Source: Gallionella sp. (GTDB lineage: Bacteria; Pseudomonadota; Gammaproteobacteria; Burkholderiales; Gallionellaceae). Taken from it: a stretch of 64,000 nt of DNA. Every line of letters begins with the position of its first letter. Within the stretch, counting starts at the first letter, position 1. The position numbers were made by a program, and so were the translations under genes. The stretch is from positions 49,958-113,957 of the forward strand of contig JANXXX010000021.1 in assembly GCA_025350405.1 (NCBI GenBank), in the 5' to 3' direction. The notes beneath the pieces are model-generated. The model searched no databases. It saw only the letters and a list, made by a program, of their open reading frames with translations, and was not told the DNA's origin. Shown one piece after another: positions 1 to 64,000 of this stretch.

Positions 1-587
1 GAATTATGCCGCAAGCGTTCATCCAGCTCCGGCTGACCGAACAACACCACTTGCAACAATTTGCGTTTTTCGGTTTCGAGATTGGTGAGCAGGCGCAACA
101 CTTCCATACTTTCCAGCGGCATCGCCTGCGCCTCATCCAGACACACCAGCGCGCGCTGGCCGTTGCGCGCACATTCCAGCAGCGCATTAGTCAACCCTTT
201 CAACAACTGATGCTGATCAGCATTCTTTTCCAGTGGCACGCGAAATTCTTCCGCCAACGCCTGCAACAAACTGATCGGCTCAAGATATGGGTTGGGAATA
301 TATGCGGTCATGAAACTCGGCGTAGTTACTGCTGCAGTTGCTTGATCCCGGGTACCGATCAACGTCGTGGATGGCTGCCCCTGATTCAGCGTGGCGAGAA
401 ATTTACGGCACAGCAAGGTCTTGCCATTGCCCACTTCGCCGGTAATCTTGATAAAACCTTCGCCGTTGCGCGCCGCTACCAGCAAGGTATTGAGCGCCTC
501 CTGATAACTTGAGCAAGCAAAGAAAAAACTGGTGTCAGGAGTCAGGTTGAAAGGCGTTTCGCGCAAACCAAAGTGTTGTAGATACAT
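1..587 (-). CDS. mshM: MSHA biogenesis ATPase MshM / ExeA-like AAA protein (N-terminal part, runs off the left edge)
   Basis: Manual translation of the minus strand from ATG at 587: MYLQHFGLRETPFNLTPDTSFFFACSSYQEALNTLLVAARNGEGFIKITGEVGNGKTLLCRKFL...; Walker A GEVGNGKT and ExeA-like N-terminus. Open to the window edge, so absent from the ORF track. Confidence 0.85.
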   Translation of the reverse strand, partial: MYLQHFGLRETPFNLTPDTSFFFACSSYQEALNTLLVAARNGEGFIKITGEVGNGKTLLCRKFLATLNQGQPSTTLIGTRDQATAAVTTPSFMTAYIPNPYLEPISLLQALAEEFRVPLEKNADQHQLLKGLTNALLECARNGQRALVCLDEAQAMPLESMEVLRLLTNLETEKRKLLQVVLFGQPELDERLRHN

Positions 588-592
588 ATGTA

Positions 593-736
593 AGGGTGCC
601 TCTATAAATTCAAAATCCTAAGCGAGACAAGACGCGAATGAAATTTTTGCGCGCCGCATATGTTTGATATGTAAACAGTAAGAATTCTTGGGTAACGCAG
701 TATCGTGACGGGGTTTGGATTTATAGTGGGACCCTC
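593..736. repeat. Palindromic MITE-like element, copy A (divergent)
   Basis: AGGGTGCCTCTATAAATTC...GCGCCGCATATGTTTGATATG...GGATTTATAGTGGGACCCT; ends are inverted repeats; shares core and termini with copies at 24779 and 55412. Confidence 0.7.
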
Positions 737-749
737 AACGTTTTGCGCC

Positions 750-2396
750 CTACCGCCCCATCATCCCGCTAACACGCTCACGACTGTGCATAATGTCATC
801 AGACCAATCCTTGTCGTTATCCACCACAGTCGGTTTCAGCAGGATGACCAATTCACGCTTTTCGCTGCGCTGATTGGTCTGACCAAACAGTGTCTTGGGC
901 AAGCCCGGCAATCCGGAACTATCATTTGATGAGGCTTGACGCATCAAGCCGCCAATCGCCACGATCTGCCCGTCGCGCGCACGCACGATGCTGTCGGTTT
1001 CAGAGATCGAACTGGAAGCCAGCGGCAAACTGATCGACCCGTTGGTACCACCCAGATCAACGACCTTGGTGACCGTGCTGACCTGGCTGACGGAAGGATG
1101 CACATGCAAGATGATCTCGCCGTTTTCATCGATGCTTGGCGTAACATCCAGAGCGATCCCGGAAAAGAACGGTTGCAATGTGACAGTTGGGGTGCTGGTG
1201 GTTGCTGTTCCTGTTGTCGTCGTCGTCGAAACGTTGGTGACAAAAAAGTCATCCGTGCCAACCTTGAGCACCGCTTTCTGATTGTTCATTGTGGCAATGC
1301 GCGGACTGGACAACACATGCACGTTGCCCTGCGACTCAAGGAAATTCAACAGCGCGGCAAAATTACTGGTCTGGAATGCCAGACCAAAAAGTGTGCCTGA
1401 TCCCGACCCGGCAAGCGAAGCCAGCGTTGCACCCGGAGTAGCAGAGATCACGCCATTGCTTATCGTTCCCGTCGGAGCCAGCGCGGTGCCTGGCGATAAT
1501 TGCCCGCCCGAAGTAAAACTGTTCGGACTATTTTTGAATGCGCCCCAATTAACACCAGATTGAAAACTGTCGCTCAATTGCACGTCGACGATCTTGGCTT
1601 CCAGAATCACCTGACGCTCAATGGATATCTGTGAGGCCTTGAGGTAAGCCGTGACATTTCTCAACTCGTCTGGCATCGCACGCACCACTATCACGCCAGA
1701 CATCGGGCTGACCACTACACTGCGCCCCTTTTCTTTGCCGACGATCGCATCCAGCGATTTCTCCAATTCATCCCAGAAGTCGGACTTGCTGCTCATGGTC
1801 ACCTTACTGGTTTCCTGAGAGCGACCCACAGAACCCGTTGTAGGGGTGGAAGTTGCACCGCCGGATGTTCCACCCGGAGCGTCTGACACAGAACCCGAAA
1901 TAACTCGCAGCGACGATGCGCCATTGCGTTGCCCGGTCAGGTAACTCACCTGAAAAATCCTCGTCTGCAAGGTCAGCGGCTGAATGTAGATGCGAGTGCT
2001 ATCGATCTTGTAATCGTAGCCATACATCTCGCGTATCGCTTCCAATGCCTCGAATACCGTCACGTCTTTCAGATTCAGCGAAATGTTTCCGCTGACATCA
2101 GAGTGCAGCAACATGCTATAGCGCGTACCCGACACGATAGACATGAACACTTGACTGGCCGGCGTGTTATTCACCGTCAGGTCGAATTTCGTATCCAGCG
2201 ATTTGCTGTCTACCTTCGGCATGCCTACTGCAAGAGGGGGCAGCAATGCATTGTTCACTGCTTCGGATTTGCTTGGTTTCCTGTCTTGCGCGGCCTGATC
2301 CATTTCGTGCTGAATCGAATCCGCCGTCTGATTTCGACTATTCGAAGTGGCGCAACCCGCCAACAGCAACACACCCAGCCATAACGTTATTCTCAT
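750..2396 (-). CDS. mshL: MSHA-type pilus secretin MshL
   Basis: 548 aa; lipoprotein-like signal (LLLAGCATS), secretin domain (VPALSSPRIATMNNQKAVLKVGTDDFFV-like region, GLPGLPKTLFGQTNQRSEKRELVILLKPTVV). Confidence 0.9.
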   Translation of the reverse strand: MRITLWLGVLLLAGCATSNSRNQTADSIQHEMDQAAQDRKPSKSEAVNNALLPPLAVGMPKVDSKSLDTKFDLTVNNTPASQVFMSIVSGTRYSMLLHSDVSGNISLNLKDVTVFEALEAIREMYGYDYKIDSTRIYIQPLTLQTRIFQVSYLTGQRNGASSLRVISGSVSDAPGGTSGGATSTPTTGSVGRSQETSKVTMSSKSDFWDELEKSLDAIVGKEKGRSVVVSPMSGVIVVRAMPDELRNVTAYLKASQISIERQVILEAKIVDVQLSDSFQSGVNWGAFKNSPNSFTSGGQLSPGTALAPTGTISNGVISATPGATLASLAGSGSGTLFGLAFQTSNFAALLNFLESQGNVHVLSSPRIATMNNQKAVLKVGTDDFFVTNVSTTTTTGTATTSTPTVTLQPFFSGIALDVTPSIDENGEIILHVHPSVSQVSTVTKVVDLGGTNGSISLPLASSSISETDSIVRARDGQIVAIGGLMRQASSNDSSGLPGLPKTLFGQTNQRSEKRELVILLKPTVVDNDKDWSDDIMHSRERVSGMMGR

Positions 2397-2494
2397 TTTT
2401 CCTCCTCGGGCGCAGCTGCCCTGCTTTTATGTTTGCCATACTGCACCTTGCCTGCGGACGATGGTTGTTTGACCTGCGATCTCATATTTGGCGA

Positions 2495-2914
2495 TTACTT
2501 TTCCGCTGATGCCTTATCGGGTACTTCTTTTCGGATCATTCTCACTTCGGGAAACAACCTCAACACCTGCCTGCTTTGCGCGCGCTGCAACACGACGCCG
2601 CCCTCATTGACTTCGATCAACTTGGCATCGCCATATTCGCCGCCTAATTCGACAGTCTGCCCATCAATGATCGCGGCGCGACGTGTTTCGGAAATGATGA
2701 TCGAACGCAAACCGGATGACCGGTCTTCCGTTACCTCTTGCTTGGCTCCTGTTCCGGTAGCTTGCGCAAAAATACTGGCGGGTGGGCGAGTCGGATCGAT
2801 CAAATCTTCTGCGTGAAGCGGGCCAAGAACCGAGAACAAAAAGAAAAATGCGGAAGCGACCCACCGCGGCGATGTGGTAATAATCATATTCTTGGTCATC
2901 ATACAGACAGCCAT
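2495..2914 (-). CDS. mshK: MSHA biogenesis protein MshK-like
   Basis: 139 aa; position between mshL and mshJ; LIDPTRPP motif typical of this family. Confidence 0.65.
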   Translation of the reverse strand: MAVCMMTKNMIITTSPRWVASAFFFLFSVLGPLHAEDLIDPTRPPASIFAQATGTGAKQEVTEDRSSGLRSIIISETRRAAIIDGQTVELGGEYGDAKLIEVNEGGVVLQRAQSRQVLRLFPEVRMIRKEVPDKASAEK

Positions 2915-3606
2915 GTCTTATCCAAACTCAGGGTATACAGGGTCAATGTAAACACGGCATCCGGATATTTCTCTACGTTCAAACTTGCTTCCCCCCAAAA
3001 CATCTGCGCAGGCAAGTTCTCCAATTCGGAGACGTAACGCAACAAGTCCAGGTAACCGCCGCGCACAGTGATTTGCACGCCGTGTTTGAATATTTGTTTT
3101 TGCGAATCCGGTTGCTTTTGCTCGCCAGGTGAATTCGCTGCAACCGCTTGTGGCCTTTCAATCAACAGACTCACCGGCAAGGTTTTCAATTCGACCAATT
3201 GCAACTTGCCGTTTTTACCCAGCACCCGCCTCAACAGGTCGGCTATCCTGTTGGGCGCAATCAGGCGGTCCCGGCGGCTCTGCAAATAATCATCCTGCTC
3301 TTGCATTTTCTGCTTGAGCTGCGCCAAGCGATCACGCAACGGCGAATGTTCATCGTCACGTTTAGCTTGCAGCAGGTTTTGCATCTGGGCCTGCAGCTCC
3401 TTCATTTTTTCCTGCTGCTGAACCATCTGCGCCGACAACATTTTTTGTTTGGCAAACAACGGGTCAAGCAACATCGCATTAATCAGCGAGATCACTACAA
3501 AAGCGGCAGCAATAAAAATTATTGCGCGCTCGCGCAACGACATGTCATCTATCGTAGTACGAACCCGCTCCCAATAAGGCTGAATCTGCTCCCAATAACG
3601 TTTCAT
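2899..3606 (-). CDS. mshJ: MSHA biogenesis protein MshJ-like (PilO-like)
   Basis: 235 aa; single N-terminal TM then coiled coil; operon position. Confidence 0.7.
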   Translation of the reverse strand: MKRYWEQIQPYWERVRTTIDDMSLRERAIIFIAAAFVVISLINAMLLDPLFAKQKMLSAQMVQQQEKMKELQAQMQNLLQAKRDDEHSPLRDRLAQLKQKMQEQDDYLQSRRDRLIAPNRIADLLRRVLGKNGKLQLVELKTLPVSLLIERPQAVAANSPGEQKQPDSQKQIFKHGVQITVRGGYLDLLRYVSELENLPAQMFWGEASLNVEKYPDAVFTLTLYTLSLDKTWLSV

Positions 3607-4253
3607 TTGTTGGCCTCGCTATCCGGGCTGGAATACAAAGTGAACTCAACATAGCGCCGTGCCGCAGAAGCAGGTGTCTGACCGCCCCCTGCACTTTCAT
3701 CCGCCCGGGATTGCTGCATTTTCAAGGTAGAGAAAGTCTTGCCCCTCATGATGCGTTCCTTGCGCAGACGCTGGATATATGTCGGCAACAATTCCGGACT
3801 CACCACTCCGCCACTCAGGCTGATCTGCGCGGCATCTCCGGTCACTTTGAAGCCGGTCAGCCACAAGCCTTGCACCACCTGGCGCGAGAAGGCGCGCATG
3901 TATTCAGAATAGCCGATGGTATTGCCCAATGCGCCGGATTTCAGCGTCTCGATTATTTCATTCTGCTCGGCAGTCTGTTTTTCCAGGCGCTGCACCTCAT
4001 TCTGCAACAATTGAACTGACTGTTTAGGAGAAAACTCGGCTACAGCGCGCGCCTGACGCTGCTGCTCGGCGTTGTAGCGCTTGGTGTTCTCATCCAATTG
4101 CCTGCTTAGCTGATCAACCTGATAAATCGCATAGCCATAGAAGATCAAAGAGCCTGCGATGATCATGCCCAACGCCTGCAACATCGCAAACAACGAAAAG
4201 TATTTGCGCTGCTTCATGAAAACAGGATTGAACAGGTTGATCTGCTGGCTCAT
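3603..4253 (-). CDS. PilN-domain protein (second MshI-type component)
   Basis: QQINLFNPVF motif near the N-terminus; 239 aa ORF, but ATG at 4253 (MSQQINLFNPVF) is the likely start. Confidence 0.7.
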   Translation of the reverse strand: MSQQINLFNPVFMKQRKYFSLFAMLQALGMIIAGSLIFYGYAIYQVDQLSRQLDENTKRYNAEQQRQARAVAEFSPKQSVQLLQNEVQRLEKQTAEQNEIIETLKSGALGNTIGYSEYMRAFSRQVVQGLWLTGFKVTGDAAQISLSGGVVSPELLPTYIQRLRKERIMRGKTFSTLKMQQSRADESAGGGQTPASAARRYVEFTLYSSPDSEANK

Positions 4254-4260
4254 GGGTTCC

Positions 4261-5232
4261 TCATAGCGCGCGGCTTTCATGGCGTAACGCCGCGCCCAGC
4301 GCTGGCAAAGTGTGCGAAACAAATTCGCTGTCCGCGAGCGCCGGGACAGCGCTGATGTCCATCACCTGAGACAAGTCCAGCTTTTGCACCTTCGCATCAA
4401 GCTCCGAAGTCAGAAACTCCACCAGACCCGTATTGTCCGGCACGCAAACCAACACCATGTCGACCGGGAGGTTGTTATATTGGCGGTCGAAATAATCCAG
4501 CGACCTCTGCAACTCCGTTGCAACGCGATCACGATATTGCTGGCGCAATTCCTCATTGGCATCCAGCAACTGCCCGACGCTGATTTCGATGCGCCGCGAC
4601 AAATACAATTCGCCCCCTGCCGTAAACGTCATCAGACCGCCATAATCATCAAAAGCCAGCATCACCAAAGCGCGATCCTCCCGCTCAAACAGCCTGGCAA
4701 TATTGCGCTGCGCCATTTCCTGAATATCAATCACATCCAGTTTTATTTTGGCCTGCTCGAATATCCTGATGCGTTCCTTGATAATGCTGTTTGCTGCAGC
4801 GATCGCATACAAGGATTGCGGACGCCCCGAACCATATTTGCTGGCGGGAATCTGCACCATATCCACTGTGGCGTCATCGATGTGGTAATTCAGGCCGTCC
4901 TTGATCTTCCAGCGAACTGCCGTCTTCATCTCATCGGTGGGAACATTGGGCGCGTCGACCAGCAACATCTGATATTCGCCGGGCGCCAATAACGTGGAGA
5001 CATCTTGATCGCCAATGTGCGCATCACGGCGCAGCTTTTCCAATGAAGATGCGGTCACTGCGCCAGTTTCGTGATATTCGCAGCGCACCACTCGCGGCAT
5101 CGGGCCGACAAATTTTATTTTCGCCAGATACATACCATGCGTGCCCAAGCTGATTGCAAACCAGCCCGCATCGTGGCTTTTAGTTTTAAATAAGCTAGGG
5201 AACGAGGGTATTTTCATAGTTAACGCGAACAT
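4261..5232 (-). CDS. mshI: MSHA biogenesis protein MshI (PilM-like)
   Basis: 323 aa; PilM-like features (RSLDYFDRQYNNLPVDMVLVC); operon position. Confidence 0.75.
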   Translation of the reverse strand: MFALTMKIPSFPSLFKTKSHDAGWFAISLGTHGMYLAKIKFVGPMPRVVRCEYHETGAVTASSLEKLRRDAHIGDQDVSTLLAPGEYQMLLVDAPNVPTDEMKTAVRWKIKDGLNYHIDDATVDMVQIPASKYGSGRPQSLYAIAAANSIIKERIRIFEQAKIKLDVIDIQEMAQRNIARLFEREDRALVMLAFDDYGGLMTFTAGGELYLSRRIEISVGQLLDANEELRQQYRDRVATELQRSLDYFDRQYNNLPVDMVLVCVPDNTGLVEFLTSELDAKVQKLDLSQVMDISAVPALADSEFVSHTLPALGAALRHESRAL

Positions 5233-5381
5233 AATTCAATAACATACTGGTGTCAATGACTTTTTATACGCCAACAAACTGGCTCCCCAGCTTTTAAAAG
5301 CACAACCCCGGCAATAATTTTCAACTTCGCAGCAACAGGAGTTCGGCTGCAGCCACAGTAATTTTGACTCGCCGCCGAAAC

Positions 5382-5406
5382 TACTGATGAGCTTTGCTCA
5401 TCAGTA
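5382..5406 (-). terminator. Stem-loop overlapping the end of mshQ
   Basis: TACTGATGAGC-TTT-GCTCATCAGTA perfect 11 bp inverted repeat at the mshQ stop codon; no long T tract, so terminator function is uncertain. Confidence 0.4.
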
Positions 5407-8400
5407 ATTTTCACGCAGATAGATAAACTCGTTCGCGCCTTTGTATACGCCAAACGTGGCGCGCGCGGTATTGCTGGGCAAATAGTTTGAGATCGGTACA
5501 TTCGTAGTTAGATCCACACTGCCATTTTTGCCGACCCCCGGAGCAGACAAGCTAATTGCGCTTGCGCCGCTTGCAAACGCAATAGAAGCTGGCGATACCG
5601 TGGTCGCGCCAGTGGTTAGATTTTTCTGATAATTGCTGAGCGAGATATTGCTATTGAGCATTGTCGTCAGACTATCATCCACATTAGGAATATAAACTGT
5701 TCCGTTCCAATACTGCGCCGTCAAGGCAATTGGCAAAGGCAACAGTTCCGAGCCATTGGCATTAGCTATTTTCATGCGCCCATAGCGAAATTCTGTTATG
5801 CCAACCTGAGCATGATCGTTGCCGACTACCGCATCGGAATCCAAGTCATAACATGCCATCACGGTTGTGTTATTGCAGGTTCCTGCCCCGGAAGTTCCGA
5901 CGGCGTCCACAGCGGCTCCGTCTCCATCCAGCGGCGCGATGCCGAAATTCGCCACTGTGTAGTTACCATCAGGAGTTGCATTGCGACTGAGGGTGAACGG
6001 AACAGAAAGAACTGCCGCCGCCTGGGTTCCCACCAAAGTAAAGCAAGGTGCGGAACCGCAGGTGATCAACGGCATCCCGGCATTACTGACGCGTGAGCCG
6101 AGATAATACGGCTGCCCGGCCGTGGTGCGATCCACTGCCGCCAGATTGAGGTTGGCAAAAACCGAAGGGTCGAGCTTGGCGAAGTCGTTTACGCCGTTCT
6201 GTCCAACATAGTTTTGCACTGCTACGTTGTTAAGGCTCATCGGTACCAACGTAATGTTGGCATCGATTTCTTCACCCATATAAGTAAAGGTAGGCGCACA
6301 AGGCGTCACGCCATCCGCCACCAGGACGCCCGCTTGGCACAGGTCAGCGCGATCATTTTGCGTCGGTGTTTGCAATGCGAATTTGGCCAGCGTGAAGCGA
6401 CCCACTGGGCCGCTGGGGTTGCCTGCCAAGTCACCAGTGACATTGCCAGCAGTCAGATAGTTTGCATCCGCAATGCTTGGCATCAAGGTAATGATGCCGA
6501 CCTCATCCCAGGTAAAGTTGGTACCGGTAGCCACGCCGCCAACAAAAGCGCCGAAGGTGTAGTGAACCAGACTGAGGGTTACGGATGTCGATGCAGTGGT
6601 CGCCAAAGTAAACACTCCCGGAGAAGGAATGGCCGATATCGTGGTGTACAAGTCGGCTCCACCCGCACCTGCGCCGACGATGCGCAGACGATCACCTACA
6701 ACATAGCCCGTCGAATTTGTTACAGACAAGGAATTGCTACCACTTGAAATGCTGCCGACTGTCGTCCTGTTAACAAGTGGGGCATTGGTCAGCCCCAGCC
6801 CGCCAAGCAATGCGGGCGTCAATTTTACATCTTCCGTCCTGGATTCTTTGCCGTAGTTGGGTGTGGCTACGCCAGCGGAATTTACTGCTGTTACCGTCAC
6901 GCTGAAGGCTTCCCCCGCCTTGACGAACGCTGTGCCACCAGCAGTGGTGGCACCTGGATTGGCAAAGCCATCACTACTGCGCTTGATGGCGGACAACACG
7001 AATCCAGCTGGCTTCATGATGAACGAAGCAACACCATCGCTCAGCGCAGGGGCTCCGGTATAGTTTGCTGTGAGCGTGACTTGACCGACATCAGGGTAGG
7101 ACAGCGTGAAGGTCGCCTGGCTGCTCGCATTAAAGGTAAGGCTGATCGCCGTTTTGGTGGCAGCAGAAGTGCCAATGACAGTTCCGTTGAGAGTCGCCTG
7201 CTTGGTGCCGGTTGCCGGATTTGCATAAGCAGTATAAAAGTTGATGGTCTTGGCTCCGGTGAAGGCTGCGCCAGAACAAGCAGAAATCGTTCCTGTTACA
7301 TTATTGCCGGACACGCCATCCGGTACGGCGAGACTAATAGCCGATGAGTTGAACGTAAAGCTATTGGTACAACTCCCTGCCGCCCCCCCCAACACCGTAT
7401 TGGCGCAAGTCGTAGCATTGGCTGCGGCAGGGGTTGAAGAAGCGGCGAGCGTGACCGTGCCTGCCGTGCCGGATGATACTGTGCCGCTGCCGATGCCAGT
7501 GGCACCCACAGCAACCACATTGCCTCCCGGTGTGAGAGTAACGCTGGTGCCACCGGTGTATAGGTTAGCCAGGGTGCAAGCCGCATCGCCGCATGCCTTG
7601 ACCGCCACGGTGGTCGGGGTACAGGTCGTGCCGCTACCAGGATGATCGATCTCGATGTGATGAATGCTCGGTGTGGAGTAATACACCGTGATCGGCATGT
7701 GATCGACGCTGACCGTGCGGTTGGTCGTTGAAGTGGTGCTGGTGTTTTTGGCAGCAAAAGCCGCGCCGAAGTTAGCCGCGTTGATGTCCGTTATGGTCCA
7801 GGTGTTGCCCCACAGATCGGCGGAGCCGCCATGTGCTTCGATCACGTCGGCGGTGGTGTAGTTGGTCAGGGTGGAGCGGTCGGTTGCGCCGATCACGCCG
7901 CCCTTGACGGTACGCATCGCCGCATCGCGGAGCGTGCCGCCGGAAGTGTTGCGCTCGACGCTGACGGCAATACCCAAGATAGTTGATCCAACAGGAATCG
8001 CAAAACCATAGCCGGTACATTGCAGATAGTTGGTGGTGACATTGCGGATTACGTTAGTCGCTGTGGTGTAAATGTTGTCGCTGGCCAGCGCGTTCGCCAG
8101 CCCGGTCCAGGCCACCGTGCCTATCCCGGTTACATTTGTGCAAGCCGTAGGGCTCTTGGTTATGGAAAATACGCCCGGAGGGAGTATGCAGGGTGAAGTA
8201 CCCAGAATGATATAGGGCGTGGGGCAGGCTACACCGGTTCCTGCCAGGTTGTAATAAGTGTTGCTGACCGGGGCGACAGGTGTGGCTGGGGTGTTAAAAG
8301 TCACCGTGTTGCCGACAGCGGATGCATTGAGTCCGGTGGTGGCGCTGGCCGTACCAAAAGTCGAAGCCGCTGATACGGTCAGGCTGGAATTGGCACCTTG

Positions 8401-9171
8401 CGTCCAGCCATTGGTGGTCGCGTTCTGCGTGACTTTTTGAACAGTAACGCTGCCGTTGTTAGTCAGTTTAGCTGCCGCATTATTAAAGGTGATGGTCGAG
8501 TTTGCGGCATTGATAACTCCAGTGGAGCCGATGACCGTACTGGTAGCATACAGACGCAGCATGTTGGTACCGGCAACCTGGGTCGAAGTGATCGTGCCGT
8601 TGATGATCAGCACCGAGTTAGATACAACGGTTGTGCCATTGCGCCCGGCGCGAATTTGAGCTGTGCCTGCAAAAGTCAGTGTCGCACCTGCAACAATTGA
8701 AGGCGCAGTACCCGCCGTGTAAAGCCTGGCACTACCCGAAAATGTACCGTTAGTGCCGGAGATCACCGCCGCATTGCCGGTTGACTGGAGGATACCGGTT
8801 CCAGCGGCGTTTGTAATCGTCCCGTTATTAGTGACGTTGCCGCTGACAGTCAACGTATTACCACCAAGCGAAAAAATCCCTCCGGTGTTGACCGTCAGGT
8901 CAATCACGCTAGCAGTGGCAGTAAGCGTGACAGTGTTCGGCGAAGCGATGATGGCGCTATCGGCCGCTCCGGGTATGGTAGCAGCGGGGGAGCCTACACA
9001 GGACCAAGTTGCCGCCGAGTTCCAGTTGCCTGTGGCAATACTGGTGCAAGTTGCCGCCATTGCTGCGCCTTGCCAAACCAGTGTCAACAGCATAACTGCA
9101 CACACGACAATTCTTCCCAAGCTTTGATTGGATGCGAATTGCCTGATTCTGCTGCAAGTGGCTTTGCTCAT
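5401..9171 (-). CDS. mshQ: MshQ-like large exported protein (DUF6701-type C-terminus)
   Basis: 1256 aa; signal peptide; beta-rich repeats; C-terminal half resembles MshQ/DUF6701 proteins; located after mshP/O/D. Confidence 0.75.
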   Translation of the reverse strand: MSKATCSRIRQFASNQSLGRIVVCAVMLLTLVWQGAAMAATCTSIATGNWNSAATWSCVGSPAATIPGAADSAIIASPNTVTLTATASVIDLTVNTGGIFSLGGNTLTVSGNVTNNGTITNAAGTGILQSTGNAAVISGTNGTFSGSARLYTAGTAPSIVAGATLTFAGTAQIRAGRNGTTVVSNSVLIINGTITSTQVAGTNMLRLYATSTVIGSTGVINAANSTITFNNAAAKLTNNGSVTVQKVTQNATTNGWTQGANSSLTVSAASTFGTASATTGLNASAVGNTVTFNTPATPVAPVSNTYYNLAGTGVACPTPYIILGTSPCILPPGVFSITKSPTACTNVTGIGTVAWTGLANALASDNIYTTATNVIRNVTTNYLQCTGYGFAIPVGSTILGIAVSVERNTSGGTLRDAAMRTVKGGVIGATDRSTLTNYTTADVIEAHGGSADLWGNTWTITDINAANFGAAFAAKNTSTTSTTNRTVSVDHMPITVYYSTPSIHHIEIDHPGSGTTCTPTTVAVKACGDAACTLANLYTGGTSVTLTPGGNVVAVGATGIGSGTVSSGTAGTVTLAASSTPAAANATTCANTVLGGAAGSCTNSFTFNSSAISLAVPDGVSGNNVTGTISACSGAAFTGAKTINFYTAYANPATGTKQATLNGTVIGTSAATKTAISLTFNASSQATFTLSYPDVGQVTLTANYTGAPALSDGVASFIMKPAGFVLSAIKRSSDGFANPGATTAGGTAFVKAGEAFSVTVTAVNSAGVATPNYGKESRTEDVKLTPALLGGLGLTNAPLVNRTTVGSISSGSNSLSVTNSTGYVVGDRLRIVGAGAGGADLYTTISAIPSPGVFTLATTASTSVTLSLVHYTFGAFVGGVATGTNFTWDEVGIITLMPSIADANYLTAGNVTGDLAGNPSGPVGRFTLAKFALQTPTQNDRADLCQAGVLVADGVTPCAPTFTYMGEEIDANITLVPMSLNNVAVQNYVGQNGVNDFAKLDPSVFANLNLAAVDRTTAGQPYYLGSRVSNAGMPLITCGSAPCFTLVGTQAAAVLSVPFTLSRNATPDGNYTVANFGIAPLDGDGAAVDAVGTSGAGTCNNTTVMACYDLDSDAVVGNDHAQVGITEFRYGRMKIANANGSELLPLPIALTAQYWNGTVYIPNVDDSLTTMLNSNISLSNYQKNLTTGATTVSPASIAFASGASAISLSAPGVGKNGSVDLTTNVPISNYLPSNTARATFGVYKGANEFIYLRENY

Positions 9172-9189
9172 TTTTCAATCCTCCAAATC

Positions 9190-9618
9190 CTACTTCGCAA
9201 TCGACACACTCATCTGCCGCTCAACATAGCTCGGCGTGGCCGCCGTACCCTGCGTAGCAGTTGAGGTCAGTTGAAACAGGGTGATCGTTGCGCTTGCTTC
9301 TGACGCTGCCGCACTACCACAATTGACTGTCACCGTGAAATTCTGCAAGGTGGTGCCCGTTAAAGTGACGTTGTTCGGCTGAGGTGCCGCAAGCGTACCG
9401 CAAGCAATGGCGCCCGGGGTAAGCACCTGATACGCGCCCCACTCTATGCCTGCACGCGCGGCCTGATACGCGCGCGCGCCTTGCACATCCAGCGCAGCGC
9501 TTTGCTGCTGAGTGGTGGAAAGCGTGACGGCAAATGTACCCAGCGCGGCAATCACCACCAGCAGGAAAATCGCCGAAACCAGACTGAAGCCGCGCTGAAT
9601 GTTTTGTTTCGTCTTCAT
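9190..9618 (-). CDS. mshP: MshP-like pilus accessory protein (pilin-like N-terminus lacking Glu5)
   Basis: 142 aa; RGFSLVSAIFLLVVIAALGTFAVTLS; operon position. Confidence 0.65.
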   Translation of the reverse strand: MKTKQNIQRGFSLVSAIFLLVVIAALGTFAVTLSTTQQQSAALDVQGARAYQAARAGIEWGAYQVLTPGAIACGTLAAPQPNNVTLTGTTLQNFTVTVNCGSAAASEASATITLFQLTSTATQGTAATPSYVERQMSVSIAK

Positions 9619-10493
9619 GGCATGTTGCTCACATGAGTTGCACTGTAAAGTGTAACCGTCTCGCCACTCTCGGTGATACCCAGATTCAGCGTCACCAAGC
9701 CAGATCGCTGCGCCACTACAAAAGCATCATAGGAAAAGCTGCAACTGCTAACGTTGGTTGCCAATCTTGCTCGCGCACCCTGCACAGCAATCAGCGCATC
9801 CAGCTTCGCAATCGAATCCGTACTTGTTTGAGCGCTCTGAATGACATAGCCCCAATAACGCCAGAGCGTACCCGCTCCGTCGCAGGCATAGGTGACTGGC
9901 GTGGTAATCACCTGAAAACGATGGCCGGGCGAATCAAACGGCAGCGTGCTCGCCGATGTAATGGAGATGCTATTAGCACCCACCGCACTGACTGCGCGCC
10001 GATTATGCGTTGCCAGCGTATTACCAACGTATGCGTCCGCGCCAGGGATACCGAGGTTATACACCACGATCTGGTCGCCGACCGCTACCGGCGGCATCGC
10101 ACCCAGCACCTCGAAGCATGTATCGGCAGCAGTGAAAACAAGCACATCGGCAGCCAAACTGCCGCAACCCACAGATGCACCAGCCGGTGCCGCATCGGCA
10201 CGATAACGTCCGCCGCCCGTGGTTGGTAGAAACTCAAGGAAACAACTGGTCGCACCACCCGTGCAAGTGCCTGTCACGCGCACGCTGTTCGGCAAGGCCA
10301 GCCGTAAGTCGCGCCCGATGCGGCGCAACGCGGTATCGGCGATGTCGGTCATGTCGGCACGGCGCGATACATCCATATACTGCTGTATCGGCGCCTTGAG
10401 AAACACCGCCACCATGCTGCCGATGATGCCGGTGATGACGATCACCATGATCATCTCGACCAGCGTGAAACCAGAATTAGATTTGCGCATCAT
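9615..10493 (-). CDS. mshO: Minor pilin MshO-like
   Basis: 292 aa; class III signal G|FTLVEMIMVIVITGIIGS; PilW-like length. Confidence 0.7.
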   Translation of the reverse strand: MMRKSNSGFTLVEMIMVIVITGIIGSMVAVFLKAPIQQYMDVSRRADMTDIADTALRRIGRDLRLALPNSVRVTGTCTGGATSCFLEFLPTTGGGRYRADAAPAGASVGCGSLAADVLVFTAADTCFEVLGAMPPVAVGDQIVVYNLGIPGADAYVGNTLATHNRRAVSAVGANSISITSASTLPFDSPGHRFQVITTPVTYACDGAGTLWRYWGYVIQSAQTSTDSIAKLDALIAVQGARARLATNVSSCSFSYDAFVVAQRSGLVTLNLGITESGETVTLYSATHVSNMP

Positions 10494-11083
10494 GGCACCG
10501 TCCTCGGCGCATAGCGTGTGCGAAAGCCTTCAAGCGTTACCGGCACTTTATCAGGCCCCGTAACAGTGACATTGATCAGCAACGTTTCCGAACCCGCAAT
10601 CCCGCTCAATCCAGGCTGTGTCATCGTCACCAGTGCGTCATATCCGGTCAATACAGTATTATTGTTTATGTCACGAATGCCACCGGCAGCGGTCATGGAG
10701 AAATTACGGTAGTCGTTAACGTTGTCAAAGCTGGCATTGACGGCAGGCGCCGCCGTTCCGTAGCGATCCTCAGTTACGCCAGCGATGGTTTCTGCCCCCA
10801 ACGCTTCAACAGTCGCAGCACAACCACCCACACCCACAACAGCGGAAACCGCTATGGTCGCATTCCCGTCATCCGGGTCGCAATAAGTGAATGGCATCAA
10901 CTCGATTTCTTCGAGCAGCGATTCGGCAATCGCCAAAGATTGTTTGTGAATGATCGGGCCGGCACTGCCTTTACCCGTGACATTCATCACCAGCAAAATA
11001 CCCGCCAGCGCCACGCCGACTATGACGATGAACATGATCAGCTCGATCAGGCTGATACCACGCTGTTTATGGCGAGTGTACAT
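10490..11083 (-). CDS. mshD: Minor pilin MshD-like
   Basis: 197 aa; RG|ISLIELIMFIVIVGVALAGILLVMN. Confidence 0.7.
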   Translation of the reverse strand: MYTRHKQRGISLIELIMFIVIVGVALAGILLVMNVTGKGSAGPIIHKQSLAIAESLLEEIELMPFTYCDPDDGNATIAVSAVVGVGGCAATVEALGAETIAGVTEDRYGTAAPAVNASFDNVNDYRNFSMTAAGGIRDINNNTVLTGYDALVTMTQPGLSGIAGSETLLINVTVTGPDKVPVTLEGFRTRYAPRTVP

Positions 11084-11612
11084 AGCCGGTCTCAGTTTCT
11101 ACGACAATGTTGTTCGGCGCGCCGCTGACGGTAATGGTCTTATTAGCGGCGAAGCTGGGTTTGCCCAGCGCATCAAAATAAAAACCTGTTGGGGTAGGAG
11201 AAAATGCAATGCCCGCAGGTGCGGGAACACTATATGACGCACCGCCGGAAGGAGAAGCCAGATTCACTCCCGGGCAAACCGGCGTAGTATTTATGGTCAA
11301 AGTGATGCTGTTAGATGCAAAAGCCACGCAAACATAACGGTGCTGCGCAATCGCCTCTTTTTGCGCGTAACGCAATGAGGCTTGCACTTGATCGGCAAAA
11401 CCGCGAGATTGAAAAACATTGGTACTCAAAAGACGCGGGGCAACAACTGCACCCAGTATTCCGACGATGACCATCGTCATGATCAGCTCGACCAGCGTGA
11501 AGCCGCATTGCTTGTCGCTCACCAGCCTGCCAAACATCCGCGCCTGTGTAGCGCCGTGAAATTTTCCGGCCTCGTGTTTGATCACATCAATTTGGCTGGA
11601 ACTCAAACGCAT
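11067..11612 (-). CDS. mshC: Minor pilin MshC-like with unusually long leader
   Basis: 181 aa; MRLSSSQIDVIKHEAGKFHGATQARMFGRLVSDKQCG|FTLVELIMTMVIVGILGAVVAPRL. Confidence 0.65.
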   Translation of the reverse strand: MRLSSSQIDVIKHEAGKFHGATQARMFGRLVSDKQCGFTLVELIMTMVIVGILGAVVAPRLLSTNVFQSRGFADQVQASLRYAQKEAIAQHRYVCVAFASNSITLTINTTPVCPGVNLASPSGGASYSVPAPAGIAFSPTPTGFYFDALGKPSFAANKTITVSGAPNNIVVETETGYVHSP

Positions 11613-11681
11613 GTCCTATATGCCCCTCGGGAACGGAATTGACATGGGAGCAAAGTATAACAAAAGCGCAAACGGCAGACG

Positions 11682-11710
11682 AAAAAACAGGGGGACGAAC
11701 CCCCCGTTTT
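11682..11710 (-). terminator. Terminator-like hairpin downstream of the second MshA-type pilin
   Basis: Minus strand ACGGGGGGTTCGTCCCCCTGTTTTTTCG: GC stem followed by T-run. Confidence 0.6.
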
Positions 11711-11745
11711 GCTTGCTGCGTTGGATTCACCCAACATGGCTGAAA

Positions 11746-12318
11746 TTAACAGCCGGCAGTAGTCGGAGCGCTTACACCGGGTGACGCACCCGCTGCTGCG
11801 GCTTGTGTATAAGTGAAAGAACAAGTCGCATTAGTCTGTGCACCTGTCGCGCCAATCGTACCTGTACCGCCGATCACAGAAAAAGTGGTAACTGGCGCAG
11901 CAATAATCGCACCGTATCCCTCGGTATTCAACTGTGCCAGCGTAGGTGCAAATATTGAACTCATGCCCGCTGCAGAAATAATGCCCGCCGTGCCGAAAGC
12001 CGAGCTGGCTGGGTAGCCGAAAACCAGATTGATTATCCCCGCCTCAGTACATACTGTACCGGCTAAACCTACCAAGTTATTGGCAGTTCCGCCGCCACCG
12101 GGACAAGCCGCGGCGTCGGCCACGCCAGCCCGCACCAAAACGGTAGAATGAGTTATTGCTGTAGCGGCTTGCACTGAACCACGCGCCGCATTCAGCTTTG
12201 CCACTCGCGCATCGTTCTGAAGGGCGCTGAACTTGGGCAGCGCTACTGCTGCCAGGATGCCCAAAATCACGATCACTATGATCAATTCGATCAGGGTAAA
12301 ACCAGATTGTTGTTTCAT
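11746..12318 (-). CDS. mshA: MshA-type type IV pilin (copy 2)
   Basis: MKQQSG|FTLIELIIVIVILGILAAVALPKFSALQNDARVAKLNAARGSVQAA; track ORF extends to 12369, but ATG at 12318 gives the canonical leader. Confidence 0.75.
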   Translation of the reverse strand: MKQQSGFTLIELIIVIVILGILAAVALPKFSALQNDARVAKLNAARGSVQAATAITHSTVLVRAGVADAAACPGGGGTANNLVGLAGTVCTEAGIINLVFGYPASSAFGTAGIISAAGMSSIFAPTLAQLNTEGYGAIIAAPVTTFSVIGGTGTIGATGAQTNATCSFTYTQAAAAGASPGVSAPTTAGC

Positions 12319-12443
12319 TATTCGCACTCCTAAAATGTAAGGTCGCAAAACCGTTTTTGACAACTTCACTTTGCCTACTTAACTCTTGCCCCACTTGATC
12401 GCTTCAATTTGTCTGGAACTCAAATGCATGCATCCATCCAGCT

Positions 12444-12468
12444 AAAAACAATGGGGCCAAAGCCCCCT
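12444..12468 (-). terminator. Hairpin between the two MshA-type pilins
   Basis: GGGGC-CAAA-GCCCC stem; the minus strand continues into ATTGTTTTT. Confidence 0.5.
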
Positions 12469-12523
12469 GCTTTATTTCTGCATCAGGTTTGAAAACACGG
12501 GAACCGTGGTTTATCGGCTGCTA

Positions 12524-13081
12524 TCATGGGTTGGTCAAGGTCATAACGCCCGTGCTAGCATCATAGGTAAAGAGACGCCCGGTCGAAGTAGTAGCGCTGC
12601 CAGCAAAATATGTATACGTGCAAACTGGCGAAGCTACTGTCGTGACCCAATCTATTCCTGTAGCAGCAGCAGTAGCAATCGTTGGGCCTCCACCGCCCAT
12701 GATTGCTTGCCACACATTCAGGCATGTTGCGGTAGTCATGGTCGGTACGCCAGCAACCATGGTTGGCGCGGCGTTGTTGGCAGGATAACCATTGCCACCA
12801 AAACCTACGGTTACCCCATCAATAGCAATGGCGACACCGGTGGTACAGGTAGTGGCGGTACAGTTCGCGGGTGCAGTGCCGGGTGAAGCGCCATTCACCA
12901 TCCATCTTGCACGCACCACTGCAACAGCCGAGTTAAACCCGCCATAGACACCGGCAACCGAAGCCCGTTGCGCATCCGTTGCGAGATTTACAAACTTCGG
13001 CAACGCAGTCGCCGCCAAAATGCCGAGGATCACGATCACCATTACCAATTCAATCAGGGTAAAACCAGATTGTCGTTTCAT
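12524..13081 (-). CDS. mshA: MshA-type type IV pilin (copy 1)
   Basis: MKRQSG|FTLIELVMVIVILGILAATALPKFVNLATDAQRASVAGVYGG; 185 aa. Confidence 0.8.
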   Translation of the reverse strand: MKRQSGFTLIELVMVIVILGILAATALPKFVNLATDAQRASVAGVYGGFNSAVAVVRARWMVNGASPGTAPANCTATTCTTGVAIAIDGVTVGFGGNGYPANNAAPTMVAGVPTMTTATCLNVWQAIMGGGGPTIATAAATGIDWVTTVASPVCTYTYFAGSATTSTGRLFTYDASTGVMTLTNP

Positions 13082-13233
13082 TTTCAGTCTCCTAATTTAA
13101 GGCCGCAGCCCTGGTTATTGAAGCACTTTCATTTCGTCCGTTAAGCCATTGCCGCAGCAAGGTTTTGACTAGACGGGCGAACACTAAGCGAAGTCTGGTA
13201 TGAACGCAAGGCCCCAACCGACCAACGGTTACG

Positions 13234-13884
13234 TTATGCGAATAAACGGAAGATGGCAAAAAACAGATAAATGCTGCCCAGCAACAGCAACCAGCCTACC
13301 CTTTGAGCATGGCGCACGACGAAACGATCCACCTGGTCATGGTGCGGCACATCCAATACTTTGGTGGCACGGCGCAAAGACACCCATTGGTTGGCATCCT
13401 CCTCCATGCCGCGCAGCAGGCTGGGACGCAACCATAAAAACAGCCCCGCTATCAGCGCGACCACACCGCCGATCAGTGCACCGAGCACCATGGCATCAAG
13501 CAGGCCATCCAGCAGCTTTGCCGGCAGCATGCCGCTCCAGCGCTGCAACGTGTATGCCTTGTCGAACTGGAGACCGAAATAGCCAAGGATATAAGATGCC
13601 CCCAGCACAATGACGATCCCTGCCGCACGATGATATTGATAAAACCAGTGTTCAGTGCTGACGCTGCGATCAACCCACCGGTTGATATGCCGCATAGAAA
13701 TCCAACGGTTTGCCACGCGATTGACCCGCTCCAGAAGATGTGGCTTGAAGATCAACAACAGCGCCAATGCCACACCGGACAACGCACCGATCAACAAGAA
13801 GATCGCCAGAGCGCGCCACAAGAAAATATCGACGGGGTCAGTGCTCATTGCAATGGGGAATATCAGCGAGTGTAGGGTGGGCAA
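13234..13884 (-). CDS. Uncharacterised multi-pass membrane protein inside the MSHA cluster
   Basis: 216 aa; several hydrophobic segments; no family recognised. Confidence 0.6.
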   Translation of the reverse strand: MPTLHSLIFPIAMSTDPVDIFLWRALAIFLLIGALSGVALALLLIFKPHLLERVNRVANRWISMRHINRWVDRSVSTEHWFYQYHRAAGIVIVLGASYILGYFGLQFDKAYTLQRWSGMLPAKLLDGLLDAMVLGALIGGVVALIAGLFLWLRPSLLRGMEEDANQWVSLRRATKVLDVPHHDQVDRFVVRHAQRVGWLLLLGSIYLFFAIFRLFA

Positions 13885-13945
13885 GCTTTACCTGCCCACG
13901 CGGACAATACAATAACGGTGGGCAGATGAGGCTTGTCCACCCTAC
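13872..13945. repeat. Intergenic inverted repeat of the GTAGGGTGGGCAAGC type
   Basis: GTAGGGTGGGCAAGC (13872-13886) and GCTTGTCCACCCTAC (13931-13945). Confidence 0.6.
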
Positions 13946-14109
13946 GACTGTTAATCCGGACGAACCTGAACAAAATGCAGGTCGGGATGCGCCCGATTTT
14001 GGAGTGCGGTGACGTGTCACAGCTTTTTCAAAGCGTAGAACTTTTTCCAGAAGCGCAGACATGTCTGCACACTCCATATCAAAAACGCGGCCCACCCTGA
14101 GGTACAAGA

Positions 14110-14682
14110 TTAAAACCACGAATATGGCTCGACCGGTACGAACACCACGCCAGTCAATTCATGGGGAGAATTCTGCAATGAAGGCAGGCGCGAAGCCGTA
14201 TAGTTCACGGCAATGTGGAAACGTATCCATTTCTTGCCGTCCTTGCCGGGATTGAAGTAATTGGCATTGCGCACGATATAAACCAGGTCGCGCGACTTGA
14301 GATCAAACACCCAGTTGCCGGGCTCCACGTTCAACGGCGTCGGGTCGTAAAATTCTCCGGCGTAATTGCGCGGCCTTTTTTGCAACCAGCTCATCGGGTT
14401 GTCTTGTGCCAATGCCGTCACGTCTGAGGATTTGCCGCGCGTCAGTACCTGTCCGTATTGCATGGTCAGCGCGGTTTGTATCGCCCCCGCTACCGCTTCC
14501 ATCGCAGTCTTCTCGGCCTGTTCCTGATAGTACAGCGCGCGATTAATGAACAGCCCCATCAGCACCGCGATGATGCTGATGACCACGATCAATTCAAAGA
14601 GAGTGAAGCCGAGCTGACCAATCCCCCCTACCCCCCTTTTAAAAAGGGGGGAGGCTGCTTGCTGACGGGGGGATTTACTCAT
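14110..14682 (-). CDS. mshF: MshF-like prepilin-type protein
   Basis: MSKSPRQQAASPLFKRGVGGIGQLG|FTLFELIVVISIIAVLMGLF; ATGA overlap with the upstream mshG stop supports start 14682. Confidence 0.6.
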   Translation of the reverse strand: MSKSPRQQAASPLFKRGVGGIGQLGFTLFELIVVISIIAVLMGLFINRALYYQEQAEKTAMEAVAGAIQTALTMQYGQVLTRGKSSDVTALAQDNPMSWLQKRPRNYAGEFYDPTPLNVEPGNWVFDLKSRDLVYIVRNANYFNPGKDGKKWIRFHIAVNYTASRLPSLQNSPHELTGVVFVPVEPYSWF

Positions 14683-15917
14683 CGATGCATCGCCGCTTTG
14701 CCCAAGTCCCACATCGGCAGGAATACGCCGAGCGCCAATATCAGCACCAGAATGCCGAGCGCGACAATCAGGATCGGTTCAATTTTCGAGCTGAGGGTCG
14801 CAACTTCGTATTTGACTTCGCGCTCATACATGTCGGCGATCTCGAACATCAGCCCGTCCATGTCGCCGGTTTCTTCGCCGACAGCGATCATCTGCAACAC
14901 CACCGGATTGAACACGCCAGTGGCGACTGCGGTGCGCAAGATGCTTTCACCGCGCTCGATGCCGTCACGCATCTGCTCGATACGGCTGCGCATGAAATCG
15001 TTATCCACCACCATGGCGACCACATTCATCCCTTGCAAAATCGGCATGCCGCTCTTGAACGAAAGTGCCATGCCGCGCGCAAACCGCGACAAGGTGGCTT
15101 TAAGGATAATCGATCCGACCACCGGAAGCTTGAATTTACTCCGATCCCATTTATAGCGCCCGTCTACCGTATTGATATAAAAACGAAAGCTCATCGCTGC
15201 GCCGATCACCATCGCCAACATCAGTAACCAATAATCCACCATGAAGCCGGAGAAGCCGATCAACATTCTGGTGATGAGCGGAAGTTCGGCGTTGAAACCC
15301 GCATACACCTTGGCGAATGCGGGAATCACAAACAGGTTGATGATAACAATCGCGATCGCCATCGCCATCATCACAAAGCTCGGGTAGCGCATCGCCGTTT
15401 TGATTCGTTCGCGCATATCGCGTTCGAATTCCAGGTGCTCGTACAGGCGTATGAAGGTAGTATCCAACATGCCGGTCATTTCTCCCACCTGCACCATGCT
15501 GACGTAGAACGGCGAGAAAACTTTTGGATGGCGGCGCAGTGCTGCGCTGAGTTCACGACCGCTATCCAGGCTTTCGCGCATATCCTGCAACACGGCCGAG
15601 AAGGTCGGGTTCTGCGAGGATTCCTGCAAGCCAGCCAGTGCGCGCATGATGGGCACGCCGGCTTTAAGCAAAGTGTACATCTGGCGACTGAACAGGATCA
15701 CATCCATCGAGGTAACCGGCTTCTCTGTGAAAAGACGCTTGATCCAGTCCGGCTTGCTGATATCTCTGCCAATAATGCCGCGAAACTGGGTAATTTCGAG
15801 GGGCGTTACACCGGTATTCACAAGCTGGTCGGCGATAACGCTGCTGTTATCGCCATCCAGCGTGCCTTCCACCAGATCGCCGCGGCCGTTGCGCCCTTTG
15901 TAGGCAAATATGGCCAC
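14679..15917 (-). CDS. mshG: MSHA pilus inner-membrane platform protein MshG (GspF/PilC family)
   Basis: 412 aa; T2SF family features (FSRQMYTLLKAGVPIMRAL, GEETGDMDGLMFEIADMYE). Confidence 0.85.
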   Translation of the reverse strand: MAIFAYKGRNGRGDLVEGTLDGDNSSVIADQLVNTGVTPLEITQFRGIIGRDISKPDWIKRLFTEKPVTSMDVILFSRQMYTLLKAGVPIMRALAGLQESSQNPTFSAVLQDMRESLDSGRELSAALRRHPKVFSPFYVSMVQVGEMTGMLDTTFIRLYEHLEFERDMRERIKTAMRYPSFVMMAMAIAIVIINLFVIPAFAKVYAGFNAELPLITRMLIGFSGFMVDYWLLMLAMVIGAAMSFRFYINTVDGRYKWDRSKFKLPVVGSIILKATLSRFARGMALSFKSGMPILQGMNVVAMVVDNDFMRSRIEQMRDGIERGESILRTAVATGVFNPVVLQMIAVGEETGDMDGLMFEIADMYEREVKYEVATLSSKIEPILIVALGILVLILALGVFLPMWDLGKAAMHR

Positions 15918-15918
15918 G

Positions 15919-17622
15919 CTAATCTTCTACCTGGTTGCTGATGCGCATCACCTCAAACACCGAGGTGTGACCCTGCTTCATTTGCTCCATCGCGTGATCC
16001 ATAATGGTCCTGCCGCTTATATGCTTGTGCGCTACTTGCATGAAGTGGTTAGCATCGTCATGCGCCGCCGCCTCGACCATTTCGCCGTTCATTTCCAGCA
16101 TTTCATACACGCCCATACGACCACGATAACCGCTGCCGTTGCAATGCGAGCATCCGCGTCCGTGCAATAAACCATTCCACTGTTCAGGCGGCACGCCTTC
16201 GATTTTCAACCACTCGCCTTCCTGCGGAGTGGGTACATGTTTTTCGCTGCAACTTTCACACACACGGCGCAGCAGACGTTGCGCAAGCACCGCCTGCACC
16301 GAAGAAGCGACCATGAAGCGTGGTATACCCATATCCACCAAACGGAACAGTGTACCGGCAGCATCGCGGGTATGCAGCGTGGAAAAGACCAAGTGGCCGG
16401 TCATCGCCGCACGCAAACCGATTTGCGCAGTTTCCGTATCACGCATTTCGCCAATCAAGATCACATCCGGATCTTGCCGCAATGCAGAACGCAACACGCG
16501 CGAAAAGGTCAGCTCGATCTTTTCATTTACCTGCACTTGATTGATACCGGGCAAGCGATATTCCACCGGGTCTTCCACGGTAATGATCTTTTGCTCGATG
16601 GTGTTGATCTCGGCCAGCGCGGAGTAAAGGGTAGTGGTCTTGCCGCTACCGGTCGGACCCGTTACCAAAATCATCCCATTGCTGCGCCGGATGATTTCAC
16701 GGAAGCGTTTCAACATTTCCGGCGGCATGCCCAACTTTTCCAATCCGACCATGCCACCATCTTGGCGCAACAGGCGCATCACCACCGACTCGCCATTTTG
16801 TGTGGGGCAGGTTGCGATACGCACATCCACGCCCTGATCGCGCACCCGCACATGGAAACGTCCGTCTTGCGGCAGCCGCTTCTCGGAGATGTCCAGGCCG
16901 GACATCAGCTTGAGACGCAACACCAATGCAGGGGCAATTTTGCTGTCGGCTTCTGTTTGCAGATGCAGCACGCCATCGATGCGGAAGCGTATCATCACCT
17001 TGCCTTCCTGCGGTTCGATATGAATGTCCGAAGCACGTATCTGCGTAGCATCGTCAAACACCGTCTGCAGCAGCTTGACCACCGGCGCTTCCTCCGTGCC
17101 GACGATAGCGGTCAGCGCACCGAAGTCCACATAGGTGTCGCCCAGGTCTTCACTCAGCTCACGTGCCAATCCGGTGATTTCATCGGTGCGCCGATAACCG
17201 CGATCAATGGTTTCCAGCAATTGCCCTTCGGTGACCACCGCTATGTCCAGATCCCGGTTGACGATGCGGGTGATTTCATCAAAGGCGGACAGATCGGTCG
17301 GATCAGCCATGCCGATCAGCAACATGCCGTTGCGCTCCTCCAGCACGATCGCGCGAAAACGCCGCGCCTGGCTTTCCGGCAGCAGCCTTATCTTCTCGAC
17401 ATTGATGTTGTAGTACTTGAGATTGATGAAAGGGATGTTGAGTTGCTTGGCGAGTGCCTCGGAAATATGCTCTTCGGTAACGAAGGCATTGTCCACCAAG
17501 ACACGCCCCAACTTGCGTCCGCTGCGCTTTTGTTGTTCGAGCGCGAATACGAGTTGATCTTGTGAAATGAGTTTTTGCTGAACCAGCAAATCGCCTAAGC
17601 GAACTTTCCCCGGACGCGCCAT
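15919..17622 (-). CDS. mshE: MSHA pilus extension ATPase MshE (GspE/PilB family)
   Basis: 567 aa; Walker A GPTGSGKTTTLYSAL, GEMRDTETAQIGLRAAMTGHLVFSTLHTRDA, CxxC motifs (CESC, CSHC). Confidence 0.92.
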   Translation of the reverse strand: MARPGKVRLGDLLVQQKLISQDQLVFALEQQKRSGRKLGRVLVDNAFVTEEHISEALAKQLNIPFINLKYYNINVEKIRLLPESQARRFRAIVLEERNGMLLIGMADPTDLSAFDEITRIVNRDLDIAVVTEGQLLETIDRGYRRTDEITGLARELSEDLGDTYVDFGALTAIVGTEEAPVVKLLQTVFDDATQIRASDIHIEPQEGKVMIRFRIDGVLHLQTEADSKIAPALVLRLKLMSGLDISEKRLPQDGRFHVRVRDQGVDVRIATCPTQNGESVVMRLLRQDGGMVGLEKLGMPPEMLKRFREIIRRSNGMILVTGPTGSGKTTTLYSALAEINTIEQKIITVEDPVEYRLPGINQVQVNEKIELTFSRVLRSALRQDPDVILIGEMRDTETAQIGLRAAMTGHLVFSTLHTRDAAGTLFRLVDMGIPRFMVASSVQAVLAQRLLRRVCESCSEKHVPTPQEGEWLKIEGVPPEQWNGLLHGRGCSHCNGSGYRGRMGVYEMLEMNGEMVEAAAHDDANHFMQVAHKHISGRTIMDHAMEQMKQGHTSVFEVMRISNQVED

Positions 17623-17730
17623 AATCCCCTCCCGAATAGATTTTTCTGAAACACCACTTTTATAGGGACGGAAGTTAGCCGTTTTTCACGATGATGACAA
17701 GGACTTAGCAGGTATTTTTATGGGGACCTT

Positions 17731-18204
17731 ATGTTTCATGTGATTCTGTACCAACCCGAGATTCCGCCGAACACCGGCAATGTCATCCGTTTGTGCGCCA
17801 ACACCGGTTGCCAGTTGCACTTGATCAAACCGCTCGGTTTCACGCTGGAGGATAAACAACTGCTCCGCGCCGGGCTGGATTATCACGAATTTGCGAGCTT
17901 GCACGTGCATGATACTTTGCCGGATTGCCTATCGGCATTCGATCCGGCGCGTGTATTTGCGCTCACCACCAAAGGCTTGCAGCCCTTCCATCACATACGC
18001 TATCAGGCAGGAGATGCGTTTTTATTCGGCCCCGAGAGTCGCGGCTTGCCCGCCGAAGTGCTCAGCCAGTTTGATGCTCGACAGCGCGTACGCCTGCCGA
18101 TGCTGCCCGACAACCGCAGCCTGAATCTATCCAACACCGTGGCGGTGGCGGTGTACGAGGCGTGGCGGCAATGCGGATTTGAAGGTGCTCAAATCAATTC
18201 GTAA
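17731..18204 (+). CDS. trmL: tRNA (cytidine(34)-2'-O)-methyltransferase TrmL
   Basis: 157 aa; SPOUT signature [63 protein letters not shown]. Confidence 0.93.
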
Positions 18205-18219
18205 CGGCACGACATGCCC

Positions 18220-19419
18220 CTACTTGCCCGCTCCGAGAAATATCTCCAGCAAATCATTCAAAAACCGCTGCCCCAGTTTCGTCGGCGCGATGCGCTGATG
18301 ATCCCTGATTAACAACCCACGCTGTTCCGCTTGTTCCAGCTCTCGGCGTATTTTGAGCAATGGCAGACTGGTGCGCTCCTGGAACAACACACTGTCGAAG
18401 CCTTCGTTCAAGCGTAGCGCGTTCATCATGAACTCGAACCCCAGCTCATCGCAACTGACTTCGTGTTCGGTTTGGATCGGCGCATCCTTGGCGACTTGCT
18501 GCATGTACGCTTGTGGCTGCTTGTAGCGCACCTGGCGGATCACCTTATCGGGAAAACTCAGCTTGCTGTGCGCGCCCGCACCTATGCCCAGGTAATCGCC
18601 GAACTGCCAGTAGTTGAGATTGTGACGCGAACGCTGCTTCGGTAGTGCGAATGCCGAAGTCTCGTAATGTTGATAACCGCTTGCCGCCAGCATTTCCTCG
18701 ATGCGCTGCTGCATGTCGCTGCTCGCATCGTCGTCCGGCAGCGCAGGCGGGTTGCGGTGGAACAGCGTGTTCGGCTCCAGCGTCAGGTGATAGCAGGACA
18801 GATGTTGCGGCGCGAATGACAGCGCGGTTTGCACATCCTGCAACGCCTCAGCCACTGTTTGCCTGGGCAGCGCATACATCAAATCGAGGTTGAGGTTATC
18901 GAAATGCTGCTGCGCAATTTCAATTGCGCGTTTGGCTTCATCGGCAGAATGGATGCGCCCCAGCGCTTGCAGATGCATATCGTTGAAACTCTGGATGCCC
19001 ATCGACAGCCGGTTCACCCCCGCGTCGCGATAAGCCGCGAAACGCGCTGCCTCCACCGTACCGGGATTCGCCTCCAGCGTGATCTCCGCATTGATGTCCA
19101 GTGGCAGCAACATGCGCACCTGACGCAATATTTCCGCGACACTCTCGCCGCGCAACAGACTGGGCGTGCCGCCGCCGAAAAATATCGTATAAACCTTGCG
19201 TCCCCAGATCAGCGGCAAGGCCAGTTCCAGATCGTGGATCAATGCGGCGACATATTCCTGCTCCGGAAAAGAGCTGCGCGCCTCATGCGAATTGAAATCG
19301 CAATACGGGCATTTGCGCACGCACCACGGAATATGGATATACAGCGACAGCGGCGGCAAGGCCTTAAAGTTCACGGCTTGCGATTTAAGGGCGATAGGTT
19401 GAAGCGGGTGGCTGGTCAT
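18220..19419 (-). CDS. hemW: Radical SAM family heme chaperone HemW
   Basis: SLYIHIPWCVRKCPYCDFNSH, FFGGGTPSLL; start at ATG 19419 (MTSHPLQPI) more likely than the track start 19656. Confidence 0.9.
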   Translation of the reverse strand: MTSHPLQPIALKSQAVNFKALPPLSLYIHIPWCVRKCPYCDFNSHEARSSFPEQEYVAALIHDLELALPLIWGRKVYTIFFGGGTPSLLRGESVAEILRQVRMLLPLDINAEITLEANPGTVEAARFAAYRDAGVNRLSMGIQSFNDMHLQALGRIHSADEAKRAIEIAQQHFDNLNLDLMYALPRQTVAEALQDVQTALSFAPQHLSCYHLTLEPNTLFHRNPPALPDDDASSDMQQRIEEMLAASGYQHYETSAFALPKQRSRHNLNYWQFGDYLGIGAGAHSKLSFPDKVIRQVRYKQPQAYMQQVAKDAPIQTEHEVSCDELGFEFMMNALRLNEGFDSVLFQERTSLPLLKIRRELEQAEQRGLLIRDHQRIAPTKLGQRFLNDLLEIFLGAGK

Positions 19420-19681
19420 GATTGTAGTAATGTAGTGCAAGCCAGGTCGGAACGGCTCTGCTGTTAGGGCATCCTGACGGATAGGCGAGGGGCACACCCT
19501 ACCAAGCCCGCGCTCATCGGGCAAGTCTCGCATTGGGAACCAGCGCGTGACTGGCCAAGCATTCCTAATGGGCTTGATAGCAAAGACTATCCCCCGCTGG
19601 ATGTTTGTTGCCTTACAATATTGCTCCGGTGAGTATCCCGCACCAGCGAATCGCACACGAATTCAGACGGATTAACTGCAC

Positions 19682-20653
19682 ATGAGTAATGAAATGATTC
19701 AATCTCCCGAAATTCTCAAAGTACTGCGATCAGCGCCCTTGTTCCGCGGGATACTTGGCGATTTACTCGTCAAACATTTAAGCACCGCCAGGCTGAAACA
19801 GTTGGCATCCGGTCGGGTTCTGCTCGTTCCCGGCCAGGTTAACAGCACACTCTACATCATCATTTCCGGTCGCCTGAATATTCAATCACAAGAATCCGAA
19901 GTCGAACCGATTGCTATCCTCGGCAAGGGGGAATGTGTCGGGGAAATGTCCATGCTGGGAGATTCACCTGTTTCGGCATACGTCATCGCCGCCACAGACT
20001 GCGAACTGCTTGCTATCGACCATGCAGCCATGTGGGAGTTGATCAACAGCTCCCATGCGGCCGCACATAATATGCTGAACATACTGACCAGCCGTATTCG
20101 CCATACCAACCTGATCGCAGCAGCGATCCTCGAGCAGCAGCAAGGGTTTTCGGGGAACCCGATGGTGGATGAGCTGACCGGACTATACAATCGGCGCTGG
20201 ATGCACGAAAAATTCGACCGGCATCTGCGTCGCGGCATCGTGGGCAAAAACCCGAGCTGTTTGTTTATACTGGAAATGGATCAGTTCAAGGAATTCAGCA
20301 ACAAATACGGACAACTGGGTGGCGATCAGGCGCTGCGCGATATCGCTTACACCATACTCTCCTGCCTACGCCCGGACGACCAGGCAGGGCGCTACCACGG
20401 TGAAAAATTCGCAATTTTTCAGCCCGGCACATCACTGCCTGATGCCCGCGTAGCTGCAAAAAGACTGCTGGCAGCCATCAACCAATCTTTGATCGTGTTA
20501 CCCAGCGGCGATGCATTGCCCCCGATTACTGTATCCATCGGCATCAGTCAGGCTCATCCGGACGATTCTTTGGAAAGCCTGTTCATTCGCGCCGATGAAG
20601 CTTTGCAGATTGCCAAGGTCTGTGGCGGAAACAGCTTGGAGTCTAAGCAATAG
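19682..20653 (+). CDS. Cyclic-nucleotide-binding-like + GGDEF-fold protein with degenerate GGDEF motif
   Basis: 323 aa; N-terminal cNMP-binding beta roll (LYIIISGRLNIQSQE...ILGKGECVGEMSMLGDSPVSAYVIA), C-terminal GGDEF fold (DELTGLYNRRW...GRYHGEKFAIF). Confidence 0.85.
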   Translation: MSNEMIQSPEILKVLRSAPLFRGILGDLLVKHLSTARLKQLASGRVLLVPGQVNSTLYIIISGRLNIQSQESEVEPIAILGKGECVGEMSMLGDSPVSAYVIAATDCELLAIDHAAMWELINSSHAAAHNMLNILTSRIRHTNLIAAAILEQQQGFSGNPMVDELTGLYNRRWMHEKFDRHLRRGIVGKNPSCLFILEMDQFKEFSNKYGQLGGDQALRDIAYTILSCLRPDDQAGRYHGEKFAIFQPGTSLPDARVAAKRLLAAINQSLIVLPSGDALPPITVSIGISQAHPDDSLESLFIRADEALQIAKVCGGNSLESKQ

Positions 20654-20769
20654 CGTTCCTGGCGTAAGCCGCGTAAAACACGAGCGGCAACACCCGTCCG
20701 ATGCATGCATGACGATACAGAGCGTTACATGCTTCGACCTGTCTGGCAGTTTCATCAAGGCGGATTTAT

Positions 20770-21366
20770 TTATCCCGGCATCACTTTCAGTCTTTCCAGC
20801 AATACCCTTAGCGCCTTGCCTCGATGGCTGATGGCGTGTTTCTGTTCGCGCTCCAGTTGCGCGCTGGTCTTGCCGAACTCCGGCAGCCAGAACAGCGGAT
20901 CGTAGCCGAAGCCGCCGGCGCCGCGTTGTTCGTGCGCAATCTCGCCGTGCCACTCGCCTTCCGCGATCAGCGGCTGTGGATCGTCAGCGTGGTGCAGCAG
21001 TACCAGCACGCAGTAGTAATGCGCACGACGATCAGTTATGCCCTGCATGTCTTGCAGTAATTTTTCGTTGTTGCGTTGATCAGATTTTGGATTGTCGCCC
21101 GCATAGCGCGCGGACAGCACGCCGGGCGCACCGCCCAGTGCAGTGACGCAGATGCCGGAATCATCCGCCAGCGCGGGCAAACCACTCAGGCGGCTGACGT
21201 GGCGCGCTTTGGCAAGCGCGTTCTCGACGAAGGTGACATGCGGTTCCTCGGCTTCGGAGATGCCGAGTTGCGCCTGCGTCAGCACCTCGATGCCGAGCGG
21301 CTGCAACAAAAACTGGAATTCGCGCAGCTTGCCGGGGTTGTTGGAGGCGATGACGAGTTTTTGCAT
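20770..21366 (-). CDS. rdgB: RdgB/HAM1 family non-canonical purine NTP pyrophosphatase
   Basis: 198 aa; VIASNNPGKLREF, LADDSGICVTALGGAPGVLSARYAG. Confidence 0.93.
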   Translation of the reverse strand: MQKLVIASNNPGKLREFQFLLQPLGIEVLTQAQLGISEAEEPHVTFVENALAKARHVSRLSGLPALADDSGICVTALGGAPGVLSARYAGDNPKSDQRNNEKLLQDMQGITDRRAHYYCVLVLLHHADDPQPLIAEGEWHGEIAHEQRGAGGFGYDPLFWLPEFGKTSAQLEREQKHAISHRGKALRVLLERLKVMPG

Positions 21367-21415
21367 GGTTTAAACAGTAGCGGCACGACAAGCCGTGCCC
21401 TACAAGGAATTGGCA

Positions 21416-22135
21416 TCAATCCTGTTCCAGCACCGCGCGCTGCTTCACGATCAATTGCGCGATGCCGGTCTTCGCCAGCTCCAGCAACTCGTCCATCTCG
21501 GCACGGGTGAAGGCGTGGCCTTCGGCGGTGCCCTGCACTTCGATGAAGTGGCCGTTGCCCAGCATCACGACGTTCATGTCGGTGTCGCAGGCGGAGTCTT
21601 CGAGGTAATCCAGATCCAGCACCGGCTTGCCCTGGTAGATGCCGACCGAGATCGCGGCGATGAAATCCTTGAGCGGGGATTCCTTGATCAGCCCTTTGCC
21701 GAGCAAGCCGCGCACCGCATCATACAGCGCGACGAATGCGCCGGTGATGCTGGCGGTGCGGGTGCCGCCGTCGGCCTGGATCACGTCGCAATCGATCTGG
21801 ATGGTGCGCTCGCCGAGTTTTTTCAAATCCACCACGGCGCGCAGGCTGCGCCCGATCAGGCGCTGGATCTCCTGGGTGCGCCCGGATTGTTTGCCCTTGG
21901 CGGCTTCGCGGCTCATGCGCTCGCCGGTGGAACGCGGCAACATGCCGTATTCGGCGGTGACCCAGCCTTCGCCGCTGCCTTTTTTATGCGGCGGGACTTT
22001 TTCTTCTACGCTGGCGGTGCAGATGACTTTGGTGTCGCCGCATTCGATCAGCACCGAGCCTTCGGCATGTTTGGTGTAGTTGCGGGTGAAGCGAATTTCA
22101 CGCAACTGGTTAGGTGATCTTTGGCTGGGACGCAT
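21416..22135 (-). CDS. rph: Ribonuclease PH
   Basis: 239 aa; [45 protein letters not shown]. Confidence 0.95.
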
Positions 22136-22186
22136 AATAAATTCTCGCTAAAAGTTGAATGGGACAAGGTGGATATTATTAAAGAG

Positions 22187-22981
22187 TTATGAAATCCTGA
22201 GGACGAAACTGACCGGCTCAACAGTATCGTGGGCAATTTCACCGTTACCCCAGCGTACCATCAAGCCCGTGATGTTGTCAGAGTGTCCATCTTCGCGCTC
22301 CAAAGCACTGGTGATCAGGCCTTCCAGTACCTCTGCGACGGGTCTGGAGGCGACCGCCTCGACCAATTCCATGTCGGTGAACGGTCCCCACAGGCCATCG
22401 CTGCCGAGCAGCAATACGTCAGCGGATCGCAACGCGATGGGCCCGCCGGACTCCATATAGAATACGTCTTCGATACCGCCCAGACAGTTGGTGATATGGT
22501 TACGCTGCGGATGGAAACGGGCTTCATCAGCGGATATCTGGCCAGAGTCGACCCACTGCTGCACCACGGAGTGGTCGTTCGTTCTGACTACGACTGCGCC
22601 ATCGCGCAGCAAGTACAGGCGCGAATCTCCGGCGTGGCCCCAATACATCATGCCATCTTGTATCAACGCTGCCACACAGGTCGTCCCGGGGAAACTGCCC
22701 ATATCCTGATCATGCGGAAGCTTCATGATGCGCTCGTGGGCATGGCGCATGGTTTTCTGGATGAATTCGTCTGGATCAGCAATGCGCGGCTGCGCATACC
22801 GGCCAAACGATTCGACAAAAGTCTCGATGGTCAAACCGGCCGCCAGCTCCCCGTGCAGATGCCCGCCCATGCCATCCGCCAGCACCAATAACAACACATC
22901 GTTGGTATAGGCATATGCAACGCGATCCTGATTGAATTTGCGATTGCCGATATGGCTGGCCTGGTGTATCGAGAAGTTCAT
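22187..22981 (-). CDS. PP2C-family serine/threonine phosphatase
   Basis: NQDRVAYAYTNDVLLLVLADGMGGHLHGELAAG...GHAGDSRLYLLRDG...DGLWG...GHSDNITGLMVRW; start at ATG 22981 (MNFSIHQ) preferred. Confidence 0.88.
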   Translation of the reverse strand: MNFSIHQASHIGNRKFNQDRVAYAYTNDVLLLVLADGMGGHLHGELAAGLTIETFVESFGRYAQPRIADPDEFIQKTMRHAHERIMKLPHDQDMGSFPGTTCVAALIQDGMMYWGHAGDSRLYLLRDGAVVVRTNDHSVVQQWVDSGQISADEARFHPQRNHITNCLGGIEDVFYMESGGPIALRSADVLLLGSDGLWGPFTDMELVEAVASRPVAEVLEGLITSALEREDGHSDNITGLMVRWGNGEIAHDTVEPVSFVLRIS

Positions 22982-23063
22982 GAGCAAAGGGAAAATTTCA
23001 CAGGATGCAATCGTAATATAATGTATCACTTCAGCACAGCATTTTATTCGAAAGATTATTGCC

Positions 23064-23927
23064 ATGATCCTCAGCATGACCGGCTACGCCACTGCCAGCG
23101 CGGAACTTGACAGCGGCTCACTGACGCTGGAATTGCGCGCGGTCAACCACCGCTATCTGGACATCCAGTTGCGCATGCCGGATGAAATGCGCAGCCTGGA
23201 AGGGGAACTGCGAGTAGCGATCACCGCGCAATTGCAACGCGGCAAGGTGGAGTGCCGCATCAACTATGCGGCACGAACCGCGCAAAGCGGCGCCACGCTG
23301 AATCCCGGCCTGCTGCAACAACTTGTCGCGTGGAACAGTGAAGTGCAAGCCGCACTGCCCGATGCGCGCAGCCTGAGCGTGGCCGATGTGCTGCGCTGGA
23401 ACGGCGTACTGGAAACGCCCAGCGCCTCGGCGGACGAATTGCGCGCCACACTGCTGGATCTGCTGCAAACCGTGCTGCAGGAATTTTCCGCCTCGCGCGC
23501 CCGCGAGGGCGAGAAACTCAAGGACTTTTTGTTGCAGCGCGTGGACAAGATCGAATCCTTACGTGCTGGCGTGATGCCGCATGTGCCCGCCGCGATCGCC
23601 GCCTATGAACAAAAGCTCATCACCCGCTTGCGCGAGGCGATGCAAAATTCGGATGACGAGCGCATCCGCCAGGAGATCGCGCTGTTCGCCAGCAAGATCG
23701 ACGTGGATGAAGAGCTGTCGCGGCTGGCCAGCCATCTCAGCGAGATGCGCCGCATCCTCAGCCACGGCGGCGCGGTGGGAAAGCGGCTGGACTTTTTGAT
23801 GCAGGAACTGAACCGCGAAGCGAACACGCTGGGCTCGAAGTCGGTCGATGCCGAAGTGTCGCGCAGCGCGATGGAAATGAAGATACTCATCGAGCAAATG
23901 CGCGAGCAAATTCAAAATCTGGAGTAA
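23064..23927 (+). CDS. yicC: YicC family endoribonuclease
   Basis: 287 aa; MILSMTGYATASAELDSGSLTLELRAVNHRYLDIQLRMP. Confidence 0.9.
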   Translation: MILSMTGYATASAELDSGSLTLELRAVNHRYLDIQLRMPDEMRSLEGELRVAITAQLQRGKVECRINYAARTAQSGATLNPGLLQQLVAWNSEVQAALPDARSLSVADVLRWNGVLETPSASADELRATLLDLLQTVLQEFSASRAREGEKLKDFLLQRVDKIESLRAGVMPHVPAAIAAYEQKLITRLREAMQNSDDERIRQEIALFASKIDVDEELSRLASHLSEMRRILSHGGAVGKRLDFLMQELNREANTLGSKSVDAEVSRSAMEMKILIEQMREQIQNLE

Positions 23928-23936
23928 GGGCCCATT

Positions 23937-24554
23937 ATGTCAGGAAATTTGTTCATCATCAGCGCGCCTTCGGGTGCCGGCAAGACCAGTCTGGTGCACG
24001 CGCTGCTCGGCATCAATCCGCACATCGATCTGTCGATCTCGTACACCACGCGCGATCCTCGCCCCGGGGAACAGAATGGCAAGGACTATCACTTCGTCAG
24101 CCGCGATGAATTTCTTGCGATGGCGAAACGCGGGGAATTTCTGGAAAGCGCCGAAGTCTATGGCAACCTGTACGGGACGTCACAAACCTGGATCAACCAG
24201 GAGATCGCCAAGGGACGCGATATCCTGCTGGAGATAGATTGGCAGGGTGCGGCGCAAGTGCGGCGCCTGTTTCCCGGTTGCATCAGCATTTTCATCCTGC
24301 CTCCGTCCATTGAAGCGCTGGAACAGCGCCTCAATGGGCGCGGCAAGGACAATGCTGCGGTGATCGCCAGGCGCATGGCGGCGGCACGCGAAGATGTAGC
24401 GCATGTCGCCGAGTTCGATTATGTTATTATCAACGACAACCTGAACGAAGCGTTGCGCGAACTCGATGCGGTGGTGCTTGCCGCCAAGCTGACCTGTTCC
24501 AAGCAATTGGCTCGCCATCAGGCCTTAATCAATCAGCTACAAAAACCGGAGTAA
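23937..24554 (+). CDS. gmk: Guanylate kinase
   Basis: 205 aa; SAPSGAGKTSLVHALL, SISYTTRDPRPGEQNGKDYHFVS. Confidence 0.95.
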   Translation: MSGNLFIISAPSGAGKTSLVHALLGINPHIDLSISYTTRDPRPGEQNGKDYHFVSRDEFLAMAKRGEFLESAEVYGNLYGTSQTWINQEIAKGRDILLEIDWQGAAQVRRLFPGCISIFILPPSIEALEQRLNGRGKDNAAVIARRMAAAREDVAHVAEFDYVIINDNLNEALRELDAVVLAAKLTCSKQLARHQALINQLQKPE

Positions 24555-24557
24555 ATC

Positions 24558-24764
24558 ATGGCCCGTATTACCGTCGAAGAATGTCTCACCCAAATCCCGA
24601 ATCGCTTTGAGCTGACCCTGGTCGCCGCCTATCGCGCACGCCAATTGGCCAATGGTGCGGCGCATCTGGTAGACAACAGCAAGGACAAACCAACCGTCAT
24701 CGCATTGCGTGAAATCAGCGAAGGCAAGGTCGGCAAGGAAATCTTGAATCGCGGTCAAGCGTAA
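24558..24764 (+). CDS. rpoZ: RNA polymerase omega subunit
   Basis: 68 aa; [30 protein letters not shown]. Confidence 0.95.
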
Positions 24765-24778
24765 TCGACTTAATTTCA

Positions 24779-24978
24779 AGGGTGCCTCAAAAAATTCAGA
24801 GTTCGCCCAAATGCCCCACAAGGGGACGCCGATCCACTACGGGCGAAAGCAGCCCGTGCGGAGTCGTCAGCAAGGCGTGAAAAAATTTCACAGCGCCGCA
24901 TATGATTGATATGTTAGCAAGAAATTTTTTTCGCAACGCAGCAGTTGGGATTAAATCTGGATTTTTAGAGGTACCCTT
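24779..24978. repeat. Palindromic MITE-like element, copy B (with ~55 bp internal extra sequence)
   Basis: AGGGTGCCTCAAAAAATTCAGAGTTCGCCCAAATGC...CAGCGCCGCATATGATTGATATGTTAGCAAGAAATTTTTTTCGCAACGCAGCAGTTGGGATTAAATCTGGATTTTTAGAGGTACCCT; nearly the same as copy C. Confidence 0.85.
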
Positions 24979-24980
24979 AA

Positions 24981-27095
24981 ATGGCCGACACAGATCTACT
25001 GATCGAGGAACTCTCCACCTATCTTAAACCGAAGGATGTCGAACACGTCCGTGTAGCGATTGAATTCAGCCGTGCGGCGCATCAGGGCCAGATGCGCCAA
25101 TCCGGCGATCCGTATATCTCCCATCCGATTGCCGTCGCGCGCATCCTGACACCGTTGCATATCGACGCGCAGGCGATCATCGCGGCGCTGTTGCACGATG
25201 TAGTCGAAGACACCGAGATCACCAGCGAACAAGTCGCCAAGAAATTCGGCAAGCCGGTGGCCGAATTGGTCGATGGCCTGAGCAAACTGGACAAGATCCA
25301 GTTCGAGACGCGCGAAGACGCGCAGGCGGAAAACTTCCGCAAGATGCTGCTGGCAATGGCGCGCGACGTACGCGTCATTCTGATCAAGCTGGCCGACCGC
25401 CTGCACAATATGCGCACGCTCGAATCCATGCCACCCGACAAGCGCGAGCGCATTGCGCGCGAGACCATGGAAATCTACGCGCCGATCGCCAACCGGCTCG
25501 GCCTGAACGACCTGCACCACGAACTGCAAGACCTCAGCTTTAAATATCTGCGCCCCACTCGCTACGCGGTACTGGCAAAAGCCCTGCTGGTGGCACGCGG
25601 CAATCGCCGCGAAGTGCTCGGCAAGATACTGGTGGCGATACGGCAACGGCTCGCCGAACACCACATCGAGGCGGATGTCACCGGCCGCGAGAAGAACATC
25701 TACAGCATTTACAAAAAGATGCAGAGTAAGTCGCTGGCATTTTCCGAGGTGCTGGACATCTATGGTTTCCGCGTGCTGGTGAATGACTTTGCCTCCTGCT
25801 ACGTGGCGATGGGCGTGCTGCATGGTTTATACAAACCGATCCCCGGCAAGTTCAAGGATTACATCGCCATCCCGAAATTGAATGGCTACCAATCACTGCA
25901 TACCACGCTGTTCGGCCCGTTTGGCACGCCCATCGAGATCCAGATACGCACCCACGAGATGCACCGGATCGCCGAGGCCGGCGTCGCTTCGCACTGGCTG
26001 TACAAGAGCGGCCATGATTCGATCAACGACCTGCACAAGAAAACCCACCAGTGGTTGCAGGAACTATTGGAAAGCCTGAGCCAGAGCAACGACTCATCCG
26101 AATTTCTCGAGCATCTCAAGGTGGACCTGTTCCCCGATGAAGTGTATGTCTTTACGCCCAAGGGCAAGATACTTTCGCTGCCGCGCGGTGCGACTGCGGT
26201 GGACTTCGCTTACAGCGTGCACACCGACATCGGTAATCGCTGCATCGCCGTCAAGGTGAACCATGAGCTGGTGCCGTTACGCACCGAACTCAGGAATGGC
26301 GACCGCGTGGAAGTCGTCACCGCCGCACATGCCCACCCCAATCCCAGCTGGCTGAGTTATGTCACCACCAGCAAGGCGCGCAGCCAGATCCGCCATTTCC
26401 TCAAGACCATGCAGTCCGGTGAATCGGCACAACTCGGCGAGCGTCTGCTCAACCAGGCGCTGCAGTCGCTGGGCGTCAAACCGCAAGACATCAGCGAAGC
26501 GCATTGGCATAAGTTGCTCAAAGATACCGGGGTAAAAACGCGCCAGGACATTCTGGCCGACATCGGCCTGGGCCGCCGCCTCAACATGGTCGTGGCACGG
26601 CAGCTGGCCAGCACCGGTGAAATGGTCGCCAATGAAACGGCCGCCCATTCAGTCATCACGATACAAGGCACAGAGGGCATGGCGGTGCAGTTCGCGCAAT
26701 GTTGCCATCCGATCCCGGGCGACCCGATCGTCGGCGTGATCAAGAGCGGGCAAGGCTTGCTGGTGCACACCCACGACTGCCCGACCCTGCGCCGGGGGCG
26801 CAGCAGCGGCGAGCAATGGCTGGATGTAGCATGGGACAAGAACATCCACCGCCCCTTCGCTGTCAATATCAAACTACTCGTTGCCGATCAGCGTGGCGTG
26901 CTGGCAAAGATTTCCGCCGCGATCGCCGAGGCGGACGCCAACATCGAGAACATCAACTTCACCCACGAAGGCGAATACTCCGGACTGCAATTCACGCTGG
27001 AGGTGAACAACCGTTTGCACCTGGCCAACATCATGCGTGGCTTACGCAAGATACCGGAGGTGGTGAGGATCATTCGGGTGAAGAATGTTTCGTGA
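24981..27095 (+). CDS. spoT: Bifunctional (p)ppGpp synthetase/hydrolase (SpoT/RelA family)
   Basis: 704 aa; HD motif HDVVEDTE, synthetase YKPIPGKFKDYIAIPKLNGYQSLHT, TGS and ACT domains. Confidence 0.93.
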   Translation: MADTDLLIEELSTYLKPKDVEHVRVAIEFSRAAHQGQMRQSGDPYISHPIAVARILTPLHIDAQAIIAALLHDVVEDTEITSEQVAKKFGKPVAELVDGLSKLDKIQFETREDAQAENFRKMLLAMARDVRVILIKLADRLHNMRTLESMPPDKRERIARETMEIYAPIANRLGLNDLHHELQDLSFKYLRPTRYAVLAKALLVARGNRREVLGKILVAIRQRLAEHHIEADVTGREKNIYSIYKKMQSKSLAFSEVLDIYGFRVLVNDFASCYVAMGVLHGLYKPIPGKFKDYIAIPKLNGYQSLHTTLFGPFGTPIEIQIRTHEMHRIAEAGVASHWLYKSGHDSINDLHKKTHQWLQELLESLSQSNDSSEFLEHLKVDLFPDEVYVFTPKGKILSLPRGATAVDFAYSVHTDIGNRCIAVKVNHELVPLRTELRNGDRVEVVTAAHAHPNPSWLSYVTTSKARSQIRHFLKTMQSGESAQLGERLLNQALQSLGVKPQDISEAHWHKLLKDTGVKTRQDILADIGLGRRLNMVVARQLASTGEMVANETAAHSVITIQGTEGMAVQFAQCCHPIPGDPIVGVIKSGQGLLVHTHDCPTLRRGRSSGEQWLDVAWDKNIHRPFAVNIKLLVADQRGVLAKISAAIAEADANIENINFTHEGEYSGLQFTLEVNNRLHLANIMRGLRKIPEVVRIIRVKNVS

Positions 27096-27177
27096 TTTTG
27101 TAGGGCGGGTTCCACCCGCCAATTAAGGCCGTTCGCCCTGAGCTTGTCGAAGGGTCAACGACCAAACCAAAGTCAAA

Positions 27178-27398
27178 ACCGCCGGGGGTAGCCCGGCAGC
27201 TAGTCACTTTTTCTTGCTTCGCCAAAGAAAAAGTAACCAAAAAGAAGGCGACCCCGGTTTGCCGCCCCTGCGGGGTACCCTGCGTTGCTCAACTGGTCAG
27301 GCGGCTGCGGAACTCGCGCTACGCGCTCAGACAGTCCTCGCCGAAATCCCCTGACCAGCCTGCGATACTCGGCGGCGCACAGGGGATGAAAAACCTAA
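27178..27398. repeat. Left arm of a ~220 bp inverted repeat flanking the HNH ORF
   Basis: ACCGCCGGGGGTAGCCCGGCAGCTAGT...CCCCTGACCAGCCTGCGATACTCGGCGGCGCACAGGGGATG; reverse complement recurs at 28500-28731, >90% identical by eye. Confidence 0.85.
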
Positions 27399-27457
27399 AA
27401 CCTTAAAATCGTATGGTGGGCACGATGTACCCACCATTTATAGAATTGCATTTTTCA

Positions 27458-28396
27458 TTACCATTTTTTGTTAAATCCGACTCCCAAAGCAATGGGTGAG
27501 CAGTGGAGAAAAAACGCTCCATCTTCTGTTTCTTCAAATGACTTTAATTGCAGAAGCGCTGCACAGTTCTTGTGTCCAGAAAAAGAGACCGTCATCGAAG
27601 TTGTTCCGAACATATCCATAGTGTCCACATAAAACTCTACCGAAATATTTTGTCGAGATGTTCTAACACGGCGATGCTGATTCTCTTTCGTCTCTTCAAG
27701 GTTTTTGAAAAAAAACGCCCTATCAAGAAAAATGCAGTCACCTGGATTAATTAGCTCAAGAATGTCAGCTTTCGTCCAATTTTCTGTTTCAAGGTGAATG
27801 GGCTGAACCATTCTGCTGATTTGATCTACGAATGCTGAATAAACAAGGTGCAGTCTTTGATCATCACCATGATCATACCAATCGTAAACAGAATTACGAA
27901 TGTAGTTACTTGATGCGGGTGTATTGACTGGTTTAATCAGTATACCCTTTGAATCAATAATTCCTCTTGTCTTGCAATACTCAAAATACTGCTTGTCAGC
28001 AACACTCAATAAATCTGGTTTGGCGAGCTGCCCAACTCGCCGATGATTGATATAGCCCCAAGTAAGTCCGATAGATGCGAGTGAACTATTACCAGCTATC
28101 GATAATTGACCTGAGACGGTCGCAGCCGAGTCTCGCTTATTTTTAACTTTCGCTATCCACTTTTGTTTTGCGTCCCGTAATGCTTCTGCGCTCAGGTTTT
28201 GCGACAATTGACGACGAGTATGTGCTTCATCATGATGTGAAGTACAGAGACAAATTAGATTTTCTTCAATATTGTTTGAATGGTTACCATCAATATGGTG
28301 AATATGGCAAGCTTGCTGCTGACAGACCGAGCATACGTATTGGCTGTCATACATGATCCTGTATTTGAGTTCTTTGGGAATTTTGGGTCGCGTCAT
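27458..28396 (-). CDS. HNH endonuclease domain protein
   Basis: YVCSVCQQQACHIHHIDGNHSNNIEENLICLCTSHHDEAH (CxxC, HH..N..NL.CLC..HH); start at ATG 28396 (MTRPKIPKEL) likelier than the track start 28486. Confidence 0.8.
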   Translation of the reverse strand: MTRPKIPKELKYRIMYDSQYVCSVCQQQACHIHHIDGNHSNNIEENLICLCTSHHDEAHTRRQLSQNLSAEALRDAKQKWIAKVKNKRDSAATVSGQLSIAGNSSLASIGLTWGYINHRRVGQLAKPDLLSVADKQYFEYCKTRGIIDSKGILIKPVNTPASSNYIRNSVYDWYDHGDDQRLHLVYSAFVDQISRMVQPIHLETENWTKADILELINPGDCIFLDRAFFFKNLEETKENQHRRVRTSRQNISVEFYVDTMDMFGTTSMTVSFSGHKNCAALLQLKSFEETEDGAFFLHCSPIALGVGFNKKW

Positions 28397-28467
28397 GTAT
28401 TCAAACTGGATTAGGCCAAGCCCAGAATGTACCGGAGTCGAATTGTTTTGGCTATCTACCTTTGTAT

Positions 28468-28489
28468 GGTGTGCAACTCGTTGCACACC
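28468..28489. promoter_or_regulatory. Perfect palindrome upstream of the HNH gene (hairpin or operator)
   Basis: GGTGTGCAAC-TC-GTTGCACACC. Confidence 0.4.
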
Positions 28490-28499
28490 GTATGGGTTT

Positions 28500-28731
28500 C
28501 AGGTTTGGGGTTTTCGCTTTACCTCCCCTGAGCGCCGCCGAGTAGCGCAGGCTGGTCAGGGGATTTCGGCGAGGACTGTTTGAGCACGCAGTGCGAGTTC
28601 CGCAGCCGCCTGACCAGTCGAGCAACGCAGGGTACCCCGCAGGGGCGGCAAACCGTGGTCGCCTTTTCTTTGGTTACTTTATTTTGGCGAAGCAAAAGAA
28701 AGTAACTAGCTGCCGGGCTACCCCCGGCGGT
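28500..28731. repeat. Right arm of the ~220 bp inverted repeat flanking the HNH ORF
   Basis: Reverse complement of 27178-27398: CTCCCCTGAGCGCCGCCGAGTAGCGCAGGCTGGTCAGGGG...CTAGCTGCCGGGCTACCCCCGGCGGT. Confidence 0.85.
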
Positions 28732-28803
28732 GTTGACTTACCCCCTCTCCCCAACCCTCTCCCGCGAGGGGAGAGGGAGTGGCTGTACCCCGGCGAAGTT
28801 GAT

Positions 28804-29502
28804 TTACCCCATATCAAACAACAAAACCTCCGCCTCCTTCGCATCACTCAACTCAACCTCCCCCTCATCCGTATACATCAACGCATCCCCCGCGCCAAGC
28901 GCATGTCCATTAGCTTGCAAGCTGCCGCGCGCAACATGCAAATAAATTTTTCGATTAGCAGCAATCGGATAATCCAATTTATCCGCGCCATCCAACCGCG
29001 CGGCAAACACGCGCGCGTCCTGATGGATCAACAACGAGCCTTGCGCCGCATCGGGCGAAGACAGCATACACCAGCGCGCCAGCTTTTCTTCCAACGGAAA
29101 ATTCTTCTGCTGATAACCCGGCGTCAAGTTTTGCCGATCCGGCATGATCCAGATTTGCAGCAAATGCACAGCCTCGTCCGGGGAAGGGTTCACCTCGCTG
29201 TGCTGCACACCCGTGCCCGCGCTCATCACCTGCACTTCACCGTAACGGATGTCCTCGCCATGCCCCATGCTGTCGCGATGGCGCAACGCGCCGCTCAACA
29301 CATAGGTCAGGATTTCCATATCGCGATGCCCGTGCGTGCCGAAGCCTGTGCCGGGCTGCACGATGTCCTCGTTGATCACGCGCAGCGGACCGAAATGAAC
29401 ATGCGCCGGATCGCGGTAATCGGCGAACGAAAAACTGTGCCAGCTTTCCAGCCAGCCGTGGTGCGCGTAGCCGCGCTCTGTAGATTTGCGCAGAACCATC
29501 AT
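28804..29502 (-). CDS. Pirin family protein (YhhW-like bicupin)
   Basis: 232 aa; GWLESWHSFSFADYRDPAHVHFGPLRVINEDIVQPGTGFGTHGHRDMEILTYVLSG. Confidence 0.93.
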   Translation of the reverse strand: MMVLRKSTERGYAHHGWLESWHSFSFADYRDPAHVHFGPLRVINEDIVQPGTGFGTHGHRDMEILTYVLSGALRHRDSMGHGEDIRYGEVQVMSAGTGVQHSEVNPSPDEAVHLLQIWIMPDRQNLTPGYQQKNFPLEEKLARWCMLSSPDAAQGSLLIHQDARVFAARLDGADKLDYPIAANRKIYLHVARGSLQANGHALGAGDALMYTDEGEVELSDAKEAEVLLFDMG

Positions 29503-30848
29503 GATACACCTCCATAGTGACGCAATAGTTTAAGCATCGCGGACGCCTTGTCCAGCGTCTCCTGATACTCCGCCGCCACATCGGAATCCGCGACGATGCC
29601 GCCGCCCGCCCAGCAGCGTATCTCGTTGTCAGCATACACCAGCGTGCGGATGACGATGTTGCTGTCCATGTTGCCGTCGAAACCGACATAACCTATCGCG
29701 CCGCAGTAGATGCCGCGCCGGTGCGGCTCCAGCTGCTCGATGATTTGCATCGCGCGCAGCTTGGGCGCGCCGGTGACCGACCCGCCGGGGAAGCAGTCAC
29801 GCAGCAGGTGCAGCGCATCGCGCCCTTCGGCAAGCCTACCTTCCACCGTGCTGACGAGATGATGCACGTTGGCGTAACTTTCCACCTCGAATAGTTTCGG
29901 CACGCGCACCGATCCCGGCACGCAGCTTTTGCCGAGGTCGTTGCGCAGCAGGTCAACGATCATCAGGTTTTCTGCGCGATCTTTGGGATGGTTGCGCAAC
30001 TCGTCTACAAGCATGCGATCTTGCAGCGCGTCGCTGCTGCGTGGCCGGGTGCCTTTGATCGGCTTGGTTTCCACACTGCCGTTTTGCACGCGCAGAAACC
30101 GTTCCGGTGAAGCACATAGAATCTGGGCATGTGGCATGTTGAGGAATGCTGAGTACGGTGCCGGACTCAACTTGCGCAGCGTAAGATAGGCACCCAAGGC
30201 ATCCCCGCTGGCAACTGCGCTGAAGCGTTGCGCAAGGTTGATCTGGTAGCAGTCGCCCGACTTTAAATAATCCTGTATCGCTGTGAATGCATCTGCGTAA
30301 CTGTCGATAGTGAAGTTGGAGCTGATTTTTCCCTGCACCTGAAATGTATCGGGCGGTAGCTGAGATTTGCTTTGCAGGCGCTGCAATATCTGCGGCAACA
30401 ATTTTTCTGTTTCGGCAAATCGCCGCTGCGACACCACACGCGCAGTGTGCTGCTGGTGATCCAGCACCAACGCCCAGTCATAAATGCCTATTGCCATATC
30501 CGGCAGTGGTGCCTCAGCGGGCGGATGCATGGCATCCTCTGCGACGCCTGGCAACGCATGCATCCGCCGCGCCAAATCATAACCCCAGTAACCCAGCGCG
30601 CCACCGGCAAACGGCACGTTCTCCATAGCTTCGACTTGCTCACCCAACTCGCTGCGCAGCCATGCAAACGGATCGTTTTGCTTTACTGTGTCACTCAGCA
30701 CCAGTGTGCGCTGCGGCGCTGCGCTCAGGATGTCATAGCGTGCCATGCCGCCGCTATCCAGCCACACTGCCCACGGCAGATCGGCCAGTGCCGCATAGTA
30801 ATGCACGGCATCGGTTCGGTATGGCAGCTCGACAGAATAGAAGCTCAT
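29499..30848 (-). CDS. pabB: Aminodeoxychorismate synthase component I
   Basis: 449 aa; chorismate-binding domain (GDCYQINLAQRF, SPERFLRVQNGSVETKPIKGTRPR, GSVTGAPKLRAMQIIEQLEPHRRGIYCGAIGY). Confidence 0.92.
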   Translation of the reverse strand: MSFYSVELPYRTDAVHYYAALADLPWAVWLDSGGMARYDILSAAPQRTLVLSDTVKQNDPFAWLRSELGEQVEAMENVPFAGGALGYWGYDLARRMHALPGVAEDAMHPPAEAPLPDMAIGIYDWALVLDHQQHTARVVSQRRFAETEKLLPQILQRLQSKSQLPPDTFQVQGKISSNFTIDSYADAFTAIQDYLKSGDCYQINLAQRFSAVASGDALGAYLTLRKLSPAPYSAFLNMPHAQILCASPERFLRVQNGSVETKPIKGTRPRSSDALQDRMLVDELRNHPKDRAENLMIVDLLRNDLGKSCVPGSVRVPKLFEVESYANVHHLVSTVEGRLAEGRDALHLLRDCFPGGSVTGAPKLRAMQIIEQLEPHRRGIYCGAIGYVGFDGNMDSNIVIRTLVYADNEIRCWAGGGIVADSDVAAEYQETLDKASAMLKLLRHYGGVS

Positions 30849-30898
30849 CGCTTAATCGGGGATAATGTCAGCACTTCAAAACAGATTGGAACGTAACC

Positions 30899-31468
30899 AT
30901 GACCACCATCGTCGCCGTTAGAAAAAATGGCATCGCCGCTATTGCCGCCGATACCCTGACCACCTTCGGCAACACCCGCCTGCCCTCGCACCTGGATGCC
31001 TCGCATGACAAGATTTTGCACATCGGCAACAGCTTTGTGGGCGTGTGCGGCAGCGCGGCACATCATCTGGTGCTGGCGAACCTGCTCGCCAAAACGCCGG
31101 ATGTTCAGCTTAACAGCAAGGCGCAGATTTTTGAAACGTTTCGCAAACTGCATCCGATTTTGAAAGAGGAGTGTTTCCTGAACCCCAAAGAGGACGAGGA
31201 AGACCCGTATGAATCCAGCCAGATCACCGCGCTGATCGCCAATACCCACGGCATCTTTGGCATCTACTCGATGCGCGAGGTATTCGAGTACACACAATAT
31301 TGGGCGATCGGTTCGGGACATGAATTTGCGCTCGGCGCGCTGCACCACGCCTATACACATCACGACACTGCGGCGGACATCGCGAGAGCCGGAGTGGAAG
31401 CGGGCATCGCGCTGGACAGGAACAGTTCCGCGCCGATCACGCTGTACAACGTCGCGTTGCACAATTAA
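30899..31468 (+). CDS. Proteasome-like Ntn-hydrolase (HslV-related; probable betaproteobacterial proteasome homologue BPH)
   Basis: 189 aa; MTTIVAVRKNGIAAIAADTLTTFGNTRLPSHLDASHDKILHIGNSFVGVCGSAAHH: Thr after Met, proteasome-like Asp and Lys positions; no hslU neighbour. Confidence 0.75.
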   Translation: MTTIVAVRKNGIAAIAADTLTTFGNTRLPSHLDASHDKILHIGNSFVGVCGSAAHHLVLANLLAKTPDVQLNSKAQIFETFRKLHPILKEECFLNPKEDEEDPYESSQITALIANTHGIFGIYSMREVFEYTQYWAIGSGHEFALGALHHAYTHHDTAADIARAGVEAGIALDRNSSAPITLYNVALHN

Positions 31469-31670
31469 CGATTGGTTTTGCTCGTCGTTGCGTGACCGGC
31501 GGATATTGTGCACCGGCCTTTAAAAAACTGGCCATCGCAAAATCAATTGCTTAGAAGTACACCCTCATTTAGATACTAATATACAAATATTTAGAAGGCA
31601 AAAAGCCCATCGCAAACCGTCTCTGTTTGCAATGAGAATAATATAACGCACCAACTTAATGCTGGTAAAG

Positions 31671-31705
31671 CAAAAAGGCGCACGCACCGGTTAGTGCGCC
31701 CAAAA
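31671..31705 (-). terminator. Terminator downstream of the histone-like gene
   Basis: Minus strand GGCGCACTAACCGGTGCGTGCGCCTTTTTGC. Confidence 0.65.
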
Positions 31706-31795
31706 AAGCTAGTCTAACTGTGGTTGGCCCCTTGCCACCGTAACAACTGCTACCGTCAAGACATCAAGGGACCGCCACCACAGCAACACTCCCGA

Positions 31796-32284
31796 TTAGT
31801 TCGGCTTGCCGATTCCTGGTGTAGGAAAAGGCCATGTTGCAGCCGGACGTACTGGTGCTGGAGCAGAAGGAGCCGGTGCAGCTGGACGAGATACCGCCGC
31901 ATGAACTGCCGGTTTTGCTGCTGGCTTCTTTGCTACCTTCTTCGCAGCTGGCTTTTTAGCAGCGGCTTTTTTCGCAGCTGGCTTTTTAGCAGCGGCTTTC
32001 TTTGCTGCCGGCTTCTTCGCTACTGCTTTTTTCGCAGCTGGCTTTTTAGCAGCGGCTTTCTTTGCTGCTGGCTTCTTCGCTACTGCTTTTTTCGCAGCTG
32101 GCTTTTTAGCAGCGGCTTTCTTTGCTGCCGGCTTCTTCGCCGCTACTTTTTTCTTCGCAGCTGGCTTTTTAGCAGCGACTTTCTTTGCTGCCGGCTTCTT
32201 CGCCGCTACTTTTTTCTTGGCTGCCGGTTTTTTAGCTGCCGTTGCCTTCTTTGCTGCTGGTTTTGCTTTCTTCGTTGCTACCAT
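31796..32284 (-). CDS. Lys/Ala/Pro-rich histone H1-like (AlgP/Hc-type) nucleoid protein
   Basis: 162 aa; tandem KKPAAKK(A/V)AAKKPAAKK repeats; Pro/Ala-rich C-terminus. Confidence 0.85.
31930..32270. repeat. ~60-bp tandem repeat tract within the histone-like gene
   Basis: GCTTTTTAGCAGCGGCTTTCTTTGCTGCCGGCTTCTTCGCTACTGCTTTTTTCGCAGCTG repeats at 31981, 32041 and 32101 with few differences. Confidence 0.9.
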
Positions 32285-32394
32285 TTTGTTTCTCCTTCAG
32301 TAATGAAAGTTAAAAAACGTAACACCTACTGCTACTGCACCTCCAGCCCGCGCTCAACTTTAAGCATGGGCCAAAGCCTGTACCTTAAGTCCCA

Positions 32395-33564
32395 CTAGTC
32401 CCAGGACAACGCGCCACCGGTTTGATACTCAGTGACACGGGTTTCAAAAAAATTCTTTTCTTTCTTCAGGTCGATCATTTCCGCCATCCACGGGAACGGA
32501 TTGGTCGCCCCCTGATACAGCACATCCACGCCGATCTGCTGGCAACGGCGGTTGGCGATAAAACGCAAGTATTCCTTGAACATCGTCGCGTTCAGACCCA
32601 GCACGCCGCGCGGCATGGTGTCTTCCGCATAGGCATATTCCAGCTCGACACCCTTCTGCATCAAACCGCGAACTTCCTCGCGGAATTCAGTCGTCCACAG
32701 GTGCGGGTTTTCCATCTTGATCTGGTTGATCACGTCCACGCCGAAATTCAGGTGCATGGATTCATCGCGCAGGATGTATTGGTATTGCTCGGCGGCGCCG
32801 GTCATCTTGTTCTGGCGGCCCAGCGCGAGGATCTGCACGAAGCCGACATAGAAGAACAGGCCTTCCATGATGCAGGCAAACACGATCAGACTGCGCAGCA
32901 ACTGACGGTCCGCCTCCGGTGTGCCGGTTTTGAATGCAGGATTGGTCAGCGTGTCGATGAACGGCAACAGGAATTCGTCCTTGGCGCGAATGCTGGGGAC
33001 TTCGTGGTACATGTTGAAGATCTCACCCTCATCCAAGCCCAGGCTTTCCACGATGTATTGATAGGCATGTGTATGGATCGCCTCTTCAAACGCCTGGCGC
33101 AACAGGTATTGGCGGCACTCCGGATTGCTGATGTGGCGATAGGTGCCGAGCACGATGTTGTTCGCCGCCAGACTGTCCGCCGTGGTGAAGAAACCCAGGT
33201 TGCGCTTGACCAGCAGGCGCTCGTCATCGCTCAGCCTGTCGCTTTTCCATAGCGCGATGTCCGCGGTCATGTTCACTTCCTGCGGCATCCAGTGATTGGC
33301 GCAGGCAGCCAGGTATTTTTCCCAGGCCCACTTGTACTTGAACGGCACCAGCTGGTTGACGTCGGCGCTGCAATTGATGATGCGCTTGTCTTCTACGCGG
33401 ATGCGCCCAGCAGCCTTCTTGGCCTGGATGGCAGGCTCAAGTTGCACCACATTCCCCGTTTGCACGACCGGCTTTTGCACAGCAAATACCTCGTCCAACG
33501 AGGCCGCGCGCATCATATTCAACGGTATCCCGACCGCCTTAATGTCTTCTTCAAAGTTCAGCAT
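32395..33564 (-). CDS. nrdB: Ribonucleoside-diphosphate reductase beta subunit (class Ia)
   Basis: 389 aa; ferritin-like R2 motifs ([34 protein letters not shown]). Confidence 0.93.
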
Positions 33565-33687
33565 CTTGTTATTCTCCTTTGCTCTAAACGTCTTTCAGTT
33601 CTCAGCTCTATCCGGGTTGTGGCTACGGCCGCCCGCTCACGCGGGCTTCACATTCGCGATGCGAATATGAGCCTACGCCGCAATCCT

Positions 33688-33721
33688 GACTGCAAGCATG
33701 TCACTGACATGCTTCGCAGTC
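33688..33721 (-). promoter_or_regulatory. Strong stem-loop spanning the nrdA stop codon
   Basis: Minus strand GACTGC-G-AAGCATGTC-AGT-GACATGCTT-GCAGTC: 15 bp stem with one bulge, no T-run. Confidence 0.6.
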
Positions 33722-36577
33722 CGGATTATCAATCGAACAGAACTTGGCTTCTTCCACCACTCCTCCATTAGCCGGTACCGCATTCAGCGCACCAGCCCGC
33801 CCGGTGGATTTTTCCGCCGAAGTCGCACCCATGGTGCGCAAATAATATGTGGTCTTCAGGCCGCGCAACCACGCCAGCTTGTAGGTCTCATCCAGCTTGC
33901 GGCCAGACACGCCAGCCATGTAGATGTTCAGCGACTGCGCCTGGTCTATCCACTTCTGGCGGCGCGAGGCAGCTTCGATCAACCAGCTTGGCTCCACTTC
34001 AAACGCAGTGGCGTACAAGCTGCGCAACTCTGCGGGGATGCGGTCGATCTTTGCCAGGGTGCCATCGAAATATTTCAGGTCGGCGATCATCACCTCGTCC
34101 CACAGACCGAGCTGCTTCAGATCGGCCACCAGATGTTCGTTGATCACGGTGAATTCGCCGGACAGGTTCGATTTCACGAAGATGTTCTGGTAGGTCGGCT
34201 CAATACAGGCCGATACGCCGATGATGTTGGAAATAGTGGCCGTAGGCGCAATGGCGATGCAATTGGAATTGCGCATGCCGTGCTGCTTGATGCGCGCACG
34301 CAACGCGTCCCAATCCATGCTGACCGAAGCATCCACCTCGACATAGCCGCCACGCTCCTGACGCAACATGTCCAGCGTATCCTGCGGCAGGATGCCGCGG
34401 TCCCACAGGCTGCCGCGATAGGTCGCGTAACGGCCGCGCTCTTCTGCCAATTCGGTCGAAGCCCAGTATGCGTAGTAGCACACTGCCTCCATCGAACGGT
34501 CGGCGAACTCGACCGCCGCATCCGACGAATAAGCAATGCGCAGATCGTGCAGGCAATCCTGAAAGCCCATGATGCCCAAGCCCACCGGCCTGTGTTTGAG
34601 ATTGGAATTGCGCGCCTTGTCCACCGCGTAGTAGTTGATGTCGATCACGTTATCCAGCATGCGCATCGCGGTGTTGATAGTACGGCGCAACTTGTCATGG
34701 TCGATCTGCCCGGCCTTTTCATGCCCTTTGGGATACAGGTGCGCAGCCAGATTGATCGAACCGAGATTGCACACGGCGATCTCGGAGTCAGAGGTATTCA
34801 GCGTGATCTCGGTGCACAGGTTGGAGCTGTGCACCACGCCGACGTGCTGCTGCGGCGAGCGGATGTTGCACGGATCCTTGAAGGTGATCCAGGGATGACC
34901 GGTCTCGAATAGCATGGTCAGCATCTTGCGCCACAAGCTGGCCGCCGGAACCTTCTTGAACAGCTTGAGTTCGCCGGTTACTGTTTTCGCTTCATAGGCG
35001 ATATAGGCACGCTCGAAATCGGCGCCAAACTTGTCGTGCAAATCCGGTACGTTTGATGGCGAGAACAAGGTCCAGTCGCCACCCTCCATGACGCGCTTCA
35101 TGAACAGGTCAGGTATCCAGTTGGCGGTATTCATGTCGTGAGTGCGACGACGATCATCGCCGGTATTCTTGCGCAGATCCAGAAACTCCTCGACATCCAG
35201 ATGCCAGGTTTCCAGATAGGCACATACTGCGCCCTTGCGCTTGCCGCCCTGATTCACCGCGACGGCGGTATCGTTCACCACCTTCAGGAATGGCACCACG
35301 CCCTGCGATTGGCCATTGGTGCCCTTGATGTGCGCACCCAGCGCGCGCACCGGTGTCCAGTCGTTGCCCAGACCGCCCGCGTATTTGGCGAGCAGCGCGT
35401 TTTCCTTGATGGCTTCGTAGATCCCGTCCAAGTCATCTGCCACCGTGGTCAGATAACAAGAGGACAGCTGCGAACGCAGTGAACCAGAATTAAACAATGT
35501 CGGCGTCGAACTCATGAAGTCAAAGCTGGACAGCAGACGATAAAATTCCACCGCGCGCGCTTCACGGTCGATCTCGTTCAGTGCCAGCCCCATCGCGACG
35601 CGCATAAAGAAGGCTTGCGGCAATTCGATGCGCTTGCCTTCGATATGCAGAAAGTAGCGGTCATACAAGGTTTGCAGGCCGAGATAGCCGAACTGCAAAT
35701 CGCGCTGCGCATCCAGCTCTTTCGCCAGACGCTTCAGGTCGAACTGCCCCAGGCGTGGATCCAGCAATTCCGCGGCGATACCCTGCTTGATGTATTTCGG
35801 GAAATAGGTCGCATAGCGCGTCGCCATATCCCCCGGCGCAATCTCCTCGCCCAGCGTATCGCTGCAAATATTATTCAGCAGCAGGCGCGCCGTGACGAAA
35901 TTATAGGCCGGCTCTTTCTCGATCAATGAGCGCGCGGACAGTACCAGGCACTTGCGCACCTCATGCAGCGCCACGCCATCATATAAGTCCTTGAGGGTCA
36001 GCTTGATGACCGCATCTGCGGACACCACATCGCCCAACCCCTGGCAGGCATCCTGCACCAGCGCGGAAAAACGGTCCAGATCGAGCGGACGCGCCACCCC
36101 ATCTTCGCCAGTGACATTGATGACCTGAATCTGCTCCTTGGCTCTTGTCTTTGACTGGGCCTTGGCGCGGGAACGCGATCGCTCTTCGCGGTACAGCACA
36201 TAGGTGCGCGCAACGTCGTGCTCACCGGAACGCATCAAACCCAACTCGACCTGATCCTGGATATCCTCGATGTGCATCGTCCCGCCATGCGGCTGGCGGC
36301 GCATCAGCGCGGAAACAACGCCATTGGTCAACTGCTCGACCATTTCACGCACCCGTGCCGATGCCGCACCCTGACCACCGTTCACTGCGATGAACGCCTT
36401 GGTCAACGCGATCGAAATCTTGGCCGGTTCAAAGATGACCACCGAACCATTGCGGCGAATGACTTTGTATTGATCGAACTGATTGGAAGAAGATGATGGA
36501 GAAGATGAAACGGAGTCAGCGGCGTTATTGGCAAGCATCGGAGAGGTAGGAACGCTATCGGTAGCGGCATGTAACAT
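33701..36577 (-). CDS. nrdA: Ribonucleoside-diphosphate reductase alpha subunit (class Ia, apparently two N-terminal ATP-cone-like segments)
   Basis: [46 protein letters not shown]-terminal CEAC; start 36577 (MLHAATDS) has upstream GGGAG. Confidence 0.93.
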
Positions 36578-36620
36578 TAACTTACTCCCTTGAAAATTCT
36601 GTTTGCTGTAAAAACCCGAA

Positions 36621-36640
36621 ACCACTATATCTAGTATTTT
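36621..36640. promoter_or_regulatory. Possible NrdR-box-like site upstream of nrdA
   Basis: ACCACTATATCTAGTATTTT resembles the NrdR consensus core; no clear second box seen. Confidence 0.35.
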
Positions 36641-36775
36641 TTTCTAGCGGCGGAGCTAATTGTAGTAGTTAACAAAAATATTGCAAGCAAAAAATGACAC
36701 AATTTATTCCAGTTGAATTCATGCGCCAAAATTTGTGAATCTGTATTCGTGAACACGTGACTCAGAAGCAAATCC

Positions 36776-37348
36776 TTATGCAATACACAGCCCCGCAAGA
36801 TAGCGCGCCCAGTCAAAACAGGGGCCGGGATCGGTCTTGCGCTGCGGGGCGATGTCGCTGTGGCCGGCGATGCCGCGTATCGAATAGGCTGCGCGCAGCG
36901 CCTTGGTCAAACGACCAAGCGCAGCATATTGTTCATCGGTGAACGGCACATCATCACTGCCCTCCAGCTCGATGCCTATGGAAAAATCATTGCAACGGGA
37001 TACCCCCTGCCAACAAGACTCTCCGGCATGCCACGCCCGCTTCAAACAGGGAACGAACTGCATGATCTGCCCGTCGCGGCGCACAAAGAAATGCGCCGAC
37101 ACCCGCAAACCGGCGATGGTCTGGTAATAAGGATGGGCAGCCGCATCCAGGGTATTGGTGAACAAGCGCTGCACGCCGTCGCCGCCAAACTCCCCCGGCG
37201 GCAGACTGATGTTGTGTATCACCAACAATTCAACCACACCGACGGGGCGGTCATCGCAGTTCGGCGACGGCACATATTCGCAGCCGGCCAGCAAGCCTTT
37301 GTCATCGACGCGCATGGGCGCATCAACCTTCATCGGCATCTTGCCCAT
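36776..37348 (-). CDS. ampD: 1,6-anhydro-N-acetylmuramyl-L-alanine amidase AmpD
   Basis: 190 aa; LLVIHNISLPPGEFGG, VSAHFFVRRDGQIMQFVP, AGHSDIAPQRKTDPGPCFDW. Confidence 0.93.
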   Translation of the reverse strand: MGKMPMKVDAPMRVDDKGLLAGCEYVPSPNCDDRPVGVVELLVIHNISLPPGEFGGDGVQRLFTNTLDAAAHPYYQTIAGLRVSAHFFVRRDGQIMQFVPCLKRAWHAGESCWQGVSRCNDFSIGIELEGSDDVPFTDEQYAALGRLTKALRAAYSIRGIAGHSDIAPQRKTDPGPCFDWARYLAGLCIA

Positions 37349-38708
37349 GTGGATCCTTAATCCCGAGCCGCTCCATACGGTAGCGCATGGTCCGGAACGT
37401 CAATCCCAACAACTTGGCGGCTGCGGTACGATTGAAACCGGTCTGTTGCAACGCATCCAGCAAGGCCTGCTTCTCGACGCGATCCAGATAATCCGGCAGC
37501 GGATATTTATCGCCCGGCGTGGCGCGTTCCGAATGAGGCCGTTCGGCGGGTGAAAGCTGCAAATCCTGTTCCGTTATCGCATTATTCGAGCACAGCGCCA
37601 GGGCGCGCTCGATGACATTCTCCAATTCGCGCACATTGCCCGGAAAATCATAACCTTGCAACGCGAGCTTCGCTTCTTCGGATAAATACACCGGTGCGTC
37701 ACCGCGTAATCGCTCCAGCGTCTGCTGCGCGATGAACGCGATATCCTCGCGCAATTCGCGCAGCGCCGGCATCTGGATCTGGATGACATTCAGCCGGTAA
37801 TACAAGTCCTGACGGAATTTCCCTTGCTTCACCCGCTCGGCCAAATCGTTATGCGTCGCACTGATGATGCGCATATCTACAACTTCTTCTCCGGTCGCCC
37901 CCACCTTGCGCACCCGCTTTTCCTGGATCGCGCGCAACAACTTCACCTGCATCGTCAACGGCAGATCCGCAACTTCATCCAGAAACAATGTCCCGCCGTG
38001 CGCCGCCTGGAAAAAACCGTCGCGGTCCTTGTCTGCCCCGGTGAACGCGCCTTTTTTGTAACCGAAAAATTCACTTTCCATCAAGTTCTCGGGGATCGCG
38101 CCGCAATTCACCGCAACCATCGCCTGGTCGCGGCGCGCGCCGCTCTGCACGATCAGCCTTGCCGCCAATTCCTTGCCGCTGCCCGATTCGCCGCTGATAT
38201 GCACCGGCGCCTGGCTGCGCGCCACACGGGCTATCAGGTCGCGCACTTTCTGCATCGCCGGGGCCGTGCCCAGCAAAGCTTTTCCGGGCTGCAGGGCCAC
38301 TGGGGGCAAATTCAGCGCTGATTTCACCAGGGCGCGCAACTGGTCCAGCGAAACCGGTTTGCTCAAATAATCGAACGCGCCCGACTTGAGTGCGGCAACG
38401 GCATTTTCCATATTGCCATGCGCGGTGATCACCGCCACCGGCACATCGAGATTACTCTGCGCGATATGTTGCACCACCTGCAAACCATCGCCATCGGGCA
38501 AACGCATGTCGGTCAGGCACAAGTCATAGCGCCGCGCCGCCAACATCGTTAACGCCTCGCGCACATTGCCGGCTTTGTCCACTTCCAGCCCCATCTTGCG
38601 CAGCGCCAGTTCCAGCAACTCCAGAATGTCCGGCTCATCATCCACCAGCAACACAATAGCAACCTTTTCCCGGTATCTATCCGTCATGCCCCGGTTTTTA
38701 TCTGTCAT
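37323..38708 (-). CDS. pilR: Sigma-54 dependent response regulator, PilR-like
   Basis: Receiver (LLVDDEPDILELLE), AAA+ (GESGSGKELAARLIV, GAFTGA), Fis-type HTH. Start among 38726/38708/38687 unresolved. Confidence 0.85.
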   Translation of the reverse strand: MTDKNRGMTDRYREKVAIVLLVDDEPDILELLELALRKMGLEVDKAGNVREALTMLAARRYDLCLTDMRLPDGDGLQVVQHIAQSNLDVPVAVITAHGNMENAVAALKSGAFDYLSKPVSLDQLRALVKSALNLPPVALQPGKALLGTAPAMQKVRDLIARVARSQAPVHISGESGSGKELAARLIVQSGARRDQAMVAVNCGAIPENLMESEFFGYKKGAFTGADKDRDGFFQAAHGGTLFLDEVADLPLTMQVKLLRAIQEKRVRKVGATGEEVVDMRIISATHNDLAERVKQGKFRQDLYYRLNVIQIQMPALRELREDIAFIAQQTLERLRGDAPVYLSEEAKLALQGYDFPGNVRELENVIERALALCSNNAITEQDLQLSPAERPHSERATPGDKYPLPDYLDRVEKQALLDALQQTGFNRTAAAKLLGLTFRTMRYRMERLGIKDPHGQDADEG

Positions 38709-40329
38709 ACCCAGCCTCCTCGCCATCTCTATTCAGCTTTCCGAACGTTATGCGAAAACACGCGCCCGGCTCTTGGACTACATGATATTCCAGCCGCGCG
38801 CCATTTGCCTCGCACAGCTCCTTGGCAATATACAAACCCAAACCAGTGCCCTCGGTCGCCGTGGTAAAAAAAGGTTCGAACAATTTGCCTTGCTGCTCGG
38901 CGGGAACACCCTGCCCGTCATCCAGCACATCCAAAACCACATGACCGTCCTCATCACTCATCGCCAAGCGCAAGCTGCCCGTCCGCTTGCGCCCATAACG
39001 TAGCGCATTGCGGCACAAATTCCACAATACCTGGCGCAAGTGACCGCGATCGAAGGAAACCTCGATACCGGGCATCCCCGCCAGCACCACGACACCTGGA
39101 TCGAGCCGCTCCGCCAAATCAAACTCATCGACAAAGGTGCGCAACATGGCATCCAGCTCAAATACTTCGGTTTGGGCGCGGTCGCGCCGGTTCAACTGCA
39201 TCACATCCTGCACAATCTGATTGATGCGCTGCGTATTGTCCAGCACGATTTGCAACAGGCGCTGCTGCTTGGCATCGCCCTGCTCTTCCTGCAGCAGTTC
39301 CGTTGCGTAGCTGATCGCCGATAACGGGTTGCGCACCTCGTGCGCGATATTCGCGGTCAGTCGTCCCAGCGCGGCCAGCTTGATCTGCTGCGCCTCGGCC
39401 CGCACCCGCTGCATGTCTTCCAGAAAAATCACCGCACCGTGCGCCACATCGTGTTCGATAGCAACAAAGCGCAATCTGGCTTGCAAGCCCACATCCAACT
39501 GCAAGATGTCCCTGCTTGTACTTCCGGTTTGCTTCCACAGCGCATATTGCCCGAACAGGATCGGAAAGGTTTCCGACAAAGGGCTGCCCGCGCTGACGCC
39601 TTTGTGCAGCAAGTGCTCGGCACGAAGATTCATTTGCATGACCATGCCTTGCCCGTCCACCACCAGCACGCCATCCTGCATATCGCGCATCACCAGACGA
39701 TTCGCCTCGGCCAAGCTGACCAGGTCGCGGCCGCGCCGCTGCGCCAACTGTTGACTATCGACGGCATATTTCGCCAGCGTATGCGCCAACCAGGCCACCG
39801 CAAAATAGGCCATGCACAACAATCCGACCTGTACATACTGCGCCACATCGGCATCGTGATGCAGCACGGCATAGGTATGCTCCAGCAGCGCGGCAATACT
39901 GGCCAGCGCGGCAAAGAGTAAAGTGACTCTGCCGCGACTGATCAATCCGGCTGCGGCCAGCGAAACCAGCAGCAACAGGGCGACATTGCTCTTTATCCCG
40001 CCGCTGGCATAAGAAAGCACGGTCAGCCCGACTATATCCCCGCCTATTTGCACCGCCAGCTGCCAGGTAAAACGCGGCCAGCGTAACCGCAGCGGAATGA
40101 ACGACACCACCACCACTGCCAGATAGACCACGCTTGCGCCAAAGAACAGCAGCAGGTTGTATGCACCCAGCGATAGCGAAGAGCCGAATGTGCCGGTGAG
40201 AAATACAAAGAGGCTGACCAGTGTCAGCCGGTAAAAATTGAAATAAAACAGGGAACGCCAGAAATCGACGGGGGGGAAATCTGCGCCGGACTTGTCAGTC
40301 ATTACACTCAACGCGAATTTAGGCAACAC
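38698..40329 (-). CDS. pilS: Sensor histidine kinase, PilS-like
   Basis: 543 aa; six-TM-like N-terminus, PAS, HisKA (LTANIAHEVRNPLSAI), HATPase (GTGLGLYIAKELCEANGARL). Confidence 0.88.
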   Translation of the reverse strand: MLPKFALSVMTDKSGADFPPVDFWRSLFYFNFYRLTLVSLFVFLTGTFGSSLSLGAYNLLLFFGASVVYLAVVVVSFIPLRLRWPRFTWQLAVQIGGDIVGLTVLSYASGGIKSNVALLLLVSLAAAGLISRGRVTLLFAALASIAALLEHTYAVLHHDADVAQYVQVGLLCMAYFAVAWLAHTLAKYAVDSQQLAQRRGRDLVSLAEANRLVMRDMQDGVLVVDGQGMVMQMNLRAEHLLHKGVSAGSPLSETFPILFGQYALWKQTGSTSRDILQLDVGLQARLRFVAIEHDVAHGAVIFLEDMQRVRAEAQQIKLAALGRLTANIAHEVRNPLSAISYATELLQEEQGDAKQQRLLQIVLDNTQRINQIVQDVMQLNRRDRAQTEVFELDAMLRTFVDEFDLAERLDPGVVVLAGMPGIEVSFDRGHLRQVLWNLCRNALRYGRKRTGSLRLAMSDEDGHVVLDVLDDGQGVPAEQQGKLFEPFFTTATEGTGLGLYIAKELCEANGARLEYHVVQEPGACFRITFGKLNRDGEEAGYDR

Positions 40330-40361
40330 TCATTTGCGATGTTCCGTTCACTTGCGCCATC

Positions 40362-40580
40362 TTACTTATTATGGGCATCGCGATGTTCCGTGCTGCAAAA
40401 GAAATTCCCGCCAGCCTGGATGCTCTCGCCCTTGGGCAAATGCACACCGCAATGCGCGCAACGCACCATATCCTCGGCAACCGTTTTATCTTGATCTTGC
40501 CTGGGCGCATTCTTGCGGTAAGACTTGATCAACAGATAAACCACCACCGCGATGGCGAGCAACAATAATAAACGGCTCAT
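40362..40580 (-). CDS. PP0621-family small membrane protein with Cys motif
   Basis: MSRLLLLLAIAVVVYLLIKSYRKN...MVRCAHCGVHLPKGESIQAGGNFFCSTEHRDAH. Confidence 0.7.
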   Translation of the reverse strand: MSRLLLLLAIAVVVYLLIKSYRKNAPRQDQDKTVAEDMVRCAHCGVHLPKGESIQAGGNFFCSTEHRDAHNK

Positions 40581-40631
40581 TCTAATTTGACTCCCTATGA
40601 CAACATTCAACCGGCGAACGCATGGAGACCA

Positions 40632-40880
40632 TTATATTACGCAATCAACGCCACGCTCTTCACTTGCGCAAATACTTCCCCGCCCACCGCCAGCACTCGG
40701 GTAAGCGATATATGCCGCAGGATGTGTGCCCTTGAACAACCCGACGGTTTCGTCCAACGCAAACTTGAGATCGGCAGCAGCGGCGATGGTGGGCTTTCCT
40801 TCTGCATGCGTTGCTTGCCCAAAAGTCAACAGGTATACAAAAATCAGTACGCTCGCTGCAAATTGGCTAACCAAGCGCAT
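40632..40880 (-). pseudogene. modA: Truncated, frameshifted remnant of a molybdate ABC substrate-binding protein (ModA)
   Basis: MRLVSQFAASVLIFVYLLTFGQATHAEGKPTIAAAADLKFALDETVGLFKGTHP is a ModA N-terminus, then the frame is lost; a GEVFAQVKSVALIA segment appears in another frame. Confidence 0.7.
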
Positions 40881-40923
40881 CTTGATTTTGGTGTTCGTTA
40901 GCTGGTCGATAATATTTTGATCG

Positions 40924-40948
40924 AATATCCGCTATCGCACCTAGCGGA
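40924..40948. promoter_or_regulatory. Palindrome between mogA and the modA remnant (terminator or relic operator)
   Basis: AATATCCGCTA-TCGCACC-TAGCGGATATT. Confidence 0.5.
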
Positions 40949-40951
40949 TAT

Positions 40952-41494
40952 TTATTTCAGTTTGGCGTGTGCTGGTCTGAATGACTTGCATTGTTCCGGA
41001 TCGGATTCCAGATACGCACCCTCAATCAAATCGATGCAATAAGGGATCGCCGGAAACACCGCATTCAGGCAGTCATCGATCGCGGACGGTTTGCCGGGCA
41101 GGTTGATGATCAGGCTGTTACCGCGTATCCCGGCGGTCTGGCGTGACAATATCGCAGTCGCCACGAATTTCAGCGAAGCGCTGCGCATCAGTTCGCCGAA
41201 GCCGGGCATCATCTTGCTGCATACCGCCTCGGTGGCTTCCGGCGTGACATCGCGCTTTGCAGGGCCGGTGCCGCCGGTAGTGACGATCAGACAACAACCT
41301 TTGACATCGCTCAACTCGCGCAGCGCCGCTTCGATCTGCGGTTGCTCGTCGGGGATCACTTTCGCCACCGCCTGCCACGGGCTGGTCAGCACGCGCGTGA
41401 ACCAGGCGTGGATCGCGGGGCCGCCTTTGTCTTCATACTCGCCGCGGCTGGCGCGGTCCGAGATCGTCAAGATGCCGATGCGGGCAACACTCAT
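40952..41494 (-). CDS. mogA: Molybdopterin adenylyltransferase MogA
   Basis: RIGILTISDRASRGEYEDKGGPAI, TTGGTGPAKRDVTPEAT, NLPGKPSAIDDCL. Confidence 0.9.
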   Translation of the reverse strand: MSVARIGILTISDRASRGEYEDKGGPAIHAWFTRVLTSPWQAVAKVIPDEQPQIEAALRELSDVKGCCLIVTTGGTGPAKRDVTPEATEAVCSKMMPGFGELMRSASLKFVATAILSRQTAGIRGNSLIINLPGKPSAIDDCLNAVFPAIPYCIDLIEGAYLESDPEQCKSFRPAHAKLK

Positions 41495-41495
41495 A

Positions 41496-42764
41496 TCACT
41501 CCTTAAAACCAACATCATCCTGAAACACCGTGCCGTCCAGCAATTGCACGGTCACCATACTGCCTGCTGCCAGTCCGGTGCTGTCGGCGGGCACGGCCAT
41601 CAAGCCATCCGCCCGCGCCATCGACAGCAGCATACCGCTGCCTTGCGCGCCGGTAGAGGTTGCCGTGTAACCGCCCTCTTCTTTCGCCAGCGTTACGCGG
41701 ATAAATTCGGTGCGTCCGGCTTGATGCTTTATGTTATGCGTCAACCGCGCTGCTATCGTGCGGCGGTACAAACGCGCATGTCCCGTCATGCGGCGCAATG
41801 CCGGTGCAACGAACTCCTCAAAACACACCATGCTGGAAACCGGATTCCCCGGCAGCCCGAAAACAAAAGTGTCTTTTGTTGTGCCGCCACTGTTGCGCTG
41901 CAATATCCCGAACGCCAGCGGATGCCCCGGCTTCATCGCAACGCGCCAGAACTTCATCTGCACACCCAAGGCTTCGATGGTCGGACGCACATAATCATGC
42001 ACGCCGACCGAGGTGCCACCCGACACCAGCAGCACGTCGAAATGCAGGCCACGCTGCAAATACTCCGCCAGCTCGTCGGGATCATCGCGCGCAATGCCGA
42101 GCAATGCAGGCGCTATGCCCAGCGCCTGCACCTGCGCCATCAGTGCGTAGCTGTTGGAGTTGGGGATCTTGTTCGGATCGACCGGATCGTCCATGCCTTC
42201 CAGCTCATCGCCGGTGGACAGGATCGCCACACGCGGTGAGTGATGTACTTGCACCTGCGCGCATTTTACCGTCGCCAGCACACCGATCACGCCCGGGGTG
42301 ATTTCCGTACCGGCGGTCAGCACCACTTCGCCGTTGCGCATACTCTCGCCTTGCACGCGTATGTCGTTGCCGCGCTTCACCGCGACATTGATCTGTACTT
42401 TGCCTTCAGCCAAGAATTGCGTATCCTCGACCCGTATCACCGCATCCGCGCCCTGCGGCACCGGCGCGCCGGTCATGATGCGCGCGCACTGCCCGGCCTG
42501 CACGGTCTTGGTCGGCATATCGCCCGCCTTGATGTCCTCGATGATCTCCAGTGTCGCGGGAACCTTCGCCAGATCCGCGCTGCGCACTGCGTAGCCGTCC
42601 ATCGCGGACACATCGTAAGGCGGGATATCGCGGTTGGCGCGCACTTCCTCGGCCAGCACGCGACCCAGGGATTGTTCGAGTTTCACCGGCTCTGCACCGA
42701 GCGCGGTTACCGATTCAAGGATGCACTGCTGCGCGTTCGTTACGGATAAATATTCCATCGCCAT
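41496..42764 (-). CDS. moeA: Molybdopterin molybdenumtransferase MoeA
   Basis: IPPYDVSAMDGYAVR, GDELEG, SGGTSVGVHDYVR, GLPGNPVSSMVCFEEF. Confidence 0.92.
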   Translation of the reverse strand: MAMEYLSVTNAQQCILESVTALGAEPVKLEQSLGRVLAEEVRANRDIPPYDVSAMDGYAVRSADLAKVPATLEIIEDIKAGDMPTKTVQAGQCARIMTGAPVPQGADAVIRVEDTQFLAEGKVQINVAVKRGNDIRVQGESMRNGEVVLTAGTEITPGVIGVLATVKCAQVQVHHSPRVAILSTGDELEGMDDPVDPNKIPNSNSYALMAQVQALGIAPALLGIARDDPDELAEYLQRGLHFDVLLVSGGTSVGVHDYVRPTIEALGVQMKFWRVAMKPGHPLAFGILQRNSGGTTKDTFVFGLPGNPVSSMVCFEEFVAPALRRMTGHARLYRRTIAARLTHNIKHQAGRTEFIRVTLAKEEGGYTATSTGAQGSGMLLSMARADGLMAVPADSTGLAAGSMVTVQLLDGTVFQDDVGFKE

Positions 42765-42774
42765 GTTTAACTCG

Positions 42775-43284
42775 TCACCAGTACTTGGGGTAGCTTGCAG
42801 CACGCGTGGCATTAAGATAGATCAGCGCGACGACCACCAGAATGATCGCCCCGGACAAGGTTGGATAAAGCAGGAATCCCCATGCCGGCTTGGTTAAAAA
42901 TACGATCACCGGATTCGAACCGGCGGGAGGATGGACAGTGCGCGTGATCATCATCACCGCGATCGCGGTGCCGACAGCCAACGCGAGCGACCACCAATGC
43001 GGGCCAAACGCTGTCAGAAATACCAGCCCGACCAATGTGCTCAGCACGTGACCTGCGATCACGTTTCTGGGTTGTGAGAAAGGCACATCGGGATAACCGA
43101 ATATCAGCACGCATGATGCGCCAAACGACCCTAATACCAGGACCAGCGAAAGTGTGTCGGCCAGCCATGCGACGGTTGCGATCGCGACAAAGCCGCCCAG
43201 CCACGCCAAGGATATCTGCTGCCATGATGCCATAGCCGGAATGGCTGCGCCGTCGCCTTTTATTTTTTGCAAAAATCCGGGCAT
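42775..43284 (-). CDS. HPP family integral membrane protein
   Basis: 169 aa; LVLGSFGASCVLIFGYPDVPFSQPRNVIAGHVLS...TRTVHPPAGSNPV. Confidence 0.9.
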   Translation of the reverse strand: MPGFLQKIKGDGAAIPAMASWQQISLAWLGGFVAIATVAWLADTLSLVLVLGSFGASCVLIFGYPDVPFSQPRNVIAGHVLSTLVGLVFLTAFGPHWWSLALAVGTAIAVMMITRTVHPPAGSNPVIVFLTKPAWGFLLYPTLSGAIILVVVALIYLNATRAASYPKYW

Positions 43285-43312
43285 ATCGTTTCTCCCCCGC
43301 TGTCAAAAAGTA

Positions 43313-43352
43313 AAAACCCGCCCGGCACGACTAACATACCGAACGGGTTTTA
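43313..43352 (-). terminator. Terminator downstream of the OFA transporter
   Basis: AAAACCCG...CGGGTTTT inverted repeat between the two genes. Confidence 0.6.
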
Positions 43353-43369
43353 ATTATCAAACGACTTGA

Positions 43370-45034
43370 TTAGTGGAACAATACCGCTGCTTTGGTGATC
43401 GTGATCCACAGCCCGATCGCAAGTGGAATGCCCACAGCGGTCCACGCTAGCGCCGACGCCGCATTAAGCCCGCCATGACCGATGCCGAATGAACCGGTCA
43501 CGAGCTTTTCGCCGGCGGCCTTTTCATGCTGCGCCTCGATGATGGCCTGCATCTCCTGTTCGGAAATGTGCCATTTCTTGTCCACCGGTTTGATGAACCA
43601 GTTGGCGACAAAACCCAGCGCCAGGAAACCCGCCAGAATGTACAAGGTGAAGTCGTACACCATTTGACGCGGCACCCCTGCGGCGATCTGCGCCTCGCGG
43701 ATGTAGTTCACCACGACCGGTCCGATGATCCCGGCGGTCGCCCACGCAGTCAGCAAGCGTCCATGGATCGCGCCGACGAACTGGGTGCCGAACATGTCCG
43801 CAAGATATGCCGGAACCGTAGCGAAACCGCCGCCATACATCGACAGGATGACGCAGACGAAGGCGACGAACAACGCCTGGTTGCCGGAATGTGCTGCCCA
43901 GGGCGAGAGTCCATACATCGCGATGCCGAGCGCGAAGAACACGAAGTAGGTGTTCTTGCGCCCGAGCTTGTCCGAAAGCGACGCCCAGAAGAACCGTCCC
44001 GCGATATTGAACAGCGAGAGCAATCCGGCAAAGCCTGCGCCCAATGCTGCGATGGCTTTTTTCTGCTCTTCATTCAAATCGGTAAATCCGATCTCGGGAT
44101 GCCCGATCAAATTGCCGCCGAAGATCTCCTGCAGCATCGGCGAAGCCATGCCGATCACGCCGATACCGGCGCTCACGTTCAGGCACAGCACCGCCCAGAT
44201 CAGCCAGAACTGCGGAGTCTTGTGGGCGTTCTTCAGATGCACGTTGTAATCGGAGATCAACGCATGTCTCTTTTCCGGCAGCGTCCAGCCTTCCAGCTTC
44301 CAGCCGGCCGGTGGAATGCGATAACCGAACGCGCCGCAAGTCATCGCGATGAAATAAACCACGCCCATCACGGCGAAGGTCTGCCACACACCCACACTGG
44401 TCGCAGTATGGAAATATTCCATCAGCGAATTCGCCAGCGGCGAACCTATCATCGCGCCGCCGCCGAAACCCATGATGGCCATGCCGGTCGCCATGCCGCG
44501 CCGATCCGGGAACCATTTGATCAGCGTGGACACCGGCGAGATATAGCCCAGACCGAGACCGATACCGCCGATGAAGCCGGAGCCCAGCCACATCAGCCAC
44601 AGTTGATGCGTGTACACGCCGAAGGCAGAGATCAGCAAGCCGCCACCCCAGCACATCGCCGCAGTAAAGCCCGCCTTGCGCGGACCGACGCGCTCCAGCC
44701 AGCCGCCCCAGATCGCGGCAGACGATCCCAGCAACAGGAAGAACAAGGTGTACATCCAGCCCAGCTCGCTGATCTTCCAGTCGCAAGCGGAGGTGAACAG
44801 GGCATCAAGCAGCCCAGCGTCTGCCGGACAGGCAACCGCTTTCGTAATGCCGATCGCCTTGGACAACGGCAACCAGAACACCGAGAAGCCATACGCCATG
44901 CCGATGCACAAATGGATCGCCAATGCGGCGGGCGGCACCAGCCAGCGATTAAAACCCGCTTTGGCGATGGTGCGCTCTTTTGCGAGCAAGCCATACGAGT
45001 TTGTTGCGGCTTTGGAACTATTACTACCGGACAT
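43370..45034 (-). CDS. OFA-family MFS transporter (oxalate/formate antiporter-like)
   Basis: 12-TM MFS; MAYGFSVFWLPLSKAIG, GFGGGAMIGSPLANSLM, YGGGFATVPAYLADMFGTQFVGAIHGRLLTAW. Confidence 0.88.
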   Translation of the reverse strand: MSGSNSSKAATNSYGLLAKERTIAKAGFNRWLVPPAALAIHLCIGMAYGFSVFWLPLSKAIGITKAVACPADAGLLDALFTSACDWKISELGWMYTLFFLLLGSSAAIWGGWLERVGPRKAGFTAAMCWGGGLLISAFGVYTHQLWLMWLGSGFIGGIGLGLGYISPVSTLIKWFPDRRGMATGMAIMGFGGGAMIGSPLANSLMEYFHTATSVGVWQTFAVMGVVYFIAMTCGAFGYRIPPAGWKLEGWTLPEKRHALISDYNVHLKNAHKTPQFWLIWAVLCLNVSAGIGVIGMASPMLQEIFGGNLIGHPEIGFTDLNEEQKKAIAALGAGFAGLLSLFNIAGRFFWASLSDKLGRKNTYFVFFALGIAMYGLSPWAAHSGNQALFVAFVCVILSMYGGGFATVPAYLADMFGTQFVGAIHGRLLTAWATAGIIGPVVVNYIREAQIAAGVPRQMVYDFTLYILAGFLALGFVANWFIKPVDKKWHISEQEMQAIIEAQHEKAAGEKLVTGSFGIGHGGLNAASALAWTAVGIPLAIGLWITITKAAVLFH

Positions 45035-45135
45035 AAACAGTCTCCTCAAATTTTAAGGTCGATGGGATTATTAAAGTGGATCTACTCGAAATCAATCAGG
45101 CTCATTCTTGTGGCGTGTACCTTAAACGAAAACGC

Positions 45136-45369
45136 TCAGTGCTGCGACACTAATTTGCTGCGGTAGGTGCGAATCGCGGTGACCACGATCGGCTTCAGGT
45201 CCTTGCCGTTTTCGGCATCCACATAGTCCAGCAACTGGCTGCGCATGCGCGGTTCCCAGAAATTATGCAGGTGACCGGCAATACCCAACAACGCCTCCTC
45301 GCGATCCGGCATCGCCTCGAAAAAATCGCCAATCTTATTTGCCATGTGTACCAAGTTCTGCATATCCAT
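45136..45369 (-). CDS. fdsD: NAD-dependent formate dehydrogenase delta subunit FdsD
   Basis: 77 aa; MANKIGDFFEAMPDREEALLGIAGHLHNFWEPRMRSQLL. Confidence 0.9.
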   Translation of the reverse strand: MDMQNLVHMANKIGDFFEAMPDREEALLGIAGHLHNFWEPRMRSQLLDYVDAENGKDLKPIVVTAIRTYRSKLVSQH

Positions 45370-45383
45370 ATTTAGTGCACCCT

Positions 45384-46220
45384 TTAATCCGTTCCTTCGA
45401 TTCGATCGCCATGCGCATAAGCGACGAATTCATCGCCGCGCGCAAACGCGACCAGCGTCATGCCTGTTTCTTGCGCGGTCTTGACCGCCAAGGCCGTCGG
45501 TGCAGAAATCGCGATCAGGCTGGCAATTCCGACCGTCGCGGCCTTTTGCACCATCTCGACACTGGCACGGCTGGTGATCAGCAAGAAGCCCTGCTGAAAA
45601 CTCATTCCCCGCCCGGCCATCGTGCCGATCAATTTATCCAGCGCATTGTGTCGGCCGACATCCTCGCACACCTGCTGCAACTTTCCGTCTGGCGCGCTCC
45701 ATGCCGCCGCATGCATCGCGCCGGTCAGACGATTGAGCGGCTGCAACGTTGCCAATTCCTTGAGCGCGCCGCGCAGCGCTGACACCGAGACGGGCGCGCA
45801 GCCTGGCATAGCAGGGAACTCTCTAAACACCTGCTCCAAACTCTCCACGCCGCACAATCCGCAGCCGGTGCGTCCGGTCATGTTGCGCCTGCGCTGCTTG
45901 AGTTTCAAAAAGGCATGGCCGGATATTTCGCAATGTACGATGACACCCAGCGGATTCTGCTCCACTTCCGCATGGTGAAACTCGGCACGGCTGTCCACGA
46001 TGCCTTCGCTGAGCGCAAAGCCCAGCGCAAAACTTTCCAGATCACACGGCGTCGCCAACATCACGGCATGCGAGACCGCATTGAATTCCAGCGCGACCGG
46101 CAACTCCACTGCCAGTTGGTCCTGCTCCTGGCTCCAGTGTTGATCGCGCCAGCGTGATATCGCTTGACGGCTGACGCATTCGATTTCCGGCGCGGCCAAT
46201 TTTATGGCGTCAGGCTTCAT
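45384..46220 (-). CDS. fdhD: Formate dehydrogenase accessory sulfurtransferase FdhD
   Basis: GRTGCGLCGVESLEQV (conserved CxxC), EDVGRHNALDKLIG, SRASVEMVQKAATVGI. Confidence 0.93.
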   Translation of the reverse strand: MKPDAIKLAAPEIECVSRQAISRWRDQHWSQEQDQLAVELPVALEFNAVSHAVMLATPCDLESFALGFALSEGIVDSRAEFHHAEVEQNPLGVIVHCEISGHAFLKLKQRRRNMTGRTGCGLCGVESLEQVFREFPAMPGCAPVSVSALRGALKELATLQPLNRLTGAMHAAAWSAPDGKLQQVCEDVGRHNALDKLIGTMAGRGMSFQQGFLLITSRASVEMVQKAATVGIASLIAISAPTALAVKTAQETGMTLVAFARGDEFVAYAHGDRIEGTD

Positions 46221-46224
46221 GGTG

Positions 46225-49113
46225 TTAGGCAATAGACTTGCTCTGCCTGGCCTTGCCCAGCAACTCATGCTGCACTTTGCTGAAGCGGGTGTATTTCTTC
46301 TGCCATTCTGAAGGCTCCGATACCGGCTTCACCTGCACCGCGGTCACTTTGTATTCAGGACAATTAGTCGCCCAGTCTGAATTCTCCGTGGTGATGACGT
46401 TCGCGCCCGATTCGGGAAAGTGAAAAGTGGTATACACCACCCCCGGTTGCATGCGCTCCGACACCTTGGCGCGTAACACCGTCTCGCCCGCGCGGCTGTG
46501 GATGCTGACCCAGCCGCCGTCCACAACGCCGCGTTCTTCGGCATCATGCGGATGGATCTCCAGCAGATCCTGTTCATGCCACTGCACGTTCGAGGTGCGC
46601 CGCGTCTGTGCGCCGACGTTGTATTGCGACAATATCCGGCCGGTGGTGAGTATCAACGGAAATTTGCGCGTGACTTTTTCGTCGGTCGCCACATACTTGG
46701 TGATGATGAAATGACCCTTGCCGCGCACGAAATGATCGACATGCATGATGGGCGTGCCCAGCGGCGCGGCCTCGTTGCACGGCCATTGTATGCTGCCGAG
46801 CCGATCTAGTTTTTCGTAGCTCACGCCGTGGAATGTCGGCGTTAAGCGCGCTATCTCGTCCAAGATCTCGGAAGGATGCGCGTAGTGCATCTCATAACCC
46901 AGACGCTGCGCCAACTCTATCGTCACTTCCCAGTCCGCATAGCCCGCCTTGGGCGGCATCACTTTGCGCACGCGTGAAATGCGCCGCTCGGCGTTGGTGA
47001 AAGTGCCATCCTTTTCCAGGAAAGACGAACCCGGCAAAAACACGTGCGCATACATCGCGGTCTCGTTCATAAAAATATCCTGCACCACGATGCACTCCAT
47101 CGCCGCAAGCGCGGCGGCGACGTGCTGGATGTTCGGGTCGGATTGCACGATATCTTCGCCCTGGCAATACAGCCCCATGAAACTGCCATCCAGCGCGGCA
47201 TCGAACATGTTCGGGATGCGCAATCCGGGCTCGGGCTGGATCTCGACTCCCCACGCCTGTTCGAACAAATGGCGGGTGGTCGAATCGGACACATGGCGAT
47301 AACCCGGCAACTCGTGCGGGAAGGAACCCATGTCGCAGGAACCCTGCACATTGTTTTGTCCGCGCAACGGATTCACGCCCACGCCTTCGCGGCCGATGTT
47401 GCCGGTGGCCATCGCCAGGTTTGCGATGCCCATCACCGCGGTCGATCCCTGCGCATGTTCGGTGACACCCAGGCCGTAATAGATTGCGGCATTGCCGCCG
47501 GTCGCATACAGGCGCGCCGCACCGCGCACCAGTTCTGCCGACACTCCGGTGATTTCCTGCATCGCCTCGGGGGAATTTTCCGGCAGCGCGACAAAATCTT
47601 TCCACTGCTGAAAGGCCTTGTCCTCGCAGCGTTGTGCGATGAATTCTGTCGCCAGCAAACCTTCGCTGACGATCACATGCGCCAGCGCCGAGAGTATGGC
47701 CACATTGGTGCCTGGTTTGAGCTGCAAATGAAAATCCGCTGCTACATGCGGCGAGCGCACCAGGTCGATATGGCGCGGGTCGATCACGATCAGTTTGGCG
47801 CCTTCGCTCAGGCGCTTTTTCATCCGCGATGCGAATACCGGATGGGCATCGGTCGGGTTGGCGCCCATCACCATGATCACGTCGCTATGCTCGACCGATT
47901 TGAACGTCTGCGTCCCGGCGGATTCGCCCAGCGTTTGTTTCAAGCCATAGCCGGTGGGCGAATGGCACACGCGCGCGCAGGTGTCGACGTTGTTGTTGCC
48001 GAATACGGTGCGCACCAGCTTCTGCACCAGATAGGCTTCCTCGTTGGTACAGCGCGAAGAGACGATGCCACCGATCGAGTCGCGTCCATATTTTTTCTGG
48101 ATGCGCTTGAATTCCGCGGCGGCGTAATTGAGCGCCTCGTCCCAGCTCACTTCGCGCCAGGGGTCGGTGATCTTGCTGCGTATCATCGGCTTGAGGATGC
48201 GATCCTGGTGCGTCGCATAGCCCCACGCGAAACGGCCTTTCACGCAAGAGTGTCCTTCATTGGCATGGCCGTCCTTGTTCGGAACCATGCGCACCACTTC
48301 GTTGCCCTTCATCTCCGCCTTGAAGGAACAGCCCACGCCGCAATAGGCGCAGGTCGTCACCACACTGTGCTCGGCCTGTCCTTTTTCAATCACGGTTTTT
48401 TCCTGCAAGGTCGCGGTCGGGCAGACCTGCACGCACGCGCCGCACGACACGCATTCCGAGTCCATGAACGGCTGGTCCTGTCCCGGCGAGACACGCGACT
48501 CGAAGCCGCGCCCGGAAATCGTCAGCGCATAAGTGCCCTGCGTTTCCTCGCAGGCGCGCACGCAGCGGTTGCACACGATGCACTTGGCAGGGTCGTAAGT
48601 GAAATAGGGATTCGATTCGTCCTTGTTGCTGACCAGATGGTTCTCGCCGTCGTAACCGTAGCGCACTTCGCGCAGCCCGGTGACTCCGGCCATGTCCTGC
48701 AATTCGCAATTGCCATTGGCCGCACAGGTCAGGCAGTCCAGCGGGTGGTCGGAAATGTACAGTTCCATTACGCCCTTGCGCAGCGTCTGCAACTTGGGCG
48801 ATTGGGTACGCACCTTCATGCCCGCTTCCACGGGCGTGGTGCATGACGCGGGATAACCCTTGCGCCCCTCTATTTCCACCAGACACAGCCTGCATGAGCC
48901 GAACGGCTCCAGGCTGTCGGTCGCGCACAGTTTGGGCACGTTCACACCGCCCTCGGCAGCCGCGCGCATGATCGAAGTCCCCGCCGCAACGGTCACCTGC
49001 ATGCCGTCTATCTCCAGCGTGACTTCCTGCCCGGAGGTGCGTCTGGGTGTGCCAAAATCTTTTTCGCCGGAATTTGTTTTCCCTGAATTGATATTACGGG
49101 GTGACTCAAGCAT
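46225..49113 (-). CDS. fdsA: NAD-dependent formate dehydrogenase alpha subunit (Mo/W-bis-MGD, Fe-S)
   Basis: 962 aa; 2Fe-2S N-terminus, ferredoxin clusters, molybdopterin oxidoreductase domain; VDTCARVCHSPTGYGLKQT (Cys-type). Confidence 0.93.
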   Translation of the reverse strand: MLESPRNINSGKTNSGEKDFGTPRRTSGQEVTLEIDGMQVTVAAGTSIMRAAAEGGVNVPKLCATDSLEPFGSCRLCLVEIEGRKGYPASCTTPVEAGMKVRTQSPKLQTLRKGVMELYISDHPLDCLTCAANGNCELQDMAGVTGLREVRYGYDGENHLVSNKDESNPYFTYDPAKCIVCNRCVRACEETQGTYALTISGRGFESRVSPGQDQPFMDSECVSCGACVQVCPTATLQEKTVIEKGQAEHSVVTTCAYCGVGCSFKAEMKGNEVVRMVPNKDGHANEGHSCVKGRFAWGYATHQDRILKPMIRSKITDPWREVSWDEALNYAAAEFKRIQKKYGRDSIGGIVSSRCTNEEAYLVQKLVRTVFGNNNVDTCARVCHSPTGYGLKQTLGESAGTQTFKSVEHSDVIMVMGANPTDAHPVFASRMKKRLSEGAKLIVIDPRHIDLVRSPHVAADFHLQLKPGTNVAILSALAHVIVSEGLLATEFIAQRCEDKAFQQWKDFVALPENSPEAMQEITGVSAELVRGAARLYATGGNAAIYYGLGVTEHAQGSTAVMGIANLAMATGNIGREGVGVNPLRGQNNVQGSCDMGSFPHELPGYRHVSDSTTRHLFEQAWGVEIQPEPGLRIPNMFDAALDGSFMGLYCQGEDIVQSDPNIQHVAAALAAMECIVVQDIFMNETAMYAHVFLPGSSFLEKDGTFTNAERRISRVRKVMPPKAGYADWEVTIELAQRLGYEMHYAHPSEILDEIARLTPTFHGVSYEKLDRLGSIQWPCNEAAPLGTPIMHVDHFVRGKGHFIITKYVATDEKVTRKFPLILTTGRILSQYNVGAQTRRTSNVQWHEQDLLEIHPHDAEERGVVDGGWVSIHSRAGETVLRAKVSERMQPGVVYTTFHFPESGANVITTENSDWATNCPEYKVTAVQVKPVSEPSEWQKKYTRFSKVQHELLGKARQSKSIA

Positions 49114-49136
49114 GATGACCTCCTGTGGCCGCGTAT

Positions 49137-50675
49137 TTATTTAACGACACCAAAATCTTTAGCAAAATGATTCAGCGCGGACAGCACCGGATAAGGTGTC
49201 ATTCCACCCATCGCGCACATCGAGCCGTTCAGCATCGTGTCGCACAAGTCACGCAATAATTCGACCTGAGCAGGCCGGTCCTGATTGGCGATGATCTTGT
49301 CCATCACCTCGACGCCGCGCGTCGCACCTATCCGGCACGGCGTGCATTTGCCGCAAGATTCGATCGCGCAGAACTTCATCGCGTAGCGCGCCAGCTTGGC
49401 CAGATCGGCGCGATCGTCATGCACCACGATGCCGCCGTGGCCGAGCACCGCCCATAAATTTGTATACGCCTCGTAATCCAGTGGTGTGTCCCATTGCGAT
49501 TCGGGCAAATACGATCCGAGCGGCCCGCCCACCTGCACAGCCTTGATAGGCCGGCCCGATGCCGAGCCGCCGCCGAACTCATACAGCAGCTCGCGCAACG
49601 TGACACCGAAGGCTTTCTCGATCAGGCCGCCGTGCCTGATATTGCCCGCCAGCTGGAACGGCAAGGTGCCACGCGAACACCCCATGCCATAGTCCTTGTA
49701 GAAGGCCGCACCCTTGTCCAGGATGATAGGCATGCTGGCCAGCGAGATGACGTTGTTGATCACGGTAGGCTTGCCGAACAGCCCGCTGATTGCGGGCAGC
49801 GGCGGTTTGGCGCGCACGATGCCGCGCTTGCCTTCCAGGCTTTCCAGCAGCGCAGTCTCCTCGCCGCACACATAAGAGCCGGCGCCTTTGCGCACTTCCA
49901 GCTGAAAACCTTTTCCCGACTGCAATATATTCGCACCGAGGTAGCCAGCTTTGCGCGCAATTTCTATCGCCTCATTCAACACCGTGATCGCATACGGATA
50001 TTCAGAGCGCACATAGATATAGCCTTGCGTCGCACCCACCGCCAGCGCGGCGATGGTCATGCCCTCGATCAGCACAAAGGGGTCGCCCTCCATCAGCATA
50101 CGGTCGGCGAACGTGCCGGAGTCGCCCTCATCGGCATTGCACACGATATATTTTTGCGCCGCCGCTGTGTTCAGCACCGTCTGCCATTTGATGCCGGTCG
50201 GGAAAGCCGCGCCGCCGCGTCCGCGCAAACCAGACTCGGTCACCTGCTGCACAATGGCCGCAGCTGGCATGGTCAGCGCCTTGTGCAAACCCTGGTAACC
50301 GTCGTGCGCAAGGTAGTCCTCCAAAGAGACAGGATCGGTGATGCCGACGCGCGCAAAAGTCAGCCGCTCCTGGCGCTTCAAATATGGAATCTCTTCGGTC
50401 AGCCCCAAGCCCAGCGCATGCTTGTCACCCTGATCGAATTTTGCGTCGAACAAACCAGCCACATCATCTGCGCTCACTGGGCCATAAGCCACGCGCCCTT
50501 TGGCGGTCTGCACTTCGACCAGCGGCTCCAGCCACAACATGCCGCGCGAACCGTTGCGCACCAGGTTCACGGCTATGTTGCGCCGCGCGGCTTCAGCCAA
50601 TATGGCGCGCGTAACGGCATCGGCGCCGAGCGCCAGTGCTGCGGAATCTCCGGGCACGAAAATCTTTATGCTCAT
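49137..50675 (-). CDS. fdsB: NAD-dependent formate dehydrogenase beta subunit (NuoF-like)
   Basis: GLRGRGGAAFPTGIKWQ, CNADEGDSGTFADRMLMEGDPF, ESCGKCTPCRIGATRG; ATG at 50675 (MSIKIFVPG) preferred to the track start. Confidence 0.93.
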   Translation of the reverse strand: MSIKIFVPGDSAALALGADAVTRAILAEAARRNIAVNLVRNGSRGMLWLEPLVEVQTAKGRVAYGPVSADDVAGLFDAKFDQGDKHALGLGLTEEIPYLKRQERLTFARVGITDPVSLEDYLAHDGYQGLHKALTMPAAAIVQQVTESGLRGRGGAAFPTGIKWQTVLNTAAAQKYIVCNADEGDSGTFADRMLMEGDPFVLIEGMTIAALAVGATQGYIYVRSEYPYAITVLNEAIEIARKAGYLGANILQSGKGFQLEVRKGAGSYVCGEETALLESLEGKRGIVRAKPPLPAISGLFGKPTVINNVISLASMPIILDKGAAFYKDYGMGCSRGTLPFQLAGNIRHGGLIEKAFGVTLRELLYEFGGGSASGRPIKAVQVGGPLGSYLPESQWDTPLDYEAYTNLWAVLGHGGIVVHDDRADLAKLARYAMKFCAIESCGKCTPCRIGATRGVEVMDKIIANQDRPAQVELLRDLCDTMLNGSMCAMGGMTPYPVLSALNHFAKDFGVVK

Positions 50676-51130
50676 GACCCGCCTCCAATCTTCTTGATCA
50701 GACGATCGAATTTTTCCGTCGTGACGCGCGCGTGCAACTGGTCGTCTACCATCATCGCCGGCGAGGTCGCGCACAGCCCTAAGCAATACACCGGCTGCAC
50801 TGTGCAGTCTCCCTGCTTGCGGACCGCTATTTTTTGCTCGGCATGCGCAACCAGATGCTCCGCCCCCATGCTCTGGCACGCCTCGGCGCAACATATCTGT
50901 ATCGTATGTTTTGCAGGTGGAGTGGTGCGGAAATGGTGATAGAAAGTGATCACGCCATGCACTTCTGCGCGGGACAAATTTAACGCGGATGCGATCTGTG
51001 CGACCGAATCGGGCGGAATGTATCCAAGCGCATCCTGGATATCATGCAATATCGGCAGCAACGCGCCGGGGCGGTCTTGCTGTGTCGCGATGATCGCGGC
51101 GATCTGTTCATGGTTGTAGGCCTGACTCAT
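50672..51130 (-). CDS. fdsG: NAD-dependent formate dehydrogenase gamma subunit (NuoE-like)
   Basis: 152 aa; LSRAEVHGVITFYHHFRTTPPAKHTIQICCAEACQSMGA, CLGLCATSPAMMVDD. Confidence 0.93.
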   Translation of the reverse strand: MSQAYNHEQIAAIIATQQDRPGALLPILHDIQDALGYIPPDSVAQIASALNLSRAEVHGVITFYHHFRTTPPAKHTIQICCAEACQSMGAEHLVAHAEQKIAVRKQGDCTVQPVYCLGLCATSPAMMVDDQLHARVTTEKFDRLIKKIGGGS

Positions 51131-51290
51131 TCTGTTTTATCTCCTGCGCCCGAATCGTTTAGTTAAACAGGACCGGTGAACTGAATATGCAATCTTGAAC
51201 ATAAATGTACTTTATAATCTTGGACACCATTTCATTACCAGCAAGTTATCACAGCGGCCCCATGCCCTCAATAGGTTATATATTGCATAT

Positions 51291-52340
51291 ATGAGTTTCG
51301 AAATTCATCCCGAATGGAGTTTGAAAAAACGCAAGGGAAGCGCGGTCTCCTTGCCGCTGTTGTTGCAACTGCTCACCGCGATACGCGACCAGGGCAGCAT
51401 CAGCAGTGCGGCAGCACAGGCCAACCTCTCCTATCGGCACGCGTGGGGGATGTTGCGCGCTTTCGAACTGGAGTTTTCCGCGCCGTTATTGCAGAAATCC
51501 AGAGGCAAAGGCACGTCGCTGACACCGCTGGCGGAAAAATTGATCTGGGCCGACAAGCGCATCAATGCCCGCCTGACGCCGATACTGGAAAGTTTCGCCT
51601 CCGAACTCGAGGCCATCCTGACCAGTGTATCGACCGCGTTGCGCATCACCGCCTCGCACGGCTTTGCCGTCGATGCGCTGATCAAGCAATTCAACGCGGA
51701 CAACATTCCCGTTGAGATCAATTACCGCAGCAGCCTCGAAGCCGTGGCGGCACTTTCCCGCAACGAATGCGACCTGGCCGGATTCCATGTGCCGGTCGGT
51801 GAGTTCAAGCATGCCGCCAAACCCTATCTGAAATGGCTGGATCCGCAACAACATGCACTGATCCATCTGGCGTATCGCAACCAGGGGCTGTTCATCGCCA
51901 AAGGCAACCCGAAGCACATACAGGGCCTGGCAGATTTGCAACGCAAAGATGTGCGCTTCGTTAACCGGCAAACCGGATCGGGCACCAAGATATTGCTCGA
52001 ACTGCTGCTCGCCAAAGAAAAGATCAACACCAAAAACATAGCCGACTATGGCAGCGCCGAATACACCCATTCAGCCGTGGCCGCTTACGTCGCCAGCAAT
52101 ATGGCTGACGTGGGCTTTGGCGTTGAAACCGCAGCCAGGCGATTTGACCTGGACTTCATTCCGATAGCGCGCGAAAATTATTTCTTCGCCTGCAAAGCCA
52201 GCGCTCTGGATCAGAGCCTGCTGAAATCAACGCGCGATATCATGCAGAGCGCAACATTCCGTAACACAGTTAACGCGCTGGCCGGGTACGATGGCACGCA
52301 ATCCGGTTCGATCGCCGCATTTGCAGAAACATTTTCCTGA
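51291..52340 (+). CDS. ModE-type winged-helix regulator fused to a periplasmic-binding-protein-like domain
   Basis: SLPLLLQLLTAIRDQGSISSAAAQANLSYRHAWGMLRAFELEFSAPLLQKSRGKGTSLT then a PBP-like domain (VRFVNRQTGSGTKILLELLL); divergent from fdsGBA. Confidence 0.85.
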   Translation: MSFEIHPEWSLKKRKGSAVSLPLLLQLLTAIRDQGSISSAAAQANLSYRHAWGMLRAFELEFSAPLLQKSRGKGTSLTPLAEKLIWADKRINARLTPILESFASELEAILTSVSTALRITASHGFAVDALIKQFNADNIPVEINYRSSLEAVAALSRNECDLAGFHVPVGEFKHAAKPYLKWLDPQQHALIHLAYRNQGLFIAKGNPKHIQGLADLQRKDVRFVNRQTGSGTKILLELLLAKEKINTKNIADYGSAEYTHSAVAAYVASNMADVGFGVETAARRFDLDFIPIARENYFFACKASALDQSLLKSTRDIMQSATFRNTVNALAGYDGTQSGSIAAFAETFS

Positions 52341-52476
52341 AGTAACATTTATAATTGCTTTTATGGTTCGACGCAGTGACGTGCCATTCTTATTCAAGAA
52401 GTTTGGCATCCCCCATGAGAATGACCCATGCGGCGACATCAATTTGTGTTGAACGAAACATCATAGAGAAATAAAG

Positions 52477-52884
52477 ATGAAAAAAAGAAGCCCGCTTCGC
52501 ATCCCCGTTACACAGGGCCTGAAAGACATCTATTCAATGGATATGCGTCTCGCATATCAGGCTGCCCGCGCCGGGCAATTCAGCGTTGTAGCGTTTGGCC
52601 GTTTAGCGGCGGCCATCTCGGTGGTCCGTTCCGCCCTCGAGCAAAACCAGACAAAACTTCCGCTCGCCATTGAAACACTGGATGCAACCATTGAGACCTT
52701 GCTCACCATACGAAAAAGGGGCGATGAAACCAACGTGTGGGAGATCACCGCGAACGAGCTTCCTTCTGTCCTGGACGGGATCGATATGACAGAACAGTGT
52801 ATCGGCACGCTGGATGTCGCACTGCTTGAACGAACTGCGACAGCATTGCTTAAGCATATGCACGGCGGACAGGACGGCAAGTAA
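52477..52884 (+). CDS. Hypothetical protein, no family recognised
   Basis: 135 aa, predicted mainly helical; AUG preceded by an A/G-rich stretch. Confidence 0.6.
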   Translation: MKKRSPLRIPVTQGLKDIYSMDMRLAYQAARAGQFSVVAFGRLAAAISVVRSALEQNQTKLPLAIETLDATIETLLTIRKRGDETNVWEITANELPSVLDGIDMTEQCIGTLDVALLERTATALLKHMHGGQDGK

Positions 52885-52927
52885 TCGGGTCCTGTCCCGG
52901 TGATGAAGTATTTGTAATTGGCTATAG

Positions 52928-53728
52928 ATGGCGAATACCTGTCCAACTACTTTTGCGCGGCGCATCGGCAAACTGCTTCGCCGCATCGTGCCCGGCTTGC
53001 TGATCATCACATTGTCCGGCGCCATCGCGCAGGCGCAGAGCGAAGAACTGCCTCAGCGCATCGACGGGGATATCGGACTGGGCAGCTACTACACGCGCAG
53101 CATTATCCGCGGCAAGACCGACCAGGTCGCTGTGCTGCCTTATGGCTATTTCGACTACGGCAGGATGTTCATGCGGATAGACACGCTCGGCATCAAAACG
53201 ATAAAGGTGGGCTACGGTTATCTGGAGATCGCAGGACGAATCCGCCAGGATGGGTTTAACGCCGACGTAACTTCCCTGCAGGGCTTGGCAAACAGGCAGA
53301 CCTCGATTCCACTAGGCCTGGGTACTATGCAAGTAACACCGCTAGGCGCATTTTTCATCAACGCCTTTCACGATTTCAATAAATCCAACGGCAACTTGTT
53401 CGAAGTGATCTATGTCGGCAAACTGGAGACTCCACAGCTGACGTTTTATCCGCTGGCCGGTGGCGAATATCAGTCCGGTGAATTTTTGCGTTATTACTAC
53501 GGCATCTCGGCTCAAGAAGCCGCGATCAGCCAGTACCCCGCCTACCAGCCAAGCGGCGCACTCAATCCGCTCATCGGCCTGATGATCGATGCCAAGTTGA
53601 CCGAGGAATACCACCTCAATTTATACCTGCGCCGCAAATGGCTGGGCAATGCCATACAGTCCAGCCCCATCGTCGAACAAGGAATCATGGATACCGGTTT
53701 TGTCGCGCTGAGCTACCGTTTCAAATAA
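52928..53728 (+). CDS. MipA/OmpV family outer membrane protein
   Basis: 266 aa; signal peptide; beta-barrel pattern ending in VALSYRFK. Confidence 0.75.
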   Translation: MANTCPTTFARRIGKLLRRIVPGLLIITLSGAIAQAQSEELPQRIDGDIGLGSYYTRSIIRGKTDQVAVLPYGYFDYGRMFMRIDTLGIKTIKVGYGYLEIAGRIRQDGFNADVTSLQGLANRQTSIPLGLGTMQVTPLGAFFINAFHDFNKSNGNLFEVIYVGKLETPQLTFYPLAGGEYQSGEFLRYYYGISAQEAAISQYPAYQPSGALNPLIGLMIDAKLTEEYHLNLYLRRKWLGNAIQSSPIVEQGIMDTGFVALSYRFK

Positions 53729-53738
53729 AAAACCGCCA

Positions 53739-54365
53739 CTACGTTTTCACATTCCCGCTCATTGCGAGTGCGACATCCTGCGGCGTATCCAGATCGAAGA
53801 AACTTCTTAGCGCAGGATCGGCCTGCGACAGTTCTGTCTCATCCACATAGCGCACCTGCAACTGCTCGAGGACAGCGCGCAAACTATTTTTTTCGCCCGA
53901 TAAAAAATGTGCGCGTATCGTGTCCAGGCAACTGCGCGCATAAAATGCCGCGAGCGGTTGCGGATGACCCTGCACCACCGGCACGACCGCCTGATAGTGG
54001 GAACGATACTTGGCCAGCAGCTCGACCATCGCCGGCGCCACGAACGGCATATCGCATGCCACCACAAAAGCCCATGGCGTGGTGATGTGACCCAGACCGG
54101 CGCTCAATCCCGCCAATGGTCCGGCAACCGCCAACGGCCCGGCCCCCGGTATTCCTTCATAGGCTTGCTCGTCGCAGACTTGCGGCAAATCGATTTCAGG
54201 ACGCAGTTGACGGACGCTGACGATGGTCCGCGGGAATATTTTCTGCATCGTCGCGATCACGTGCTGCAACAGTGTCTGGTCGCCCAACAACAAGCTCGCC
54301 TTGTCGCTGCCCATGCGCTGCGAGTCACCGCCCGCCAGGATGATCGCTGTGCAGTCCTTTATCAT
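53739..54365 (-). CDS. mobA: Molybdenum cofactor guanylyltransferase MobA
   Basis: 208 aa; AIILAGGDSQRMGSDKASLLLGDQTLLQHV, VVACDMPFVAP. Confidence 0.93.
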   Translation of the reverse strand: MIKDCTAIILAGGDSQRMGSDKASLLLGDQTLLQHVIATMQKIFPRTIVSVRQLRPEIDLPQVCDEQAYEGIPGAGPLAVAGPLAGLSAGLGHITTPWAFVVACDMPFVAPAMVELLAKYRSHYQAVVPVVQGHPQPLAAFYARSCLDTIRAHFLSGEKNSLRAVLEQLQVRYVDETELSQADPALRSFFDLDTPQDVALAMSGNVKT

Positions 54366-54374
54366 GCTAAAACT

Positions 54375-54470
54375 CCTAACCAGCCACAGAGTTCACCCAC
54401 AGATAACGCATAGTTCACAGAGAAAACCAGCGCATTCTCTGTGAACTCTGTGTTCTCTGTGGCATGTGCT
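54375..54470. repeat. Imperfect hairpin of the CCACAGAG...TTCACAGAGAA family
   Basis: GCCACAGAGTTCACCCACAG...TTCTCTGTGAACTCTGTGTTCTCTGTGGC between mobA and mobB. Confidence 0.6.
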
Positions 54471-54480
54471 TTTTCTAGCA

Positions 54481-54984
54481 TCATCCGGCGGCTGCCCGTT
54501 CCAACATGAATTGAACGATGCCGCTGATATCGTCGAGCGCGAAATGCGGCAACTGCGGATGCGCCTCATCGACATCGGTAACCATCGCAATCAAACCGTC
54601 CGCGACAACACAGCGCGGAACCGTGGAACACTCGCGGCGCAGCACCTCGATCTTCACGCCGGAGGCATGCGAAAAACCCTCCGCCAGCACCAGATCGGCC
54701 TCACCCATAAAACGCTGCGCCAACTGCTCCGGCTCGCGCCGGTCAACCGCATCGGCGACCAGCTGCAACTCGTTGGACGTGACCAGCATGCTCATCACCG
54801 CACCCGCCTGCTTGTAGCGCCAGCTATCCTTGCCGGGCGTATCCAGCACCACCTTGTGATGCGCGTGCTTGATCGTTGCGACGCGCAGCCCACGTCCGCT
54901 CAGCTCGCGCAACAATTTTTCAATCAGCGTGGTCTTGCCGGAACCAGAGTGGCCAACGAAAATAAATACCTTAGGCATGATCAC
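54481..54984 (-). CDS. mobB: Molybdopterin-guanine dinucleotide biosynthesis protein MobB
   Basis: 167 aa; FVGHSGSGKTTLIEKLLREL, VATIKHAHH. Confidence 0.93.
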   Translation of the reverse strand: MIMPKVFIFVGHSGSGKTTLIEKLLRELSGRGLRVATIKHAHHKVVLDTPGKDSWRYKQAGAVMSMLVTSNELQLVADAVDRREPEQLAQRFMGEADLVLAEGFSHASGVKIEVLRRECSTVPRCVVADGLIAMVTDVDEAHPQLPHFALDDISGIVQFMLERAAAG

Positions 54985-54985
54985 A

Positions 54986-55411
54986 TCAGGGGTGAGGTGT
55001 AACCCATGCCTCGCCCTGCGGCGTGATCTCCTTCTTCCAGATCGGCACGCGCTGCTTCAGTTCATCGATCAGCCAATGGCAGGCTTGCAATGCAGGCGCG
55101 CGGTGTTCGGCACCCGCCGCGATAAACACGATCTGCTCGCCCGCGCGAACCATGCCGACACGGTGCACGATGCGCGCATCCAGCAGCGCGAATTTCGCGA
55201 TTGCCTCGTCGCGCAACTTGTTCATCTCCGCCAGCGCCATGCTGCCGTAGGCATCGAAACTGATCTGCGTCACTTTGCGGCCTTCCGAGAAATCGCGCGC
55301 GCAGCCGATGAAGGTGGCGATGCCGCCCATGCGCTTCGAACTGGCGCGCAGCGCTGCAACTTCCTCGTCCAGGGAAAAATCTTCCTGCTGGAGTCGAACT
55401 GGATCTCTCAT
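54986..55411 (-). CDS. moaE: Molybdopterin synthase catalytic subunit MoaE
   Basis: 141 aa; GGIATFIGCARDFSEGRKVTQISFDAYGSMALAEM, HRVGMVRAGEQIVFIAAGAEHR. Confidence 0.93.
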   Translation of the reverse strand: MRDPVRLQQEDFSLDEEVAALRASSKRMGGIATFIGCARDFSEGRKVTQISFDAYGSMALAEMNKLRDEAIAKFALLDARIVHRVGMVRAGEQIVFIAAGAEHRAPALQACHWLIDELKQRVPIWKKEITPQGEAWVTPHP

Positions 55412-55550
55412 GAGGGCCTCAAAAATTCAGAGTTCGCACAAATGCAAGGCGCGGAACAAATTTCGCAGCGCCGCATATGAATTATATGTAAGCAAGAAAT
55501 TTTTTACGCAACGCAGCAGTTGGGATGAAATCTGGATTTTAGGGGCCCTC
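55412..55550. repeat. Palindromic MITE-like element, copy C, between moaD and moaE
   Basis: GAGGGCCTCAAAAATTCAGAGTTCGCACAAATGCAAGGCG...CAGCGCCGCATATGAATTATATGTAAGCAAGAAATTTTTTACGCAACGCAGCAGTTGGGATGAAATCTGGATTTTAGGGGCCCTC. Confidence 0.85.
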
Positions 55551-55553
55551 ATT

Positions 55554-55793
55554 TCAGCCGCCCGAAAACTTGGACATGAACACCACCTCGCTGCCTTCTT
55601 GCAGCGGCAGCGACATATCCCGCACATGTTCGCCGTTTACTGCCGCAAAGCAAACGATCTCGAACGCCGCTGGGTATTTCGTTTTCAGTTGCTCGCGTAC
55701 ATCCTGCAAGCGCATCCCAGCCTTGAACGCCACCTGCACTTCGCACGCGCCAACACGCTCCGCGACTGGGCCAAAAAATTGCACTCTTATCAT
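55554..55793 (-). CDS. moaD: Molybdopterin synthase sulfur carrier subunit MoaD
   Basis: MIRVQFFGPVAERVGACEVQVAF...EGSEVVFMSKFSGG (terminal GG). Confidence 0.9.
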   Translation of the reverse strand: MIRVQFFGPVAERVGACEVQVAFKAGMRLQDVREQLKTKYPAAFEIVCFAAVNGEHVRDMSLPLQEGSEVVFMSKFSGG

Positions 55794-55828
55794 TTTAATT
55801 TTTCCTGAAAACAACGATTGAATCCGCA

Positions 55829-55905
55829 GATTACGCAGATTTCCCCAGCCATGGTCTTTAATCTTGGGTAATCCGTGTAATCTGCGTAATCTGCGGACAA
55901 TCACT
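55829..55905. repeat. Hairpin repeat of the TCCGCAGATTACGCAGATT family between moaC and moaD
   Basis: TCCGCAGATTACGCAGATT ... AATCTGCGTAATCTGCGGA perfect 19 bp arms. Confidence 0.8.
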
Positions 55906-55916
55906 TTCTTGGGAAT

Positions 55917-56417
55917 CTATTCGCTACTTCCGCGTTTCCAGACCCCGCTCTTGCCGCCGCGCTTTTCTTCGAGCTGGATACACTCGATGCGCATCCCCCG
56001 GTCTATCGCCTTGCACATGTCGTAGATGGTGAGCAGCGCCACGCTGGCGGCGCACAAGGCCTCCATCTCGACCCCGGTCTGCCCGACACAGTTGGCCGTC
56101 GTGACCACCTTGATGCCCACGCAACCGCTGGCATCGGGTTCGGCCACGTCGCTGAAAACCACCTCCACGCCGGTGAGCGCCAGGCTATGGCACATCGGGA
56201 TGATGTCGGCAGTGCGCTTAGCCGCCATCACCGCACCGACATCCGCCACGGTCAGCACATCGCCCTTGGCGATGCTGCCAGTGCGGATGCGCGCCAGTGT
56301 CGCAACTTGCATGCGCAAGACGCCGCTGGCGATTGCGACACGCTTGGTGTCGGGTTTTTCCGAGACATCCACCATGCGCGCCCGGCCTGCGTCGGTGAAA
56401 TGAGTGAGCTTGTTCAT
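55917..56417 (-). CDS. moaC: Cyclic pyranopterin monophosphate synthase MoaC
   Basis: 166 aa; LTHFTDAGRARMVDVSEKPDTKRVAIASG, IPMCHSLALTGVEVVF, GVEMEALCAASVALLTIYDMCKAID. Confidence 0.95.
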   Translation of the reverse strand: MNKLTHFTDAGRARMVDVSEKPDTKRVAIASGVLRMQVATLARIRTGSIAKGDVLTVADVGAVMAAKRTADIIPMCHSLALTGVEVVFSDVAEPDASGCVGIKVVTTANCVGQTGVEMEALCAASVALLTIYDMCKAIDRGMRIECIQLEEKRGGKSGVWKRGSSE

Positions 56418-56431
56418 GCGTTATCCATCCT

Positions 56432-57187
56432 TCAGGAAATTGAACTGCCACAAGCATTGCACGCAGGATCTTTGCTCAACATACTGCGCGTGATATTCAT
56501 GTCCAGCGCATTGATCGTCAGCAGCTTGCCGCTCAAACCGCGCTCGATGCCGATCAACAGCTTGAGCGTCTCTGCCGCCTGCAAGGTGCCGATGATACCC
56601 GTCAACGGCGCGAATACGCCAGTGGTTGCGCAGCGCAACTCTGCGGCCACGCTGTCCTCGGGGAACAGGCAGTTGTAGCAGGGCGCATCCGTCCGGCGGA
56701 AATCGAATACCGCAACCTGCCCGTCGAACTGGATCGCCGCACCCGACACCAGCGGTTTGCGCTGGATCAGGCAGGCATGATTGACTGCGTAGCGCGTGGC
56801 GAAAGTATCGCTGCAATCCAGCACCACATCGGCCTTGCCGACCAGCTCGCGCAGTTGCGCCGCATCGGCGCGGATGTTCAGCGCGATGCACGCCACTTCG
56901 GGATTGATGTCGTGCAGCGCAACCTGCGCCGATGCAACTTTCGTCTGGTTCACCGTAGAAGTGCGGTGGATGATCTGGCGTTGCAGGTTGCCGAGCTCCA
57001 CCGTGTCGTGGTCGCACAAAATCAGTTGCCCGACCCCGCTGGCGGCCAGATACAGCGCGGCGGGCGAGCCCAGCCCGCCCAGGCCGATAATCAGCACACG
57101 GGCTGCGAGCAAGCGTTGCTGCCCCTCGATGCCGATCTCATTCAACAGGATGTGGCGGCTATAGCGCAGCAGTTGTTGGTCGTTCAT
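56432..57187 (-). CDS. moeB: MoeB/ThiF-family adenylyltransferase
   Basis: 251 aa; RYSRHILLNEIGIEGQQRLLAARVLIIGLGGLGSPAALYLAASGVG. Confidence 0.92.
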   Translation of the reverse strand: MNDQQLLRYSRHILLNEIGIEGQQRLLAARVLIIGLGGLGSPAALYLAASGVGQLILCDHDTVELGNLQRQIIHRTSTVNQTKVASAQVALHDINPEVACIALNIRADAAQLRELVGKADVVLDCSDTFATRYAVNHACLIQRKPLVSGAAIQFDGQVAVFDFRRTDAPCYNCLFPEDSVAAELRCATTGVFAPLTGIIGTLQAAETLKLLIGIERGLSGKLLTINALDMNITRSMLSKDPACNACGSSIS

Positions 57188-57218
57188 GCCATTGTTGGTC
57201 GCACAAGCGGGAGCAAGT

Positions 57219-57527
57219 TTAAGCCCGATGCGCTACAGCGCGCGATACCTTCGGTCGCTTATTTTTTGCAGCATGCCACAAATCGTAAGCAGCCTGTCCG
57301 CGCAACCAACTCTCCGCGCTCGGACCACCTTCCGGTGTTGCCAGCCACGCCTCCAGCCGCAACGCCAGGTCCGCCGAAATACCTGACCGCTGGTTGACCA
57401 CCCGCGACAACTGCACACGCGAGATACCCAGCTGCCGCGCCGCTTCTGCAACCGAGAGCCCGAGCGCAGGCAACACGTCCTCGCGCAACGTCTCCGCCGG
57501 ATGCGGCGGATTAAACATTCGTGCCAT
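57219..57527 (-). CDS. higA: HigA-family antitoxin
   Basis: MARMFNPPHPAETLREDVLPALGLSVAEAARQLGISRVQLSRVVNQRSGISADLALRLE. Confidence 0.92.
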   Translation of the reverse strand: MARMFNPPHPAETLREDVLPALGLSVAEAARQLGISRVQLSRVVNQRSGISADLALRLEAWLATPEGGPSAESWLRGQAAYDLWHAAKNKRPKVSRAVAHRA

Positions 57528-57537
57528 TTCTGTCTCC

Positions 57538-57816
57538 TTAATGATAATCCTGATAATCCACAAGAATGGCATCTTCGCCCTCAAAAGCGAACGTCAATCG
57601 CCAATTGCCATTCACCCATACCGACCAATGCCCATCCAGATCGCCCCCGAGTGCATGCCATTTCCAGCCCGGCATATTCATATCGGCGGGCACGCGTGCA
57701 TCGTTCAACTGCCGCAGCTGACGCGCCAACTTGGCCGCGTGTGCAGGCTGGATGCCTGCCTTGCTGCCCTCGGCAAAAAACCTCTGCATGCCTTTGTGCC
57801 GGAAAGTTTTGATCAT
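57538..57816 (-). CDS. higB: HigB-family toxin
   Basis: 92 aa; MIKTFRHKGMQRFFAEGSKAGIQPAHAAKLARQLRQL...GHWSVWVNGNWRLTFAFEGEDAILVDYQDYH. Confidence 0.93.
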   Translation of the reverse strand: MIKTFRHKGMQRFFAEGSKAGIQPAHAAKLARQLRQLNDARVPADMNMPGWKWHALGGDLDGHWSVWVNGNWRLTFAFEGEDAILVDYQDYH

Positions 57817-57889
57817 GGCGAAAGTGTATCCACATTAGATACACTTTGCAACTTGAAAGTAGCTGTGAATTAATCCGCTGCTTTTAGCA

Positions 57890-57921
57890 ATAAAAAAACG
57901 GGCATCCGAAGATGCCCGTTT
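57890..57921 (-). terminator. Rho-independent terminator of the porin gene
   Basis: Minus strand AAACGGGCATCTTCGGATGCCCGTTTTTTTATTGC. Confidence 0.9.
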
Positions 57922-57978
57922 GGTGTTTCAGATGTCAGCTCAGCTTAGGTAGCAAACCCTAAACTTGCACTAAACAAT

Positions 57979-59103
57979 TTAGAACGAGTGCTTCATACCG
58001 AGCGACAGAACAGTAGGAGCTGCTCCCGCTACACCTGCAACGTTCTGAGTCAGCTTGGAGTACAAAGCGTACACAGTGGTGGTCTTGCTCATGGCGTGGT
58101 CATAACCAACAGAGATTTGCGTTGCATCGTTCAATTGATCAACGCCAGTAATAGTTACCGTACCGCGCTTGGTATAAGCCAGTTTCGCTGCGTCGGTGCT
58201 GCTGACGTTAAATTTACCAGCGACGTAGATGTTCGTGGAACTTGAATCACCACCAGCATTGAAAGTGGCTGACAATCTTTCGTAAACCAGATTGACCGCG
58301 AACTGATCCATCGAGTAACTACCGCCCAACTTGAAAGCCGTACCTTTGTCGCTCGGTGCCGCTCCAAACGCCTTTCCAATTGTGTCATTTGCGGCCAAGT
58401 CGCCAGTGCCGTTGCTACCGAACGTAACGGTTTGGTAAGCCAAAGCTGCGTAGATCGGGCCTTGTTCGTATGTACCAGACAGGGACGTTCCACTACCCTT
58501 TGTCAGGGCAGGTCCAGCTCCTTGAGCAGAAGTTTCAGCACCAAACATGGTGGCTGCTATTACAGTCACGCCGCTGAAAGACGGGCTGACGTAAGCGATG
58601 AGGTTTCCCAAGCGTGCATCGTGACCGCCACCCATCATGGTACCAGCAGAAAAGTATGAGGCAGCTCCAGCAGTATTGGTAGAGCTAGATTGATTGCCAC
58701 GGTTATCGGCGATGCCGTCACCAAACAGGTCCAGCTTGCGAGTGGCCATCTTGTATGGCGTGTCATGTTGACCCAAAACCAAAGTACCCATGCTGTCATT
58801 CTTCAAGCCGACAAAGGTATCACGGTCAAACGCGAAGGCATTGCCTTTATCCATATTGACTTTGCCTTCCATTTGATACATGAAGGAATTGCCGCCGCCC
58901 AGGTCTTCGGAACCCTTCAGGCCGAGGCGCGAGGTGTTGCTGTTCAGCTGGTTAACGGAGCTGCTGTTAGTAACAGCACCATCATTGACCATGTCTACGG
59001 ACAGGTTCGCTTGACCGTATAAGGTGGCAGCATTGTCAGCCAATGCCAATGCTGGTGTAGTCAGAGCAGCGGCGATTGCCAGAACGATAATTTTCTTTTG
59101 CAT
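57979..59103 (-). CDS. Gram-negative porin
   Basis: 374 aa; signal peptide, ATLYGQANLSVDMV...TSRLGLKGSEDLGGGNSFMYQMEG...FVGLKNDSMGTLVLGQHDTPYK...C-terminal HSF. Confidence 0.92.
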   Translation of the reverse strand: MQKKIIVLAIAAALTTPALALADNAATLYGQANLSVDMVNDGAVTNSSSVNQLNSNTSRLGLKGSEDLGGGNSFMYQMEGKVNMDKGNAFAFDRDTFVGLKNDSMGTLVLGQHDTPYKMATRKLDLFGDGIADNRGNQSSSTNTAGAASYFSAGTMMGGGHDARLGNLIAYVSPSFSGVTVIAATMFGAETSAQGAGPALTKGSGTSLSGTYEQGPIYAALAYQTVTFGSNGTGDLAANDTIGKAFGAAPSDKGTAFKLGGSYSMDQFAVNLVYERLSATFNAGGDSSSTNIYVAGKFNVSSTDAAKLAYTKRGTVTITGVDQLNDATQISVGYDHAMSKTTTVYALYSKLTQNVAGVAGAAPTVLSLGMKHSF

Positions 59104-59378
59104 GTAAAACTCCTTAAAAGTAAGTTTTTATATTATTCAAGTTACGTCGACAGCCGAAGCCGGCGACCCTTTGAAAATCCCCAAGGTTCAGAGAATTCAA
59201 GGGGGCATTATCCATACCCCCCCAGACGGTGCAAGGGAAACCGCAGATTGTGTGGTTTTTTTGCAACAAGCGAAGTAACGGGGCTGTCATGAATAAATGA
59301 TAGGGCGATGAGATGAAGCTCAACGATGGTGGGCAAGCCTCATCTGCCCACCCTTAGTTTTATCCGGCATACCAAAAT

Positions 59379-60428
59379 TCACCCCCCGATATACGACATC
59401 TCTATTTTCTTTTGGCTGGGTGACATCGTGGTCGCGGCTTGGCGCAGTTGCGAGTAGCGGTCGTTGCGTTGTTGCCAGCGGTCTGCGATCAGCGTGGTCA
59501 AGGCCTGCTCGGTAGCGCCCTCGCGCAACGGGGCGCGTAGATCCAGGCCATTGGTGGCGAACAAGCAGGTGTATAGCTTGCCATCGGTGGAGAGCCGGGC
59601 GCGGGTGCAGGTCTGGCAGAACGCCTGGGTGATGGAGGCGATCACACCGATCTCGCCGCTGCCGTCCGCATAGCTCCAGCGCTCGGCCACTTCGCTGCTG
59701 TAATTGGGATCGATCTGGCGAATGGGGAAATGGCTGGCGATCCGTTCCAGTATCTCCTTTGCCGTGACCACGTCGTCCATGCGCCAGCCGTTGGTGCTGC
59801 CGACATCCATGTATTCGATGAAGCGCAGCACGATGCCGCTATTTCTAAAGTGTGTGGCCATCGCGATGATCTCGTGATCGTTCACACCGCGCTTGACCAC
59901 CATGTTGACCTTGATCGGCGCCAGCCCGACACGCTGCGCGGCGGCAATGCCATCCAGCACGGTCTTGACCGGCACATCCGAATCGCTCATGCGACGAAAG
60001 GTCTCATCGCTCAGCCCGTCCAGACTGACAGAGAGCCGCGCCAAGCCCGCGTCTTTAAGCGACTGGGCTTGCCGGGACAGCAGCACGGCATTGGTGGTAA
60101 GCGTGATTTCCACCGGCTGGCCTTCTGCTGTGTGTAGCCTGGCGAGCTTTTCGATGAGTTGTTCGAGGTTGCGGCGCAACAGCGGCTCGCCGCCGGTCAG
60201 GCGTATCTTGTGCACGCCCAGCGCGATGAACGACTTGGTCAGCCGCGCTATCTCCTCGAAGCTGAGCAGCTCGGCGCGCGGCAGGAAAACATGGTTCCTG
60301 TCGAAGACTGCACGCGGCATGCAATAGGTGCAGCGCAGATTGCAACGGTCGGTGACGGAGATGCGCAAGTCGCTCAAGGGGCGTTGCAGGGTGTCGGTGG
60401 TTGGAACGATTTTGGATAAGTCAGTCAT
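59379..60428 (-). CDS. moaA: GTP 3',8-cyclase MoaA
   Basis: 349 aa; [28 protein letters not shown]-terminal cluster [20 protein letters not shown]. Confidence 0.94.
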
Positions 60429-60535
60429 GGGCGGCGGGTAATTTCATCCGGTTCATTATTCCATTGCCATTTTAGAACAACGGCAATCATGCAGGGTGCT
60501 TTTTACACACACTGCAATCGGGCAATCGCCTACTC

Positions 60536-62221
60536 TTACATCACCAACCCGCGCAGCGCAGCCATCGCCATCGCCGTGGCCAACGCGCCCACCACCCACT
60601 TGTTGCCCTGCGGCTGCATGCTGAAATAACTTTTGGTCGCCAGCATGAAGGGCAGCACCTGCAAACAAGCCAGGCGCCCCGCCTCGACCACAGTCGCCGA
60701 AAAATGCAGCTCCTGGAACAACACGAACGGCAGAAACCAGGACAAGAACACCATCAGCAACTCGGAACCGGATGTCATCAAGATCACGGTATTTTTCCGG
60801 AAGAGAATCTTGATCAACACCCACACTGCGGCCAGCACAGAAATCGTCGTCAGATAATCACGCGACCAGTGCCCCCCGGCATCTGCTCCCAGGTTGTACA
60901 AAAAGAACAAGACAAAAATCGAAATATAAATCGAGCCGTGCAACATGCCCTTGTAAGTTTGCACCCGATGCGCGCTGTAGAACACCACCACGCCGGCCAA
61001 TATGGATAGCGCCAATGCCTCGTGCCGATTCAATACCGGCAGGGGAAAAAACAACGCCGGCAAACACAGGAGGGATAACAAGAACACGCTGATGGAAACT
61101 GTATTCGACACGATCCATCTTGAAAACTTCCGGAATAGCGGCCACTGCCTCACTGTCGAATAAGCCCGCTGTCGACGCCGCTCATTGAACTTGATTCCCG
61201 TATGCTGCAAACCGGCAACGCCGCCAAACACGATTATCGCCGTCAAGCACAAGGCCGCAAACGTATACCAATCGGGGAATTCGTGCAGTAGCAGTGCCAT
61301 TGTCCCAAACATGGCCATCACCGTATACATCACCGCCACAACAGCCGGATGCGCCAAACCAAGCGCCATCAAGCGATGGTGCAAATGTGTGCGGTCGGGC
61401 AAAAACGGACTGTGGCCATAGCGCACGCGCCGCGTCATCACAAGCAGCGTATCCAGCAACGGCAGCGCCACCACCATTACCCAGGTCGCGAGCGAAAGGT
61501 GATATCCAACACGCTGGCTCCCGCTCACCAGTATGGCCGCCAACACGTATCCCAACGTCAGGCTGCCGCTATCACCCATGAATAATTTCGCCGGATAACT
61601 GTTGTAGCGCAAGAATCCCATCACTGCACCCAGTAATGCCACACTCACCAGCAACAAATCCGGTGCCCCTACATGCCAGGCGAAATAAGCGAAAAACACT
61701 GCCGCGATCGTCGCCGTCCCACCCGCCAAACCATCCAGCCCGTCAGACAGATTGAACGCATTCATCCCGCCGACCATGCAAAATATCGTGAACGGGACAG
61801 CGAAAGTATCTAACGTGATTGCGCCACGCCCCAGAAAATCCCCCAGATTTACCAGCGTGCCGCCGCCCAACAGAACAAAAGTGGCTGCCGCGGCAATCTG
61901 CCCGACGAATTTCCAGCGCGGCCCGATATTCGCAATATCATCAATCAACCCGGTGACAATGATCACCAGCAGACCAGTCAAAAAAGCCCATGCAAAAGTA
62001 TTGAACGGCAAAAACATCAGGCAAGACAGCACCACACTAGCCGCAATGCCCAAGCCGCCCAAACGCGTGGTCGGAGTTGAGTGGGAACTGCGGTCTTTGG
62101 GAACATCCACAGCACCCACTTTGCGCGCCAGAACAATAGTGGCAGGGACGATGAACAGGGAAAGGAATAATGCGGTAAAGAAAACCAGTCCGAGAATGTT
62201 CAGGTTGAGGGATTCAGTCAT
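60536..62221 (-). CDS. MraY/WecA-family glycosyl-1-phosphate transferase with extra C-terminal membrane domain
   Basis: 561 aa; DVPKDRSSHSTPTTRLGGLGI, GGMNAFNLSDGLDGLAGG, GDSGSLTLGYVLAAI, PFLPDRTHLHHRLMALG; ~200 aa hydrophobic extension. Confidence 0.85.
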   Translation of the reverse strand: MTESLNLNILGLVFFTALFLSLFIVPATIVLARKVGAVDVPKDRSSHSTPTTRLGGLGIAASVVLSCLMFLPFNTFAWAFLTGLLVIIVTGLIDDIANIGPRWKFVGQIAAAATFVLLGGGTLVNLGDFLGRGAITLDTFAVPFTIFCMVGGMNAFNLSDGLDGLAGGTATIAAVFFAYFAWHVGAPDLLLVSVALLGAVMGFLRYNSYPAKLFMGDSGSLTLGYVLAAILVSGSQRVGYHLSLATWVMVVALPLLDTLLVMTRRVRYGHSPFLPDRTHLHHRLMALGLAHPAVVAVMYTVMAMFGTMALLLHEFPDWYTFAALCLTAIIVFGGVAGLQHTGIKFNERRRQRAYSTVRQWPLFRKFSRWIVSNTVSISVFLLSLLCLPALFFPLPVLNRHEALALSILAGVVVFYSAHRVQTYKGMLHGSIYISIFVLFFLYNLGADAGGHWSRDYLTTISVLAAVWVLIKILFRKNTVILMTSGSELLMVFLSWFLPFVLFQELHFSATVVEAGRLACLQVLPFMLATKSYFSMQPQGNKWVVGALATAMAMAALRGLVM

Positions 62222-62242
62222 GGAAGGATTGTAGCAAGAATT

Positions 62243-62531
62243 TCATTCCACATTGTTCGGCAACCACGGCTCCGAAGCCAGACAAGCTGCAGGAACAGCC
62301 GTCACCCCTTGCGCCAACGGCCAAGTCTCGCCATCGCCGTGACACATCACATACAAATGGTCCAGCCCCAAAGTTTGCTTTGCAGAGCGCATCGAAGCAG
62401 TCACTTGCAGCGACTTCGTCAATTTGATTTTAAATCCCAAGCGACGGCCTTCCTGAAGGATCAGCAAATCCAACTCGGCTCCAGCATGCACACCCCAGAA
62501 AAATGCCTCTCCGCGTCTGGTAGAGAGACTC
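62243..62531 (-). pseudogene. C-terminal fragment of a DUF4143-type AAA ATPase
   Basis: Manual frame: TRRGEAFFWGVHAGAELDLLILQEGRRLGFKIKLTKSLQVTASMRSAKQTLGLDHLYVMCHGDGETWPLAQGVTAVPAACLASEPWLP; in-frame stop just upstream, no ATPase domain. Confidence 0.7.
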
Positions 62532-62559
62532 AGTCATGCTTCTGTCGACCCGCCAGCGC

Positions 62560-63681
62560 CTACATTTTTGGACGGTCACAAAGCTCAGCAATAGTCTCCA
62601 GATACTTCACGATAACAATTTGTTCATCGAACTCCGACTCAATTTTCACCCTCCCGTGACGTCCCATCTTTGCACGTTCCTCAGGAGAAAGAGAAATCAT
62701 CAGCTCCATTTTCGTCGCCAGATCCACCGCATCCCTAGGCTGACATAAATAGCCATTCACACCATCATCCACCACTTCACGGCAACCAACAGCATCAGTG
62801 GTGATAATTGGTCTACCCATGGCAGCCGCCTCCAACAATGTGCGAGGCACCCCTTCTCGATACGATGGCAGCACCACGCAATCCACCGTAGAGATTTCCG
62901 CACGAACATCATCGCTGACACCCAGATAACGCACCACCCCTTCCGTTACCCACTGATCCATCTGCGCCCGTGATATCGCAGTTGGGTTTTGCACATCCAG
63001 AAACCCAAGCAACAAGAAATCTGCATTGGCAAAACGGCGCTTCACAATACGCGCAGCTTCCACATACTCGCCCACACCCTTATCCCAGAGCATGCGAGCA
63101 ACCAACAGAAACCGAATCCGCTCCTCGAATATTGGAAGAGGTACAAGCGCAAACCGCCCAAGATCCACTCCCGAACCCGGAACCCTACCGGTCACCTCCC
63201 GACGAACCAGCCCTCCCTCAACAAACAACCGCCGATCATCCTCGTTCTGAAAAAACACACGGGCCGAGCGCGATAATGCAAGCCAGTACAAACCTCGAAC
63301 CAATCTCGTCAACCAACTATCATTGATGAACACCACCCCCAGCCCGGCGATATTGTTCACCACAGGAATCCGTAATGCATGAGCGGCCAGCGACCCATAC
63401 ACATTCGGCTTCACCGTATAACCGAGGAACACGTCCGGGCGCTCCCGCCGAAGCAATCGATAAAATCTCCACAGCAACAGCAAATCTCGCCCTGGGTGTG
63501 TACCCTTGTTGTCCATCGGCAGTGCAACAAACCGGCAGCCCAACTCAACCAAGCGCTGGGCATACTCATCAGTCGGAGCAACTGCCACGACTTCATAACC
63601 CGCCGCCACCAAAGCGCGGATCAACCCAGCACGAAAATTGACCAAATTCCAAGCCGTATTGAGAGATATGAGTACTTTCAT
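62560..63681 (-). CDS. Family 4 glycosyltransferase
   Basis: 373 aa; MKVLISLNTAWNLVNFRAGLIRALVAAGYEVVAVAP...VLPSYREGVPRTLLEAAAMGRPIITTDAVGCREVVDDGVNGYLC. Confidence 0.92.
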   Translation of the reverse strand: MKVLISLNTAWNLVNFRAGLIRALVAAGYEVVAVAPTDEYAQRLVELGCRFVALPMDNKGTHPGRDLLLLWRFYRLLRRERPDVFLGYTVKPNVYGSLAAHALRIPVVNNIAGLGVVFINDSWLTRLVRGLYWLALSRSARVFFQNEDDRRLFVEGGLVRREVTGRVPGSGVDLGRFALVPLPIFEERIRFLLVARMLWDKGVGEYVEAARIVKRRFANADFLLLGFLDVQNPTAISRAQMDQWVTEGVVRYLGVSDDVRAEISTVDCVVLPSYREGVPRTLLEAAAMGRPIITTDAVGCREVVDDGVNGYLCQPRDAVDLATKMELMISLSPEERAKMGRHGRVKIESEFDEQIVIVKYLETIAELCDRPKM

Positions 63682-63696
63682 AAAATCTTATGGGTC

Positions 63697-63795
63697 TTAG
63701 GGGGTGCAGGTCAAAAGCACATCATTACCCATTTCCGCAAGACAAGTACCCGTCACCAAGCCAACATATCCAGTACCAATTACACTAACTTTCAT
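63697..63795 (-). pseudogene. Truncated N-terminus of a UDP-glucose 6-dehydrogenase-like gene
   Basis: Manual translation from ATG at 63795: [32 protein letters not shown]; Rossmann start typical of UDP-Glc/GDP-Man dehydrogenases, then stop after 32 aa. Confidence 0.75.
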
Positions 63796-63898
63796 TCATA
63801 TTTCCTCAATAACACATCAAAACCATAGACACACAAATCATCTTCCGAACACAATTGAAACTCACGTACTGGACTTCCCCGACTTTCATAGACGTTTT

Positions 63899-64000
63899 TC
63901 AGCTTCCGGTTTGTAACTTTTCGAACGCCATCGGACTCAACTGATCAACATGGCTGTGCCGACGCTTTCGATTGTAAAATACCTCGATGTAATCAAATAT
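63899..64000 (-). mobile_element. IS3-family transposase, C-terminal part (runs off the right edge)
   Basis: Minus-strand translation from the window edge: IFDYIEVFYNRKRRHSHVDQLSPMAFEKLQTGS*, typical IS3 OrfB C-terminus. Confidence 0.85.

What the first reader, a model, noticed from the sequence alone, without database searches (positions are those of the whole stretch)
24779..24978. MITE-like palindrome whose terminal repeat supplies a Shine-Dalgarno at the spoT start codon
Seen directly: a 200 bp element (copy B) fills the rpoZ-spoT gap. Its right terminal inverted repeat reads TTTTTAGAGGTACCCTTAA and the spoT ATG follows immediately, so AGAGG inside the repeat sits at SD distance. Copies A and C do the same at mshM and moaE. 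Three of three copies in 64 kb placed this way suggests selection for, or targeting of, translation-initiation sites, or an element acting as a portable 5' UTR. I know of no described element with this property in this group, but I could not search.
Basis: partly seen in the sequence, partly recalled or inferred. Interest (0 to 1): 0.78.

Follow-up and report, generated by a model that had tools for sequence, protein, structure and literature searches.

The report
Gallionella MITE lodged at gene boundaries
A short, hairpin-forming piece of mobile DNA that depends on a larger jumping gene sits exactly between two genes of an iron-oxidising bacterium, and about a third of its relatives sit right against a gene's start; the ribosome-binding-like motif there is part of the element's own end sequence and looks like a by-product of where it can land, although some copies show signs of later adjustment.

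Summary
Copy B (24780-24976) is a 197-bp imperfect palindrome ending 4 nt before the spoT ATG, with GAGG in its terminal repeat 9 nt upstream of that ATG. The spoT start is conserved in relatives, and their empty site (GATTTTAAATGG) shows a 4-bp TTAA duplication. The element is a non-autonomous IS5-family MITE of Gallionella: ~12 copies here, up to ~30 per related genome, 40 in a genome of another family. Autonomous IS5 elements (1.28-1.34 kb) with the same 16-bp ends and 4-bp duplications exist in both groups.

Of 98 distinct Gallionella insertions, 32 abut a start codon (5.4 expected per bp) and 47 abut a stop codon (7.8 expected). Start adjacency is mostly explained by lodging in very short operon gaps: 28 vs 22.4 within the same gaps, 3 vs 2.7 in gaps >40 nt, and only 2/38 among young copies elsewhere. 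Stop adjacency persists in young copies (11/38).

The GAGG belongs to the transposase-recognised end, is not significantly better conserved at starts, and is predicted fully base-paired. So "targeting of start codons" and "selected portable SD" are not supported; a tolerated, possibly post-insertion-tuned 5' UTR is. Start-adjacent junctions are remodelled (5/32 intact duplications vs 25/35).

The parts
24780..24976 (+). MITE copy B, 197 bp: 141-bp core plus one ~55-nt hairpin module
24776..24779 (.). left target-site copy TCAA (mutated from TTAA)
   Evidence: empty sites GATTTTAAATGG in relatives
24977..24980 (.). right target-site copy TTAA, directly before the spoT ATG
24780..24795 (+). left terminal inverted repeat GGGTGCCTCAAAAAAT
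   Evidence: shared with autonomous IS5-family elements
24961..24976 (-). right terminal inverted repeat GGGTACCTCTAAAAAT (top strand ATTTTTAGAGGTACCC)
24968..24971 (+). GAGG, the SD-like motif, 9 nt before the spoT ATG; predicted paired with the left end
24814..24869 (+). approximate extent of the extra hairpin module (CCCCACAAGGGGACGCCGAT...GGAGTCGTCA), also in L002 and several relatives
24558..24764 (+). rpoZ (RNA polymerase omega); stop 15 nt before the element
24981..27095 (+). spoT; start conserved in relatives
594..734 (.). MITE copy A (divergent subfamily) between mshL stop and mshM start, genes on the minus strand
55414..55548 (.). MITE copy C between moaD stop and moaE start, genes on the minus strand

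Best explanation
The element is a non-autonomous MITE moved by an IS5-family (DUF772/DDE_Tnp_1) transposase that recognises the 16-bp end GGGNNCCTCTAAAAAT, inserts at a palindromic AT-rich target (about C|TTAA|G) and duplicates 4 bp (ends, target and duplication shown by sequence; mobilisation inferred). The GAGG is simply the inside-out reading of that shared end. At rpoZ-spoT the element entered TTAA immediately upstream of ATG, so the duplication left the start codon intact and GAGG fell at SD distance (shown). Copies pile up at gene boundaries because TTAA-like sites there can be duplicated without damaging either gene, because stop codons are somehow favoured, and because operon-gap insertions are tolerated (pattern shown, cause inferred). 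In the mRNA the element folds into one long hairpin that loops itself out, so the upstream stop and the downstream start stay close across its base. Downstream translation then continues by reinitiation or coupling, helped by GAGG only when a terminating ribosome opens the hairpin base (inferred from folding). Junctions at start codons differ from those elsewhere and look remodelled (shown statistically; cause unknown). The SD-like motif is thus a by-product that makes such insertions tolerable, rather than a feature the element is selected for.
For: Autonomous IS5 copies with the same ends and 4-bp duplications in G039 (L302-L307) and in Gallionella G005, G091 and G061. 4-bp duplications: 41/105 perfect vs 4.1 expected in Gallionella, 30/38 in G039. 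Target logo aC-TTAA-Gt. Empty spoT sites in relatives, a second insertion of another subfamily at spoT (L215) and a deletion scar (L212). Positional statistics against per-bp, target-matched and same-gap nulls. GAGG not better conserved at starts. SD paired in the full transcript, mean unpaired probability 0.06, rising to 0.35 only when the upstream stop is within 6 nt of the element and a terminating ribosome is modelled.
Against: Start-adjacent junctions differ from other copies although the element bodies are equally diverged: 5/32 vs 25/35 perfect duplications, and palindromic extension by 2 bp in 18/32 vs 9.5 expected. That hints at selection on the new 5' UTR or a second insertion mode. 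Elements abut the same start (hisH, lpxK, ntrC, spoT) in several genomes, some perhaps independently. At B the rpoZ stop is 15 nt away, so simple ribosome melting would not free the SD. Looping-out is a prediction only.
Confidence: 0.62

Rival explanations
1. Portable 5' UTR: the terminal repeat's GAGG is the working SD of spoT and of other host genes, and copies at start codons are kept because deleting them would remove the SD.
For: GAGG(U) can pair with the anti-SD (-7.2 to -8.0 kcal/mol, at least as good as native spoT GUGAUU at -6.3). Spacings of 5-10 nt at 30+ housekeeping starts. At ntrC several native genes carry AGG-type SDs that the element replaces. Start-adjacent junctions are remodelled.
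Against: GAGG conservation at starts is not significantly higher, p = 0.28. The motif is predicted paired, unpaired probability about 0. Body divergence does not show start-adjacent copies to be older. No excess over the same-gap null in gaps >40 nt.
Confidence: 0.2
2. Targeted insertion: the transposase or its target complex prefers translation-initiation sites.
For: 32/98 start-adjacent vs 5.5% for target-matched random non-disruptive positions.
Against: Disappears within gaps >40 nt (3 vs 2.7), is low in perfect-duplication copies (5/37) and in young copies of G039 (2/38 vs 2.3-2.7%).
Confidence: 0.05
3. Preference for stop codons: the real positional signal is the 3' end of genes, by target choice (a TTAA/TAA-rich palindrome) or rapid selection, and start adjacency follows in short operon gaps. 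(This is compatible with, and partly contained in, the best explanation.)
For: 47/98 stop-adjacent vs 8% expected; 19 vs 4.9 in gaps >40 nt; 11/38 vs 2.5-2.8% in young G039 copies. Eight upstream genes end on the TAA inside the terminal repeat or one base from it.
Against: No molecular reason found for preferring stop codons over other TTAA sites. Part of the signal could be tolerance rather than targeting.
Confidence: 0.5
4. Mobile promoter: transcription starts inside the element core, giving an mRNA with only the right arm and a freer SD.
For: Two promoter-like matches inside B vs 0.3 expected, one with an extended -10. GAGG unpaired probability would rise from 0.001 to 0.16.
Against: The B -35 hexamer (TTCACA) reads TTCGCC in the family consensus. 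The conserved ATATG is the hairpin apex. Consensus matches are weak evidence.
Confidence: 0.1

Closest known systems
IS5-family-derived MITEs (non-autonomous elements sharing IS5-type ends)
   Same: short, no ORF, terminal inverted repeats and 4-bp target duplication identical in kind to autonomous IS5 elements of related genomes
   Different: only the ~16-bp ends are shared; the interior is a long palindrome with exchangeable hairpin modules; strong lodging at stop and start codons
ERIC/RU-1 and YPAL/RU-2 of enterobacteria (review PMC2229807)
   Same: about 130-170-bp palindromic MITE-like elements in intergenic, co-transcribed positions; proposed ribosome-induced change in element RNA
   Different: different sequence and ends; the reported effect is on upstream mRNA stability, not on downstream start codons
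Pneumococcal BOX elements (PMC3049150)
   Same: modular hairpin repeats that supply stop codons to upstream genes (36 cases reported)
   Different: BOX-encoded ORFs lacked good SDs; different structure
Coxiella QMITE2 (PMC5896051)
   Same: 150-190-bp MITE mostly in 3' UTRs, can extend an upstream gene
   Different: 7-11-nt direct repeats; no start-codon association reported

Membership tests
MITE | short, multi-copy, no coding capacity, terminal inverted repeats | tested here: met
   141-bp core, ~12 copies in own genome, 20-31 matches in several relatives, 40 in G039; no conserved ORF seen
MITE | target-site duplication | tested here: met
   4 bp; 41/105 perfect vs 4.1 expected, 30/38 in G039; spoT empty site
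IS5-derived MITE | autonomous partner with the same ends encoding an IS5 transposase | tested here: met
   1335-bp elements in G039 and 1279-1335-bp in Gallionella genomes; NF033581 IS5, DUF772 + DDE_Tnp_1. No partner with these ends was found in the window's own genome
IS5-derived MITE | mobilisation by that transposase | not testable with these tools
   inferred from shared ends and duplications; needs a transposition assay
Portable Shine-Dalgarno element | SD motif at functional distance of host starts | tested here: met
Portable Shine-Dalgarno element | SD motif under selection at starts | tested here: not met
   GAGG intact 27/34 vs 77/113, p = 0.28; low power
Portable Shine-Dalgarno element | SD motif accessible in the mRNA | tested here: not met
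   predicted paired; prediction only
Known Rfam RNA family | match above gathering score | tested here: not met

The most novel reading that the evidence does not exclude
A MITE whose transposase-recognised ends double as translation punctuation (GAGG as SD, TAA as stop). Copies entering operon junctions become the 5' UTR of essential genes, fold themselves out so that stop and start stay coupled, and are then tuned at the junction, making the element hard to lose.
Probability: 0.22. Interest if true: 0.75.

Novelty: new member of a known kind. Interest (0 to 1): 0.48.

Why it matters
It gives a natural, many-copy experiment on how operons tolerate a ~140-200-bp stable hairpin between a stop and a start codon, in genes such as spoT, lpxK, a nuoB-like gene, hisH and pheS, and on whether transposon ends can serve as translation signals. 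If the SD or loop-out function were shown, it would be a new way for mobile DNA to be domesticated as 5' UTRs; as it stands it is a well-defined new IS5-type MITE family of iron-oxidising bacteria.

Tried and rejected
Rfam scan of the window: no family. Literature: no paper with 'miniature inverted-repeat' and 'Gallionella'; no described element with a start-codon SD property found, but most subscription papers, including the original ERIC paper, are not held. Age by body divergence: start-adjacent and other copies have the same divergence (0.057), so 'older copies are retained at starts' is not shown. RNA-level selection by G-U versus A-C changes: the bias follows the element's own strand, not the direction of host transcription, and related copies are not independent, so it was not used. 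The per-bp null is inflated by genes my simple hexamer caller missed, so the same-gap null is given more weight. The 2-bp 'AT' junctions could be 2-bp duplications or remodelled 4-bp ones; hisH and lpxK empty sites did not settle it.

Full report
What is there. The rpoZ-spoT gap (24765-24980) holds a 197-bp imperfect palindrome at 24780-24976, flanked by TCAA and TTAA, followed at once by the spoT ATG. It folds at -89 kcal/mol, far below shuffles (z -8.3). The GAGG of its right end lies 9 nt before the ATG. Pfam confirms SpoT, RpoZ, MoaE, MoaD and the neighbours of two further copies, glucokinase and YqeY. Copies A and C are as described, but A is a diverged subfamily and C lacks two bases at both ends.

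The spoT start is real. In relatives the sequence ATGGCCGA is conserved from the ATG on, while the upstream sequence varies. Their empty sites read GATTTTAAATGGCC, so the element duplicated TTAA and the left copy later became TCAA. G022 also carries the element there (with another module), G052 a copy of another subfamily at almost the same place (GGGGCACCCTTGT|ATG), and G046 a deletion scar (TTTAAGGGTGCC). Native spoT has a non-canonical SD-like GTGATT, predicted to pair slightly less well with the anti-SD.

Family and partner. There are about 12 copies in the window's genome and up to 31 matches per genome in 17 of the other 24 same-genus genomes searched. A genome of another family in the order (G039) has 40 copies at 84-100% identity to its own type. 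Record titles of the 80 further loci are mostly Gallionella and Gallionellaceae. End-pattern searches found pairs 1335 bp apart in G039. These are elements with 16-bp ends GGGCATCTCTAAAAAT, mostly 4-bp duplications and an IS5-family transposase (split into two overlapping frames in the copy read, L302). Relatives of this transposase in Gallionella genomes G005, G091 and G061 have long open frames and lie in 1279-, 1322- and 1335-bp elements with GGGCACYTCTAAAAAT-type ends and TTAA/TTTA duplications. The MITE shares only the ends. Duplications are 4 bp: 41/105 perfect vs 4.1 by shuffling, and 30/38 in G039. The target logo is aC-TTAA-Gt. I therefore file it as an IS5-derived MITE; mobilisation itself is inferred.

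Position. Using 80 Gallionella loci fetched by an internal-core pattern plus others, I mapped 110 distinct insertions and called genes with a hexamer model that ignores SDs. Of 98 with both neighbours, 32 have an end within -2..+5 nt of a start and 47 within -2..+6 of a stop. Non-disruptive random positions matched for target tetranucleotide give 5.5% and 8.0%. Within the very gap each element occupies, start adjacency is only 28 vs 22.4 expected and, in gaps >40 nt, 3 vs 2.7; stop adjacency is 41 vs 29.2 and 19 vs 4.9. In G039, where copies are young, starts are 2/38 (2.3-2.7% expected) and stops 11/38 (2.5-2.8% expected). So the general signal is stop codons and short operon gaps, and start adjacency mostly follows from them. 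The start-adjacent genes are nonetheless striking; by their N-terminal sequences they include lpxK, hisH, hisB, hisZ, pheS, dapE, dxs, ispG, ntrC, lolB, lolD, a nuoB-like gene and spoT (names from the sequence, only some checked against Pfam). Elements sit at the same start in several genomes (hisH, lpxK, ntrC).

Does the SD work? The motif is dictated by the shared transposon end. It is intact in 27/34 start-adjacent ends and 77/113 distant ends (p 0.28). In the full transcript it is paired with the left end (unpaired probability 0.00 in most copies). Modelling a ribosome terminating at the upstream stop frees it partly (mean 0.35) only when that stop is within ~6 nt of the element, because the footprint then covers most of the nine terminal bases GGGNNCCTC that pair with GAGGNNCCC. 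At spoT the stop is 15 nt away and the SD stays paired, while the ATG itself is open. The more likely route is that the hairpin loops itself out and reinitiation or coupling proceeds across its base; this is inference.

An unexplained point. Start-adjacent copies have perfect duplications in 5/32 cases against 25/35 for distant copies, although element bodies are equally diverged. Their junctions are extended palindromically by two bases in 18/32 vs 9.5 expected, mostly AT|GGG...CCC|AT before the start. This could be selection on the new 5' UTR, palindrome-templated repair, or a 2-bp insertion mode. It is the best remaining hint that these insertions are functionally engaged.

Verdict. A true and well-placed observation; the mobile-element reading is right. 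'Targeting of' or 'selection for' initiation sites by the SD is not supported by the tests I could run, and the property is best seen as a by-product that eases tolerance, with a minority chance of genuine 5' UTR domestication.

Noticed in passing
window 27170-28739: Long inverted repeats (178 and 62 nt arms, 90% complementary) flank a 342-aa ORF on the minus strand (27458-28486) just downstream of spoT. No Pfam hit, but an HNH-like HHIDGNHSNN...HDEAH stretch is visible; perhaps a mobile unit.
   Followed up: partly
L056, L058, L062, L064, L076, L105, L125, L136, L158 and others; window 24814-24869: The MITE carries exchangeable hairpin modules (about 39-61 nt: CCCCACAAGGGG..., ATAACCAGCCACTTGG..., GCGAGCATCCGC...TTGCCTGCTTACCCC, TAGTTCCGGCTAACC...) at recurring positions, sometimes nested; one type also occurs in G039 elements.
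   Followed up: no
L309 (~465-500), L310, L311: Minimal palindromes: the two ends are joined with only 4 bp between (36 bp in all), or spaced 68 or 110 bp, in G013; deletion derivatives or even smaller mobile forms.
   Followed up: no
L036 ~1493-1634, L111: Element at the start of what looks like a MacB-type permease gene, with its right end eroded; possible absorption into the 5' coding region.
   Followed up: partly
Gallionella copies with stop distance -12/-11 (e.g. L042, L141, L146, L162): Upstream genes read into the element and end on the TAA of CCTCTAA in the terminal repeat, or one base from it.
   Followed up: partly
G039 and Gallionella copies: Stop-codon adjacency beyond target composition in both young and old copies; no mechanism known to me.
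   Followed up: partly
window 31883-32239: Array of 15-bp-spaced direct repeats (13 overlapping copies), apparently coding.
   Followed up: no
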